Source: Chlorops oryzae (lineage: Eukaryota; Arthropoda; Insecta; Diptera; Chloropidae). Taken from it: a stretch of 64,000 nucleotides of DNA. The stretch covers positions 67,075,589-67,139,588 of the forward strand of contig CM035806.1 in the NCBI GenBank assembly GCA_020466095.1, read 5' to 3'. The notes beneath the pieces were generated by a model. It had not been told where the DNA came from, did no database searches, and worked only from the letters and a program-made list of their open reading frames with translations. A program made the position numbers and the translations under genes. Positions 1 through 64,000 of this stretch are shown here, piece after piece (position 1 is the first letter of the stretch; every line of letters begins with the position of its first letter).

Positions 1-841
1 GCGGGCTACATAAATTTTTGTTCCTACACCTTTCATTTGTCTTTGTCAACCTTTGTTGCGATTTTGAAGCTTCTACGCCTTTTACCTCGGAAGTTACGAA
101 AAATCTTCATTTGTGGGCGTGGCAGTGGGCGAGTCACATAAAATTTTTTCCTACACCTTTCATTCGCCTTGGTTAACCTATGTTGCGAATTTGAAGCTTC
201 TACGCTTTTTACTTCGGAAGTAACGAAAATTCTCCATTTGTGGGCGTGGCAGTGGGCGGGCCTTATAAAATTTTTTCCTACACCTTTCATTCGTCTTGGT
301 CAACCTATGTTGCGAATTTGAAGCTTCTACGCCTTTTACTTCACAAGTTACGATAAGCCCTTATTTGTGGGCTTATTTGTGGGCGTGGCTCACGGAGGGC
401 GGCGTCCATTTTTTTCCAGGAAATGTTCCTTTTCGTAGTTTACCAGTACACCAAATATCAATGGAATGTGTTGAGTGGTTCGAAAGTTACAAGCATTTTA
501 CTGAAAACACATTATATTCATTTGTGGGCGTGGTAGTGGGCGGATGTCTTCCATTTTTACTTAGGATCATACTCGGATCCCGATATACCTGTGTGCCAAA
601 TTTCGACTTGATTGGTCCAGCCGTTTCGGAGGAGATCCGACCACGGACGGACGGACAGACGGACGGACGGACAGACGGACGGACGGACAGACGGACGGAC
701 GGACAGACGGACATGTCTAAATCGATTCAGTTTTTGATCCTGATCATTTCTATATATATATGTCTATATCTCCGGAGCTTAGTTCTCCCTGTTACAAGAT
801 TCGCACAAAACTAATATACCCCGCTTACGCTGGGTATAAAA
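1..841 (-). mobile_element. Helentron/DINE-1-like repeat, family 1, copy A (cut by window edge)
   Basis: Non-autonomous dispersed repeat. Its 5' end (TATACCCAGCG type) is at the right, about 838, and it runs leftward out of the window. It holds a GTCY microsatellite (about 640-712), the block reading GGATCTCCTCCGAAACGGCT in the other orientation, and about three tandem units of roughly 128 bp (1-380), each with GGGCGTGGCAGTGGGCG. The same blocks recur at 6965, 8409, 16446, 45590 and 62539. Mini-me/DINE-1 elements of flies carry GTCY microsatellites; the assignment is by structure. Long Trp/Cys-rich ORFs across it are not genes. Confidence 0.8.
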
Positions 842-1082
842 ATGCAAACAAATTTTGAATGGAAAATTTGATGCATTTTTTTCTAAAAATACGTGATTTT
901 TTATTTTTAAAAATCCACGGTCCAAGTTCCACGGTCTTCTTGACCGATCTCTAAACTATGCAAAAAAAATTTTAGAAGCATTAATTAACTCTAAGGGATA
1001 ATTTGTTTTTTAAATCGGATGGTGCATTGTCGAGTTCTGCGCGTAAAAGCTCCAGTAAAAATAGATTAAAACTCAATTATAA

Positions 1083-1528
1083 AAGAAGTAAAAAATCTAA
1101 AGTCGCTGAAGCCCGACTTTGATATACCCAGCGTGTCCGGACAATATCGACACACTTTATTTTTCCTTACCGTACGGAAGTAACACAAAATTAATTTGAA
1201 GCTTCTAGGCCTTTAACTTCGGAAGCTATGAAAAATCTCGACTTTTGGGCGTGGCAATGGGCTGATATTGTCCATTTTCACTTAGGATCGTTCTCGGGAT
1301 TAAACATACCCGTTGCCAAAATTTTGAGACGATTAGTCCATCCGTATGGAAGGAGATCCGACCACAGACGGAGGGACAGACGGACGGATGGACAGGCGGA
1401 TATGTCTTAATCGGTCTAGTTTTAGATCCTGATCAAGAAAATATATATTTGTGTATATCTGCGGAGCTTAGTTCGAGCTGTAACAAGATCCGCACAAAAT
1501 TCAAATACGACGATAACTCTGGGTATAA
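1083..1528 (-). mobile_element. Helentron/DINE-1-like repeat, family 1, copy B (diverged)
   Basis: A shorter, diverged copy on the minus strand. The 3' hairpin block (CTAAAGTCG...CCCGACTTT) is near 1097-1122 and the 5' end (GGGTATAAAA when read on +) is at 1521-1530. The microsatellite core (GGACAGACGGACGGATGG) is at 1372-1392. Only one copy of the unit that is tandem in copies A and C is present. Confidence 0.7.
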
Positions 1529-4500
1529 AAACAATCCCATAAAGCCATTTTTAAGTGCCTGAAAAAATAAAAAATAATTATTTGTTAAATAGTGTTATTG
1601 GCAATGCTGCTGCTGAATGATCTTGCTTTCATTAAAGTATTAAATTCTCGGGCAATCTTAATTGCCAAACGATAGATATCGATCTCATTAAGACTAAGGA
1701 TTCAGCTGGTAAATTTAACGCATAAGGGACAAATTTTACCCACATAAATTTAACGTATTATTATTTTAGTTAAATATACCTATACTTAAATTGTTTTCTT
1801 TATGTTATGTTCGAAATCATTTTTTTCAAAATAGGTAATTCTACTTAAAACAAAAAAGTTCATCCAGGCCGCGAGATTTGTGCCTACAGTGATCATTTCC
1901 ATATACATACATATTAACTGATTTGTATGCTTGCTTTAAAAAGACGATACGCTTTCATATGAATTTAAAAGCAAATGTAGTACGTCAGTGTTGTCATAGA
2001 TTAATAAAACAATAAAAAAGTTTAAGCAACTTTATTTACACGACTAACGCGCGACGTGACTTGAGCTCTTTCACTTGCATAAAACGGCGTCATTTAATGT
2101 TCGTGTTCAAAATTCCACTACATCAACGCAAGCTCATTGAAAGGCATGACCAAAAAAATAAAAATGAAATAACAACAAAGTTTTTCCAATCACAGTTAAT
2201 TGATAAAAATATTCGGAAAGTACTCGAAGTGTTCTTTAATCTGAGGGGAAAAAATTTCAAACTTAAAATTTTTGGTTTTTTTTTCGAAATTTTTTAATGT
2301 TCTACATATCACTCATGTCACCTTTCGTGAGTATTTATTCTTTTGTGCTCTACGATTTCATACCACAATAAACAATAATTTATATGTTTATAATAAAACA
2401 AACTTAAAAAAGATTTTTGTCTTGTTTTGACAACCTTTTGGTGTATGGGCAAATCCAGCTGAAAGTAAACCACGCGCCGAAAAATAAAATTGGTCTTTTA
2501 AAAATAAAAAAATTTTTTTTAAATTTTTTATTTTACAGACCGCTTACCTTCTGTAAGATTTCGGCTAATCAACGTTTGTCACGATTGTAAGCAATTCTAG
2601 GAATATTTCCTTCTTCTTGTTGCTCCTCACAATGTCCTTTTTTGGGCAACCAAAGAGCTCAAAGCCTACCTGCTGCAATATATTGTTTTCTTTTATTTTC
2701 AATTAAAAATAGCTTATATAAGTGATGGTCGACGCCCATATTTAAAAAATATGCGAGGTAAATTTTTGCAACGTCCCTAATGCAGCGTCCTAAACGCCTA
2801 TTTGGCTAGACGAATGAAGCGAGATGTTAATTATGCAAAATTTAAATTTTTTTTAAGCTCAAAATATTTTTTGGATTCTAATTTTGCTAATTTCAGGGAA
2901 ACCGAAGAATTTTCATATTTATGTGAAAAACACTTCCATTTAATGCCAACTCTTTCAACTGGGCTATGCCTATTAAACAAAGCTATAATTTCTATTCCTA
3001 TATATTCTCTAAAAAATTGCCGCTTAGCCATCATTTAATTTAAGTTAATCTAAATTATCACATTGAATACTTAAAGCGTAACAGAGCAGCATCCCCAACG
3101 CCTGCATTTGACCATATACATATATTTTTTAATTTTTTAAGCTTTCGTCTTTTTTACCCTAGGGAATATTTTCTTCTTTTGAGAAAGTTTAGAGAGTTGT
3201 GGACCAAAAACCCGAAAAAACCGAAAAATTCATGGCGGGCGATTTCGTTGAAAATTTATATGCGCCGTTTGCTATATTAATTTGAAAGTAAGTCAAACTT
3301 TCATAACTATTATCACAAGACAAAAGTGGGACTCATGCAGCTTCGAAAATTGTGGGAAATGAGAAATTTGTCTTACAACTGTCAAAAATTATATGAAAAT
3401 TTACGATGGGAAAAGTTGCGAAGGCATTTGCGAAGCTGCATGAGTACCACTAAAGACTTACAGTTGGAACTATAAAGGCTTCGAATCAAAGAAAACTTTT
3501 TCGAAACGACATTCCCTTCCGATTCAGTTCGAGTAATAAAACTCAAGATGTAATGTTCGACTGAAATTGAATCAATTTTGTTTAAGAACAATATTTTTTT
3601 CCACTTGCCCAGTAAATTAATTGTACTCTTTAGTTTAGGAAAACCTTTCTTTACTTTGATGATCTCTCAATGTTGATGACACCGAGAAAAAAAACAAAAA
3701 AATATAAAAAAAATTCAGCTGTAACATAGGTATTGCTTCTATTTGAGACCAGACAAAAAGATATTTTTTCTATTTCTAGCATTTTACACTTGCATCAATT
3801 TTCTTTGCATCCTCCGAAAATCAATTATGACCACCTTTTTGATTTAAGTCACAAGCAATAATTGAGTTTTCGGTGCCTTACTTCAAAACGACCGAAGGAA
3901 GTCTGAATTGACTCGGATGCTCATGCCATGCGATTCCAGTTGAAGAAGTTTCTTCCCTCTCAAATACATGTGTATCTATGTATCTATGTATATTTGTGCA
4001 TATGTATTTGCATGAAAACGCGTGCTGCTCCCACATTTTGCCCCCACCCCAGAAGGGCACATCGGCACAATCACTCAATTCAGAATGGGGGAAAAAAGCA
4101 TTCAAAAGGAAAAGGAGGGCTAAATGAATTATGAAAATTGAATTTCCCAAATTTTGAGAACGCTTCTAAACTGCAAATTTCCATTGAATGTCACTCCATT
4201 GTGTGTCTTAATAGCGTTCGTATTCGAAATAAGTAGCTTCTCTCGATTTCTTCTCTCTTTGATATTTAATTAATACCTCCATTCGAAATGTATAAATAAG
4301 TTACTAGGCAGTCTTCGTCGTTCTTATATAATATAATATTCAGACCTCGAATTCAAAATTCATTCACTTTATCAATAAATTAGGGAAAGAAGTCGTAGGT
4401 ACCTATTTTTCCTTAGATATTTTTAAAACCTCAACATGAAACACCTTTAATGTCACTTCCATCTTAAGTTGGGTGTCCAAAAAAAAATTTTTTTTTCGAA

Positions 4501-6545
4501 TTTCATTGTTGCACAACTCATTTTTGGAAGCTTATAACATACATTTTTATCTCAGAGTCATTGCTTGGTTAGAAAAAAGTCTAAACTTTACTGAAGTGTA
4601 ATGACATGACATGACATGACATGACATAAATCCTTTAAGCACTAGTTGATTAGTTTATTATATATTAAAAGAAATTATTTGTTTCATTCTTCCGCATTTT
4701 CTTCCACACTCCCATTGATTTCAAATGGAAGCAAATTTTCTAATGCAGTTTTGCTAAAATGCTTTGATTGTATTTTTCTTTTTCTTATTGAGGACAAATA
4801 CGGTTGAGAATGTAAAAGCAGCCTGTTTTTATTGTCAATGTTGCATTATATTCTCAAAATTACTGCATTTATAGAACAGTTATTCGTTCGAAGGCAATCG
4901 AATGAACACTAAAAGATACTACATACCTTGCTTAGCAATATCCATTTTAATTATAAAAATGTATCAGCTTTTTAACTAAAAAAAAAAAAAAAAAAACAAT
5001 GTTCAAAGCAGTACATAAGTGCTCCACCCAAACATTAGAAAAAATTTCAAAAATACTCAATTTTGAAAATTGCAGTTTGTCCGACTTTTTGGACCAAATA
5101 CTCCATAGTGCAGTGGTGAGATTCGTGAAATTCAAACAATTTAATCTTCATTTTCCCCTACGCGAATTTTGGTTTTTAAGGAATTATTTTTTGTCATTTG
5201 ATTATTTATGTTATGTGGTATTTTGTTTAACCATGTTGTGCTATGTTATTTAATGCCACAATTAACTGTGTCTTTAAACTAAAAAACTTGCACCAACTTC
5301 ATTTTTATTTCCCTCAAGCTTTGTGGGGCTCAATCAACTGTAAAGCTATTACATAAAATGACTTTTCATTTCTTTACGGCAATAATTCTTAATGAGAAAA
5401 CGAAAAGAAAAAAGAAAAAACCAGCCCTTATTTTATCTCACAGATGTCTCGATTTATCAAACATAAATTACGCTCAAGTAGGAAATCACACAAACGAAAT
5501 TATATGAACAAAAAAAATTGAATTAAATAATTGCCTTTTAAGATTCGCTGCACATGGAAACAGTTGTTTGCGATTAAGATTTAATTAATTCATTTGAAAT
5601 TATAACCAGCGTAACTAAAAGAAAAAATCGGGATTGACGCTGTAGGACAATGCAATGCATGTTTGTGTGCTCGTTTTTTGAGCTAGTACCTAAAAGCATT
5701 TCGAGGTGTACTAAAAACTTCGTGCTGTAATTTTTTATGAATTCTTAAGACAATTTATGCAAAAATAATAAGTGTTGGGCCAACAATATATACTTATTAA
5801 ATTACAATTACAAATGTTATTAAATCACAAAAGAATAATGAAAAATGTTTTTATTTTAATGAGCCAAATAATTTATTTAAGTAGCTTAAACGTATTAGGG
5901 TGTCCTAAAAATTTTTTTTTTCTTGAACTCGCTTGAAGCTTATGGGTTGAAGTATTTTTAAGAATTTTATCAGATTTTTGTAAAAGGTTTAATTGTTGCT
6001 CAGCGCGGATTTCCCCAAAAAGTCCCGCTTTTCTGAGTTTTTCGTTAAGACAGGTTCATAAGCAATGTTTTTCAATACTTTTCGGCACTAATCGGAAGAA
6101 AGTTATCCAATCTTTGTTTTCATGTACGTAAACTACAAAATATTCCGATTTTATAGGCTATTTGGGCGTCATTATTTTGCAATTTTTAAAAAAAATTTGG
6201 GCGTCAGTATGGGACTTCATAATTTCTTAATTTTCTATGAAAATGGTTATAAGTAAAATGCAATTTCAAAGAACGCAAATCATCTTTTTTTTTTATAAGA
6301 CATTTTAATTTTGTAGCTCCAAAGCTGTGTCCCATTATGTTCCCAGGCTAAAATTTGAAATTTTCATTGCCTACCTACATGATACCCAATCTATGTATAT
6401 TAAATAGAATCAAAACGAGGAATTTTTCATGGATCGAAAATCAATGCTCCCCTTGTCATTTTGTTAAAAAGCTTTTAAGCTTTTATTTGAAGACACCAAA
6501 ACCACACAAAAAAAAATGAACATAAATTTTTATAACTTGTTCCTA
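1529..6545. other. gene-free AT-rich stretch
   Basis: About 5 kb in which I recognise no gene, RNA or mobile-element protein. Short ORFs on both strands are AT-rich and without recognisable motifs. It contains a run of about 20 A (4978-4997), a small pentanucleotide tandem repeat (4600-4627), and many homopolymer tracts. Old degraded repeats are likely but cannot be assigned by eye. Confidence 0.6.
4600..4627. repeat. pentanucleotide microsatellite (ATGAC)n
   Basis: Five tandem copies of ATGAC are visible, followed by ATAAATCC. A simple microsatellite with no gene context. Confidence 0.9.
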
Positions 6546-6803
6546 CCCTGCAGTAATTGGGACTCACCTATGGTGCACCTCAAAAAGACCACAACTAGTC
6601 CTCACATAATTTACTCTTACATGCATTCAATTCACCCCTTTTAGCCATAGGGCTGTCATTGAAAAACAGCTAGTGTACTTTCCCAGTGGCGATGAAATGT
6701 TTTCGGTTAACTAGGAGCGACCTCAAATTTATATGAGCTGCGGCCGTTCTAGGGTTAACCTTTATCGGACTCACCCTCTTCTAGTCCCAAAATTAGCGTA
6801 GGT
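6546..6803. mobile_element. degenerate TA-flanked MITE with CCCTGCAG end
   Basis: Starts TA|CCCTGCAGTAATTGGGACT at 6544. It resembles the complete element at 24732-25106 over its first ~130 bp (GGACT, ACTAGTCC and TTCAACTGACC-like blocks). The right end, about AAATTAGCGTAGG at 6790-6803, is degenerate, so the right boundary is approximate. Confidence 0.5.
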
Positions 6804-6868
6804 GGTTGAGTTCGTTTAAGCTTGTACTTTATTGTTGTCTGCTTTAAGTCCTCAATCTGATTGTTTCA

Positions 6869-6952
6869 ATACTATAGGTTAGTTAGATTGATGGTTAAGA
6901 CTTTCGCTAAGCAATTGCGAGGGTAAGTGTTCGATCCCTGTCTCGGTTTGGA
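6869..6952 (+). repeat. tRNA-like SINE-type sequence
   Basis: Contains TGGTTAAGACTTTCGCTAAGC (A-box-like region) and GTGTTCGATCCC (B-box-like). It is clearly related to 19270-19385, which shares the TTAAGACT-TCGCT-AGCAA order and GTTCGATCCCTG. It does not fold as a canonical tRNA by inspection, so I call it a tRNA-derived SINE remnant. Confidence 0.55.
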
Positions 6953-6964
6953 AGGCACTCTTTT

Positions 6965-8046
6965 TATACCCAGCGTAAGCGGGGTATATTAGTTTTGTGC
7001 AAATCTTGTAACAGGGTGAATTAAGCTCCGGAGATATAGAAAAATATATATAGAAATGATCAGGATCAAAAACTGAATCGATTAAGACATGTCCGTCTGT
7101 CCGTCTGACCGTCTGTCTGTCTGTCCGTCTGTCCGTCTGTCCGTCTGACCGTCTGTCCGTCCGTCCGTGGTCGGATCTCCTCCGAAACGGCTGAACCAAT
7201 GAAGTCGAAATTTGGCACACATGTATATCGGGGTCCGAGTATGATCCTAAGTAAAAATGGGAGACATCCGCCCACTGCCACGCCCACAAATGAATTTATT
7301 GTGTTTTCAGTAAAATGCTTGCAACTTGCGAACCACTCAACACATTCCATTGATATTTGGTGTGCTGGTAAACTACGAAAAGGGACATTTCCTGGCAAAA
7401 AATTGACGCCGCCCTCCTCGAGCCACGCCCACAAATAAGCCCAAAAATAAGGGCTTATCGTAACTTGTGAAGTAAAAGGCGTAGAAGCTTCAAATTCGCA
7501 GCATAGGTTGACCAAAGCAAATGAAACGTGTAGGAACAAAAATTTATGTAGCCCGCCCACTGCCACGCCCACAAATAGAGAATTTCTATAACTTCCGAAG
7601 TAAAAGGCGTAGAAGCTTCAAATTCGCAACATAGGTTCACCAAGGCGAATGAAAGGTGTAGGAAAAAATTTTATGTGGCCCGCCCACTGCCACGCCCACA
7701 AATGAAGATTTTTTGTAACTTCCGAAGTAAAAGGCGTAGAAGCCTCAAATTCGCAACATAGGTTCACCAAGGCGAATGAAAGGTGTAGGGAAAAATTTTA
7801 TGTGGCCCGCCCACTGCCACGCCCACAAATGAAGATTTTTCGTAACTTCCGAAGTAAAAGGCGTAGAAGCTTCAAATTCGCAACATACTTAGGTTCACCA
7901 AGGCGAATGAAAGGTGTAGGGAAATAATTTATGTTGCCCTCCCACTGCCACGCCCACAAATAGAGAAGCAAAACATAGTGCGCTCATAATGTCGGAACGT
8001 TGGGTATTTCAAAGTCGGGCTTGACCGACTTTAGCTTTCTTACTTG
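6965..8046 (+). mobile_element. Helentron/DINE-1-like repeat, family 1, copy C (expanded)
   Basis: Complete copy. The 5' end TATACCCAGCGTAAGCGGGG can fold back on itself. A GTCY microsatellite follows (about 7090-7170), then the conserved block GGATCTCCTCCGAAACGGCT. Four tandem units of about 127-130 bp begin near 7554, 7681, 7809 and 7939. The 3' end has an 8-bp-stem hairpin (AAAGTCGG/CCGACTTT, 8012-8033) about a dozen bases before the terminus CTTACTTG|TTT. A 3' hairpin close to the terminus and insertion in a T-run are what Helitron/Helentron-type elements show. No protein is encoded. Confidence 0.85.
7554..7960 (+). repeat. tandem array of ~128-bp units inside copy C
   Basis: Each unit begins CGCCCACTGCCACGCCCAC and contains GGCGTAGAAGCTTCAAATTC and GGCGAATGAAAGGTGTAGG. 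Spacing between unit starts is 127, 128 and 130 bp. Copies at 16446 and 62539 have only one or two units, so the number is variable between insertions. Confidence 0.85.
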
Positions 8047-8101
8047 TTTTCAATTACCTAAGGTTTTTTTTATGCTTATTTTTTTATTTTTTTTATGGTT
8101 A

Positions 8102-8382
8102 CTTTAAACAAGTGGCTCTGGGATAGCGTAGGGGATGCGTGCTATGCTCTTGATCCCAGGATCCGAGGTTCGATTCCCGGCACAGGCGAAATGGAATGTA
8201 ATGTTCCAAGCCTAGCACTGGTTTTTCAAAATATCGCATGTAGGGGCACACTACATAATAAGACATACACTCACTCAAACATAAGAAAACCTCCTTGGTA
8301 TCACAATGGGCCGATTAGCGGCCTAAGTGGCAGCCACTTCAACCTACTTACCTACCTACTTTAAACAACAACAAAAAAAAAA
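8102..8382 (+). mobile_element. tRNA-derived SINE
   Basis: Head (8102-8190) contains GGGATAGCGTAGGGGATGCG (A-box region) and GAGGTTCGATTCCCGGCAC (B box). A non-tRNA body follows and the tail is (ACCT)-rich (about 8345-8365), then A-rich. Head, body and simple-repeat tail is the classic SINE layout; transcription would be by RNA polymerase III. No target duplication was identified. Confidence 0.65.
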
Positions 8383-8408
8383 GTCGTTTTTCAAATTTTA
8401 AATGTTTT

Positions 8409-8531
8409 TATACCCAGCGTAAACAGGGCATTGGTTTAGTGCGAATCTTGTAACAGCCAAAACTAAGCTCCGTAGATATAGACATATGTACATATATATT
8501 CTTGATCAGGATCAAAAACTGAATCGATTTA
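8409..8531 (+). mobile_element. Helentron/DINE-1-like repeat, family 1, copy D (3' truncated)
   Basis: Only the first ~120 bp of the family are present, from TATACCCAGCGTAAAC to AAACTGAATCGATTTA. The copy stops just where the GTCY microsatellite would begin. Confidence 0.75.
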
Positions 8532-8756
8532 AGGCATTTAACTCCGTGACGGAGAGCTCTCTCGCAACGAGCTCTCGCACCATTGGACTTTGGCCATAAA
8601 TCTGTCGATATTAATCGGAATTAGAACATCACCTCTAGCGGGAAAACAAAATTTTTTCTGGCATTCTGGCTTAAGGCTGCAACTTGACCAAAATGGCTTT
8701 TGTACTAAAATTTTATTATTCCATAAAAGAGTGCTGCCAACAATATTAGTTCGAAT

Positions 8757-8770
8757 ATTAACCAAAAAGG
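8757..8770. repeat. left target-site duplication of the LINE
   Basis: ATTAACCAAAAAGG, identical to 12674-12687. Exact match over 14 bases fixes both ends of the insertion. Confidence 0.9.
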
Positions 8771-11700
8771 ATGACACCGTCTCTGGTACGGGGCTAATGG
8801 GTCTACCTAGACAAGGCAGACCGTTAGGGCGGTGGGTGGGTCCGTACTAGAAAGCCCTCAGGGTTGGACAGCTGAATATTCATCATAGTAGAGCAGCATC
8901 AGCAATGGCGCTGCGACACTTCGATGAAGAAAAGCTGGACATAATGCTGATTCAAGAACCCTGGATCGTGAAAGACATGATTAGGAGACTCGGGATATCA
9001 GCCGCCGACGCTGTTTCATTCGGGAACAGAAGGGAAGAAAAGGACCTGTATCTTAGCCAGGAAAGGGATACCATGTATCCAAATTCCGCAGCTGGGATCA
9101 CCAGACCTTACCGTGGTAAGGGTGGGTGAGGACAAAAGGTCGTTTTTGATAGCTTCCGTATACCTGCCGTATGACTCTGCAGACTTACCTCCTAGCCAGG
9201 AGATGATGAGACTGACAGAGTACTGCAGCAATAGGGAACTGGAGCTCATCATGGGTTGCGACGCAAACTCACACAATACAGTGTGGGATACAATACAGAG
9301 TCTCTTCTCGAATTTGTTGTTAAGTGCAATCTCACAATTGCAAATAGGGGAACACAACCGACCTTCGTAAACGCACGAAGGGCGGAAGTGATTGATATAA
9401 CCCTTCACAGCGATGCTATGCTGGAGAGAGTTAAAAACTGGCGGGTCGCAGATTGGACAACAATGTCCGATCATCGAGCCATTCGATTTGAGGTACTCTT
9501 TCCACACAAGCACTCAGGCAGTAACAGAGTTGCAAGGATACCCAACAACACAGACCATAACAAATATGTGTCAGAGTTACGGGAATTACTGCTACAGTTA
9601 CCGCGGAGGAAACTCAAAACCTCCTGGAATGTAGAATCAGAAACAACAGCACTTACCGCTGTAATATCTGAAGCATTCAGAAGAGCTTGTCCCCAGAGCA
9701 TCAAAGCTGAAAATTACTCTGTCACTTGGTGGAATAGGGAGCTTGAAGCCATGAAGAAGGGGACAAGAAAGGCCTTCAACAGATACATGAGAAGGAAGGA
9801 TTCCGCATCATGGGATATGTACAAGGCGAAAAAGCAAGAGTTTAAGAAAGCGTTGCGTAACCGTAAAAGGGAAACGTGGCGGGATTTCTGCTCGAGCATA
9901 AATAATACTACTCAAGCAGGAAGACTACAGAAGATGGTAACCAAAGATCTGATCTCTAGACTTGGCTTAATCCAGAAAAAGGATGGAGCTATGACAGAGT
10001 CGATTGGAGAGTCACTAAAGATTCTCATGGAGACCCATTTTCCTGGAAGCTTCCGATCGGATGACCACTGGGAGTCTCCAAAGAAGGGGGCAAACAGTGA
10101 AGACAAATCGGAAGCCGAAAGGATCGTGACAACGAGTGCGGTGCAGGGTGCCTTTTCAGCATTCGCACCCTTCAAGTCGCCGGGGCCGGACGGAATATTT
10201 CCTGCTCTTCTGCAATGGGGAAGTAACCTACTTGCGGATAGATTGACGGAATTATTCAGGACTTGCCTGGCTATTGGGTATGTTCCAAGCGCTTGGAGGG
10301 AGTCAAAAGTGACATTCCTTCCAAAACCTGGAAAAAAGGACTACACTGTTGCGAAATCTTTCAGACCTATCAGCCTCACGTCTTTCATGCTGAAAGCTAT
10401 GGAAAAGGTGATGGCTGCTTATCTGGAGGATACAGCTCTCACAGCATGTCCTCTGAGTAGATGCCAGCATGCGTACAGGGCTGGAAGATCTACCGAAACC
10501 GCCTTGCACGAAGTAGTAAGGACGGCAGCAAAGGAGCTAAATTCCGGTGGCATATCAATGGCTCTAACCATGGACATTGAGGGTGCCTTCGACAAAATAG
10601 GCTTCGGTAACTTGAGTGCTGCACTCCAAATGCGAGGGGTTAACCCACTTGTTATCAAATGGGTGGACTTCATGCTAAGGCAGAGAGCAGTGAACTTACA
10701 AAACGGACGACACAAGCTAAGGGGTACGGTAGTCAGAGGATGTCCACAGGGAGGTGTTCTCTCATCAACTCTGTGGAACATAACAATTGACTCCCTACTA
10801 CACAAGCTTGACTCAAAAGGCATACATACGATAGGGTATGCGGATGACGTAGCTTTGATGGTGAGTGGTAAGTTCCTAAGCACCATTAGAGACGTGATGA
10901 GAGGTGCTCTCAAACACGTTGAACAATGGTGTAGAGAACAAGACCTCACAGTTAACGCTGCTTAAATCAGAGATAATTCTTTTCACAAAGAAAAGAGGTC
11001 TTCTACTCGAGCCATTACAGCTCTTCGGATCGAATATTCCCGTGTCGGGGTCGGTTAAGTACTTAGGAGTGATCCTGGATACAAAACTGACCTGGAATCA
11101 ACACGTGGAGTATAAGATCCAAAAGGCTAAAAGGGCTCTATTTCAGTGTAGAAGAGTGTGCGGATTGCGTTGGGGAATAACTCCAAAATCAGTACACTGG
11201 ATCTACACGATAATGATAAGACCTGTCATAACTACGCATCTGTAGTGTGGTGGTGGAAAGCCACACAAAAGACAGTTCAAGCGAGGCTAGACAGGGTTCA
11301 GAGGCTTAGCATGTGTTGGAATTACGGGCGCAATGCGCACCACACCAACACCGGCGCTTGAAGCGATGCTGGGACTGCTTCCGTTGGATTTATTTATAAT
11401 GAAAACGGCAGCATTAACGGCAGTTCGCATGTACCGCAATTCCACTTGGAATAGGTACGGCGATGCGCGTGGACACCGTAAGATACTTGACATCGTCCAC
11501 AACGAAGTCAAGGAAACGCAAATGCCAATGCAGACTATGAGAAGAGTCAGTCTGACCGCAAAGTCACACAGAACGCTCATAGACGACGGCCGTCTGCAGG
11601 GTGAGTGCAGACGGCATGACATTTGTTTCTTCACGGATGGTTCACTAATGGATGGCAGAGCGGGGGCCGGGATCTTTTCAGAAGATCTCGGCATCACCGA

Positions 11701-12673
11701 AGGTATCCATCTAGGAAGGTTTGTGTCTGTGTATCAGGCCGAACTTTTAGCAACAGTCTGGTACATGAGTGTGCTACCAAACTACGTGAGTGCGCTTCTA
11801 GCAATGAAGTAACACTCATGTGGGTTAAAGGACACTCTGGTATCGACCAAAATGAAAGGGCAGACGACCTTGCTAGGCAGGGCTCGAGCCAGGACTATCA
11901 TGGTCCAGAGCCTTATGTTCCACTAGGGTGGAGCAAGATTACTTCGGCTATCACAAAGTGGATTAACTCAATGCATCAACGCCGTTGGTGCGAGTTGAGC
12001 ACTTGCAGACAGGCGAAGCTGGCGTTAAAAAAGCCATGGGTCACGGCGGCAACGAAGGCGCTTAGTCTTAAACGGAGCACCCTCAGCTGGTTGACATCAC
12101 TGGTAACAGGACATGGTAACTTCATGTGCCATCTCAGAAAGATGAGTCTTGCTGAAGATGACACATGTAGGTTATGCCTAGAAGACAGCAAAACAGCGGT
12201 ACACCTTGTGTGCCACTGTCCGTCACTGGCAAGTAGGAGGTTGGCGATCACGGGACACCATTGGATTGGTGAGGACGGGATTGCCGAACTTAAAATCAAA
12301 GATCTGCTTGCACTAACAGTGGCGTAGTCATGAGAGTTGAGACCGAATTATTTTCGGGACAACGACCAAGACGACGCATCTAATGAAGGTCTAACTGGGG
12401 AGGGCTAGGTGTCCTGCTATCTAGCTCACACCAGTTAGCAATCCGGTACTGACGTGCTGATCGGAGACGAACGGCAAACGTCAGTCGACTTTATTTGACT
12501 CAATATAAGGACGGAAGCCTTGTATAAGGCTTTAGCCCTCTTAGAGAGTCACGAAGGACGAAAAAGGACCCAACGCTAACGTGGTCTACTTCGGCTTATC
12601 CTTCAATTCAGTGGGGCCACTTGATGGAAGCTGAGGCTTCCCAACGTCCCACATTATTATTATTATTATTATT
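8771..12673 (+). mobile_element. 5'-truncated I/LOA-type non-LTR retrotransposon (LINE)
   Basis: A single insertion of 3.9 kb. The 14-bp duplication ATTAACCAAAAAGG lies immediately before it (8757-8770) and immediately after it (12674-12687). It ends in an (ATT)n tail (12655-12673), as in I-type elements. The coding part gives endonuclease, reverse transcriptase, RNase H and a C-terminal cysteine/histidine motif, the domain order of I/LOA-type elements. No ORF1 (gag-like) region is present, so it is 5' truncated. The 3' UTR covers about 12328-12654. The exact clade is a guess. Confidence 0.9.
8869..12327 (+). pseudogene. LINE ORF2 polyprotein (endonuclease-RT-RNase H), frameshifted
   Basis: Decayed ORF2. 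The endonuclease begins near 8869 with QLNIHHSRAASAMALRHF and LIQEPWI. The reverse transcriptase has FKSPGPDGI (about 10177), RGCPQGGVLSS (10735) and the catalytic YADD (10837). The RNase H has FTDGSLMDGRAGAGIF (11630) and WVKGHSGIDQNERADDLA (11821). A C-terminal CRLC...H...C motif follows (12169). The reading frame switches repeatedly (near 9113-9125, 9300, 10930, 11260-11330 and 11700-11800), so no full protein can be made. The longest uninterrupted segment is 9256-10965. Base composition is more GC-rich than the flanks, consistent with a fairly recent arrival, but the frameshifts show it is inactive. Confidence 0.9.
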
Positions 12674-12687
12674 ATTAACCAAAAAGG
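12674..12687. repeat. right target-site duplication of the LINE
   Basis: ATTAACCAAAAAGG directly after the (ATT)n tail; identical to 8757-8770. Confidence 0.9.
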
Positions 12688-13026
12688 GATAAAAATTGCA
12701 TTCAGATTATTATCTATATTCACTCAAGATCGTGTTCTTGCACAAATTTTCGCATTGGATTTTTCTTTCTGTATTTTTTATTTCGATTTAACATGAGTCA
12801 CATAAGATATACGACATTTATGTGCTTACTTTTACTTTTTTGAACTCCGAATTGAAGTTGAAGTTTGAACTTCCTTCGACGACTAACTTTCGTGCTCGCG
12901 ATCAAGTAGCTGACTGTGCAAGATCAATCTTTATAGAACTCATAATTTAAGATGTTCATATAAATTGCATTTTCTATTATTATTATTATCGTTTTTTTTT
13001 TTTTTTTTTGGACAGGAATCGATCTC
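12688..13026. other. no gene recognised between LINE and Tc1 element
   Basis: AT-rich spacer with an ATT run (12977-12988) and a T-run of about 20 (12992-13010). Nothing else seen. Confidence 0.6.
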
Positions 13027-13028
13027 TA

Positions 13029-14468
13029 AGGTATGGTGCAAAACTATAAACAATGAAATATTTTTTATTCATTCGTTCTTTACGAAAAAAACTGTGCACT
13101 TTTTAAAAATTTAAATTGGGCATAAACATAACTAAAGTGTCCTCTTTAGAGAGGCTACACAGTATTTTTTGTTTACACTTTTGTTTTCGTAAAATTTTTG
13201 TTGTTGTGTGAGCGCCTTTTTAGCTCCAAACAAACTAGCGGTGCATAACTATAAACAATATAATACAAAAAAGGAAAAATCTCAATCAGTAGAAATCAAA
13301 AGTTAAACAATCTTTATTTTTTTATGTTGTAAAAGCTCCCTGAACACTTATACAATTAAATATGCGATTGGGCATTGAATCGGTGAGGTCTTTCAACAAA
13401 ATCCCGTCCAAATTGTCCCATACTCGTGAAATGGCTTCTTTAAGCTCATCTACGCTTTCATATTGTTTGTAAGCTGCATAAACGCGCCTTGTAAGGATTC
13501 CCCAAAGGTTCTCGATTGGGTTTAAATCCGGAGAGCAGGCTGGCCAGAAGAGTTTTGGGATATTTTGGGCACGTAGCCAAGTCAAAGTTTGCTTACTGAC
13601 ATGTATAGGCGCATTATCCTGCTGAAATTTCCAATTTTTATCCCTATTTTGGTTTAAAAATGGGATAAGACTACACTGAAGCACATTTATGTAGTCGGTG
13701 CTTTTCATTTTCGTTGACACGAATTGCAGCTCGAGCGCACCATCCCTTGAAAACGCGCCCCAAACCATCATAGATCCGCCTCCGAAATTCCGTTTTGAGA
13801 AATATTGGGGCTCCGTTATAAGGTCGCGCCAATAGGAGTGAAAATCGTCTGGGCCATTTCTTTTCGTCGGAAAAGATTACCTTTTAATTAAAATGTAAGA
13901 GCAGATCGAATGGTTTGAAACTTAAAACGAGCTAACCGTGGACCAGTCTGTTCTCATATTTTCTCGGGCAAAGCAGAGCCGGCGTTCTTTATGGCTGCTT
14001 GTCAAACGGGGAGCAGGCTTCATTTTTTGATGAACTAAATAAGGCGTGTTCGTAATTAGCCGAAGAACTGTCCATTTCGACACCTTATTGTCCACAGACG
14101 ATGCCAACTGCTTGCTGCTTAGGGATGAGTTGGCTGCTTTTCTCAATAGTTTGCGCTCCTCACGCTCCGAAAGCTTCTTTTTCCGGCCTCCTCGCTTATT
14201 TTTTCCATAATTTTGTGGATTTTGCAAAAAATGGTGCACACCATACCAGCTCCTTTTGATTTTTTTTGCAATTTCTTGCGTTGTCAGCCCTTGCTCTCTG
14301 AATGCAAGGATTTGACCTTGTTCGGTTCCACTTAAGAACTTACCACGCGGCATTTCGTCAAAGAATGAGAAAAATAGTACAAGCTATCACTTTCGAATAA
14401 CATTGCAGTAATAAGCTGTCATTTACATCGATTTTCTATTATATTGTTTATAGTTTTGCACCATACCT
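13029..14468 (-). mobile_element. Tc1-like DNA transposon with 26-bp terminal inverted repeats
   Basis: Ends are exact 26-bp inverted repeats starting AGGTATGGTGCAAAACTATA (13029-13054 and 14443-14468). TA lies on each side (13027-13028, 14469-14470), as expected for Tc1/mariner. Total 1440 bp with one transposase on the minus strand. A second copy of the terminal motif (GGTGCATAACTATAAACAAT) occurs inside the left end at about 13242, so the left end has an inner direct repeat, similar to IR/DR-type elements. Confidence 0.92.
13322..14353 (-). pseudogene. Tc1-like DD34E transposase, probable intron plus one frameshift
   Basis: Cut-and-paste transposase. The first part (14353-13937) has a helix-turn-helix start (MPRGKFLSGTEQGQILAF) and a basic GRRKK region. 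The second part has FSDEK (first Asp), QDNAPIH (second Asp) and SPDLNPIENLWG (Glu). Exactly 34 residues separate the second Asp and the Glu, so the DD34E triad is kept. Between the parts, 13936-13881 reads GT...AG on the minus strand (56 nt), and removing it joins the conserved core in frame; Minos transposase is known to have a short intron, so this is plausible. A further one-base shift in an A/T run near 13857-13859 breaks exon 2, so the copy is probably inactive unless that is a sequencing error. Confidence 0.85.
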
Positions 14469-14470
14469 TA

Positions 14471-15047
14471 TGTTTCCATAATAATGTGTATTTTTTCCAC
14501 AATTTCGTTTTATATAAATTCGTGTAAAAGGGGTTGTGGAGGAAATTAATTAATTTCATTTTGATGAACATGGGCAAATAATTCAGCGGCTCCATCTATT
14601 TATATATAGTTAATTAAATATGAAATTGAAGCCTTAAATTGCAACACATGGTTCGGGACCGAGGTGGTAAGACGCTGGCCTAAGATATATTTTGAGGGGT
14701 TTGGCCTGAAATCTGCAAAAATTAGATTCCTAACAGCAAAATCCATAGTATCAAAACCACCAAACACATAACCTTGAAACACGAAATCCCCAATTTTTGA
14801 GTACACCAATTATTAAGATTAAGCTTTGATATCGCCGCGATTTTCATGGAGTGGCATTTCACTAAAATATATCTATATAAATATATTTTTCCACTATTGG
14901 CTTCGCCATCTGATCGATCCGCTTCGTACCACCGCTTTAGTTTCTGGGGAATTTATGTTAGGCGATTTTGCGTTTGGATGTTCTGTTAATGGGGATTTAA
15001 AACTTCCTCCCATTTTCCAAGCATTTCGAGAAGTTTTGATTTCGCTT
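14471..15047. other. no gene recognised
   Basis: AT-rich stretch. A piece at about 14650-14690 (ACCGAGGTGGTAAGACGCTGG) resembles a tRNA A-box region, but no B box follows. Confidence 0.5.
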
Positions 15048-15050
15048 TAA

Positions 15051-16256
15051 AGGCGTATTTACACATTTGACAATTTTGTCAAAAGCTCTCTCAACAAAAT
15101 CGTCAAAAAGTGTAAACGTCAAAAATTTTGACATCAAACTCGCTTCTTGATTTTGAAGTGAATTATCTTCAAAAAATTTGTTGAAATAGTGACAATAGAG
15201 TAAACACAAAAAGTTTTCAAAAAGAGAAAATTGACAGTCATTCAAAACAGAATCGACATGCTCATTTTATTTTGATAAATTATCAAAATTTCAAGAAAAG
15301 TAAATACAGTCAAAAATATAAAAATACTTAGTTAGAATTTGACCATGACCACCATTGTCGAAATTCGCAAAAAATTGATTTTCACTATTTCGGATTGAGT
15401 ATTTCGCAGCTAAATGTCCTCTTACGGTTGAAATTTGACCAAGACCACCATCCGCGAAATTCGCAAAAATGTTATTTTCACTATTTTGAATTGAGTATAT
15501 CGCAGCTAGACCTAATGCCCTCTTACGGTAAAATTTTGACCATTACCATCATTCGCGAAATTTGCAAAAATTTGATTTTCACTATTTTGAATTGCGTATT
15601 TCGCAGCTAGATATAATGTCCTCTAACGGTTAAACTTTGACCATGACCACCATCCGCGAAAGTTTTGTGCTTAATAATAATTTCGAGTTTGAGAAGCAAA
15701 ATCGAAGAACAGATAAGGTCCCTTTATATAGATATCCAAGCTAGAACAGCGAAAACGGCAGGAATTTTCGTTAGGGTAATGTTTTAATATATTTTAAGCT
15801 GAGGAAAAGGTATTTGTGCAATCGGGTAAGCCGATATAAACTTTCTTATATTATTAATTAAAATGGCCTCGCAGGCTGCGGAGGGCCCTATCACGATCCT
15901 TAGATATCCAAAAATCCTTTGTTAATTTTTTGGACCTTTCTTGATCCTTCCTCTATTATGCTATTATATCCCTTCTTTTTCCCCCAAATTTGGAGTTGAC
16001 TCTTCAAAAGCCAATTTGAAAGACTTTTTGATTTCAAAATAATTCATAAAATTTTGACCGAACGTATAAACACTATTTTGAAGGTTGGCATCAAAAACTC
16101 TCTATTCAGCTCTCACATATTTTGACATTGCTTTAGTTTTTTTTTGAGAGAGTATTTTGACGTCAAATTTATGTAGTGTTAAAAAGAAGAATTAAAAAAA
16201 TATTTCCAATTTTGACGTAAATTTTTTTTAAATATGTCAAATGTGTAAATGCGCCT
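15051..16256. mobile_element. inverted-repeat element with TAA duplication and internal minisatellite
   Basis: Ends are AGGCGTATTTACACATTTGA and its near inverse TCAAATGTGTAAATGCGCCT. TAA flanks both sides (15048-15050, 16257-16259), the 3-bp duplication of PIF/Harbinger-type elements. The interior has no transposase but carries a ~100-bp tandem repeat. Many TTTGACA / TGTCAAA blocks make the arms self-complementary. Confidence 0.75.
15337..15665. repeat. minisatellite of ~96-101-bp units
   Basis: Three and a part units, each with TTTGACCATGACCACCAT, CGAAATTCGCAAAAA, ATTTTCACTATTTTGAATTG and CGCAGCTA blocks. Unit starts (GACCA) are at about 15341, 15437, 15538 and 15639. Confidence 0.85.
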
Positions 16257-16445
16257 TAACATTAAATTGGGGTATCACTGTGGCGTTGCCAGCTTCACAC
16301 CGAAAATTTTGTTTTTGCTATAACTTTTGAACCTAGGGTGGGCAAATGAAAATTTTTCCTGGGCATAAGTGGGCATACCTTGGGCAAACGAATGCCATAG
16401 CTTTCGGTTTTTAATTCGACGTTGTACATGCCAACTTCACAGGGC

Positions 16446-16983
16446 TATCGATTTAGACATGTCCGTCTGTACGTCCGTCCGTCTGTCCGTCTGTTCATCC
16501 GTCTGTGGTCGGATCTCCTCCGAAACGGCTGGACCAACCAAGTCAAAATTCGGCACACAGGTATATCGAGATACGAGTATGACCCTAACTAAAAATGGGA
16601 GACATCCGCTCACTGCCACGCCCACAAATGAATTTAATGTGTTTTCAGTAAAATGCTTGTAACTTGCGAGCCACTCAACACATTTCATTGATATTTGGTG
16701 TGTTGGTAAGCTACGAAAAGGGACATATCCTGGAAAAAAAATGGATGCCGTCCTCCTCGAGCCACGCCCACAAATAAGGGTTTGTCATAACATGTGAAGT
16801 AAAAAGCGTAGAAGCTTCAAATTCGCAACATAGGTTGACCAAGGCGAATGAAAGGTGTAGGAAAAAATTCTATGTTGCCCGCCCACTGCAACGCCCACAA
16901 ATGAAGAACTTTCGTAACATAGTGCGCCAAAATTTCGGTACACTGGGTATTTCAAAGTCGACCGACTTTAGCTTTCTTACTTG
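16446..16983 (+). mobile_element. Helentron/DINE-1-like repeat, family 1, copy E (5' truncated)
   Basis: Begins inside the family at ATCGATTTAGACATGTCCGT. It has the GTCY microsatellite, GGATCTCCTCCGAAACGGCT and the single-unit region, and ends with the shortened hairpin AAAGTCGACCGACTTT and CTTACTTG|TTT. The 5' ~130 bp are missing. Confidence 0.8.
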
Positions 16984-17490
16984 TTTAATATTTATTTTTC
17001 AATAAAAAATTCTTTGAAGTGAATTCTCAAAGGCGTTAAAGAATGCAATCAATTTGATTTAAAATCATTTGAAGTCACAATCTTTGACTAACTTTAATGA
17101 TTACAATAAAAAATTGCATTACTGTCTAAAGACTGCAAATTGCAGTTTTTAGTCTTTTTCGTTATTCATGAATAATTAGTCTTTTCTGAAATCGCGTACT
17201 GACTAAAAAAATTTTTAATGCAGTCTTTCCTGAATATTGGGACTGCAAGTCAGTGATTGCAATCAATGAATAACGAAAAAATTAATAATAAAAAAAAGAC
17301 TAATTATTCAGGGATAACAAAAATGATTTAGATTTGTTTTTTGCAGTCTTATTCCTGACTTAAAAAATGACTACAATCATTTTTCGGGCAATCAAAAGAC
17401 TAAATATTCAGAAATGATTGCACATTTCACAAGAACTTGAGCAACCAAAAACTCAAGTCAGCGTTTTGATCAACGAATTTAAGTTGCTTT
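16984..17490. other. no gene recognised
   Basis: AT-rich and rich in repeats of AATGATT / GACTGCAA / AGTCTTTT words on both strands, suggesting an old inverted-repeat element, but no clean ends were found. Confidence 0.5.
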
Positions 17491-17493
17491 TTT

Positions 17494-17572
17494 AGCGTAA
17501 TGGTCAAGACACCGATTTACTAACCCAGAGTTCTGCAGTTCGAGGCTCGGCCGAGGCGAGAAAATCAAAAAA
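17494..17572 (+). repeat. tRNA-like SINE-type sequence
   Basis: TTAGCGTAATGGTCAAGACA resembles a tRNA A-box region and GCAGTTCGAGGCTCGG a weak B box. It is followed by GGCGAGAAAA like the copies at 26048 and 27400. The inverted-repeat element at 17580 begins just behind it. Confidence 0.45.
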
Positions 17573-17579
17573 GAAGTAA

Positions 17580-19012
17580 AAGCTAGTACACAAAGGTAAA
17601 GGAATTTGACACTCAATACAAAAATGTATGGGACAATTCCTTCGCGGAATTCAAAGAAATTATAACCCATGGCATGGCAGTGGCGTAGGTAGGATTTTGA
17701 AAAGGGGGAAATTACAAATAGTAATAAGTTTTGAAAAACTCAATAAAAACTCAAACTAATATAAGATACATTATTTCAAATTTCATTGTATCACACAATG
17801 ATGTTGGCATTTCATACCGGTTGAACCACATTTTAAATCGTAAATTGAACTTTAATGAACAGACCGCTTCTTAAATTAGTCTTAGGTTTGTGACTATGTA
17901 AATGCACTAGGGATGATCAAAAGCTATCGATGTTCATTTAACGTTGCCACATTCGTTGTATTTAGCTGAAATTGGCTATTTTTATAGAAATGGTTTTAGA
18001 TATTTTCACAGCATTTATATTGATTTGAAACCAAACATAAATAAATTCATCCAAAACTAGACCTAGACTGATGTTGAGGTTTGTTTATCGTCTGGCAGCA
18101 GGTTTAATTGAAAACGAACTGAAGCATTGAAAATGAATGTATTCCACTTAGGTTAACATAAGCCTACGGCAGGATTTCCATTGCCAATGTGGATAAATTA
18201 GTTCTTAATCATTTTTGAATCAGTTCATTATATTGCACGTTTCATATGTAGTTTCTTGAGAAGCGCACTAAGGGGTAATTTAGTAAGAAAAACTTTTTTC
18301 ATGATTTAAAACTACATAAATGTAAAAATATTTGATAAGAGGTTGGTATTTTGGTCATACGTTTTTTTTTTTTGCTATTTTAGCTTTTTCGTTTTTGATA
18401 TTTTCATGGAAGCGCTGTGTTCGCTTAAATGTAATGCTCGAATTCGTCATCGATTATTCGCAAGCATAGATCTAAAAGGACACCCTTATGCAGGGTACAC
18501 ATGGGCACATGGGGATGTAAACATCTATGATTCTAAACAACTCCCACTCAACAATCGTGGTTTTTACTTCGTGCATATATACCGAATTTAAAACACATTC
18601 ATTCCTTCACATTTTATGAGGCAAATCCTTCCCCCTTACCTACGCCACTGACTCAAGGTAATTCCTTCGGCTAGTACACAAGAGTTGAAAAAAGAGCGAA
18701 GGAACTTGACGTTGCTTTTACTTTAAAAATTGTCAACAAATGGCGCTGAAGCGAATTTCTTCGCCATTTATTGGCCGAGTTGAATAAAATGCGAAGGAAT
18801 TTTGACATAAGCACCTGATTCTATCGGAAAAATATGGAGAACAGTTATACTGAGTTTGAATATTAATATTACTAAGCTTCAAATAGCTATAATATATTTG
18901 AATTCAATTCTACCGCCTTATAGTATTTGTCAATCTGACATTCGTTCGCGGAAATAAAATTTGTTCAGCCTCAATTCCGCCAATGAATTCCTTTGCCTTT
19001 GTGTACTAGCTT
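17580..19012. mobile_element. inverted-repeat element with TAA duplication (host of a nested element)
   Basis: Ends AAGCTAGTACACAAAGG and CCTTTGTGTACTAGCTT are exact inverses. TAA flanks both (17577-17579, 19013-19015). The interior is interrupted by a second element at 17678-18650. No transposase recognised. The TAA duplication suggests PIF/Harbinger-type mobilisation. Confidence 0.7.
17678..18650. mobile_element. CAGTGGCGTAGG-ended element, hAT-like, nested
   Basis: Left end CAGTGGCGTAGGTAGGATTT and right end CTTACCTACGCCACTG are inverse over about 14 bp. CAGTGGCG-type ends are common among hAT elements. The flanking 8-mers (TGGCATGG and ACTCAAGG) do not match, so the target duplication is lost or the family call is wrong. 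No transposase ORF seen. Confidence 0.55.
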
Positions 19013-19269
19013 TAATAAACGTTTTAACTAAAAGATATCTCAAAAAAAAAAAGGCAAAATAAACAACACAAAAAAACAAAAAGTTTTTTTTCTTCATTTT
19101 TTTAAATAAAAATAAATATTTAAAAAAAAACTCACCCTCATTCAAAGGCATAGGTACCCAGCAGCGTAAATGGAAGTAATTAACCTCAAAGCAAGTGTTC
19201 TTAAAATACTCCCTACCCGAGTACTCCCAATAAAACAGATTGACATATAAAAGGCGAGTACACTAAAGT

Positions 19270-19385
19270 TTACTCACTTTGAGATCGAAGGTGGATGAGT
19301 TCGTTCATTAATGTACGTTTGCTGCTTAAGACTCTCGCTCAGCAACCACGTGGGTCGGGGTTCGATCCCTGGCTCTGATGAGAAG
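19270..19385 (+). repeat. tRNA-like SINE-type sequence
   Basis: Contains TGCTTAAGACTCTCGCTCAGC and GGGGTTCGATCCCTGGC (clear B box), then T-rich sequence. It is homologous to 6869-6952. Confidence 0.55.
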
Positions 19386-20148
19386 ATTTTTTTTTTCAAG
19401 GTTTTTTTTGTTCATATTTTCATTTATTTTTTTAATAGTTAATTCTGAAAGCCTGTTACTTTAAATACGTTTTGTGTCCATTAACAATGAATATCTGCTG
19501 AATTGAAATAGCGAGCTACGTGGTCAAACAACTCAATTACATGAGGGTGTAATTTTATAAGATCATGGGTCAAAAACCCAAAAAAATTTTCATAATATTT
19601 CGGTTGGGACTTTCAAGCAAGTGTTGAGATTTAATGCGCTTTGACAGTCTGGAGGCCTACTTTTTTGTGTTTTGCATAAGCGGTTCTTAATTTCGTATGT
19701 TTATGTAATCGGTTTAGGGTATTATGTTTTATAAAAAATTTGAAGCTCAACACAACATTTCCGGGTATCAGATTGTTAATTTCGCTCTCGGCTATGAATA
19801 ATCCATTCATTCATAGACATTTCGTAAGCACGAAAGTATCTGCTTTAAATTTTATTAAATAAAAGAGAATAATTTTTAAGAAAAGTCATAGACATTAATG
19901 TGGATTTATGCTGTGGTATTAATTGCACGGACGTCGTCGTCTATCAGAAAAATAACCTCCCAGCAAATACGAGAAGAGCTTAAAAATTATTACTATTATT
20001 ATTACATCTAAAATTTTTTTTTCTTTTTTGCTATTCATTCATTTAAGCCGCATTAGAAATGAAATTCTCAATTGGAAATGGCAATTTTCTAAAAAAAAAA
20101 AAATTTGATCTTCTTTCCTTTTATTTTTTATCCTCTTAAATGCCATAG
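19386..20148. other. no gene recognised upstream of the first Vmat coding exon
   Basis: AT-rich. The last ~60 bp are pyrimidine-rich and end in CCATAG (about 20148), a plausible splice acceptor for the Vmat exon. No promoter can be assigned by eye. Confidence 0.5.
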
Positions 20149-20803
20149 TAACAAGCTGGTGGCGAAATGCAATCGACTGATACTGGTGATGGGTCACGAA
20201 ATTTTAAACAGGCACCATCAACCAGCAAGGAAGCCACATCATTCACCGCAGCCAACAATATCAATCCCACCATAACAACAACAACGACAACCATATACAC
20301 CAGCAATCATGAAACACCGAGCAAAAATCCTTTCCGTCAACCTCAACCACCACATCATCAGTTGCAATTGAATAATTCGTTGGGGAATAGCAGACAACAT
20401 GGCAACAGCGATGCTGCGGAACGTGGTGCCAGTGAAATAGCCGATGGTGGTAGAGCCGATGCTACAGGCGATAAGACTGGCACGGCTACGGGCCAGACAG
20501 GGACTGGGAGTGGAAGTGGTGGTGTGAGTGCCGGTGGCGGTGGTGGCGGACGCGTTGGCATTTTGGGTGTTGGTGCCGTAACGCCAACACCATCACCAAC
20601 AGTAATAAAAAAATTGCCACCAACTCAACAATGGCAGGCACCACAGCCACCACCAGATCATAATCGTCAAGAAGATTATCGCGCTGCCGGCTCATTATCT
20701 GCTCTGAAGAATTGGCTTATCGGTTGGCGAGGCTCGAGACGTTTGGTCCTGGTCATTGTTGCGATTGCATTACTATTGGATAATATGCTGCTGACAACTG
20801 TGG
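20149..20803 (+). CDS. Vmat: vesicular monoamine transporter, first coding exon (N-terminus and TM1)
   Basis: Proton-coupled antiporter that loads dopamine, serotonin, octopamine or histamine into secretory vesicles. ATG is at 20167; the codons give 212 residues. Most is a long cytosolic N-terminus, rich in Thr/Asn/Gly with a run of glycines near residue 120 and a proline stretch near 140-160. It ends in the first membrane helix, SRRLVLVIVAIALLLDNML, whose LLLDNML is the signature of vesicular amine transporters. The exon ends after one base of a Val codon with donor G|GTGAGT (20804). It joins 62075 in the same phase to give TTVVPIIPEFLY, which is why I pair the two across 41 kb. A 3' splice site-like CCATAG at 20148 suggests a noncoding exon lies upstream. 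The N-terminus appears long for the family. Confidence 0.9.
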
Positions 20804-21424
20804 GTGAGTTCATACATACAAAAATAATTCACTCATACATATTTATGCAATATGCTTATGCGTTTTCCTTCGAACATTTTTTCTAAGTGATTAGCATTTT
20901 CACCGCATTAAGCTAAGACCGCAATCACGTAGAAATTGTCTGACGAGAGGACATAAATTTTCTTTCTCTCTCGTCCCATCGTCCCACCGTCCCATAGCCC
21001 CATCGTGATATCGTCCTATCGTTTTATCCTTCAATCTAGCCACTTAACTTAATGAATGTTCCTCGTGATTTGCTTTATTGCGGTTGTAAGTAAAGCTAAT
21101 GTTTCTTGACATACATTCGAAACGATTCCTTTTACCTTCAACACCTTTCATTGCATAAAAGATAAATCGCTTTAGCAAATAAATAAATTGATAGTTAGAC
21201 AGACCGATAGACACACAGAGGCAGACACACTTACACACCCATATAGACGGATGGACTGGTTGGCTGATGTGCACGACTATGGCTTGCACACAAAAGGATA
21301 TTGTATGCCTGTTTATTGATGAAAAACAAACAAAAAATCTCCAATGGAACACAACCATATAGAATTATACTACTTGTATTCATGCGAGTTTGTATGACGC
21401 AGAAAAATGTAGTATAAACTACTA

Positions 21425-21776
21425 TGTAGCAAGTGCAACTAGTTCCTTACTAGTGCAAAAGCCACCAGTACTAGTTCTTTTCAATATAAAATTCCGTCGA
21501 AAATAAGCATAAAATATATTTAGAAAAGTACTAGTGCAGCCAGTATAAAACTAGTTCGTTTGGCGGCAATTGGATACATTTGCACTAGTTAAATACTAGT
21601 GGTTTCATAGAAAAAATTGCTACTTCTAGGGGTTTTTTGTTTTGTCCTGAAGGATGTTTTTTTATTTCACTCTCCTCAGGTATGAAAGCTTGAAACGCGC
21701 TCAACAAAGCGAATGATTAAAATTGTTGACTTTTTGACTAGTGAATTACTTGAAAAACTTTAGTTGCACTTGCTAC
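21425..21776. mobile_element. MITE with TGTAGCAAGTGCAACTA inverted ends
   Basis: TGTAGCAAGTGCAACTA (21425-21441) and its exact inverse (21760-21776) bound 352 bp that are dense in ACTAGT words. No coding capacity and no certain target duplication. Confidence 0.6.
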
Positions 21777-22384
21777 AAGGTAAATGAAAATGAAATCCTA
21801 CGATTTGTACGAATTTTTTATGCCCAAATTAAATAAAAAAAAAACTATTGTTTAAGAAAAAACCATTTGAACATGCTATAAATATGGTGGAAGTTTCACC
21901 AAAAGTTTCACTAGTTCTGGTAGTTCTAGTACAACTACCAGTTCTTTTAAGATAATTTACCTACTGTTTGCTATAGGGTAAGTATTCAACATTCGAACGA
22001 AGTTGAAAGTTGCAGTTGTATTTAAGGGTAGACAGAGGGTAAAACCCCCTTTGTAATGCGAGGAATCATAAAGAAGCAATGTGAGTTCATCCGCGACATA
22101 AATTTTTTAATAAATATTATGTACACTCAGAAGAAAAAAACTGCGTACGATGTTAATGTTTCAACATTTTCTCAAAATACCACCTTTTTTTTATAACATT
22201 ACTGATTAATTTTTTTTTTTTTTTCTTTATCGTGTTTTCGATAAATTTTACAACTTTAAGTCGACTTTCAACATTCCATAAAAAATTAAAAATTCAAAAA
22301 CTAAAAAAAGTCATATTTTAGGGCAATAAAAAGTCTGCGTACGCAATGTTTATTTTTCCAAAAAAAAAACGTTTTTGGGAACTT

Positions 22385-22690
22385 TAATATTTCGTTGGCT
22401 AGTTATGTTGTTTTTGAACCTCTACTAATCCTTCTAGCAAAGAATCAACCAGTTTCTTCAAAGATTCAAAAGTTATTGCATATCATTGAATCAGAATGAC
22501 CTCTTTCAGCATTGCCTTTGACGTTATTGGTAGGAATCAATTTTTCTGTTCTAAATGATGCCATAGGTCCTCTATTGCATACAGATCTGGAGATTGGGGA
22601 CACGTTTTAAGCTTATTGCGGACATTAAATAGCATCCAGAGTTTCGTAATGTGCACAGTCTGCTTTGGGTCGCTATCTCGTTAGAAGAAA
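22385..22690 (-). pseudogene. Tc1-like transposase relic, C-terminal part
   Basis: On the minus strand, 22688 to 22545 reads DSDPKQTVH (second catalytic Asp region) and then CPQSPDLYAIEDLW (third acidic residue region of DD34E Tc1). A stop at 22537 follows. The next ~150 bp still resemble the family C-terminus, ending in PTKY near 22395. Direct copies of CTGCGTACG (22142 and 22337) lie further left and may be inner/outer terminal repeats. The relic is short, stop-containing and cut on the right by a hAT-like end at 22809. Confidence 0.7.
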
Positions 22691-22936
22691 TCTTTATCAC
22701 TAAGGGCAAAGCATGCTGCAGTTTCCTTTAAATTATATTAAGGAATGTTCACATATTCTGCTGCATTTATATTAATCTCAAAAAGTCAATTTAATGACTG
22801 CTGCCCTAGCTATACACAGAGCCGGCCTTAGCCCTATCGGCGCCCTGGGGCAAAAAATTCTACGGCGCCCCCTTTTTTTAATTATACACATAGACGATAG
22901 AAAAGAACATAACAATAAAAAATTAAATAAACTTAT

Positions 22937-23826
22937 ATGGCATTCAGACCGCATCGAAATCCCGGGATTTCGGCACTTTTGAGGATTTCAGCCGATATCC
23001 AGTCGAAATCCGGCGGATTTCCCATACAAATGAATGTCAAACGAAATCCGCTCAGAAATTGGATTTCAACGAAATCCCGAGAGAAATCCGGAACAAACTG
23101 AATGCAATTCTGTGTTTTTCGATATGTATCGAAGAAATGCTGCAACACTACTGTCAAATTCTGGAAAAACCAAAGTAAACAAACAGGCAATGCTGCCACA
23201 CGCAAACGAAAAATTCCCTACAAACTAAAAAAAAATCAAAACAATTCTTTACGTTTTTCCCTACCACAAATATCGTTATATTCTTTTAAAAATAATATGC
23301 CTCTTGCATACCAAAATATATGAGTAGCCATGAATATGGTAGGCTAATATTTTTGAGAATCAGAATCAGGGTAGTCTGGAACTCCGAATCGTACTAAAGT
23401 CATTTGAAATTTTGTTTGTTTTTTTTATTTCAAATTATTCAAAAAAGCCTATACAAATACTATTTCAATTTTCAAATTTGTAGACCATCGACGCTTAACG
23501 ATAGCTTCTACCGAACTTTTCCACATAAACACAGTTTGGCATAGTTTTTATTTTGTCTTTTTAATTTTATGACAACCAAATTTATACATTTGCCGATTTT
23601 AAGAAATCTGTACTTTTGTCCCTACAAGTCATTTTTTGTTAAAAAAAAATCCCTTAAAATGTTTAAGGAAATTTCCCTACAATTGGCAGCACTACAAACA
23701 GATGAATGGCTGTCAAACCAAATCCTCTCAATGGCGATATTGTCGTGTGAACGCTTGGATTTCGATATGGATTTCACGAAATCCAAGAGCCGAAATCCCG
23801 GGATTTCGGTGCTCGTCTGAATGGCA
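22937..23826. mobile_element. inverted-repeat element 'GGCATTCAGAC', long copy
   Basis: Left end ATGGCATTCAGACCGCATCG and right end GTGCTCGTCTGAATGGCAT share ~38 bp of inverse similarity including GAAATCCCGGGATTTCGGC. Inner palindromes of GGATTTCG/CGAAATCC are frequent. A second, partial copy in opposite orientation lies at 34329-34886 and is very similar over several hundred bases. No transposase. Confidence 0.75.
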
Positions 23827-24063
23827 TATTAGACGTCTCATAACACAGGGGCTAGGTTTTTTGAAACTTCCATGCAAAGCGTAATCGCACTAAGCAATAA
23901 AAGGAACAAGTGTAAAAAGGGGGTAGGTTTCAAGGTCCTAAAAGATACGAAAAAAATGGTTTAGTTTTTTTTTTAGGTTTTTTAATTGAAATAACAATTA
24001 TTCAAAGAAACTTAAAAAAGTTACACTTGTTATAAACTTTGTTTAATTTAATGTTACATACAT

Positions 24064-24180
24064 TAACAAAATTTTGCTTTTCTCGCTTTTTTGTCAGAAA
24101 ACTCCCTTATTAGGTCACCAAAGTCTAAGGTTTCCGCCATCTCATTTTCGATTGATAGAGTGGCCAAGTTGGTTAATCGC
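24064..24180 (-). pseudogene. hAT transposase C-terminal dimerisation fragment
   Basis: Minus-strand translation gives RLTNLATLSIENEMAETLDF, then GDLIREFSDKKARKAK and a stop at 24064-24066. The LxxLAxLSIExExAxxLDF pattern is the very end of hAT-type transposases (ZMYM1-like group), which mediates dimerisation. Upstream the match fades at once, so only about 38 residues survive. It cannot be functional. Confidence 0.75.
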
Positions 24181-24524
24181 GTCTGAGATATAAAACAGCG
24201 CCACATCCATTTATCAGATTTTTTCGACTTACTTCTGTCAATGAATTACCATGTTCTTAATATCGTGAAGTAAAATGACTTCGTGCTACAAAACTTAAAT
24301 GCAACCCTGTAGTTTCGGTTACTTCTAATCAGCGTATGCCGTCAAGTAGCAAAAGTAGACGAAGTACTTCTTCATTTTTAATACACGTGTTTGGTATAGA
24401 AAATTTACTTGCTTGCTTTACAGCATAGAGCCCTTAAAGCTAAAGTTACCAACATAATGACGATGATAATTACGAAGTTAAAAAATCGTTTAAGGGGCTT
24501 TCCATAAATTTCGTAGCCTTTTTT

Positions 24525-24595
24525 ACTGCTCGTGTCTTAAGTCTTTGCGCGACAGTTCTGTCATAAACAGCGCAAAGACTTAAGGCACGAGCAGT
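24525..24595. repeat. 71-nt hairpin with 26-bp stem
   Basis: ACTGCTCGTGTCTTAAGTCT starts the left arm and its inverse ends the right arm. All 26 positions pair, with one G-T wobble, around a 19-nt loop containing GACAGTTCTGTC. A looser relative is at 33228-33300. Could be a MITE remnant or a microRNA-like precursor; nothing decides between these. Confidence 0.7.
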
Positions 24596-24731
24596 ATGCC
24601 ATAAGAAATACATGCGACATACGACAGTCGTTTTCTGAGGTGACGATATACATACATTGCTATGAAGCGCTGCAGCGCTGTGGTCACACTGCGGCCTCTG
24701 TTTGCTATAGAAAATTGATCGTAGAAAACTA

Positions 24732-25106
24732 CCCTGCAGTAATATGGACTGACCCAAGTGTAGCCTTCGGTCAGTCCTTCATGTTACCAGTACTAGTCCC
24801 CTCATAATTCCACTTCTAATGTATTCAACTGACCTTTTTAACATGGGCCTGTCCTAGGGGAGGGACTAGTCCGCAAAACGGCTGATCATAGGCCATTGTT
24901 TTTGAGGAAAATAAACAACAAATTTCTTATATATATTCTAAGTTGATGAAAGTGTCATTTACAGACTACCCATAAACCAACCCCTTTATTACCGACCGCC
25001 GGCTAGCCGAATTCGATGGAGCGAACTGCCATAATATAACCGGTAGGGTTTGGACCGGTCAAAGGCCAGTCCTTCTTAGAAAACTGACCGGCTCATTACT
25101 GCAGGG
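24732..25106. mobile_element. TA-flanked MITE with CCCTGCAG ends
   Basis: TA|CCCTGCAGTAAT (24732) and ATTACTGCAGGG|TA (25106) bound 375 bp. The ends are inverse over about 13 bp, with further inverse pieces (GACTGACC / GGTCAG). The TA duplication suggests Tc1/mariner-type mobilisation. Relatives: 6546, 37214, and less surely 27226. Confidence 0.7.
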
Positions 25107-25445
25107 TATTTTCAGCTTTTGAAGTACATACTTAGTTTTTGTTGTATGTATAATGAAATAGAAAAAATTCCTCAAAATGGGAAAACTCCCTCGATCAGGC
25201 ATCACTGCGTATGAGCACGAAACAAATGAAACGCATGAAACGCTCGAAACGAACGCAGGCCTCTTTTTGATGAAGAGCTTCAGTCATTGGCCGTACTAGG
25301 AGTGTTGTGGAATAGCGAGAGAAATTAAATCTGAAAATAATTCAAATAAATTCATTATTAATAATATAATAACCTTAAGCACATAATTAACAATGCTCAA
25401 CCAACATTTAAGGATGGAAGATCGCATTTTATGCATATAAGAGAA

Positions 25446-25476
<31 letters not shown>

Positions 25477-25860
25477 AATAATAACTACAATTAGACATTC
25501 CACGTGCTGAAAATTGATTAATGAATTTTATATATTCCCGAAACACGAAAGTCCAATGAGATTTATGAGAAATTAAATCCATTAATTCAATCCCCTAATT
25601 GATTGTAATGATCATTTATAAGTCCAAGACAATTAAACAAAAGTGACAATTTTTCTCACGATTGAATTCATCACGTGAAACTGATAATCATCACCAGAGC
25701 CCATCGTGCTCGCGGTCGCACTTAATAAATGCACTTAATCAAAAAGGCACAAGGTATTTCATCACTTCGGACGACAGCCGCACTTTGACTTTTAGCCTTC
25801 CACAAAATCCTAATTTATTACATTATTATGCGAGAATAAAATTCACCACAGCCCGCCATA
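25107..25860. other. no gene recognised; poly-G tract inside
   Basis: AT-rich sequence apart from the 30-G run at 25446. Nothing else assignable. Confidence 0.5.
25446..25475. repeat. uninterrupted run of 30 G
   Basis: A poly-G homopolymer in AT-rich surroundings. Such runs can form G-quadruplexes and often vary in length or are assembly-sensitive. Confidence 0.9.
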
Positions 25861-26417
25861 ACATCCCAGCGGAAAATTATATCCTGCATGACAAAGTCAC
25901 CAGTGATGTCATCGATGACATCTAGGTGACATTGTCATGCATCACATCTTGGAGGACATGTAATCGTGGACGGATGCTGTTCATGTGCTTCACTCTCATT
26001 GGCTACTGAAATTTAAATAAGGATTTAGCGTCAGTTGAACGTTAGCATGAAGTGGCGATGAGTGCTCGACTCAGAATCCGAAGATCGCGGGTTCGATCCC
26101 AGGCTGAGGCGAACAAAAATTGTTAAAAATAGATTTTTGAAAAATTGGGAAATATCCAAAGAGAGGGCAGAGAAGAGAGAGTTATCAAACTGGTTTCTAT
26201 AAATTGACATTTAGAGAGAAAAGAGCAATGTGCTGCTGTGCTCTCAAATGCTTTTTTCGCCATCGCACCCCCTAGCATGAAATTGTCACCGGTGAATTCA
26301 CTGTCCAACTCCTGTACGAATGTCATACAAAGTGTTATATGAATTGTCATGCAAACCGGATCCAAAGTCACCGTGACTTCATCGATGAAGCCAGCGAGAC
26401 ATTTGCCGCTGGGATGT
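25861..26417. mobile_element. element with ATCCCAGCGG inverted ends
   Basis: ACATCCCAGCGGAAAAT at the left and ATTTGCCGCTGGGATGT at the right. The inner arms also share inverse GTCACC...TCATCGATGA blocks. It carries a tRNA-like segment at 26048-26115. The same ends bound 30868-31857. No transposase. Confidence 0.65.
26048..26115 (+). repeat. tRNA-like sequence inside a MITE
   Basis: AGTGGCGATGAGTGCTCGAC and GCGGGTTCGATCCCAGGC (strong B box) spaced as in a tRNA, then GGCGAACAAAAA. Not a convincing tRNA fold; probably a SINE head. Confidence 0.5.
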
Positions 26418-27225
26418 ATATATTTGTGTATGTATGTATGTGCCTGCAACATACATGAATACATTAGAACAATGTAATCCACTGAACATGGAATGAATTA
26501 CTTATGTACATTTACTCAACCTCACTTCACAAGTTCTCACTTCCCATCACTGACTTTCTGTGACGGGTGAAAGTTTCTTTGAACGGCTTTTTAACTAAAT
26601 GCAGTCAATTTAAGCACAATTGACTTCGCTTTTCTGTGAGTTAGCAAAGCCATCCCTTATCTTCTCGTAATGTGCTTCTTAAGATAGAGAGAAAGAACTG
26701 AAACTGAAATCTCTTCTGACCCTTAGCGCTGCAACTTTTCCCTCATCATGGCCATCAGCATCAGCATCACCATCCGACTCGACTTATTCCGTCGTCCTCT
26801 CTAGAAATTTTCTTGTGCTTTATTTTGGGGGTTCCTTCCACTCACTACCAACGACTCACGACGCACGATTCTCGACGCTTTGACTTTCGCCTTTCGACTT
26901 TGACTTCCGTTTTCGTTCGAGTGTATTTGAACTTACGTCAACAAGTTGCTATTGTAGTTGGCCAGCCATTATTTTTGCCGGCGCTTTCTTTCGTTGCCAT
27001 TTTTTTCATTTTTCGCCCCCTCCCGCCCCCTAAAGTGTCAATAGACAATCGCACTTTTAGCATTGCCATCCATCTTCGAACGTATCCGTCTACACTTTTC
27101 TTTTGAGTGATTTACTTGAAAGTAATTCCTAGCCAGATCTATTTAATTTTTTTATTTTTTATTGTGGTACATATAAAAAGGCCTTTGATTTCTCAATTTC
27201 AATCTCAAAATCTCGATTTTCAAAT
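26418..27225. other. no gene recognised
   Basis: Less AT-rich than its neighbours, with several short open frames on + (for example 26813-27106), but none has a recognisable motif, start context or splice site. Confidence 0.5.
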
Positions 27226-27800
27226 CCCTGCAGTAAATGCGGGGCAAATTGACCCTTATGTCACCAGTGCTGCACCAGAGACGAAACAACCAGAGACACG
27301 GACAGTAGAATCTAACTATTGACATGGTCAACGAGGGCGTCTACAATTTGACTTTCTCGACCATTCATATTATAAATTTGCTGTACGGGAATCACAGGGC
27401 TCTCTAGCGTATTGGTTAGCATGTCCGCTCATTAATCCGAAGGCTCCTGTTCGAACCCCCGTGCAGGCGAGACAAAAGTGGAAATTGGTAATATTTGAAA
27501 TTTAAAAACATTTAAAAATAAAACATTGTTTTACGCCCAAGGATGAAGAAAACAAGCGAAAAAGCCATATCAGAATTCTCTATGATATGGATTTAAGAGC
27601 TTTTTATACAAAAAAATATATAAAAAATATACATATGTATGTATAAAAAAATTTAAAAAATAAAAATTTTTTTTTAATTTTACGTTCATACAAAATGTCA
27701 ATAGGAGAACGTAATGGCACGGGTACAGTTGATCACTAGTACTGGTGACATGGACACCAGTGCAGGAGTGACTCTAGCACTAGTGACATTTTCTGCAGGG
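27226..27800. mobile_element. element with CCCTGCAG ends (AT-flanked)
   Basis: CCCTGCAGTAAATG at 27226 and CATTTTCTGCAGGG ending 27800 are near inverses. The flanks read AT on both sides rather than TA, so membership in the 24732 family is uncertain. A tRNA-like unit lies within it. Confidence 0.5.
27400..27475 (+). repeat. tRNA-like sequence
   Basis: CTAGCGTATTGGTTAGCATG matches a tRNA D-arm/A-box pattern well and CTGTTCGAACCCCCGTGCAG supplies a B box 40 bases later. GGCGAGACAAAA follows. The best tRNA look-alike in the window; still probably a SINE head. Confidence 0.55.
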
Positions 27801-28949
27801 ATATTTCTCCTCACAATTACAAGTAAGAGCCACACATATCGATAATAAATACATAAACAAAATCAATTTAATGGAAGAAGAAATGAAGCTCGACACTCGA
27901 TATAATATTGGATTGCCCTAAAAACTAGGCCTATTCTCAATCCTCGTCGATCGGTAAATGAATACATATCCCCAGCTTTTTCCATTTCTGAAAAAAAAAA
28001 CTTCCCTTCTATTTCCGTTTTCCGCTTTCCGTTTTTTCTTTTTGCTTTTGTCTTCATTTCTGTTTCTGCTTTCATATTCAAAGTTCTTTTTACAACGGAC
28101 TTCAAACGACAATTAACCTTCAAGGGTTGCCAAATGCAAACATTTGTACGAGGGTCGTTTGTGGCATCGTTCCGCTTTCGTTTGACATATTTCAATGGAA
28201 TTCCCATCTTCCCTCCACAAGGAGAGGTCATCGTTGGACGATTGTGTCCACTATATTTGTCCAGACACTTGACTTGAGTACTTCAACACAAACGGTCTGA
28301 TGTTGGGTCTGTCGGTCGGTGGATCGGTCGGTCGGTCGGTCGGTCGGTCGGTTGGTCCTCCACATACACAAATATAGACAAAAAAAAACACCCAACGCCA
28401 AGTGCCCAATGCTGAAGTGCGTTTATTTAATTGATTTCCTCTGCTCCGACTGCATGTGTCACAATCATTGCTATAGGCAATATGCTATGGCTTAAGTGGA
28501 CAATGCGTAGAGCGACTCTCGTTTGAGGCGTTTGAGCGTTCGTTGCCAGCTCGCGGAAATTGAACGGAAAAGCTCTCGAACTTTGATTAAGTTTACACTC
28601 GTTTTGTGCTCGACAACCTCAATTGATGCGCCTTAAGTGACTATTTTTAGACAGGCCTACGAATCCGAAAATAACTAATAACCCGTGGTATAACAAATTT
28701 TTCTTAAGCTAATTTATTTATAATTAAATAGAAATGAAAAAAAAAATACTAAGAGATCGATGAGCTCTTCCTCTTTTTCTTTTATTCCCGATCAGCAGTC
28801 GTAACTATTGCTGATGCCAAATGCCTCTAAAATTTAAGCAAACAATCAAAAAAGTGGCTCAAGAACTTTACATTGTTGAGACAATGTATTTGAAAAATTT
28901 TTTGCATCAACAATTAATTTTCAATTTCTGTGGTCCGGCGAAGAATTTT
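27801..28949. other. no gene recognised; GGTC microsatellite inside
   Basis: A GGTC tetranucleotide array is at 28309-28357. The remainder is AT-rich with short ORFs that I cannot support. Confidence 0.5.
28309..28357. repeat. GGTC tetranucleotide microsatellite
   Basis: About ten imperfect GGTC units in a row. It lies outside any Helentron-like repeat, unlike the GTCY tracts elsewhere. Confidence 0.85.
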
Positions 28950-29534
28950 TAGACCCGACACACTCTGTGTCGAGGGTAACCCAGAACCAGTCGAGATAGA
29001 CCATGCAAAATATATATAGGAATGATCAGCGTCACGAGGAGATTCGATTTAGCCATGTGATCTGTCCGTTTGTCTGTCTGTGTGTATACAGTTTTGTTAT
29101 CGAAGGAGTTGAGCTATCTCGATAAAATTCGGTATGCGTATACACAGGGGCATAATTAAGAACAAGTTCGAGAATGGACCCGATCGGACCATTTCTAGGG
29201 GTACCTCCAGTACTAGGGTCTGTCACAAAAATCTCAAAAGTGCCCCAAAATCGGATTTTTTCGAAATATTTCAATAAAACTTAGGATTAGAGCGTATATC
29301 TAAGCCTCCGATTAGATTTCAAAAAATTGGAAAAGTGGGCGGGGCAAAGGGGCAGTTTTCATAAAGAAATTTAATAAAAGTCGGTATATGGGGCCCCTTA
29401 TGGCCTTAAAAACCTCTGGAATATTCTTTCTGAGTGGTCCTGTTTTTTGGGCGTGGCTTACAAATTATTTAAAAATGTGTGCCTCTGTCGGATATTCTAT
29501 TGTCAGGCTCGCCTGACTATAATACCTTTACTTG
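28950..29534 (+). mobile_element. Helentron/DINE-1-like repeat, family 2, copy a
   Basis: Starts AGACCCGACACACTCTGTGT, a 5' end that folds on itself (GACACA/TGTGTC). Blocks GAGATTCGATTTAGCCATGT, a short GTCY tract and GGGGTACCTCCAGTACTAGG follow. The 3' end has the hairpin GTCAGGCTCGCCTGAC and then CTTTACTTG|TTT. The same order recurs at 39573, 40636, 44029, 44805 and 46326. Confidence 0.8.
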
Positions 29535-29959
29535 TTTTTTAATATTCAGGTCGAAAAATCAATCTTTGATTCAAGAAGGCTTAAAATTCTTTCTACATAT
29601 TCATAGTTTGAATTCGCAGTTAATAAAAAGACGAGTGTCCTTTGTCGAAATTGCATATCAGTGTCGCCATCGAACTCTTCCATCAATCTTTCACATCATT
29701 TGATCCGCCGTTGTATTGCCGAAAATATTAAAAATTTCTTCAGTTTTAAGAAAATACTTCAAGGAATAAAATATAAAAAAAATTGAGAAACCCTTATTTC
29801 GTTAAAATTTGTAAATGAAAAAAAAATTTGGCTGAATTCTTTAATTTTCCCCACACCTGAGTTTGTTTTTAAATAACTGTTAACGGTTTATATTTGATAT
29901 ACTATACATAGGTATTTGTTCTTATATGTATACTTCTCTTACTCGCATTAGAACGTCCA

Positions 29960-30165
29960 CATATCAAAATATTGTATGAAACAGCTACATTCCTTTTCTT
30001 CCATAGAGCATATTTAAGGGCGTCTTGTAGCTTCAAAATTAAAGCTATGGAGAAGAAAATTTGTGATATTTTTATTGAATGTATTTTCTAAGTTACAGCA
30101 AAGATTTTTTTGGAAAATCTTCACATTTATTTTTCACCATTTTTGGCAGCACTCGTTACACTGTG
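29960..30165. mobile_element. Transib-like element, right end only
   Basis: The right terminus is CACTGTG (30159-30165). Read inward on the minus strand it gives CACAGTG, 12 bases, then CCAAAAATG, the same layout as both ends of 42407-43003. CGACG follows it (30166-30170), a 5-bp GC-rich stretch like the duplications of the two full copies. No left end was found, so the left boundary is nominal. Confidence 0.5.
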
Positions 30166-30499
30166 CGACGATGGAATCCTGGGATTCTTCGCGTAAGCTG
30201 AAGAAGACTTCGAGGCGTCTGAATAAACTATTTTGAATAGCTATTAGCGCTTGGCCCAAAAATATTACGTAATTTTGCAGCTTGTCCATTTTGACTTTAA
30301 GGGTTGTTAAGGATGGCATTAACAGTCCAAAGTATTTATTTTTTTTATTTATTGAAGTCAATGAAGGTAAATCTTCTTACAGACTTTAAAAAAAAAAGGA
30401 AAAAACACAAAAAAACATGTTCAATATTAAATATACTTAATTTCAAAATATAACTTAAATATACAAATTATCTAAAAATATCATTTAAAATACATTTCA

Positions 30500-32110
30500 A
30501 GCTATATCTATATAGGCAAACAAAAATCAATAGAATGATTGGATAAAAAGGCGTTAAATGTTGCAAGAGGTCTATTCAGTGGAGAATTTAAAGAATAGTT
30601 TGTACGTTGAAGACCAATATAGAAAAAGTCGACGTGTCTAAGCGATCTAGCAGGAACATTAAAATTAATGAGACTCAGAAGAAAAGGACAGTCAATCCTC
30701 GCACTAACAATGTCCGACAAGAACAATAACGAGAAAGTTGTCCTTCTAATTTGAAGCGATTTTAGGCCAATGAGCAAACACCTCATTGAGTAAGGTCGCA
30801 GTTGATCAGCAGATTAGAGAGAGCGCAGTGCAAACCGAGTACAGTCTGTTGATATGAGAGCTATAAGATCCCAGCGGTCAAAATGCACGCTATGTAATCG
30901 CTGACATAAGGTATATTTAGTAGCCGTCAGTGGTGATGATGAGGCTTATATTTTCCCTTACATTTAACATAAAAGTGTCATAGGCCGTCTAATTGGTGCG
31001 CCTTCGCTTAAAACATAAGACACGATATCATCGGGACTCGTTACAACTGCACTTACATCAAAAGCGGACTTATAAGCGAACCTGATGATAGTCCTATAAA
31101 GAACGGCAAACTATAAAGTAATGCATCTGGCTTACAGTTCATTTGCGCTTGTAAGGCAAGCATAGCTTGTGTCACCACTAATCCTAATGAGTTTGTAATC
31201 GAAAAAGTAATTAAATAACATTTAAATTGAGCCAAAGGGTAGGCTAATATTTTTTATTTTTAAATGAAAATTCATACTTTTAAAACAGAAAAAAAGAGGC
31301 AAATTCATTAAGTACCTTAAAAAAATGGGGAAAAACAAAATTTTAAAATCTTAGTCATAAGTAATTAAGCATTTATGCTGCCTTTTTGTTGTCTCGGCAT
31401 TTTTTGGCGTAAAATCTTTTTTCGCCAACCGCTTTAAATTTCTTGAAGAAAAACCTTCCATACCTGATGATGACTAAGCAAAAAATTTAACTTCTATTTA
31501 AGCAATAATAAGCGCACTCAAACGATTAGGTCCACGTTGAACGTTAAACTAATCAAAAATCAGAAGAATAAGAACACATCAAATAAACAACAACAGTTCC
31601 TAGAAAAACTACAGTTCAAAGAAAACATAAATATGACAGTATTGACATAAACATCACAATCCTTGTGTTTAAAGAATAACTGATTCTCCCGCTTACATTG
31701 TCATAAGATGTTAATAAGTGTAACGAAACTATTTTTCTTTGCATGACACTTTCGCTTACGCTCAGGTTACCTTCTAAGTACTTATATGCCCGCTTAGAAA
31801 GTTGGTAATGTGTAATCGGTGACTACCGAAGCACTGCGCTGCATTTACCGCTGGGATGGGTTCCATATAAGAGAACCATACTCAAGCTTAGATATAACAA
31901 GTGATACATATAGCGTTTTGAAAGTATAAGGATCCGAAAATTTAAAGCTATTACGCCGTATAAAGGCTAACATAGCATAACATTTAGGGATCTTATAATT
32001 TAGATGATGAATAAAGGTGAACTTACTATCGAACATCACACCCAAATCCTTTATTTGTCTCATTGGATCCGAAAGAATGTCCTTTATTTGAAGATTCCTA
32101 AATAATATTC
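30500..32110 (-). pseudogene. jockey/CR1-type LINE reverse-transcriptase C-terminus, split by an insertion
   Basis: Minus strand. 32063-31858 encodes KDLGVMFDSKFTFIHHLNY and FKTLYVSLVISKLEYGSLIW, the thumb/C-terminal region of jockey/CR1-like reverse transcriptases. It resumes at about 30830 with FALRSL and at 30786 with RCLLIGLKSLQIRRTTFSLL, LRHVDFF and LNRPLATFN. The two halves are contiguous in the family. They are separated by the inverted-repeat element at 30868-31857. No catalytic YADD part is left, and the fragment is dead. Confidence 0.75.
30868..31857. mobile_element. element with ATCCCAGCGG ends inserted in a LINE fragment
   Basis: ATCCCAGCGGTCAAAATGC (30868) and GCATTTACCGCTGGGAT (31857) are near inverses, matching the ends of 25861-26417. 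It separates the two halves of a jockey/CR1-like coding fragment. No clear target duplication and no transposase. Confidence 0.65.
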
Positions 32111-32928
32111 TTGTTATTATTAAAGCACATTGTGATGCATAGGTATATGGGATGTATGCCGCAATATGAATACATTTGCACTGAGAGCATCTATATGCAG
32201 TTGGGTTTTTTTAAATATTTCAAAAACTATGCTTTTAATTTCAATAATTTTTTTTTTAAACCAAAGGTAATGCAATGAGGTATTATTTAAAAATAACTAA
32301 GGAATGGCGCTAATGCGAAAAAACACTAATAAAAGTAATTTCATTTTTCTTTCCTCTTTTTTAGAAAACTTTTTCTGAGTGTGAGGCCCCATCTACACGA
32401 TGCAAGTTTTCACTTGGCAAGTCACTTCTGCAAGAACTTGGCAAGCAGATTGCATCGTGTAGAATGCTTGCAAGGACTTGCGGCAGGTTTTTCAAGACTT
32501 CCATGCAAGAACTTGCCTAAAGAAAATTCGGATCGTGTAGAAATACAATCTTCCAATTTGTTAGAAGTTTTTTTTTTACTTGCATGCTTACAAACTGTCA
32601 GGTTCAAGATACTCAAAAAAGTAGCGAGTGCAATGTTTCAATATTTATTATTTTCTACATAGCTAGCTATTTCTTGAATTAAATTCTTCGCATTTTTTTA
32701 TCCGCTATTCGCTTCCAGTTGCAGGTATCTGCCATCATATTAGGGATGGGCAAAAAACATCGATATATCGAAACATCGATATTTTCAAAACGATATATCG
32801 AAAATTTCTACTGATATTTTTGTTCAGCGATATATCGTACATCGATGTATTTTTTAGGATATCGAAAACGATATTTTTCTCACATCAAAAATTATAAAAC
32901 GCATTCTAGCGCGAAAGACGAGGCGTCG

Positions 32929-33996
32929 CACAGTGCTTCGATCCCATACATTCGATGGACAAAAATAGAAAGAAGTGTCGCAGGGCAATGAAATTTGGCA
33001 CAAGCCCCTAATATGGCTTAATTAAGAAAATTTCGAAGTTTCATCAAAATTGACCCCACCCATCACCCACCGCCCATACCACCCAAAGTTATTTTTGGCT
33101 ATGAAAATGGATATTTTGCTACAAATTTCTTAAAAATTGGGGGAAGAGCATATACATATGCTATCTTATCAAAACATAATATTTCCTCCATTAATTTTGT
33201 AAGATTTTTATTACTGTTTTCACGTTTGCGTCTTAAGTCTTTTCGCAGACAGTTCTGTTAAAAAAACGAGAGAGATAAAGCAAGGACTTAAGACTTAAAT
33301 TTGCTCAATAATCGGCCACAGTTTTCTAAAATTGCAACGAAAAGCAACGACGGTAAAGACTTATAAATGCATGCACATTTCATAAATATTCAAAAGCATA
33401 CTTTTTGGCTGAATTTAAGAATGTTTACTAACAAAGAAAACTTTAGTATAAATCATGAAAAAATACATATTTAAAATCTTATTTTTCTTTATTTGTTGGT
33501 TAGATAGAAGTCTGATTTTTTCATAACTTATTAGAGGCATATGTAAGGTATTAAAAATAGGAATAAAAAAACAACCGTTTTTCCGTATTTTTTTTTTACT
33601 CCAATAAAGTTTTGTAATTTTTGAATATCCAACCAAAAATTTGTGTTTTTAAAGCAAAAAACAAAATGACATTAAGCCCCTTGGCCATAAAGTATATTTT
33701 TTATTTATTACTTGTATATTGAAGAAGTCAAAAAATAAATTTGAAGTAATTTCACGAAAAATAAATTTTTGACATTATTTTTAGTGAATCGACTTGAGAG
33801 AATTATTTAGTTAAAGCAGTTTTGCTTAAAATCGTCTTAGTTGAGCGGCCTCTAGTGGTGATATAAAGAGTCAAACCATTAATATTTTTCGATAATTATA
33901 TTAGTTGTTTTATTATCTCTCCGAAAATATATATTTCATCAATATATTAAAACAATTTTTTTTTTTGGATTTTTGACTATGGAACGAAGCACTGTG
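32929..33996. mobile_element. Transib-like non-autonomous element with CACAGTG ends
   Basis: CACAGTGCTTCG starts at 32929 and CGAAGCACTGTG ends at 33996. CGTCG flanks both sides (32924-32928, 33997-34001). A 5-bp GC-rich duplication with CAC...-starting ends is the Transib hallmark. The left end reads CACAGTG, 23 bases, ACAAAAATA; the right end reads CACAGTG, 13 bases, TCAAAAATC. These resemble V(D)J heptamer-spacer-nonamer signals. Its left sub-terminal sequence is homologous to 42407-43003. No transposase ORF in 1068 bp. Confidence 0.75.
33228..33300. repeat. relative of the 24525 hairpin
   Basis: GTCTTAAGTCTTTTCGC, a loop with GACAGTTCTGTT, and GGACTTAAGAC. The loop as well as the arms match 24525-24595, so the two are homologous and not chance palindromes. 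It lies inside the Transib-like element. Confidence 0.55.
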
Positions 33997-34328
33997 CGTC
34001 GCATACAGTTTCAATATAACCTCTTGAAGTCAGAAGGTTTTAATTTTATCACATTGCCCTGACGAGCGCAACTAACCGTTCTACTTTGGTGATACACCCG
34101 ATACACCCCACTGTACACAATCATGTTGCCTGCAAGTATTGCATAATGCCAAGGCGTATAAAAAATGTCACTTTTTAAAGACTTAGGAAGAAGAAATTTA
34201 AAAAAAATAGAGCGATAAATTTCTTATTTTTGAATTTCCGGATAACCGCTCTACATTTAGAATAACTCCTTGCAATAAAATGTCGGTCTTCCGGGAGGAC
34301 CTCATCATGCATACAGTTTTTGCCCTAA

Positions 34329-34886
34329 TATGCCATTCAGACGAGCAACGAAAGAAGGCACTTGGATTTCGTGAAATCCATATCGAAATCCAAGCGTTCA
34401 CACGACAATATCGCCATTGAGAGGATTTGGTTTGACAGCCATTCATCTGTTTGTAGTGCTGCCAATTGTAGGGAGATTTCCTTAAAAATTTTGAGGGGGG
34501 AAAACAAATTTCAAATGACTTTAGTATGATTCGAAGTTCCAGACTACCCTGAAAGATTCTCAAAAATATTAGCCTACCATATTCATGGCTACTCATAAAT
34601 TTTTGTATGCAAGAGGCATATTATTTAAAAAAAAAATATAACGATATTTGTGGTAGGGGAAAACGTAAAGATTTGTGGGGTATTTTTTTTTAGTTTGTAG
34701 GGAATTTTTCGTTTGCGTGTGGCAGCATTGCCTATTTGTTTACTTTGGTTTTTTCAAAATTTGACAGTAGTGTTGCAGCATTTCTTCGATACATATCGAA
34801 AACCACAGAGTTGCATTCAGTTTGTTCCGGATTTCTCTTGGGATTTCGTTGAAATCTAATTTCTGAGCGGATTTCGTTTGACATTC
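34329..34886. mobile_element. inverted-repeat element 'GGCATTCAGAC', partial copy
   Basis: Reverse-orientation, shorter copy of 22937-23826. It has the GCCATTCAGACGAGC end at the left and shares GCAATGGCGATATTGTCGTG-region and TTGCTGCCACACGCAAACG-region sequence in inverse. The other terminus is truncated at TTTGACATTCAAT. Confidence 0.7.
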
Positions 34887-35350
34887 AATAACAATGCCTA
34901 TACTCGTATGTGCACATATCAAAACAGCACGCAACGATTGCGCTTGACAATGCGCTCGCTGAGTGGATATTGAGGGAAATATGCTAGGTAAGCATCTTCA
35001 AAGGTGTATTTGGAGCACTAATCATGGTTCGCCCATTCTGATTTATGCATCAATTTAAAGGGGAAGAACTAAGCTTTATTTCAAAATTAAAAAATAAAAA
35101 ATAAAAATAATACGTCTCTCCTAGAAAATCAAGAAATAAAATTAAATGCCAAATTTTCCTCATTTACCGTTATCGAAAAATTTTCTAAGTATTCTTTTCA
35201 AAAAGTTCAGAAAATTTTTTTAAGAAACATTCGAAAAATTTTTGAAGCGAGGCGATTTTAGCCCCATTGTAATTCAATAAAATATGTTCTTCGAAGCAAA
35301 AATCAAAACTTTGACACCCTGTATCTCGGCAACCTGTGATTAAAATTTAC

Positions 35351-36887
35351 GCCCCTATTCTGAGGTTCGACCGATAATCGATGATCGAAATTCTTCGATC
35401 ATCGATTATCGAATTTTGTATTGAGGCCTTTTACATTAGTCAATAGTTGACCGTCAATTCCTATCGATATTCCCTTTTGGAGTTGCATTCGCTTTTACAC
35501 TTACTCGAAGGAATTGATCGTCAATTCGTGCTTTGTATGCCTTTTATGACATTTTCCTCTTCCACACAGGGGTGATATTTTATAAAATACCAGCAACATA
35601 AATTATGTATCTCTGATTAAGGGTTGATAGCAGAAGCATAAATACAGCACTACCTGTTTTGTTTTAATGAATTTAATTATTGATGCTAAGGAGTATTTCA
35701 AAATGCTTGAATTAAAAATGCTTTTTGAAAAAAGACAATTTTTAGTGAGTAGCTGTTAAATTGTTCTGTTTGAAAATAAATTCTATTAACGATTTGTAGG
35801 AGTAAACTATCTAGGTGATATTCATATTGTCAAAAGAATAAAGGCGAAACTCCAGAATCGAAGGAACATTTCAGGCGATAGAAATGTAGCTGCTTCCATT
35901 TAAATACATTTCAATACATTGATTCAATGGAAGCAGCACAAATGTTTTCATCTTTGCCGCGTATACCGCAACAACCGTCATTGCCATCGTTTATGGAGTT
36001 TCGCCTTAAATTTTAATTATATTCATCACATTTTTCTTCATATCTTATAACATAAGAATTAGTCTTCAATTTATAGTTTTCGGTACATACAAGAATGTAA
36101 GATCCTAAAATATTGATCAAAAAAAATAAGTAAAAACATATAATAGCATGCGATGCTGTCTCCACGAACAACGAAAACGAATAAAATAAATGTCAGAAAT
36201 TTGATCCCAGCCATCGATAAGTTCGATAAACGAAAGAGAGCAAAGACGGATTGAGCGAGTACGTGCAACCAAAAAACGCTCAACTTTTCGATAACGATAT
36301 GTTATCGTTTTGTACTGAAAATGAGAATTGACGGTCAACTATTGACTAATAGGTCTGTTCCCGTACTGCACGAAACTGCCCAAAACTACCCAACTTTGCC
36401 CAATTTTCATACAGTTTTCAAAAAAATTGGGCAGTTTGGGCAAGTTTCGTGCACTACGGGAACAGACCTAATGTAAAAGGCCTCATTCTGAACATCGAAA
36501 AATCGACAGCTGTTCGAATGTTAATCGTTGCCGGTTCCACCGCCAACTACCTGTCGATGCAGTGTCGGAAAACAAAAAATGTAAGATTATTTTTATAATT
36601 GTTTGGTTTAAAAGATTTTTAGTGCAACTTTCTTATAGGTCAAAGCAAATAAGCAACAAACAACAAATTGCAAAGCTTGTGGAGTTGATGGAGATTTTTT
36701 CAATTTCAGCTATTTCACTTTTCGTTTTTAAATTTGACAAATAAACACAAACAGCTGATCGGTTCAAAGAATCAGAAGCACAATGGAGCCACTATGTTTC
36801 GATTTGTTGCCAGAATACCGAATGAAAAAACAATCGACTCAGTCGTAGAGCTTCGATTCGACTATCGATCGAACCCTAGAATAGGGC
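35351..36887. mobile_element. fold-back element with GCCCCTATTCTGAGGTTCGA ends
   Basis: GCCCCTATTCTGAGGTTCGA (35351) and the inverse of GCCCTATTCTAGGGTTCGAT (to 36887). Inner inverted arms also pair: GGCCTTTTACATTAGTCAAT at 35427 with ATTGACTAAT...ATGTAAAAGGCC at 36341 and 36470. The right inner arm is split by the small MITE 36352-36468. Many TATCGAT words. No transposase. Confidence 0.65.
36352..36468. mobile_element. 117-bp TA-flanked MITE with GGTCTGTTCCCGTA ends
   Basis: TA|GGTCTGTTCCCGTACTGC ... TACGGGAACAGACC|TA, with GCCCAA-rich palindromic interior. A 96-bp relative is at 47525-47620. It sits inside the right arm of the fold-back element at 35351-36887, so it is younger than that element. 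Confidence 0.8.
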
Positions 36888-37213
36888 AGTTACTCTTTTT
36901 TTGCACATTTAACGTACTCTTATATCTTAACAACTGTACCAAGTTTCATCCAAATCGGGGAGAAAAAATTTTGCCGGTGGTACACTTGACGTGTTTTGCC
37001 CCATATGTCACCCTCATAGATTTTGGGCGGGACATTTCGCGCCAGTTAGAAAGAGATGTTACTCGGCAGGCAAAAATAGAGCGAGAGAGAAACACTTTTG
37101 GTGAGTACCTAAGTGAAAAATGCTCCTTTTGGTGGGTACCCAAGACCGTGGTGGGTACCCAAGACCGTGTTGAAAAGAGCCAAAATAGAAACGGCTCCTG
37201 AGTGACATATATA

Positions 37214-37592
37214 CCCTGCAGGAAGCCTATCGCCATATGGCCCCATGGCTATACTGACGTCAATATAGACAAGAGAACTAGTTCCAACGTCAACAGTATT
37301 TACGGGCGGTGTCGTTATAGAAACTGTAATGTCAAGAGGTATAGTTCATCTTTATTGACCATGTCAACAACATGTCTCCTTATAAAGCGAAAGAGTACTC
37401 ATTTTGTCTAAATAATAGTACCGACGTCAATAGTTCGTCAATAGTTTTTCGGTCTACTGTTGACATTCAATGGCAACTCAATGTTAAATGTCAATAACGC
37501 AAAGCATTGCGACGGGTTTAACTGGTCAGTAGTGCTGTTGACACAGTCAGTAGAGAAAGAGTATAGATTCACTATTGACATTTCCTGCAGGG
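37214..37592. mobile_element. TA-flanked MITE with CCCTGCAGG ends
   Basis: TA|CCCTGCAGGAA (37214) and TTCCTGCAGGG|TA (37592). The 379-bp length is close to the 375 bp of 24732-25106 and the terminal octamer is the same. Confidence 0.65.
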
Positions 37593-37608
37593 TAGTTATA
37601 TATGTCTG

Positions 37609-38352
37609 CCATGTAGGAGTGTAGGTCTAACTGCCGACGTCGAGAAAACTCTGTCGCTAATAAGAAATTCACCAGTAGGCAGGTATACGAAATTCAACTC
37701 TTTCGAGAAATTCACCAAAAAGCTACAAACAAAAACCTTAAGCAGGCATAGGAAATTCAACTCTTTCGAGAAATTCACCAGAAAGCTACCAACAACAATA
37801 CGGGTAGACACAAAGTGGCACTATGATGCCACTTGCAAGAAATTTATCAAAGAAACACGGCGTCGGCTCGGTTTTTTATATTGCTTGAAAAGTTCATAAT
37901 TGAAACTTTAATGAATGTATTACGATATGTTTTTGCTTAATGAGCACGAATGTTTTCATTTTGTAACAAATTGACATACATTTTTGGCTACTGCTTCGTA
38001 GATTTTAGTATTTTTGCTGAAACAGTGTGATCAAAAAGTTATGTGGACAGGGTAGGACTAAAAACCAATTTATATTTCTCCTTGATATTTAGTTGCCTTG
38101 ATTAGTTTTATGTTTTTCAAGCTTTTCATATCATTTTATGAGTTTGGTAGATATTTTATATGCAATGTACTCGAAAATCTCCCAAAATTAAAAATAAAAG
38201 TGGCAGTGCATTTCACCACAGCAGAGCTGAAGATTTCGCTGCCATAGCATGCTTCTCTTTCCCTTAAGCTATATGCCTATGTTGAAGCAGCGTAGCTCTA
38301 ACACATTGCAAGGATTAGGAAGAAGAAGAGTTAGACCTACACTCCTACATGG
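37609..38352. mobile_element. fold-back element with exact 24-bp ends
   Basis: CCATGTAGGAGTGTAGGTCT... (24 bp) and its exact inverse at 38329-38352. Inside, a ~62-bp unit containing TTCAACTCTTTCGAGAAATT is present twice in tandem (about 37676-37800). Flanks give no clear duplication. Confidence 0.7.
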
Positions 38353-38442
38353 TATCTGCGAAGAAAAAAGTGTGATTGCGTTTTAGAAAATGCATGTCAT
38401 TTTTAAGTCATTTCAACATAATTACCTCCAAATAATCATGTT

Positions 38443-38970
38443 TCATTGATAAAAAAAAATGGCTTCACACACCTCTGGTATTATTTTGTATATTGCTTGA
38501 GGTGATATTCTGAACAACTCTGAGAGCGTGCCACGGCTTTCGCCGCAAGCCAAATATTTCAGCCATATAGAACTATAGCTGCAACTTCGGTCAAAAGCTA
38601 TTACGTGGTACACCACACTTTCTATTACGTGGTTCACCACAACACTCGACTTATGGCGTGGTTCACCACAGTTGAACTTTTTCACCAAATCATGCCATAA
38701 CGCGCCAAAATTTGGCCGAAGTTGCAGCTATAGTTCTATATGATTTCAGCGTAACTGCAACACGCTCGCCTACACTTATTGCAATACGCATATTTGTATT
38801 TTGTTTTATAACAAGCGGATGAACGTAGTCACATACACGGGTAAAGTCACTTTGAGTGATATGCCCAAAGCGTTTAAAGAATTGTTCACCTTCATTTGAT
38901 AGGTCCTTCATTAAATTCTCATAATAGGGATTTATGTCTCCTCTAAAAAAGAACTTGCGTGCCCAAATTG
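38443..38970 (-). pseudogene. PIF/Harbinger transposase relic, N-terminal part
   Basis: Minus strand, 38911-38751 and 38555-38443, when joined across a MITE, read FKRFGHITQSDFTRVCDYV, TNMRIAISVGERVAVTLK, then YLACGESRGTLSELFRISPQ and AIYKIIPEVCEAI. This ordered set (RIS..IYKIIPEVCEAI in particular) is typical of Harbinger/HARBI1 nucleases just before the catalytic core. A stop follows at 38443 and the DDE core is absent. One hAT-type MITE with an exact 8-bp duplication interrupts it. Confidence 0.8.
38564..38742. mobile_element. 179-bp hAT-type MITE with exact 8-bp duplication
   Basis: Ends CATATAGAACTATAGCTGCA (27 bp perfect in total). ATTTCAGC is repeated exactly on both sides (38556-38563, 38743-38750). 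The interior holds three GTGGTTCACCAC-like units. The 8-bp duplication indicates hAT-type mobilisation. Confidence 0.9.
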
Positions 38971-39572
38971 TTCGTTTTGGTTTTTTCTATAATTTTCTAT
39001 TTATTCCAAAATGAGCGCCGCTGCTAGAACTTTCTTTATTTTTTTTGATTCATTTTTGCCATTTTAGGTTAAAATATGATTTTTTATACCAACTGTCAAA
39101 CTTGCGGCAAGAACTTCTACTTGAATGTAAAAACCTTCAAGCTGGCAAGCTACATGCTCTAAAAAAATTGCTTCTGAAAAGCTACTTTTAGTAACGCCGT
39201 GTGGCTATGTACCCAAGCACTTGCGTGCAAGTCATCTTTAGATTACTTTTAGGCAAGCTGCAAGCTAAATTTAACTAGCATCGTGTGGATTGGTCACGCA
39301 AGTTCTTGCACACAAGTACTAAAACTTTCCAAGCGAAAACTTGCATCGTGTAGATGGGGCCTAACACTCTTAAAAATATTTCCTTCTATTATAGTAGAAA
39401 ACAGGTTACCTTCTATTATAAACGTAAGTTTACACACCAAATTAATTTTCAACCTCAAATGTGTAAAATTATGCATTAGATGTGAATTAAAGGAAACCTT
39501 CCCTCTGTATTTTAAACATACATTATGTGTAATTAGGCCTTTTCCCGCAAAATTAAACATTCATAATAATAA

Positions 39573-40434
39573 CAAGTAAGGGTGTTATAGTCAGGCGAGC
39601 CTGACAATAGAATACCCGACACAGACACACATGTTCAAATAACATTTAATATCCAGAGGTGTTTAAGGCCATTAGAGGCCCCATATACCGACCTTTGATA
39701 GATTTTTTTATGAAAACCGCCCTTTTGCCACGCCCACTTTTCCAATTTTTTTGAATTCTAATCGGGGGCTTAAATATACGCTCAAATTCTAAGTTTCATT
39801 AAAATATTGCGAAAAAGTCCGATTTTAAGGCAGTTTTGGGATTTTTGTGACGACCCTAGAACTGGAGGTACCCTTAAAAATGGACCGATCAAGAAAATTT
39901 TTTGGAAGGCTGTTTAAGGCTACAAAGGAAGCATAAGTGCCAAATTTCGTTCAAGTCCCATTTGAATTTCGGGTGTAGGAGACAATTTTCGAAAACCGCC
40001 CTTCTGCCACGCCCAATTTTCCAATTTTCGGAAATAATATTACTGGCCTTTAAATATGATCAAATATCAAATTTCATCAAAATGTCTTGAAAAACATCGG
40101 TTTTAGAGCAGTTTTTGTGATTTTCATAACAGACCCTAGTACTGGAGGTACCCCTAAAAATGGTCCGATCGGGTCCATTCTCGAACTTGTTCTTACTCAT
40201 GTCCCCGTGAGCACGCATACCAAATTTTGTCAAGATAGCTCAATTTCTTCGATAAGATAACTGTATACAAACCGACGGACAGACGGACAGACGGACGGAC
40301 ATGTCTAAATCGAATCTCCTGGTGACACTGATCATTTCTATATATATTTTGTATGGTCTATCTCGACTAGTTCTGGGTGTTACACACAACCACACAAACG
40401 CAATATACCCTCGACACAGAGTGTGTCGGGTATA
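39573..40434 (-). mobile_element. Helentron/DINE-1-like repeat, family 2, copy b
   Basis: Minus-strand complete copy. The 3' end CAAGTAAGGG with hairpin GTCAGGCGAGCCTGAC is on the left. The 5' end CGACACAGAGTGTGTCGGGTATA is on the right. The element is head-to-head with copy c, 200 bp apart. Confidence 0.85.
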
Positions 40435-40635
40435 AAAATACTAAAGATGTGTAAAATTAGTATTTTTATAGTACACCTAAACATTAATTGATTAAATGTA
40501 CGCATTTTATGTAAATATGCATTACGCATGTGCAAAATTACACAAAAATTACCTTTTACACATTTTTGGCACAAAAGTAAACATATTTTGGGGTAAATTT
40601 ACAGTATTTATAAACGTAATTTTACTTCCATTTTT

Positions 40636-41485
40636 ATACCCGACACACTCTGTGTCGAGGGTATATTGCGTTTGTGTGGTTGTGTGTAACACCCAGAACC
40701 CGACCAGATAGACTATACAAAATATATATAGAAATGATCAGCGTCACCAGGAGATTCGATTTAGCCATGTCCGTCTGTCCGTCTGTTTGTATACAGTTTT
40801 CTTATCGAAGGAGTTGAGCTATCTGAGACGAAATTTGGTATGCCAACTCACAGGCACATGAGTAAGAACAAGTTCGAGAATGGACCCGATCGGACCATTT
40901 TTAGGGGTACCTCCAGTACTAGGGTCTGTTACGAAAATCACAAAAACTGCTCTTAAATCGAAGTTTTTCAAGATATTTTAATGAAATTTGATAGTTAAAC
41001 ATGTTTGAAGTCAAGTTATTCAATTTCAAAAAATTGGAAAAGTGGGCGTGGCCGAAGGGCGTTTTTCGAAAATTGCCTCCTACACCGAAAATTGATATGG
41101 GACTTGAACGAAATTTGGCAGTTATGCTTCCTTTGTAGCCATAAAGCATCCTCTCCAAAAAATTTTGATAGGTCTATTATTAAGGGTACCACCAGTAGTA
41201 GGGTCTGTCACAAAAATCTCAAAACTGCCCCAAAATCGGATTTTTTTGAGATATTCCACTGAAACTTCGAATTTGAGCGTATATTAAGGCCTACGATTAG
41301 AAAACCTAAAAATTGCAAAAGTGGGCGTGGCAAAATGGCGGTTTTCATAAAGAAATTCAACAAAAGTCGGTATATGGGGCCACTAATGGCCTTAAACAAC
41401 TCCTGATATTAAAAATTATTTGAACATAAGTGTCTGTGTCGGGTATTCTATTGTCAGGCTCGCCTGACTATAACACCCTTACTTG
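40636..41485 (+). mobile_element. Helentron/DINE-1-like repeat, family 2, copy c (complete)
   Basis: Best-preserved family-2 copy. The 5' TATACCCGACACACTCTGTG hairpin is at 40636. A short GTCY tract follows near 40768. The 3' sub-terminal GTGTCGGGTATTC is the inverse of the 5' end. The hairpin GTCAGGCTCGCCTGAC is at about 41450-41465, and the element ends CCCTTACTTG|TTT. Confidence 0.88.
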
Positions 41486-41610
41486 TTTAGAGTGTAATTG
41501 CACCGAGCACTATTTTATCCGCTTGTCTATGAGATATATATGATATTTCAGTTGACTAAAATTCTGATTCCATCAGTTTTCGGATTCTAGCACATGACTG
41601 AATATTATAA

Positions 41611-41728
41611 TCGGGCATGCGACAGAAATCGAATACGACAGAAAACGTTCGATTTCGGTTAAATTTTCATACAAATGTAAGCGAAATCGAACGTTTTCTG
41701 TCGTATTCGATTTCTGTCACATGCCCGA
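41611..41728. repeat. near-perfect palindrome, ~47-bp arms
   Basis: The arms begin TCGGGCATGCGACAGAAATC and are inverse over about 47 bp with one clear mismatch, around a 24-nt loop. A hairpin MITE; if transcribed it would give a long double-stranded RNA stem. Confidence 0.8.
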
Positions 41729-42057
41729 ATATCAAGAAATCCAGAGAACACACAGAGAAGGCTGAAACGCCTAACAAAATGTTCCCTTTAACAAAACATT
41801 TTGTACATTTCCAAAACTATCTGGATTAAAAACAACACATTAGAAAACATTATTCATTTCGTTCTTTGAAATATTTTGAGAATACGAACTAGTTTTGAAA
41901 TGTTTTGAAATACGTAGAGAATCAAAACGTTCGTGCAGCTCTTTAATAAACATATATGTATGTATATAGTGGATACCCGCTACTCCGACAAACGTTTTGC
42001 AGGGTAGTGTCGAACTATCGTTTTTTTAGGCTTACAGAGTACTGCCTATAGCTAAGA
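41729..42057. other. no gene recognised
   Basis: AT-rich. A partial CTGCAGGG-like end (TTTGCAGGGTAG, 41996) is present without a partner. Confidence 0.5.
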
Positions 42058-42248
42058 TTCCACTATCTACGTAAAAAGCACAATCTGCGCCGATTTTTAT
42101 CGGGCCAGATCGGCACAAGTTTCAACAATTTCCACAATCATTGTGTGGGCTCACATTATAGTCACATATTGTCAAAAATATATCGGGGAACAATAAAATT
42201 GGGACAAAAATCGTTCATGCGTTCAAAATCGGCGCATTGCGCAGATAG
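42058..42248. mobile_element. ~190-bp MITE with CCACTATCT ends
   Basis: CCACTATCTACG...GCGCCGATTTT near the left and AAAATCGGCGCATTGCGCAG with ATAGTGGGG at the right are inverse. Boundaries approximate. Confidence 0.5.
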
Positions 42249-42406
42249 TGGGGTCTGGGATTAAGAACTCTATAGTTGAGAGTTTTTTACAAAAGAGTAG
42301 GTTCCTTGTAATACGACAATTTCAGATCCAATGATAAGATCCAATAAGTTATATGACACCCCATGAATAATAAACTGCAAAAGCTGCATTAGCCGGATTA
42401 CCGGCA

Positions 42407-43003
42407 CACAGTGCCCATCTTGTGGCCAAAAATAGAAGGAGTTCCGCTAGAGCAATGAATTTTTCTTTGTTTGAAATAGGCATCATAACTTCCAAAGCCA
42501 CAAGCGAATCGACTCAATAAGTATTTCGTTTTATAATAAATAGTACTTAAAAAAATATATATAAAAAATTTGCGGAACACCTTTTTCGTAAATTTTTTTT
42601 AATGATTTAAAAATTTTTGAAATTCTTAGCTTTTACTCCTACAAACTCAATTTTTCTAACTAACGCGTTTAAATTAAAAGAAAAAACTATTTTCAAAATC
42701 ATATTGAAAATTTTTTATATTTTCCATTGATATATAAAACATACATATGTATATGTATATTCGTTACGGTTTGCTTATTTAATTTCCATTTAATCTTAGA
42801 CACGTTGAAGCGATACTGACATTAGCAAAACTGTGTTTCTTTCAAAGCGTAACTTTAAGGGCACAAAAAATTTTAGCTAAAATACCTAAGGACTTGAAAT
42901 TTTGGATTTTACTTATTCAGAGTATTTTTAAGAATTCTGGAAAAAAATTTCGAAAATGCCACTTTTGATTTTTAACATTTTTGGCCGCAAGTGCGACACT
43001 GTG
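42407..43003. mobile_element. Transib-like non-autonomous element with CACAGTG ends
   Basis: CACAGTG starts at 42407 and CACTGTG ends at 43003. CGGCA is duplicated on both sides (42402-42406, 43004-43008). Both ends read CACAGTG, 12 bases, CCAAAAAT(A/G), i.e. a 12-spacer recombination-signal-like layout. GGCCAAAAATAGAAGGAG at the left matches GGACAAAAATAGAAAGAAG of 32929-33996. 597 bp, no ORF. Confidence 0.78.
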
Positions 43004-43195
43004 CGGCAGCTTGTCCTCGAACCGAAGAAATTTCGATTTTCAGAAGAGTTGACTTTGTATCACAGAATATTTGCATTGTGGTTGGAATTCAAGATCAAAT
43101 GTTTTTTTTTGTTTTAACTTTAGGATTTTCTTCTTTGAATATCAAATATTTTAAAAGGAATATATAAATAAATGAATGATTTTCCTTTCGATCCT

Positions 43196-43642
43196 TCACT
43201 TTTTCTTCGCATTCGAACTTTCTCTGCCATTCAATGTAACTGCTTTCTGAAGTGTTTTCTCAACGTTTCTGCCGCTTAAAACTTTCGACTTCTGCATTGA
43301 TTTCTTTGACGCGATTTCTTTTTCTCTTTCGTTCCTTTGCAATTCTACGGTTTCGTCCTTTTTGGCCTTTTCCGTCTCCGCTTCGTCGACTGCCGGCACA
43401 ATTGCGTCTGTTGACATTGAACGTTCCAAACTCTTTGATGGACTTCTATTGAACGAAAGGAATGCATTCATTTGTCGACGGAGCGCTTCAAAGTTAATGC
43501 TCGTCTCGAGAATTCTCCTCTGGATGATATTACTGTAGCGTGTCTCGAAACTTTCCTGACGTTTTACAGCGTCCGGAGCAGCAGCAGCAGATGCGCAATG
43601 CATTTCCGGCGCAGCAATCGAATTTAAATCATCTTTTGACAT
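43196..43642 (-). CDS. unknown 148-residue protein, antisense inside the Vmat intron
   Basis: Not recognised. I start it at the internal Met (MSKDDLNSIAAPEMHC, 43642). The frame is open up to 43702, but that extension is hydrophobic and AT-rich like UTR. The product has an Ala-rich patch (about 18-23), a central possibly helical part (RYSNIIQRRILETSINFEAL), and a strongly charged Lys/Glu/Arg C-terminal half ending in KKK. No signal peptide, membrane segment or domain is visible. Codon use is less AT-rich than the surroundings, which favours a real gene. It lies on the opposite strand to Vmat, wholly within its intron. Could also be a lineage-restricted gene. Confidence 0.5.
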   Translation of the reverse strand: MSKDDLNSIAAPEMHCASAAAAPDAVKRQESFETRYSNIIQRRILETSINFEALRRQMNAFLSFNRSPSKSLERSMSTDAIVPAVDEAETEKAKKDETVELQRNEREKEIASKKSMQKSKVLSGRNVEKTLQKAVTLNGRESSNAKKK

Positions 43643-43702
43643 ATTAATCTGCAATTTTATACAATAATAAAGACAATAATACAAAAGCCAAACAAAAACC
43701 AA

Positions 43703-44028
43703 AAGTGAAAATCTGTTTTAATTATATCCGATTTACCTAGCCGAAATGCACAACCGCATTGTAACGCTTCAAGAGCACAAATAACCGCCAGAGTGACACA
43801 AAAATCAGTTAATATCCCTTAGACAGTTAGCCGTCTGCCCTCTCATATTGTTGCGCGTTCTTTCTTCTCATAAAATTGCGTGCTTTATTGCCGTCATTGT
43901 TGTCATCGAAGGAACTTTCGGAGCTCACCTTGACGTATGCGCAACGAAAACTGAACAAAAACCGAAAATGCCCATACTCGAGGTTGGCTCGAGGTAAACT
44001 TTGGAATGGCAGCTTTTGGTTATATTTT
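43703..44028. other. probable upstream region of the 148-residue gene
   Basis: No ORF. A minus-strand donor-like CTAG|GTAAAT at about 43735 could mark a 5' UTR intron of the gene at 43196, but no acceptor was settled. Confidence 0.35.
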
Positions 44029-44489
44029 TATACCCGACACACTCTGTGACGAGGGTAGATTGCGTTTGTGCGGTTGTGTCTAACACCTATAACCAGACGA
44101 AATAGACCATACAAAATATGAATAGAATTGATCAGCGTCACCAGGAGATTCGATTTAGCCATGTCCGTCTGTCTGTCTGTTTGTCTGTATACAGTTTTCT
44201 TATCGAAGGAGTTGAGCTATCTTGATAAAATTCGGGATGCCTGCTCCATTCGAGAATGGACCCGATCGAAAAATTTTTAGGGGTAACCCAGTACTAGAGT
44301 CTGTCACCAAAATCGCAAAAAAGGCAAAAATTCGTCATATGAGACCCTTATTTTCATGAAAATCTCCAGAGTAATTAACCATTGCAGTCCTGGGGCCTGT
44401 TTTAAAAAATATTGAAACATATTTAGCTTACCCGTTATGTGTCGGGCATTGTTTTGTCAGGTTCGCTCTGACTATAAAACCCTTACTTG
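44029..44489 (+). mobile_element. Helentron/DINE-1-like repeat, family 2, copy d (internally deleted)
   Basis: TATACCCGACACACTCTGTG start, GAGATTCGATTTAGCCATGT, GTCT tract, then a shortened middle. It ends with hairpin remnant GTCAGGTTCGCTCTGAC and CCCTTACTTG. Confidence 0.8.
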
Positions 44490-44804
44490 AGTTTTTCTGT
44501 TGTTTTTGTTTTTTTTTTTTTTTTTTTTGATTTTTACATAACGACGTATCGCGAACGAATCGGAGCTCCTTTCTCAGTGACATACAAAAAATCACGACAC
44601 GCGTCGTAGATTTGTGACTCATCCAGCAAAATGACAGCAAAAGAGAGACTTTCAATGCGGAATGCACAGTAATGCGCTGCTTTTTAATATATTCCGAAAT
44701 TTTCACTAATAATAGCTTGTACAGCTTTCTATATGAATATGAGAGGGAAGAAGTCCTTTTCTGCGGAGTATTTTAAAATGTTTTTATTTATTCAATTTTT
44801 TTTT
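44490..44804. other. no gene recognised
   Basis: Spacer between two family-2 copies with a long T tract (44509-44529). The minus ORF reading into poly-Lys is a product of that tract. Confidence 0.5.
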
Positions 44805-45352
44805 TATACCCGACACACTCTGTATCGAGGGTATATTGCATTTGTGCGTACGTGTGTAACATCTAGAACCAGTCGAAATAGACTGTACAAAATATGTAAA
44901 GAATGATCAGCGTCACCAGGAGATTCGATTTAGCCATGTGCGTCTTTCTGTCTGTCCGTATACAGTTTTCTTATCGTAGTTGAGATATCTTGACGAAATT
45001 GAGTGTGCGTGTTTGCGGGGCATGAACAAGTTCGAAAATGATCGGACCATTTTGAAGGGTACCTCCAGTGCTAGGCTCTTTTACAAAAATCCACACAAAC
45101 ACTGACCCAAAACCGGAGAATTTCGATATATTTCAATAAAGCTTAGACTTTGGGCATCGTGGCAAAAGAGAGGTTTTGTTTTAATAAATAAATTGAACAA
45201 AGATCGAAATATGAAGCCCTTAATGGCCTACAAATTTTCCAGAATACCTACTCGTAATGGCAGTGGTCCTGGGACCCGTTTGTAAAAACGTTCAAACGCC
45301 CTACGTCGGGTATTGCATTGTCAGGCTCGCCTGACTAAAACACCCTTATTGT
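44805..45352 (+). mobile_element. Helentron/DINE-1-like repeat, family 2, copy e
   Basis: TATACCCGACACACTCTGTA start, middle shortened relative to copy c. The 3' hairpin GTCAGGCTCGCCTGAC is kept and followed by CACCCTTATTG, a diverged terminus. Confidence 0.8.
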
Positions 45353-45589
45353 GAAAGAAAAAGGGACCGTAAAAGTTGTGTGCAATAAATTTGAACATAT
45401 CAAGCTAATAAATTTAGTAAGGAAAATGTTTTGTCAATTCCTGACGTTTTCTCAGTCCATTTCTAATTATTTCCTATAAAACAGACATATTAAGTCCTGC
45501 GGAGGGTGGCAGTGGAAGATATATTCTGTTTGTTTTCTTATCGAAATAAAATACTCCAAAGGACATATTAGCATACATAACAGCTAGAA

Positions 45590-45900
45590 CTAAGCACAGT
45601 ATATATAGACAAATGTATATATTCTTGACCAGGATCGAAAACTGAATCGATATAGACATGTCCGTCCCTCGGTCCCTCGTTCTGTCTGTCCGTCCGTCCA
45701 TCCGTCTGTGGTCGGACCTCTTTCCAAACGGCTGGACCAATCACGTCGAAATTTGGCACACAGGTATATCGGGCCCCGAGGCTAATTTTAAGGTAAACTC
45801 CCACGCCAACACTTAGGTTGACCAAGACAAATGAAAAGTATAGAAGAAAACTTGATAAGGGCCGCACACTGCCACGCCCATAAATGGAGATTTTTTGTAC
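45590..45900 (+). mobile_element. Helentron/DINE-1-like repeat, family 1, copy F (partial)
   Basis: Contains AACTGAATCGATATAGACATGT, a GTCC/GTCT tract, GGACCTCTTTCCAAACGGCT and one CACTGCCACGCCCA unit. Both ends are degraded. Confidence 0.7.
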
Positions 45901-46325
45901 ATAAGCAGCTAAATGCAACTGAGCGATGTTCTTCGGCGGTTTGAGGCTCTTCAGCCGATTTTGATGGGTATCTGGTGGCACTGCTTTGTTTATACTTATT
46001 ATCTCTTAGATCAATGAATAAAATGTATATAAAAAAACAAATTTCGAAAAATATCCTGCATTCTTCCATTTCTTCTAGTGCTGCCATATATATGTAGATA
46101 TATATTTCTAATTTCGACAAATTACTCATAAATTGTAGTATTGGTAAGTTTTCAAGTTAAATGGCTCAAAATTTACTTACGTTAAATAATATTTCTACTA
46201 CAAAGTTACTCTATTCACCAAGTCAGTAATTAATGCAGAACTTCCAACTTTTGGCATTTAACTTGAAGCTAGATTATATCATTTTTTTCGCTCTTTCATA
46301 TTGCCTGACTTTTCCAGAAAAAAAA
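45901..46325. other. no gene recognised
   Basis: AT-rich spacer; the minus ORFs running through it are chance continuations of the neighbouring repeat. Confidence 0.5.
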
Positions 46326-47162
46326 GTAAGGGTGTAATAGTCAGATGAGCCTGACCATACAATACCCGACACAAAAATTCATGTTTCAACATTTTCAAAA
46401 CGGGTCCCAAGACCACTACCATTAAGACAAGGTATTATAGAGATTTTTAGGGCCAATAAGCGCCTCGTAGTCCGATTTCTTTTCAAATTTTTTATGAGAA
46501 CCGTCCTCTTTCCACGCCCAGTTTTCCAATTTTAGGAAATTTAATCGGATGCTTAAATATAAGTTTAAATTCCTTGAAATATCTCTAAAATCTCTGGTCT
46601 TGGATCAGTTTTGAAATTTTCGTGACAGACTTTAGTACTGGAAGTACCCGTGATAATGGATCGATCAAGAAAATTTTTGTAGAGGTTACTTATGGAAATA
46701 GAGGACGTATGTATACATGCTAACTTTCGTTCAAGTCCCACAATAATAGCGGGTGCAAGAGACAATTATCGAAAAACGCCCTTCTGCCACGCCCACTTTT
46801 CCAATTTTCGGAAATCATATTAATTGCCTTTAAATATGTTCAAATATCAAATTTCATCACAATATTTTGGAAAATTCCGGTTCCAGAGCAGCTCGGTTCG
46901 ATCGGGCCCATTCTCAAACGTGTTCTTACTCTTGCCCCCGTGAAAACGCATACCAAATTTCGTGAAAGATACTTGGCTCAACTTCTTCCAAAACCCAATT
47001 GTATAAGGATAGACTGTCCGGCCGACAGACGGATATCGGATCTCCTGGTGACGCTGATCATTTCTATACATATTTATTATGGTCTATTTCGTTTGGTTAT
47101 ATGTGTTAAAAACACAACCGCACAAACGCAATATACCCTTGTCACAGAGTGTGTCGGGTATA
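46326..47162 (-). mobile_element. Helentron/DINE-1-like repeat, family 2, copy f
   Basis: Minus-strand copy. The 3' end AAGTAAGGGTGTAATAGTCA is on the left and the 5' end CACAGAGTGTGTCGGGTATA on the right. It is diverged and the GTCY tract is reduced to GTCCGGCCGACAGACGG. Confidence 0.8.
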
Positions 47163-47485
47163 GAAATAAAACTCGTTCCGCTTGAACTTTACGAAGAAAA
47201 ACTTTTAAATTATTTCCTCGCAAATGCATCTTCTTAAAACTTTCAAGGTAAAAGAATTTGTTCCGATTGACTTTTGGTGACTTTATCAGCTTTTGGCGTA
47301 GACTTAACTTTTGGCAAATAACTTCTAAAGTTAAGTTCATGTCATTGAATCATTAAATTGGCGTTTTACGACTTTGTGATATAATTAGATCAACATTGTG
47401 AAATTTTCAAATTCCATATTAATTTGGTAGTTTTCGCAAAAAGACTATATGGGCTCTATTTCGAAACGTCCACATTAAGAACTAA
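47163..47485. other. no gene recognised
   Basis: AT-rich; nothing assignable. Confidence 0.5.
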
Positions 47486-47878
47486 CCCCCTTATTCATAA
47501 TCAATTTTTAAATTTAAAACATTAGGTATGTTCCCGTACTGTCCGAAACTGCCCAGTTTTTTGAAAACTGTATGAAAATTTGGCAGGTTTGGGAAGTTTC
47601 GGGCAGTACGGGAACATACCTATTAATTAAATTCAATTTTTGTATGACAATTTGACATTTAAACAATAGGGTTATTCTCAAAGGTGTGTTAAAAGCGTTG
47701 GAAAGTCGGAAAATTGCGACTTCTTAAAAAATTTGTAAACTTTTTTTTGTATCTTGCACAAATTTTAAATTAGTTAGCAGCAGTTAAAAATTTCAGATTT
47801 TCCGACTTTCCTATTTTCGGACGCCTTTGTGAATACCCCTAATGTTTTAAATTTAAAATTTGATTATGAATAAGGGGG
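47486..47878. mobile_element. TAA-flanked element with CCCCCTTATTCATAATCAA ends
   Basis: 39-bp ends starting CCCCCTTATTCATAATCAA, inverse with one mismatch. TAA flanks both sides (47483-47485, 47879-47881). A small MITE (47525-47620) lies at the inner edge of its left arm, and the segment 47668-47841 has inverse GGGTTATTCTCAAAGG / CCTTTGTGAATACCCC ends, so up to three elements are stacked here. Confidence 0.75.
47525..47620. mobile_element. 96-bp TA-flanked MITE, relative of 36352-36468
   Basis: TA|GGTATGTTCCCGTACTG ... CAGTACGGGAACATACC|TA. Nearly the whole unit is palindromic. Confidence 0.8.
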
Positions 47879-47931
47879 TAAAGGTTTAAAATTAAAACCT
47901 ATCGGTATAAAATTAAATCTTTTGATTAAGG

Positions 47932-48303
47932 GTGTTCACAAAGCCTATATTAGTAGTGTCTTAATATTGCTACCGTCTTAATTTAATACTTTAATACGAT
48001 TGAGAAAATTTGTTGTTACTGTTTTATATACATACAAATTCAATTTAATACGGTGTGGCAAAATTAAGAGACTAAAGAGCGTGTCAGTTTCTAATGGCAA
48101 TTTTGACATTTTTGAAATATTTGAAAATCAATCGACAAATTCAAAAGCCTACTTTTGTTTTGGACATATATAACGTTTTGGAATTTAACAAACAATTGCT
48201 ATTTTAATACGGCCGTTTTGATGAAGGGTTGCTCACACTGAATTTTTTAAGACGTAGCAATATTGCCGCATTAAAACTTTAATATGCCTTTGTGAATACC
48301 CTT
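47932..48303. mobile_element. ATT-flanked element with AAGGGTGTTCACAAAGCC ends
   Basis: AAGGGTGTTCACAAAGCC at the left and GCCTTTGTGAATACCCTT at the right, with ATT on both sides. The ends resemble those of the inner segment 47668-47841. Confidence 0.6.
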
Positions 48304-48490
48304 ATTGTTAAATTTGAATTTCAATACCAAAAAGTGTTGTTTTAATACCTTTTGGTTTTAAATGATCTCAAAAACGAACAAAGTTCTCAAATTGTTCTCG
48401 CGATTATATAGCTATCATACATACATACGAGGCGTCTATAGTTCGATTTTATCGAACGTTGATATTATAAATCTAGCACCCGCGAATGAG

Positions 48491-48980
48491 ATCTCTCCGT
48501 AGCGTACTGGAAGCGATTTTGCTTAAGGTGCTCTCACACAATATGTATCGAGCAATATGACCTGTCAAATATGCCACAAGCGAAGCTGGCATGTCGTGTG
48601 AATGCAAGAATGTCGATACATATGGCTGAGCCACATGGCTGTGCATCTTCTTTATTCGATTTTCAAACTAATTTGATAATCGTATGTGTGCACACGCGAA
48701 AACAGCTGTTTTCGTTTAAAAATAAAAATTGCGCGAAATGGAGTCGGCAAAGGTAAATATAGTTTGCTTTTTAATTAATTGATAATTTTAAAACAAAGGA
48801 ATTAATCGACATGACATATATGTGTCGTGTGAGTGCAAAAAAGACAATGCATGTTCCAAACCAATTTTGACAGGAATACGAAATGAAATTTGACAGGTCA
48901 TATTGCTCGATACATATTGTGTGAGAGCACCTTTAGCATTCCGAATGGTCCGAGTTCGAACCCTGTCGCAAGCAAAAAAA
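48491..48980 (+). repeat. tRNA-like sequence split by a MITE
   Basis: CTCCGTAGCGTACTGGAAGC (A-box side, 48495-48525) and GTCCGAGTTCGAACCCTGTC (B-box side, 48948-48967) are separated by a 407-bp inverted-repeat element with a TTA duplication. Excising it restores a ~75-nt unit with tRNA-like box spacing, then A-rich sequence. Confidence 0.6.
48526..48932. mobile_element. TTA-flanked MITE inside a tRNA-like sequence
   Basis: AGGTGCTCTCACACAATATG... and its inverse form arms of about 45 bp. TTA lies at 48523-48525 and 48933-48935. The 3-bp TTA duplication is PIF/Harbinger-like. Confidence 0.8.
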
Positions 48981-49309
48981 AAAACTGTGGAAATATTGGG
49001 GCTTGAAAAAGGTAAAGTAAATTTTGAGCTTGGGAAAACGAAAAATTGATGTACTCGGGAAGGAGAAAACATAGTTGCGAGCCATAAAGTGAAGTTATTG
49101 GTCCTGCCTTCAAAAACGTGTGGTCATGTCATGCTGGTTCAAGAATTCCCATGAGTTCTGCTGGAATATATCTTTCCTTATATTTTGGCTTTCCATAAAA
49201 AGTTTGGTTGCAATCCTTTTATTCCTCTTAGTTTTTTATTATAATAGGTATATTATTTTTATCTACATATCAAAAAAAAAAAAAAAAAGAAAGAAATTGA
49301 CGCTTGCCT

Positions 49310-49375
49310 GAACGGGGATTGAACTCGCCGGCATCAGATTGTGAGGCAATATCTCTCATTTCCTTTTGCTCAATG
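49310..49375 (-). repeat. tRNA-like sequence
   Basis: On the minus strand GGCGAGTTCAATCCCCGTTC is a B-box-like block, followed by GGCAAGCG and a T/A-rich tail. The A-box side (ATTGCCTCACAATC region) is weak. Confidence 0.4.
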
Positions 49376-49395
49376 CATAACAATTTTTTTTATAA

Positions 49396-50297
49396 CACAG
49401 TGCAACACATAATTTCCGAACCACTTCTTGTTTGGCGTTCCTGAAAATACTTACCAAACCCAGAAAAACTACGTTTTTCGTTTTGCCAAATTGGCTACCG
49501 TTCGCGAGATATGGCGGTTCAAAGTTTTTGGCTCCAAGGGGATTTTGTGCATTTTTTCCTTCAATAGTTATAGAATATATTTGAAATTTTTTAAAGTTAT
49601 TGTATCCTTAAATAAGCTAACTTAAATACAAAATCAAGATAAATACAAATTTTTTAAAACTAACGGTGTAAAGGCTGTAGTACATGAGATGTAAAAAGCC
49701 ACATTTATATGTAGCTCTGACGTAATTTGGACGTCAGGAAGTTTTTGAATACACTATATGTAGCCATTTTAAAAACTTTCTGACGTCAAAATGATGTCAG
49801 AGCTACATATGAATGTGGCTTTTAACATCTCATGTACTACAGCCTTAAGTCAAAGTCAAAAAACTGTGAAATTTTAGAAAAATTTTGATTATTTCTTGAA
49901 TTTGAATGAAAATAACTTAACAACAAGCTGTTACCTTTTTGATATTGTAATTTTAAATTGTAGGCCAATCAATTATGTGTACATATGTGAAATTAGAGAA
50001 CGGCAGCACATACCATTTTCATGATATAAATTTTTTTCTATAACAACTCAATGTCGAGATTTTTATACATAAGCAACACAATTTTTAAACGAAAAATTCA
50101 CTTCTTTTTCGTTCCGAAAACAAATTACGACTAGATGAATTTAAAATATTTGGTCAGGGAAAAATAGAGCAATTTGTTCAAAATAACACTTGGAAAGAAA
50201 AAAAAAAAACGTAGTTTTTCTAGGTTTAGTAAGTACTTTCAGGAACGCCAAACAAAAAGCGGTTCGGAGTCGATGATCTGAAAAATGTTGCACTGTG
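49396..50297. mobile_element. element with ~85-bp ends (CACAGTGCAACA) and a nested MITE
   Basis: CACAGTGCAACACATAATTT and inverse CACTGTG at 50291-50297. The inverse similarity continues for about 85 bp (GTTTGGCGTTCCTGAAA, CTACGTTTTT). TAA on both sides. Although it starts CACAGTG it lacks a 5-bp GC-rich duplication, so I do not group it with the Transib-like elements. MITE 49672-49845 is inside. Confidence 0.7.
49672..49845. mobile_element. 174-bp TAA-flanked palindromic MITE
   Basis: AGGCTGTAGTACATGAGATG and its inverse, with TAA at 49669-49671 and 49846-49848. The inner arms TAGCTCTGACGT / GTCAGAGCTA pair too. Confidence 0.85.
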
Positions 50298-50562
50298 TAA
50301 TTCATACGAAAAATTCTCAATTTTTCTCTCTCTTTATTTAAACCAAAAAGGTTTTAATTTTATTTCTTTTTGGCTCTTAACATGATATGCATGCAGTCTA
50401 CGGGGACATAAGTTCACTCACAGTCCCAATGCACAGACGTCCATTTGAAAAATTAAAATCCTGAAGTAAATATTATTTGTTCTCTGAAACTTGCGATAGT
50501 CTCTTGCGACGACCAATTTAGTTGTTTTTTCTAGTCCATTTGTTGAAACGTCGGCTCTTCAC

Positions 50563-51270
50563 ATGGTTTTCTACCGAAATCCAAAGAACTTTGGTGAAGC
50601 CTTTGGCTTACCGTTGATTATTCTAAGGACTGCAGGATTTTTGCCGTTCAAATTTTCAACGAAAACAAATAAATATGAAATTTCGTGGATCAATTATTTT
50701 GTAACGATTGGCCATTTCGTTGTATTCGTTTATGTTAACGCGACAATGATAGCCTTCAATTTGCAGGATTATTTAAATCCTTTGCTCGGATTTTCACCCT
50801 TGGCAATCTATGGAAATCTATTGTTACGTATTTTAAGCATCGCAATGGTACTTTCACTGTTCATTCCAATGATATTTCGATTTAAGAGAGCAAATTTAAC
50901 GATTAATTATTATATAGCGACAATTGAGAAGCTTCAAATCTTGGGTATCAATACCAAAGGCATATATAAATACATTCAATGGCAGAGCACAGTGTTCACG
51001 ATAATTGCTGCTTTCATGTTATTCTTCAGCTCTTGGCATTCAGTCTATTTCTATGAGAAGATCCTTCAGAGGAAGCCATCGCTAAAATATTATATCGCGG
51101 TCGTTCTGTCAGATCTATATCAAGCTTTGTTTCTTCTGTTCGGCTGGATGCAAATTTTGACAATTTGCCAACTCTCTAGGAAGCTTAATGATTACTTTAA
51201 AAGACTGGTCATCGATTGTGGGAAGCGATTCGAGCAAGGATACCATGACATCAATGAAGCGGCATATTAA
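50563..51270 (+). CDS. gustatory-receptor-like protein 1, N-terminal half only
   Basis: Insect gustatory receptors are seven-helix ligand-gated channels with inverted topology. This 235-residue ORF has the family start, NPKNFGEAFGLPLIILRTAG followed by FLPFKFS. Four hydrophobic segments lie at about 44-66, 80-104, 141-160 and 174-202. It then stops at YHDINEAAY. Family members are usually about 350-450 residues with seven helices and a TYhhhhhQF signature in the last one; neither the last three helices nor the signature is found here or in the next 800 bp. It is paralogous to 52105-52854 (shared FFSSWHSVYFYEKI and LKYYI.VVLSD). Either 3' exons are missing or unrecognised, or it is a truncated gene. 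Same strand as Vmat. Confidence 0.75.
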   Translation: MVFYRNPKNFGEAFGLPLIILRTAGFLPFKFSTKTNKYEISWINYFVTIGHFVVFVYVNATMIAFNLQDYLNPLLGFSPLAIYGNLLLRILSIAMVLSLFIPMIFRFKRANLTINYYIATIEKLQILGINTKGIYKYIQWQSTVFTIIAAFMLFFSSWHSVYFYEKILQRKPSLKYYIAVVLSDLYQALFLLFGWMQILTICQLSRKLNDYFKRLVIDCGKRFEQGYHDINEAAY

Positions 51271-52104
51271 GATCTTAATTAACAAATTATGATGCCAGCT
51301 AATGAAAATGAATAAACTCAATTATTATATCATTACCATTTTAGTGAAAAATAAGAGCCAAATTTGCAATACATTAGACATGGGAATCGAAGTGTTAAGA
51401 AATATCATTTTTCACATAGAACGACCTAAATTTTTTCCCATATAAATAAGAGCCAAAGTTGAACGATTTTCAGTCATTAAATCCTGAAAATTTCATTTTT
51501 GTTTTTTTCAAAGTACTTGCAAGGCCAAGGACTGCTGAGAAGCGAGTAGAAGTTCGGGAATTTTCTTGATTTTCACCAAAATCATAAAGACACTTCACAA
51601 GGTCTTCTAAAATGCCTTTTGAATTTATCCCCTGCTAAAATGATTGCTCTTTAAATACCCATTTTAGCTGGAGATAATCTTAAAAGGGATCTCAGAAGAT
51701 TTTGCGAATATCATGTCAGAAATTAAATTTTTTTAAAGGATTATCATATAATTCATCACCTCATTATCATCAGCTCTGACAAACTTCTCGGAGAACAAGC
51801 TTAAGGAAAGACGCTATTGGAAGAAAACTTTTGAGAAAGCAGTCCTCCCAAAAAATTGCCTGAAAGACCTCGCTCGAATATTTTTCACAATCATATTTCT
51901 TTTTTTGCATGACCTTTCGTTTCACGGCAATAAAAACAGTATCAGATCCCATTACTTTTAATCACAGCCTGCCCTCCCGGCAGCCTTATCAGACACTCGA
52001 ACGCTCAGCCCATTAAGTTGATTGCTTCATTCACTGAAGGACTCAAAACAAAAAAATAAAATATTCTTCATTTGCAGTTCGCCGAATCACTTCGACTCGA
52101 AAAT
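51271..52104. other. spacer between the two receptor ORFs
   Basis: I looked for exons with helices 5-7 and the TYhhhhhQF motif and saw none on +. Otherwise AT-rich without features. Confidence 0.5.
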
Positions 52105-52854
52105 ATGTCGATATTGAAGAATCCGAAACATTTGGGTGAAGCCCTCGCGTTGACAACATTTTTCGTACGTATCGCCGGATTCTTCCCCTTTAAATATTCA
52201 TTGAAAACGAATCGATTCTCCGTTTCGTGGCCCCTCTACTTGCTAACTATTATGAATGTTTGCATTTTCACCTACGTCAACATAACAATGCTAATGTACG
52301 ATTGGGTTGACTACCTTAATCCGCTGATCGGAATATCGAGTCTGACGATTTTCGGTAACCTGGCATTGCGTCTAATGGGCATCATTATCGTCTACTTGAT
52401 ACTCGGCAGCGTTGTGTTCTGCAGTTCGGACTGCTTAGACGTGCTCCATCAGATAATGATACTCATCAAAAGCATCGAGACCCTACCGATTGACATTCAT
52501 ATCGTCTATAGGCGCGTTCATATGCTGAGCAGCTTCTTCTCCGTCCTAATTGCCTTCATTTTGTTCTTCAGTTCGTGGCATTCGGTGTATTTCTATGAGA
52601 AAATTCGTCACGAAGAGCCCACGCTCAAGTACTACATTGTTGTCGTTTTGTCGGATTTCTATAAGTCACTGTTCTTGTACTTCTCCTGGATACAGCTCTA
52701 TATGTTATATCAGTTCTCAAAGCGATTCAACGATTACCTACGAGGACTAGTCGAAGAGAGAAAGAAATTCTTTGAACGTGAACGATTGGAGGGATATACA
52801 CATAAAAAACGAAGCTCTGTGAATCATACGAATATTTTATTGTATTTGAATTGA
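52105..52854 (+). CDS. gustatory-receptor-like protein 2, N-terminal half only
   Basis: Tandem paralogue of 50563-51270. I start at MSILKNPKHLGEALALTTFF because it aligns with the start of the first copy; the frame is open upstream to 52072 with another ATG. The product of 249 residues has IAGFFPFKYSLKTNRFSVSW, four membrane segments, FFSSWHSVYFYEKI, LKYYIVVVLSDFY and QFSKRFNDYLRGLV, then a short unlike tail ending HTNILLYLN. Helices 5-7 and the C-terminal signature are absent, exactly as in copy 1. Codon use is more GC-rich than copy 1. The shared truncation point suggests either alternative first exons of one receptor locus (as known for Drosophila Gr39a) or duplication of an already truncated gene. 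Confidence 0.78.
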   Translation: MSILKNPKHLGEALALTTFFVRIAGFFPFKYSLKTNRFSVSWPLYLLTIMNVCIFTYVNITMLMYDWVDYLNPLIGISSLTIFGNLALRLMGIIIVYLILGSVVFCSSDCLDVLHQIMILIKSIETLPIDIHIVYRRVHMLSSFFSVLIAFILFFSSWHSVYFYEKIRHEEPTLKYYIVVVLSDFYKSLFLYFSWIQLYMLYQFSKRFNDYLRGLVEERKKFFERERLEGYTHKKRSSVNHTNILLYLN

Positions 52855-53094
52855 AGGGCAATTCCTGATTGCCTATAGAGTAATGGAAATTTGTAGTGAA
52901 GGTGAAAAGTTTCGCAATAAAAGAGTGATTTACAACAGTATTCCTCGGCATATAAGCACCATTCATCAAAATTGCAATGCAATCAAATGTGTTATTATAA
53001 GCGAGGAAAGCTCACACAGATTTCGATGCTTTTAAGCGGGGAATTCTTGCATATATCGTGCTCAAGCATCTCTACGAGTTGCCTTTTTCCCTTA

Positions 53095-54532
53095 CTACAG
53101 CTTACAATTTTCATTGAAATTTCGACTTAAGACACTGACCGATGAATCATCGACGGCAGCGCCATAATTGCCGCTAAGCATCGATGGCGAGCTAATGCCC
53201 TTTTTAGGTAGACTAGGCATAAATATATGGAGTTGCCTTTTCGAATCCTGAATTTGACTCGAATTCAAGTCATCGTGCAAACGTTTTTGAGAGAATTGTC
53301 CCCCAGGAACCTTGTCACTGTCCCCCCCGTAACGCATGGACGCTGTGTGCATGGCCTTGGCAGTACTCTTTGCGGCGCCATTTCTTACGGGGCGCGGCGG
53401 CTTATAGGCAGCAGCTTCAGACTCCTTATAAAGGCGCGCCGAAGCTAATGGCCCTGCAAGTCTTCGAGTCGTCGTCGCCGTCGTCGTTGTGGCATTCGAG
53501 GCCATTGTACAGAGATCGATATTACGAGCTGGACGATTCAGACGCACTGGGAACCCATCGCGGTTGAATATGATGGTTATTGGTCTCGCTCCGTCCGTTT
53601 TTGGTTGAACTCGACTGTTGTTATTGGCGGCGGTGGTCTGATGGATGCGGCTGCTGTTATGCGTTTTACGTCGCGTTCGATTAGTCGGTAAATTGGCACG
53701 TTGTGAGGGTTCCGGTTGCGGCTGTTGCTGCTGTAGCAGTCTCTTCGTGAACTGTAGCCTCGGATTGCGCTCTTCGAAGGGTTCTTTTTGCTTGGAAATT
53801 TTATCATTTGAAATATCGTTGTCCACATTTTTCACTACGTCACCCTTACCGGCCATACCCAGCCAATTGAGAACTCGTTCCGCTAAACGCTCTTCCGGAT
53901 TCGAGCAGGCATTCGAGAGTGTCGATTGCATATCCTGCGAGGAGCTGTGTCTTGAATAAAGCTCTTGCAATTCACGCATCCGCCTATTCAATTGATAGCC
54001 ATAGCCTCCTCCGTCGGTTTTCTGTCGTTTCGGTTGTTTCGTGAACGACGGACGACGATAGAATCTCAGAAGCCTGACCTGCTGTTGTTTATTCAAATGC
54101 TGCGGCTGTTCTTGAAGCTTAATTTTCGCCGAGCCGACTAGCAATAAATTATCGGCGGACTCTTCGCTCTCGTACAAAGTGCTTGCCTCTGAGAAATCAT
54201 AAGATTCGGGTTGGTAAAAACATTCTAAGAAAAAGTTGGTTTTAGACAGGATTTCATAAAAGAATTATTATGTCAATTGACAGACCTCTTTTGCCGATTC
54301 GTTCCGGACTCGCGGCCAATTTGGTTGATTTTCTTCTAACTTCTAATTGCTCCTGTGGTTCATAGTCCAGAATAAAATGCCGATGAAGTGTTCCGCGACC
54401 CTCATTCGACGTGTCTATCCAAACTGAACGCACGAATAATGGCCGACTGGCTGATTCCCAAATTGTCTGCGTTTGCGCTTGCGTTTGAATTTGCGTTTGC
54501 ATTTGATTTTGATTTTGATTTAGAGTTTTCAT
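53095..54532 (-). CDS. unknown 458-residue protein, two exons, antisense inside the Vmat intron
   Basis: Exon 1 is 54532-54286 and exon 2 is 54224-53095. The 61-nt intron 54285-54225 reads GTCTGT...TTTTTCTTAG on the minus strand. Joining them keeps the frame (KR|E|CFYQ) and gives exactly 459 codons with stop. The product starts with a Gln-rich repeat (QNQNQMQTQIQTQAQTQT, residues 6-23). Positions of note are ERLAERVLNWLGMAGKG, which looks helical, a Gln/Pro stretch (LLQQQQPQPEP), a Thr run, and RPITIIFNRDGFPVRLNRP. It is basic and mostly low complexity, with no signal peptide or membrane segment. I do not recognise the family. The ORF length in this AT-rich DNA, its GC-rich codons and the clean splice support a real gene. 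Confidence 0.7.
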
Positions 54533-55620
54533 TTTGCTAATATTTCGTTGTCATAAGAAGGCAATTATTGGCTATAATTAATTTCTAACACGATAGAATT
54601 TGGCAAAGGAAAAACTGTGAGCCTACCTTCTTTGAAGTTGTTGAATATTCTGCACGCATTTCCTTCGAGAACGTTGAACTACATCCTGTATGCCTCAAAC
54701 GATAGTTCCCAATCAACTGAATGCTTCACCCTTGATTTGTACTTCGTGCTTCGTGCTTCGTTCTTCTTTGACAAACAAAATCGCATGTCACTTGCAACAT
54801 CCTGTCGCAAGGATCCTGTTTCCCATTTCGATTTTTTCTCCTAGTTTTTTGTTTACTTTCCTTTATTATTTTCGTGTTTTATTAATAAAAAAAATAAAAA
54901 ACTATGTATATATATGAAACGATGACGACGGCAATTTTTGTCCAAAATTTTCCGCGCAACACGGGAACCTAATATTCCTTAAAAAGGAAAGAAATTGATA
55001 GAAAGAAAAAAATCTGATATTTTCCGAAAAATCAAGCCAAGGAGACACCGAACTGCTGAGTACGCCTGGCTTCAATGAAGTCTTTTCTAAGCAGCCCATA
55101 GCGACGACCAATTGAAAAAAAACAAAAAAAACACAAGAAAACTGTTTGAGTTCGATGTTTTTGTGGCCTTAAACGTCGTCGACACGAACGAACGCAGGTC
55201 ACAAACGGAGCAAGGAACTTTTTGTTACCTCCCTCCATTAAGAAGTTGGCTGCGGTTTTGTTTATTAATTTTATGCACTTTGTTGTTTAATTCGGTTTAG
55301 ATGGCTATCGCAACTCAATTCAAGTTTCTCCCTTAATCAAGGTTTCTTCTTGCCATTGACAGAGGTTCTTTTTTTAGATTTCCTCCAAAAAAATGCATGA
55401 CATAATGACGGTAATAAAAAACAATGCTTAAAGTAAGTCCAAAATAATAGTACAAAAAAAATGTCTTTTTTGCGCCCATCGCACGGTCAAAAGATTCTAG
55501 AATGGACAGGAGTAGTGTCTTCGCATGGCAGGGTAGCCAAGAACGAGCCCCGATGTAGGGGATAGCAAGCCGGGCAAACGACCAGAGCGTCACTATGAGG
55601 GGTCGGCAATTTCACATATA
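54533..55620. other. no gene recognised (upstream of the 458-residue gene)
   Basis: Holds the promoter side of the minus-strand gene. No TATA box or other site can be chosen with confidence. Short ORFs on both strands lack motifs. Confidence 0.5.
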
Positions 55621-56406
55621 CAGCGGTTTCTCACTTTAACGAGCACCATCGTTGTCGGCATGTCTCGTGAAAACGGAATTCTCGTTGAAGTGGGTACCAA
55701 TAAAAAATGACCTAAATTTTATTAATGTAAACTAAATGGATACGTTGAGGTGATCACGCATGAAGGGATAATGAGCAAAATTAACGGTTCATTATCATGG
55801 TAGGGAGGATTCAGACCACCGAGAGCTTCCAACTTTTTTGATCGGCACGGCACGAACAGGAAATTTTAAAGGTCGATAGCGATTAGAATACGCCGCGAGT
55901 AGAATAGATTGTGATTTTCGGAATCGACTTTGAGCATCTCAATTTCATTTGAACTTTGAATTTTTATATACATATAATATATTCTTTCGGATATCGTGGT
56001 TCATTCGGAGTGACGCTCGTCTACTGTTCGTAGTTCTTTGGAACTCTAGCAAATCTCTGCATTAAATTTTTTCGATCTGTGGCTACCTTCCTTGCTTATG
56101 GTAGAAGTTTGCATACACCCACAACCCTCGGCGAGTTAAGCGAAGGCAAACTAGAATGCAGAGTACGATGTAAGTTTTTACGATCATCCTGCCGATCAAA
56201 CAGATTGAACGGACTGCGATGATGAAGGGAACGTTACAGAAGAATGGCCTAAAAAATTGGTTGCTTGCTAAACTGGGTACTGATCTTGTCAATTATGCTC
56301 GTTATGCAAGGTACTCTGTCCATTAATTTTGATTGCTCGTTAAATCGAGATTTCGTTAAATCGAGATTTCGTTAAAACGAATACTCGTTAAAGTGAGAAA
56401 CGGCTA
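55621..56406. mobile_element. pogo/Tigger-like element, non-autonomous
   Basis: TA|CAGCGGTTTCTCACTTTAAC at the left and GTTAAAGTGAGAAACGGCTA|TA at the right are inverse over ~22 bp. The right sub-terminal region repeats TCGTTAAATCGAGATT, as pogo/Tigger-type ends often do. No transposase motif was found in 786 bp. Confidence 0.65.
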
Positions 56407-56438
56407 TATATAGAAGTGTGTATATATATATATATATA

Positions 56439-56833
56439 TTAGTGTCCGACCGAAGGTGGATTTTTAGCCGAAGCCGAACAATCGGCAGAGTTGAAGACTT
56501 CGGCCGAAGACCGAAGGCCGAAGCCGAATGCAAAACATTTTACAGTAAGGAAACAAAATCAGTCTTTATTCATTTGACAAGCACAAAAAAACACCGCTCA
56601 AATTTTCTCTAAATTCTTTCGCTTTAGTCGCCCACAAAGTGAGAATTTACGGCAATAATTCACTAGTGTAAAAGGTCTCAATGAAGCAATTGAAAATCTA
56701 TCGTGACTTTTTTACTTCCATTAAAATGCAAAAATATTCGGCTAAAATATTCGGCTTTTTCCAGCCGAAGCCGAAGATTAGGAATTGGCCGATTATGCCG
56801 ATTACCGAAGCCGAACCTTCGGTCGGACACTAA
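56439..56833. mobile_element. MITE with TTAGTGTCCGACCGAAGGT ends
   Basis: TTAGTGTCCGACCGAAGGT at both ends in inverse orientation (19 bp). The interior is full of GCCGAAGCCGAA repeats. It sits in a TA-rich microsatellite, so the duplication (possibly 8 bp of TA) is ambiguous. Confidence 0.7.
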
Positions 56834-57850
56834 TATATATGCAAACCCAGCACCCTATTACTGCCATCATAGGGGCGGCAAATATTAGTTTTGCCCAGAG
56901 TGGCAAAAAAAAACCGGAATGGGGGCCTGGCTCCGAACAATTTTTGATGTTTCTCGGTCCAAAATGGTTGGAATTGATATGAAACATAGCTGGTCGAAAG
57001 CTCGGAAACGAAATTGAAGAGGACGTAAAAGAATTGCGCTGAAAAGATCATGAAACACGGAATTCACCATAAATTATTGCGTTATGGCGAGTTTTCACTG
57101 TATAGAACAGTTCTATTGCTCTATTGATTATTATGTACTTCCATGGCGGAATATGTATATGAACATTAAATTAAAATTACTTCTTTTGTATTCCCGCAAT
57201 GATAATTCATGATTTCCTTATACATACCTTTTAGGAATTTCAACTAATTTTAAACTAATGGAACAACTGATTGATTTAAAGTGGCAATTAATTTAAACTC
57301 TGGCTTTTGCCCATGGAGAAAACTAACTTTTTTAGCATCTCGATGTCCTACGGCAAAGTCAACTGTCTGAATCTGCATATCTTTTAAATTAGTTTAAAAT
57401 CAGTGTATTGTAAAATAATATTATTTTAGTTTTTCTTTGAGTAATTTCAAAGTTGTTTTTTTCAAGTTAATTGAGAAGGAATTCTTTGAAAAAAATTAGA
57501 GAGATGTCAGTGAGTACTAATCCCCGTTCAGGCACATTTTTTTCATTTTTTTTTTTTGTAAAAAAGTAGATAATAATATACGAGTACCTAACATTTAAAT
57601 AATAATTATAATTAAAAAAACTTACAGGAAAAGGCTTTCAACCAAACCTTTTATTCAAAATAAAAAAAGAAAGGTTTCAGTGGAACTTATAGGAGTTTTC
57701 CAAATAGCTTGTGTATGACGTATTTGAAGAAAGAATAGAAACTTCACGGTATGGTTGGCAGCTTCTTTTCTTCTCCTTGGGTGAATCAATTTTTACCTTA
57801 ATATTTAAAATTTACCTGCCTCTTTCAACTCCCAATTTTTCCATATCTTA
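56834..57850. other. no gene recognised; lone pogo-like end
   Basis: GCGTTATGGCGAGTTTTCACTG|TA (to 57100) looks like one end of another Tigger-like element; no partner found. The rest is AT-rich. Confidence 0.4.
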
Positions 57851-57854
57851 TTTC

Positions 57855-57925
57855 TGCCTGCAACAGGATTTGAACACCAGCCTTTGGATTGCAAAGCGCA
57901 ATCGCTATGCGCTACGCCACGAAGA
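57855..57925 (-). repeat. tRNA-like sequence
   Basis: On the minus strand CGTGGCGTAGCGCATAGCGA (A-box side) and CTGGTGTTCAAATCCTGTTG (B box) are spaced as in a tRNA. An A-rich tail follows. Probably a SINE head. Confidence 0.5.
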
Positions 57926-57929
57926 GATC

Positions 57930-58372
57930 GAATCCATTCAGATTTAATAGATTATATTTTCTAGATTTAAGCTCTCAAAGGGTTTTTGAAAATTTTCCCA
58001 ACTTTTTGTTATAATTAAAAAGTCGAGATTGTAATATATAAAAAAAAATTAAGTAGAATAGCTAACAGATAAAGTAGCTCAACTCTTAACATATAATCAT
58101 TAACTGCTGTAAACTCTGGTCAATCATGAAGCAAATAAAATAAAAAAAAAATAAATAGATTATATTAAAGTTCATGAATGTTATCTCAATTAATTAATTT
58201 TGAGCTAATTGTATAACATATTTTTATTCAATCTGATTGCCTAAATTCCGATAGGGTAGGTCTTGCACAACACTGATATAAAGATTTTTCGGATTTTCGT
58301 ATACATAACATAACATAGCTTTGAATTGAAAAATTCACTTGTTTTTCGTTTCGAAAAAAATGAACGAATAAC
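57930..58372. other. no gene recognised
   Basis: AT-rich; nothing assignable. Confidence 0.5.
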
Positions 58373-58506
58373 TAAGGCCCGTTTGCAAATGTTCTGATTA
58401 AAGTTTTCGTTCCGAAAAACAAAAAAATTTGTATGAAAATTTTGACATTTTGAGAGGATATCGCGGCGATAAACTTTAACCGGAACAGTAGCAAATGGGC
58501 CTAGGA
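58373..58506. mobile_element. ~130-bp MITE with AGGCCCGTTTGC ends
   Basis: AGGCCCGTTTGCAAATGTTC at the left and GAACAGTAGCAAATGGGCCT at the right are near inverses, with inner TTAAAGTTT / AAACTTTAA also pairing. Confidence 0.65.
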
Positions 58507-59648
58507 CACGCAAATAATCTTTAAATATTCGGGATTTGAAATGACTGGCCAAAATGCTGCCTACAGAAGCTATGAACTGTAACGCATAGGCGGTAATGCA
58601 TCCGACCTCATAAGTATACCATCCTATTTAGTATACTTTTTTTCGAGCGTGGCCGATTTTTGGAGTGAACGCCTACCACCACCACATAAAGTAAGCTATT
58701 AGTGGGCAGTTCGCCTACAAACTCCTATACTTTGTATGCTATCGGTAGGCAGTTCGCTTACAGTCTCGTATACTTTGTAGGCGGTAGGCACTGTTGACCG
58801 CGGGGTTATAAGATAACATGGTATGCCGTGGCATAAGTATTTAAAAAAAAGTATGAAAATTTGAAAATTCTGTACATATTTCTAATTACCTCAGCTAGAG
58901 TACCACGAATTTGATGATACCTGTAATTTGAAAAATTTTCGTATGAAACAGTAAAACACTTTCTGTCTTTCACTTCTGTCAACTGCAGGTAATATTGGAA
59001 ACTGAAGAGTTAAAACGCAATCGATCAAAATTAAAGTTCGTTTAGGGGCATTCTTCAAAAGATCAAAATATATTTTTCTTTCAATGAAAGAAGTCGCAAA
59101 ATTCTTCAACACGTTTGTTTATAACTGCTTTAACCTACTAGATGGAGGTTTTCGTGAAGGCGCAACTTAGTTATCGGTCATATTCGGATCAAATTAAATT
59201 TGACCTGTAGCTAATCTTATAAAACCAAATATAGAGAGCTGCTACATTTGCTAAGTAATTTAAGAAACAGCAGTTAAAATTTTGTTTACATTTTACGTGT
59301 TCTAGCAAGTTGCATACAAATTTGATTCGAATCTCACAATAAAAGGACACACAGTCGACCACTGTGCTTGTATGCATTATTAAAAAGCTTCTCAAGCCTT
59401 AGTACCTATACCCTGAATTTATTTGATATTTCGTCATTTCTTCGTAGGTAGAATACAACAAGAGCGAAAATTACAAAAATTCTCTTTTTTAATTGACAAA
59501 CACATATTGAACAGCTCGAATTGTTTGTAAATATTTGCGTTGAACATTCACTGATGTTCTTAGCAACTAACTGAGCCCATCAATATCAAGTGCTTTCATG
59601 TCTACTTACATTCCTCTATGTTCTCGTACACACATATCTGAACTCATG
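58507..59648. other. no gene recognised; short tandem duplication
   Basis: A ~43-bp unit with GCAGTTCGC-TACA-TC-TATACTTTGTA is repeated twice (about 58708-58790). No other feature. Confidence 0.5.
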
Positions 59649-59650
59649 TA

Positions 59651-60943
59651 ACAGGTTGGCTGATAAGTCCCCGGTCTAACAAAGAAAAACACATTTTTTT
59701 GTCAAAATTCGTTTTTATTATTCAACATAGTTACCTTCAAGAGCGATACAACGATTATAACGACCTTCCAATTTTTTGATACCATTTTGGTAGTACTCCT
59801 TCGGTTTTGCCTCAAAATAGGCCTCAGTTTCGGCGATCACCTCTTCATCGCAGCCAAATTTTTTCCCTGCGAGCATCCTTTTGAGGTCTGAGAACAAGAA
59901 AAAGTCGCTGGGGGCCAGATCTGGAGAATACGGTGGGTGGGGAAGCAATTCGAAGCCTAATTCATGCATTTTTGCCATCGTTCTTAATGACTTGTGGCAC
60001 GGTGCGTTGTCTTGGTGGAACAACACTTTTTTATTCTTCATATGGGGCCGTTTTGCCGCGATTTCGACCTTCAAACACTCCAATAACGACATATAATAAA
60101 CACTGTTGATGGTTTTTCCCTTCTCAAGATAATCGATAAAGATTATTCCATGCCCATCCCAAAAAACAGAGGCCATTACTTTGCCAGCGGACTTTTGAGT
60201 CTTTCCACGCTTGGGAGACGGTTCACCGATCGCTGTCCACTCAGCCGACTGTCGATTGGACTCAGGAGTGTAGTGATAGAGCCATGTTTCATCCATTGTC
60301 ACATATCGACGCAAAAACTCGGGTGTATTGCGAGTTAACAGCTGCAAACACCGCTCAGAATCATCAACACGTTGTTGTTTTTGGTCAAATGTGAGCTCGC
60401 GCGGCACCCATTTTGCACAGAGGTTTTTCATATCCAAATATTGATGAATGATATGACCAACACGTTCCTTTGATATCTTTAAGGCCTCTGCTATCTCGAT
60501 CAACTTCATTTTACGGTCATTCAAAATCATTTTGTGAATTTTTTTGATGTTTTCGTCGGTAACCACCTCTTTCGGGCGTCCACTGCGTTCACCGTCCTCC
60601 GTGCTCATTTCACCACGCTTGAATTTTGCATACCAATCAATTATTGTTGATTTTCCTGGGGCAAAGTCCGGAAACTCATTATCAAGCCAAGTTTTTGCTT
60701 CCAATGTATTTTTTCCCTTCAGAAAACAGTATTTTATCAAAACACGAAATTCCTTTTTTTCCATTTTTTTCACAATAACAAAAGTTGCTTCACAAAAGAC
60801 GCTCTATCTCACAAACTAATTGACCTTCAGACGTCAAATTTTGACACGAATCATTTGAAGGTTGCCACTATATAAAAATACTATGCATTTAATACTAGCG
60901 ACGCCATCTATGTGTCAGACCGGGGACTTCTCAGCCAACCTGT
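59651..60943 (-). mobile_element. mariner element of the irritans group (Himar1-like), apparently complete
   Basis: 27-bp inverted ends start ACAGGTTGGCTGATAAGTCC (59651-59677 and 60917-60943) and differ at one base. TA flanks each side (59649-59650, 60944-60945). 1293 bp with a single intact transposase. The end sequence is what I know for Himar1. Confidence 0.95.
59718..60764 (-). CDS. mariner transposase, full length, DD34D triad intact
   Basis: Cut-and-paste transposase of 348 residues, starting MEKKEFRVLIKYCFLKGKN (60764); an upstream in-frame ATG adds MKK. The N-terminal half holds two helix-turn-helix DNA-binding motifs and the WVPRELT linker. The catalytic triad is kept: TMDETWL (first Asp), HQDNAPCH (second Asp) and YSPDLAPSDFF (third Asp), with 34 residues between the last two. 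There is no stop or frameshift, and the length equals that of Himar1-type transposases. Near-identity to Himar1 is from memory and not from an alignment. It is the one element in the window that looks able to move; scattered substitutions (for example NSVYY where I expect NSDYY) could still reduce activity. Confidence 0.95.
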   Translation of the reverse strand: MEKKEFRVLIKYCFLKGKNTLEAKTWLDNEFPDFAPGKSTIIDWYAKFKRGEMSTEDGERSGRPKEVVTDENIKKIHKMILNDRKMKLIEIAEALKISKERVGHIIHQYLDMKNLCAKWVPRELTFDQKQQRVDDSERCLQLLTRNTPEFLRRYVTMDETWLYHYTPESNRQSAEWTAIGEPSPKRGKTQKSAGKVMASVFWDGHGIIFIDYLEKGKTINSVYYMSLLECLKVEIAAKRPHMKNKKVLFHQDNAPCHKSLRTMAKMHELGFELLPHPPYSPDLAPSDFFLFSDLKRMLAGKKFGCDEEVIAETEAYFEAKPKEYYQNGIKKLEGRYNRCIALEGNYVE

Positions 60944-60945
60944 TA

Positions 60946-62074
60946 AATGGGAGGGTGGGTGCTTGAATAAACGTAGATACTTTCGTCCCCATTAACTCTT
61001 CACTTTTATTTCCGAAGTGAAGTTAAGTGCTAGTACTCACCAACAGTACTTAACGAAACGTAAGCACTTACATGGCTATAAACATGAGCGAATGTGTACT
61101 CGTATAATTGTGCTCGGAGATAGCAAGCTGATTGACTTCGGCGCCCAAGACCCCAACATTTTATTCGTTATTGCACTCTAACTCTTTCATACCTGATGGA
61201 CGGACGGAAGAACGGATCGACGGACGGACGGACGCACAGACGGACGTAGAAACTAACAGGTTGCAGTTCGTTGTTATTCCAACTAATGTTTATTTACCCA
61301 TTCGATGCGGACGGTTGATTGCTTTTTGCTTGTAAATGAAATTTACTAAAAAGTTTTTCAACTTTGCACTTCCGCCTGGTATCAGGTTGAAGGCACTCTG
61401 AGACGCCTAATGTGATGAAAAGCGAATACACCGAACGCGAACACGCTTCAAACCCCCTTCGCCGCAGCTAACCGCAAGAATGTCAAATTGAAAAAACTGT
61501 AAATTGATGGATATATAAAGTCTGGTTTCCAATAGCGCAGCCGTTTCTTCAAAAACTCAACACATGAAAATATATGGAGCCAGTTACAAACAAACGCGGA
61601 GTTCATTGAAATCACTTCGATATGCTTTCATGCGCTGAATATTTGCAGTTATTACTGCGCAAAAATTCCTGCGTTATTGGACACGAGGCATAAGTTGGAG
61701 AAGAGCATATACAAAAACGAATAACAAAAAAAAAAAACGAAATAGAAAAATGTAAAACAATCTGACGAAAATAAATTGTTCCATCAGAAAGTTTTCGTGC
61801 TTTTTAGTGATGATAATAATTTGATTTCCAGCTAAAATTGCTTTCATTCCAACATTTCACGGCACTTAAAACTTAATGGTGAGAACAACTTTAGTAACAT
61901 TTTTTGTTTTTTGTTTTTAACCCGTTTACAACCGCCCGGCGAATGACGACAATTAGGTGTTTCACTTACCTTTATGTTAAAAGCTTGTTAAATGTTTTTC
62001 CTCTCGTCCTTAATTGTTTTCGTAAATAATCATTCTGCGCCATAACAACTTAATTACCCCATCTTTTATTGCAG
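60946..62074. other. no gene recognised; GGAC microsatellite
   Basis: GGACGGACGG-type tract at 61197-61247 without the rest of a Helentron-like copy. The last ~30 bp form the polypyrimidine tract and TTGCAG acceptor of the Vmat intron. Confidence 0.5.
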
Positions 62075-62245
62075 TTCCTATAATACCCGAGTTTCTCTAC
62101 GATATACGTCATCCCGATGCACCGCTTGATAGCTATCCCCGTACGCCGCCCCCACTTCAGACACCGCCGTCGCCCACACAGTGTCCTTGCAATAAAGATG
62201 GTGAACCACTGCCAACAGTCGAGGTGTCAACTCTTAGCCCTGAGG
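62075..62245 (+). CDS. Vmat: vesicular monoamine transporter, second coding exon (lumenal loop)
   Basis: 57 codons in phase 1 at both ends. Reads VPIIPEFLYDIRHPDAPLDS, a family-typical continuation of TM1, then a Pro-rich lumenal segment with CPCNKDG and VEVSTLSPE. Acceptor TTTATTGCAG and donor G|GTAAGT are clean. The lumenal loop between TM1 and TM2 is the most variable part of VMATs. Confidence 0.92.
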
Positions 62246-62332
62246 GTAAGTATTATTGGTGTTATGTGTGCGTGTGCTGGCTTGAAAATGTTTGACACAA
62301 ATTGGCGCGTCTTTTCCGTTACATAATTGCAG

Positions 62333-62471
62333 AAAATGAAACAATCTACCGCGAGCTGGAGGAACGCCATAATGAACTGGTCGGCGAGACCGTCGAAGTG
62401 GGCATACTCTTTGCGTCCAAGGCGTTCGTACAATTACTTGTAAATCCAATTGTCGGACCCTTGACTCATCG
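62333..62471 (+). CDS. Vmat: vesicular monoamine transporter, third coding exon (TM2 start)
   Basis: Follows an 87-nt intron (62246-62332, GTAAGT...ATTGCAG). Reads [20 protein letters not shown] and [20 protein letters not shown], then VGPLTHR. NET is a likely N-glycosylation sequon in the lumenal loop. [21 protein letters not shown] is a hallmark of VMATs. Ends CG|GTGAGT; the remaining exons lie beyond 64000. Confidence 0.92.
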
Positions 62472-62538
62472 GTGAGTAAAGGGATTATTTAATTGCTATA
62501 AGTTATTAAGCTACATACCCACAGTAACATTTACTTTT

Positions 62539-63202
62539 TATACCCAGCGTAAGCGGGGTATATTAGTTTTGTGCGAATCTTGTAACAGGGAGAACTAAGC
62601 TCCGGAGATATAGAAAAATATATATAGAAATGATCAGGATCAAAAACTGAATCGATTTAGACATGTCCGTCTGTCCGTCTGACCGTCTGTCCGTCTGTCC
62701 GTCCGTCCGTGGTCGGATCTCCTCCGAAACGGCTGAACCAATGAAGTCGAAATTTGGCACACATGTATATCGGGGTCCGAGTATGATCCTAAGTAAAAAT
62801 GGGAGACATTCGCCCACTGTCACGCCCACAAATGAATTTATTGTGTTTTCAATAAAATGCTTGTAACTTGCGAACCACTCAACACATTCCATTGATATTT
62901 GGTGTACTGGTAAACTACAAAAAGGGACATATCCTGGAAAAAAATGGACGCCGCCCTCCGCGAGCCACGCCCACAAATAAGCCCACAAATAAGGGCTTAT
63001 CGTAACTTATGAAGTAAAAGGCGTAGAAGCTTCAAATTCGCAACATAGGTTCACCAAGGCGAATGAAAGGTGTAGGGAAATAATTTATGTGGCCCTCCCA
63101 CTGCCACGCCCACAAATAGAGAAGCAAAACATAGTGCGCTCATAATGTCGGGACGCTGGGTATTTCAAAGCCGGGCTTGACCGACTTTAGCTTTCTTACT
63201 TG
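62539..63202 (+). mobile_element. Helentron/DINE-1-like repeat, family 1, copy G (complete, in the third Vmat intron)
   Basis: TATACCCAGCGTAAGCGGGG start, GTCY tract near 62663-62708, GGATCTCCTCCGAAACGGCT, and a single-unit region. The 3' hairpin (AAAGCCGGGCTTGACCGACTTT type) precedes CTTACTTG|TTT. Very similar to copy C except for the lack of array expansion. Confidence 0.87.
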
Positions 63203-64000
63203 TTTAACACTGGCATTAACGGACGACAAACTTTACTTTAAGAGCACTTTATCTCACCCATTCGTTACTCGGCTTAAAAGCCTTCATCAGGATCTAGATA
63301 AGAGATCAAGGTTTTTTTTTTTAGTTTGTTTTGAAGATTTCCAGATCAGGAATTAGGGAAAGCATTGAAGTTTTATAATTGTGGATAATTGTAGCACACA
63401 GAAAAGCTTAAGCGAGAAAATAAAAGTTCAACAGCGAACTGAAATCTGTCCCAAAATAACTTCTATCCAAAAGTTTACGTTGGGCCATTTTTTTTTGAAA
63501 AAAATAAAAAAAAGAAGAAAAAAATACAACAAAATAAACTGGTCAGAATTTTAACACCCAATAATTTTGCAACGAAAAGTACCTATAGATTTTATAAAAC
63601 AGATAAGAGAAACAGTATAACTAAAACAAAAGTTTAAGCTGGGAACAAAAAATAAAGATCGATAACACCGAACAGGGTCCGCATAACAGAGCAGTAAAAG
63701 AAAAATATGGAGCCTATTAACCGTCAAGATATTCGGGCCTATTATGATCATCTACTGCCAATAGAGTAGAAAAATTTCTACAGAGTCGTTTGTCTATCGG
63801 TTTGGTATTATGAAAAACGATAGACAGGAGAATACAATCAGCTGTTCTCCATTTCGTTCATTTATGTTTAAAAGACTGGCGCCAAAATGCGTTTGGTACC
63901 GAAAGTGGGAAAGTTTTACTCCAAATTTGCAATCTGTTGGAAATGGATGTGAATTCGTTAATTAATTGCTTATAAGTATTACATATTTGTCTTCAAGTTT
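63203..64000. other. Vmat intron sequence, no exon recognised
   Basis: AT-rich. A small palindrome of TGTCTATCG / CGATAGACA is at about 63790-63826. No further Vmat exon is visible. Confidence 0.5.

Follow-up and report, generated by a model that had tools for sequence, protein, structure and literature searches.

A non-autonomous Transib transposon with 23/13 recombination-signal-like ends in Chlorops oryzae and related 23/12 elements in the same genome

Transib transposons leave G/C-rich duplications of 5 bp at their target sites (PMC8289069; PMC3276498). For the Drosophila melanogaster Transib hopper, 5-bp duplications were reported at 532 of 533 sites, with a G/C-rich palindromic target (PMC3276498). 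Most Transib families, Hztransib from Helicoverpa zea included, are described as having symmetric ends (PMC8289069). Asymmetric families have been reported as well: Transib5 of D. melanogaster and Transib2, N1, N2 and N3 of Anopheles gambiae have 12/23-asymmetric ends, in which an RSS-like heptamer and nonamer are separated by spacers of 23 ± 1 and 12 ± 1 bp (PMC8355894, after Kapitonov and Jurka 2005). It is disputed whether the 12/23 asymmetry of antibody-gene recombination goes back to transposon ends or was added later, together with RAG2 (PMC8355894; PMC8289069). The transposons whose ends are discussed there alongside functional work are Hztransib, which is symmetric, and ProtoRAG of amphioxus, which is 27/31 (PMC8355894; PMC8289069).

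Here we analysed a window of 64,000 nucleotides from Chlorops oryzae (contig CM035806.1, positions 67,075,589 to 67,139,588 of the forward strand) and followed one of its elements through the genome. Because 12/23-like Transibs have already been reported in PMC8355894, this focal element belongs to a known kind. It is likened to Transib5, Transib2, N1, N2 and N3 by description, not by descent. The situation differs from those families in that the 23/13 focal family and several 23/12 families share one genome, and in that one of these families is represented by four near-identical transposase-bearing copies. A literature search over titles and the opening lines of abstracts, with most subscription journals outside its reach, brought up no description of a 12/23-rich Transib genome, nor of a 12/23 Transib that was active recently.

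With V(D)J signals the ends share an identical consensus heptamer, CACAGTG, and spacers of 23 and 12-13 bp. The V(D)J nonamer consensus is given as ACAAAAACC (PMC8289069), as against ACAAAAATA and ACAAAAATC here, and the signals described here flank a transposon, not gene segments. The RAG2 profile PF03089 had 0 matches in the genome and, in a comparison without a positive control, 0 in 14 control genomes too. ProtoRAG is alike in its RAG1-type transposase, asymmetric ends, CAC start and 5-bp duplications (PMC8289069); it is described as differing in the 27/31-bp separation and in having no distinctive nonamer (PMC8289069; PMC8355894).

The focal element and its family

The focal element occupies positions 32929-33996 of the window (1,068 bp, forward strand), begins with CACAGTG, ends with CACTGTG and is enclosed by two equal copies of CGTCG, at 32924-32928 and 33997-34001 (forward strand). 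At the left end the heptamer CACAGTG (32929-32935) is followed by a 23-bp spacer (32936-32958) and the nonamer-like block ACAAAAATA (32959-32967), all on the forward strand. On the reverse strand, the right end consists of the heptamer CACAGTG (33990-33996), a 13-bp spacer (33977-33989) and the nonamer-like block TCAAAAATC (33968-33976). In these points, i.e. inverted heptamers, exact CGTCG duplications and A-rich blocks at 23 and 13 bp, the first-pass annotation was exact to the base. A 22-base inverted pair across the duplications and ends has a complementarity of 91%. The longest stop-free frame has 79 codons and no transposase is encoded; hence the element is a non-autonomous derivative and not an autonomous Transib. 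The window was also scanned blind; CACnnTG ends had to lie 150-6000 bp apart, enclosed by a perfect duplication of 5 bp containing at least 3 G/C. This yielded two pairs, the focal element and one at 42407-43003, and the ends of the former match better. For CACAGTG as such, the window has 11 occurrences where 3.85 would be expected, and 0 of 100 shuffles reached 11. By its G/C-rich 5-bp duplications and its CAC-starting, inverted RSS-like ends the focal element is a Transib. The Transib-like identity that had been proposed gains further support from related ends around Transib transposase genes, described below.

Are these ends peculiar to one copy? Allowing 3 mismatches at most, the 39-base left end including the 23-bp spacer was found at 221 sites of the genome, against 0 for the reversed control. 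Spacing and sequence thus are inherited features of a family, and the chance origin for which the earlier reading had left room is not borne out. A genome search with the element gave 62 matches from the 40 scored of 1,419 candidates, so that copy numbers are lower bounds. Forty copies, the focal one included, were fetched as a family sample. The left spacer had 23 bp in 36 of 38 parsed ends; L049 has 29 bp, and the nominal 19 bp of L069 is a parsing artefact, being 23 bp by eye. The right spacer had 13 bp in 32 of 32 parsed ends. The right-hand block was ACAAAAATC at 24 of these 32 ends, and TCAAAAATC is the focal copy's own variant. Ends that were not parsed are missing, replaced or substituted within the matched motif. 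Perfect 5-bp duplications flanked 25 of the 31 two-ended copies, and their consensus is the palindrome CGNCG. Identity between the focal copy and the 39 others, taken along the longest stretch that aligned, is 86-94%; the focal copy therefore is not a recent insertion. Within the same family L050-L070 make up another size class, of about 1.43 kb; here two matches overlap at about 525-885 of the query, which amounts to an internal duplication when compared with the focal copy.

Conservation of spacer length had been proposed as a check, and among the fetched copies it holds, with 23 bp on one side and 13 bp on the other. The suspected insert of about 10 bp in the left spacer is not a one-off: with 23 bp as the standard length at 36 of 38 family left ends, a single insertion event in this copy is ruled out. 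Of the 12/23-like pair that had been suggested, the asymmetry stands, and an exact 23/12 arrangement does not since the focal pair is 23/13. Across the parsed copies, L049 apart, the spacers remain within 23 ± 1 and 12 ± 1 bp, which places the element in the 12/23-asymmetric type.

A CACAGTG pair at 49396-50297 was considered as a third Transib of the window and rejected because TAA stands on both sides and no 5-bp G/C-rich duplication is present. It bounds an element with imperfect inverted repeats starting CACAGTGCAACA, possibly a PIF/Harbinger-like MITE. The window further contains an open stop-to-stop frame of 361 codons with mariner-type transposase domains PF01359 and DDE_3 above cut-offs (59718-60803, reverse strand), a Tc1/Tc3-like transposase in two frame pieces (HTH_Tnp_Tc3_1 and DDE_3; 13322-14383, reverse strand) and a fragment of a non-LTR retrotransposon with endonuclease, reverse transcriptase and RNase H domains (9235-12327).

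Transib genes and end types in the genome

The second Transib-type element of the window, at 42407-43003 (597 bp, forward strand; 42402-43008 with the CGGCA duplication on both sides), has the ends CACAGTG-N12-CCAAAAATA and CACAGTG-N12-CCAAAAATG. It is a 12/12 element with a perfect duplication. No other near-full-length match above 77% identity was found among the 40 scored of 342 candidates. At the right end, 14 of 17 fetched relatives have CACAGTG-N12-CCAA, and one relative, L085, has 23/12 ends. The left end of the 12/12 element resembles the left ends of its relatives minus about 11 bp. Left ends of this type number 205 in all; 95 of the 100 that were listed have a spacer of 23 bp, three have 22 or 24 bp, one has 12 bp (the element itself) and one, L094, has 11 bp. 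L094 presents its left-type end with a CGACG flank at position 55 (C1:93522004), and no CACAGTG right end was present in the 1.9 kb fetched. This element may have jumped as 12/12, or one helical turn may have dropped out of it once it was inserted. In addition, a solitary right-type Transib end lies on the reverse strand at 30138-30170, composed of CGTCG, CACAGTG, a 12-bp spacer and CCAAAAATG; a partner was not found in the window scan.

Which transposases are available in this genome? With the profile of the RAG1 core, 27 genome matches were obtained at an E-value of 1 or less, five of them above the curated cut-off; a protein search with the L036 transposase gave 83 matches. Thirty transposase loci were fetched with flanks and their ends were read. 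L034-L037 constitute a family of four copies of 3,048-3,049 bp, 99.7-99.8% identical, which reside at four separate loci between perfect duplications (CGCCG, CGGCG, CGTCG and CGCCG). The transposase frame of L034 contains one stop. The upstream end is CACAGTG-N12-CAGAAATTC, the downstream end CACAGTG-N23-CAAAAAATA. The L036 transposase is homologous over about 450 residues to the Hztransib structure 6pqn (E 1.1e-116). The catalytic triad of Hztransib is given as D126, D225 and E436 (PMC6941560); mapped by hand through the L036-Hztransib alignment, the three matching acids are conserved in 14 of 14 aligned transposases. The ends of Hztransib itself differ: according to the literature they are symmetric and resemble a nonamer little or not at all (PMC8289069).

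Further 23/12 elements carry transposase genes or their remains. L097 is a decayed relative of L034-L037 with the same ends. L029 has 23/12 ends and a dead transposase remnant, 72% identical over 103 residues. L088 has 23/12 ends in the same orientation, a GGCCG duplication and a transposase 36-37% identical to that of L036. In the family made up of L034-L037 and L097, and likewise in L029 and L088, the gene has its 12-type end upstream and its 23-type end downstream. At L095 the upstream end alone was found, with a spacer of 12 bp. Six families (L019/L021, L026, L028, L030, L038 and L092) have A-rich blocks at 22-24 bp at both ends. Both ends were also present in L031 (duplication 4/5), L033, L090 and L093, with the A-block unclear at one or both. 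Reading gave no acceptable end pair at L020, L022-L025, L027, L032, L091, L096 and L098, and one end at L089. The search for a Transib transposase with the same ends, which had been suggested earlier, thus succeeded as to kind, L036 being a Transib; a transposase-bearing copy with exactly the focal ends was not found. Of the 221 focal left ends 100 were listed, and all of these are more than 15 kb from each of the 83 transposase matches, the closest approach being 15.6 kb. By its inner left end (below) the nearest transposase-bearing relative of the focal element is L029, the transposase of which is dead.

The frequency of end types was examined by an unbiased survey with the pattern CGNCG-CACAGTG-N5 to N35-CAAAAAT. 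It occurred at 1,009 genome sites, and the reversed control gave 0. The first 100 sites, which were listed, lie within the first 44 Mb of C1. When the flank was narrowed to CGWCG (541 sites, control 0), the listing reached 63 Mb, for CGWCG sites alone. Three entries that matched an already included heptamer a second time were removed; the remaining 132 sites represent one chromosome stretch and not a random sample. The spacers had 11-13 bp at 55 sites, 14-19 bp at 1, 20-24 bp at 73 and other lengths at 3 (8, 29 and 33 bp). Facing neighbours less than 6 kb apart were taken as pairs (n = 22). A 12-13 end was joined with a 23-24 end in 19 of these. Two pairs were 22/22, and in one a 23-bp end faced a nominal 19-bp end whose nearer A-block is at 11; 12/12 or 23/23 pairs were absent from the 22. 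The 12/12 element of the window falls outside this picture. The surveyed sites are related copies, so the counts do not represent independent events. At 98 sites 74 distinct sequences of spacer plus block were counted; 29 of these have a 23-bp spacer and 24 a 12-bp one. This indicates that length is kept while sequence varies.

How are the asymmetric families related to each other? Inner ends (bases 41-200) were compared and z-scores were derived from 300 letter shuffles. The inner left end of the focal element resembled the 23-type ends of L029 (z 31), L088 (z 9.4) and L036 (z 7.3); its likeness to that of L085 was weak (z 4.9). No resemblance was seen to five symmetric families, whose 3' ends gave z from -1.0 to 1.0. 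Other 23-type pairs were alike as well, L029 with L088 (z 10.4) and L036 with L029 (z 11.1). L036 with L088 reached z 5.1 with a score below the best of 300 shuffles, and L036 with L085 z 1.0. Inner ends of asymmetric and symmetric elements compared at z 2.9 or less. Judged by these similarities, a 23-type end module appears to be shared, firmly so for L029, the focal family and L088, and on weaker grounds for L036-L088 and for L085. Among the 12-type ends a resemblance was seen in L036-L029 alone (z 6.1), the other nine pairs being at or below 2.7. In the transposase tree L036 groups with L026 and L019 (96/96). Forcing L036, L035, L088 and L089 together cost 17.5 log-likelihood units (AU p 0.021), a test weakened by long branches and by the choice of the group after the ends had been seen. 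A single origin of asymmetry on the transposase tree thus is mildly rejected, yet the 23-type ends are alike. Similar 23-type ends on transposases as distant as those of L036 and L088 suggest an exchange of ends between Transib lineages or, alternatively, a misleading tree.

Spacer length and transposition

We consider the focal element, with a probability of roughly 85%, to be a non-autonomous cut-and-paste Transib transposon mobilized in trans by a Transib transposase, a relative of the RAG1 core. Its anatomy, its duplications, the constancy of 23 and 13 bp in the family and the co-resident 23/12 Transib transposase genes are observed. According to this proposal, the transposase would act in trans on an element without a protein of its own, bind both ends at their heptamer and A-rich block and pair them, as the chemistry of Hztransib and RAG would lead one to expect. 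DNA would then be cut where CAC meets the flank, with a hairpin formed on the flanking side, a nick-and-hairpin chemistry taken from the Hztransib work (PMC6941560), and the ends would be joined, staggered by 5 bp, into a CGNCG site. As RAG does, the enzyme may prefer one 23-type with one 12-type end, and such a pairing preference could keep the spacers about one helical turn apart. Against this proposal speak the 12/12 element of the window, the 11-bp end of L094 and the common symmetric 22-24 families. A chance resemblance in an element from another superfamily might draw on the frequency of CACAGTG alone, with 11 in the window including the pair that bounds the different element at 49396-50297. 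It is all but excluded by the CGNCG duplications of 5 bp, the 221 left ends and the similar ends on Transib transposase genes.

Does the spacer matter to the enzyme? A true 12/23 rule in the Transib transposases of this genome, enforced by the RAG1-like enzyme without RAG2, is a tentative reading to which we give distinctly less than even odds. Because the copies share ancestry, a constant spacer length in one family says little for selection. Also short of even odds is the idea that asymmetry was merely inherited. An ancestral family would have lost about 11 bp at one end, the spacer length would be without function and the enzyme would recognize mainly the heptamer and the first 15 bp or so. 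This agrees with a proposal that RAG-like transposons rely on the terminal 15-17 bp or so and are rather insensitive to asymmetry (PMC7204232), and with the symmetric 22-24 families in the same genome. In addition, the 23-type ends of several asymmetric families are alike over the 160 inner bases, which leaves few independent cases. Against mere inheritance speak spacers that differ in sequence between families and nevertheless stay near 23 or 12 bp, the single spacer of 14-19 bp among 132, and 23/12 ends in two transposase lineages as far apart as L036 and L088.

The nonamer-like blocks call for caution, too. Some 12-type ends possess a second A-rich block near 23-24 in addition to that at 12-13, namely the right ends of the focal element, of L085 and of the 42407-43003 element, and the end at 30165. 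The enzyme could read such ends as 23-type, and possibly all 12-type ends are 23-type ends in disguise, the elements being functionally symmetric 23/23. We consider this improbable, since the 12-type ends of L036, L029 and L095 are T-rich at 23 (at most 2 A in 9) and since no A-run occupies position 12 in any of the five 23-type ends scored from asymmetric elements (3 A in 9 at the most). Scored against ACAAAAACC alone, two of eight 12-type ends have their best match at another position, 20 for L088 upstream and 21 for L085 right. The upstream block of L036 is weak by this measure (5/9, at 11 or 13), and the upstream end of L026, which belongs to a symmetric family and is called 23-type here, scores equally at 12. 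The block at 12 is the feature that 12-type ends have in common, and a putative recognition block.

Transposase-bearing 23/12 copies, non-autonomous 23/12 and 23/13 elements, symmetric 22-24 families and a 12/12 element coexist in one genome. With such a range of end types the 12/23 rule is directly testable on natural substrates. If the Transib transposases of C. oryzae do obey it, the 12/23 rule would either pre-date adaptive immunity or have arisen separately, and it could be studied in an element that has moved recently.
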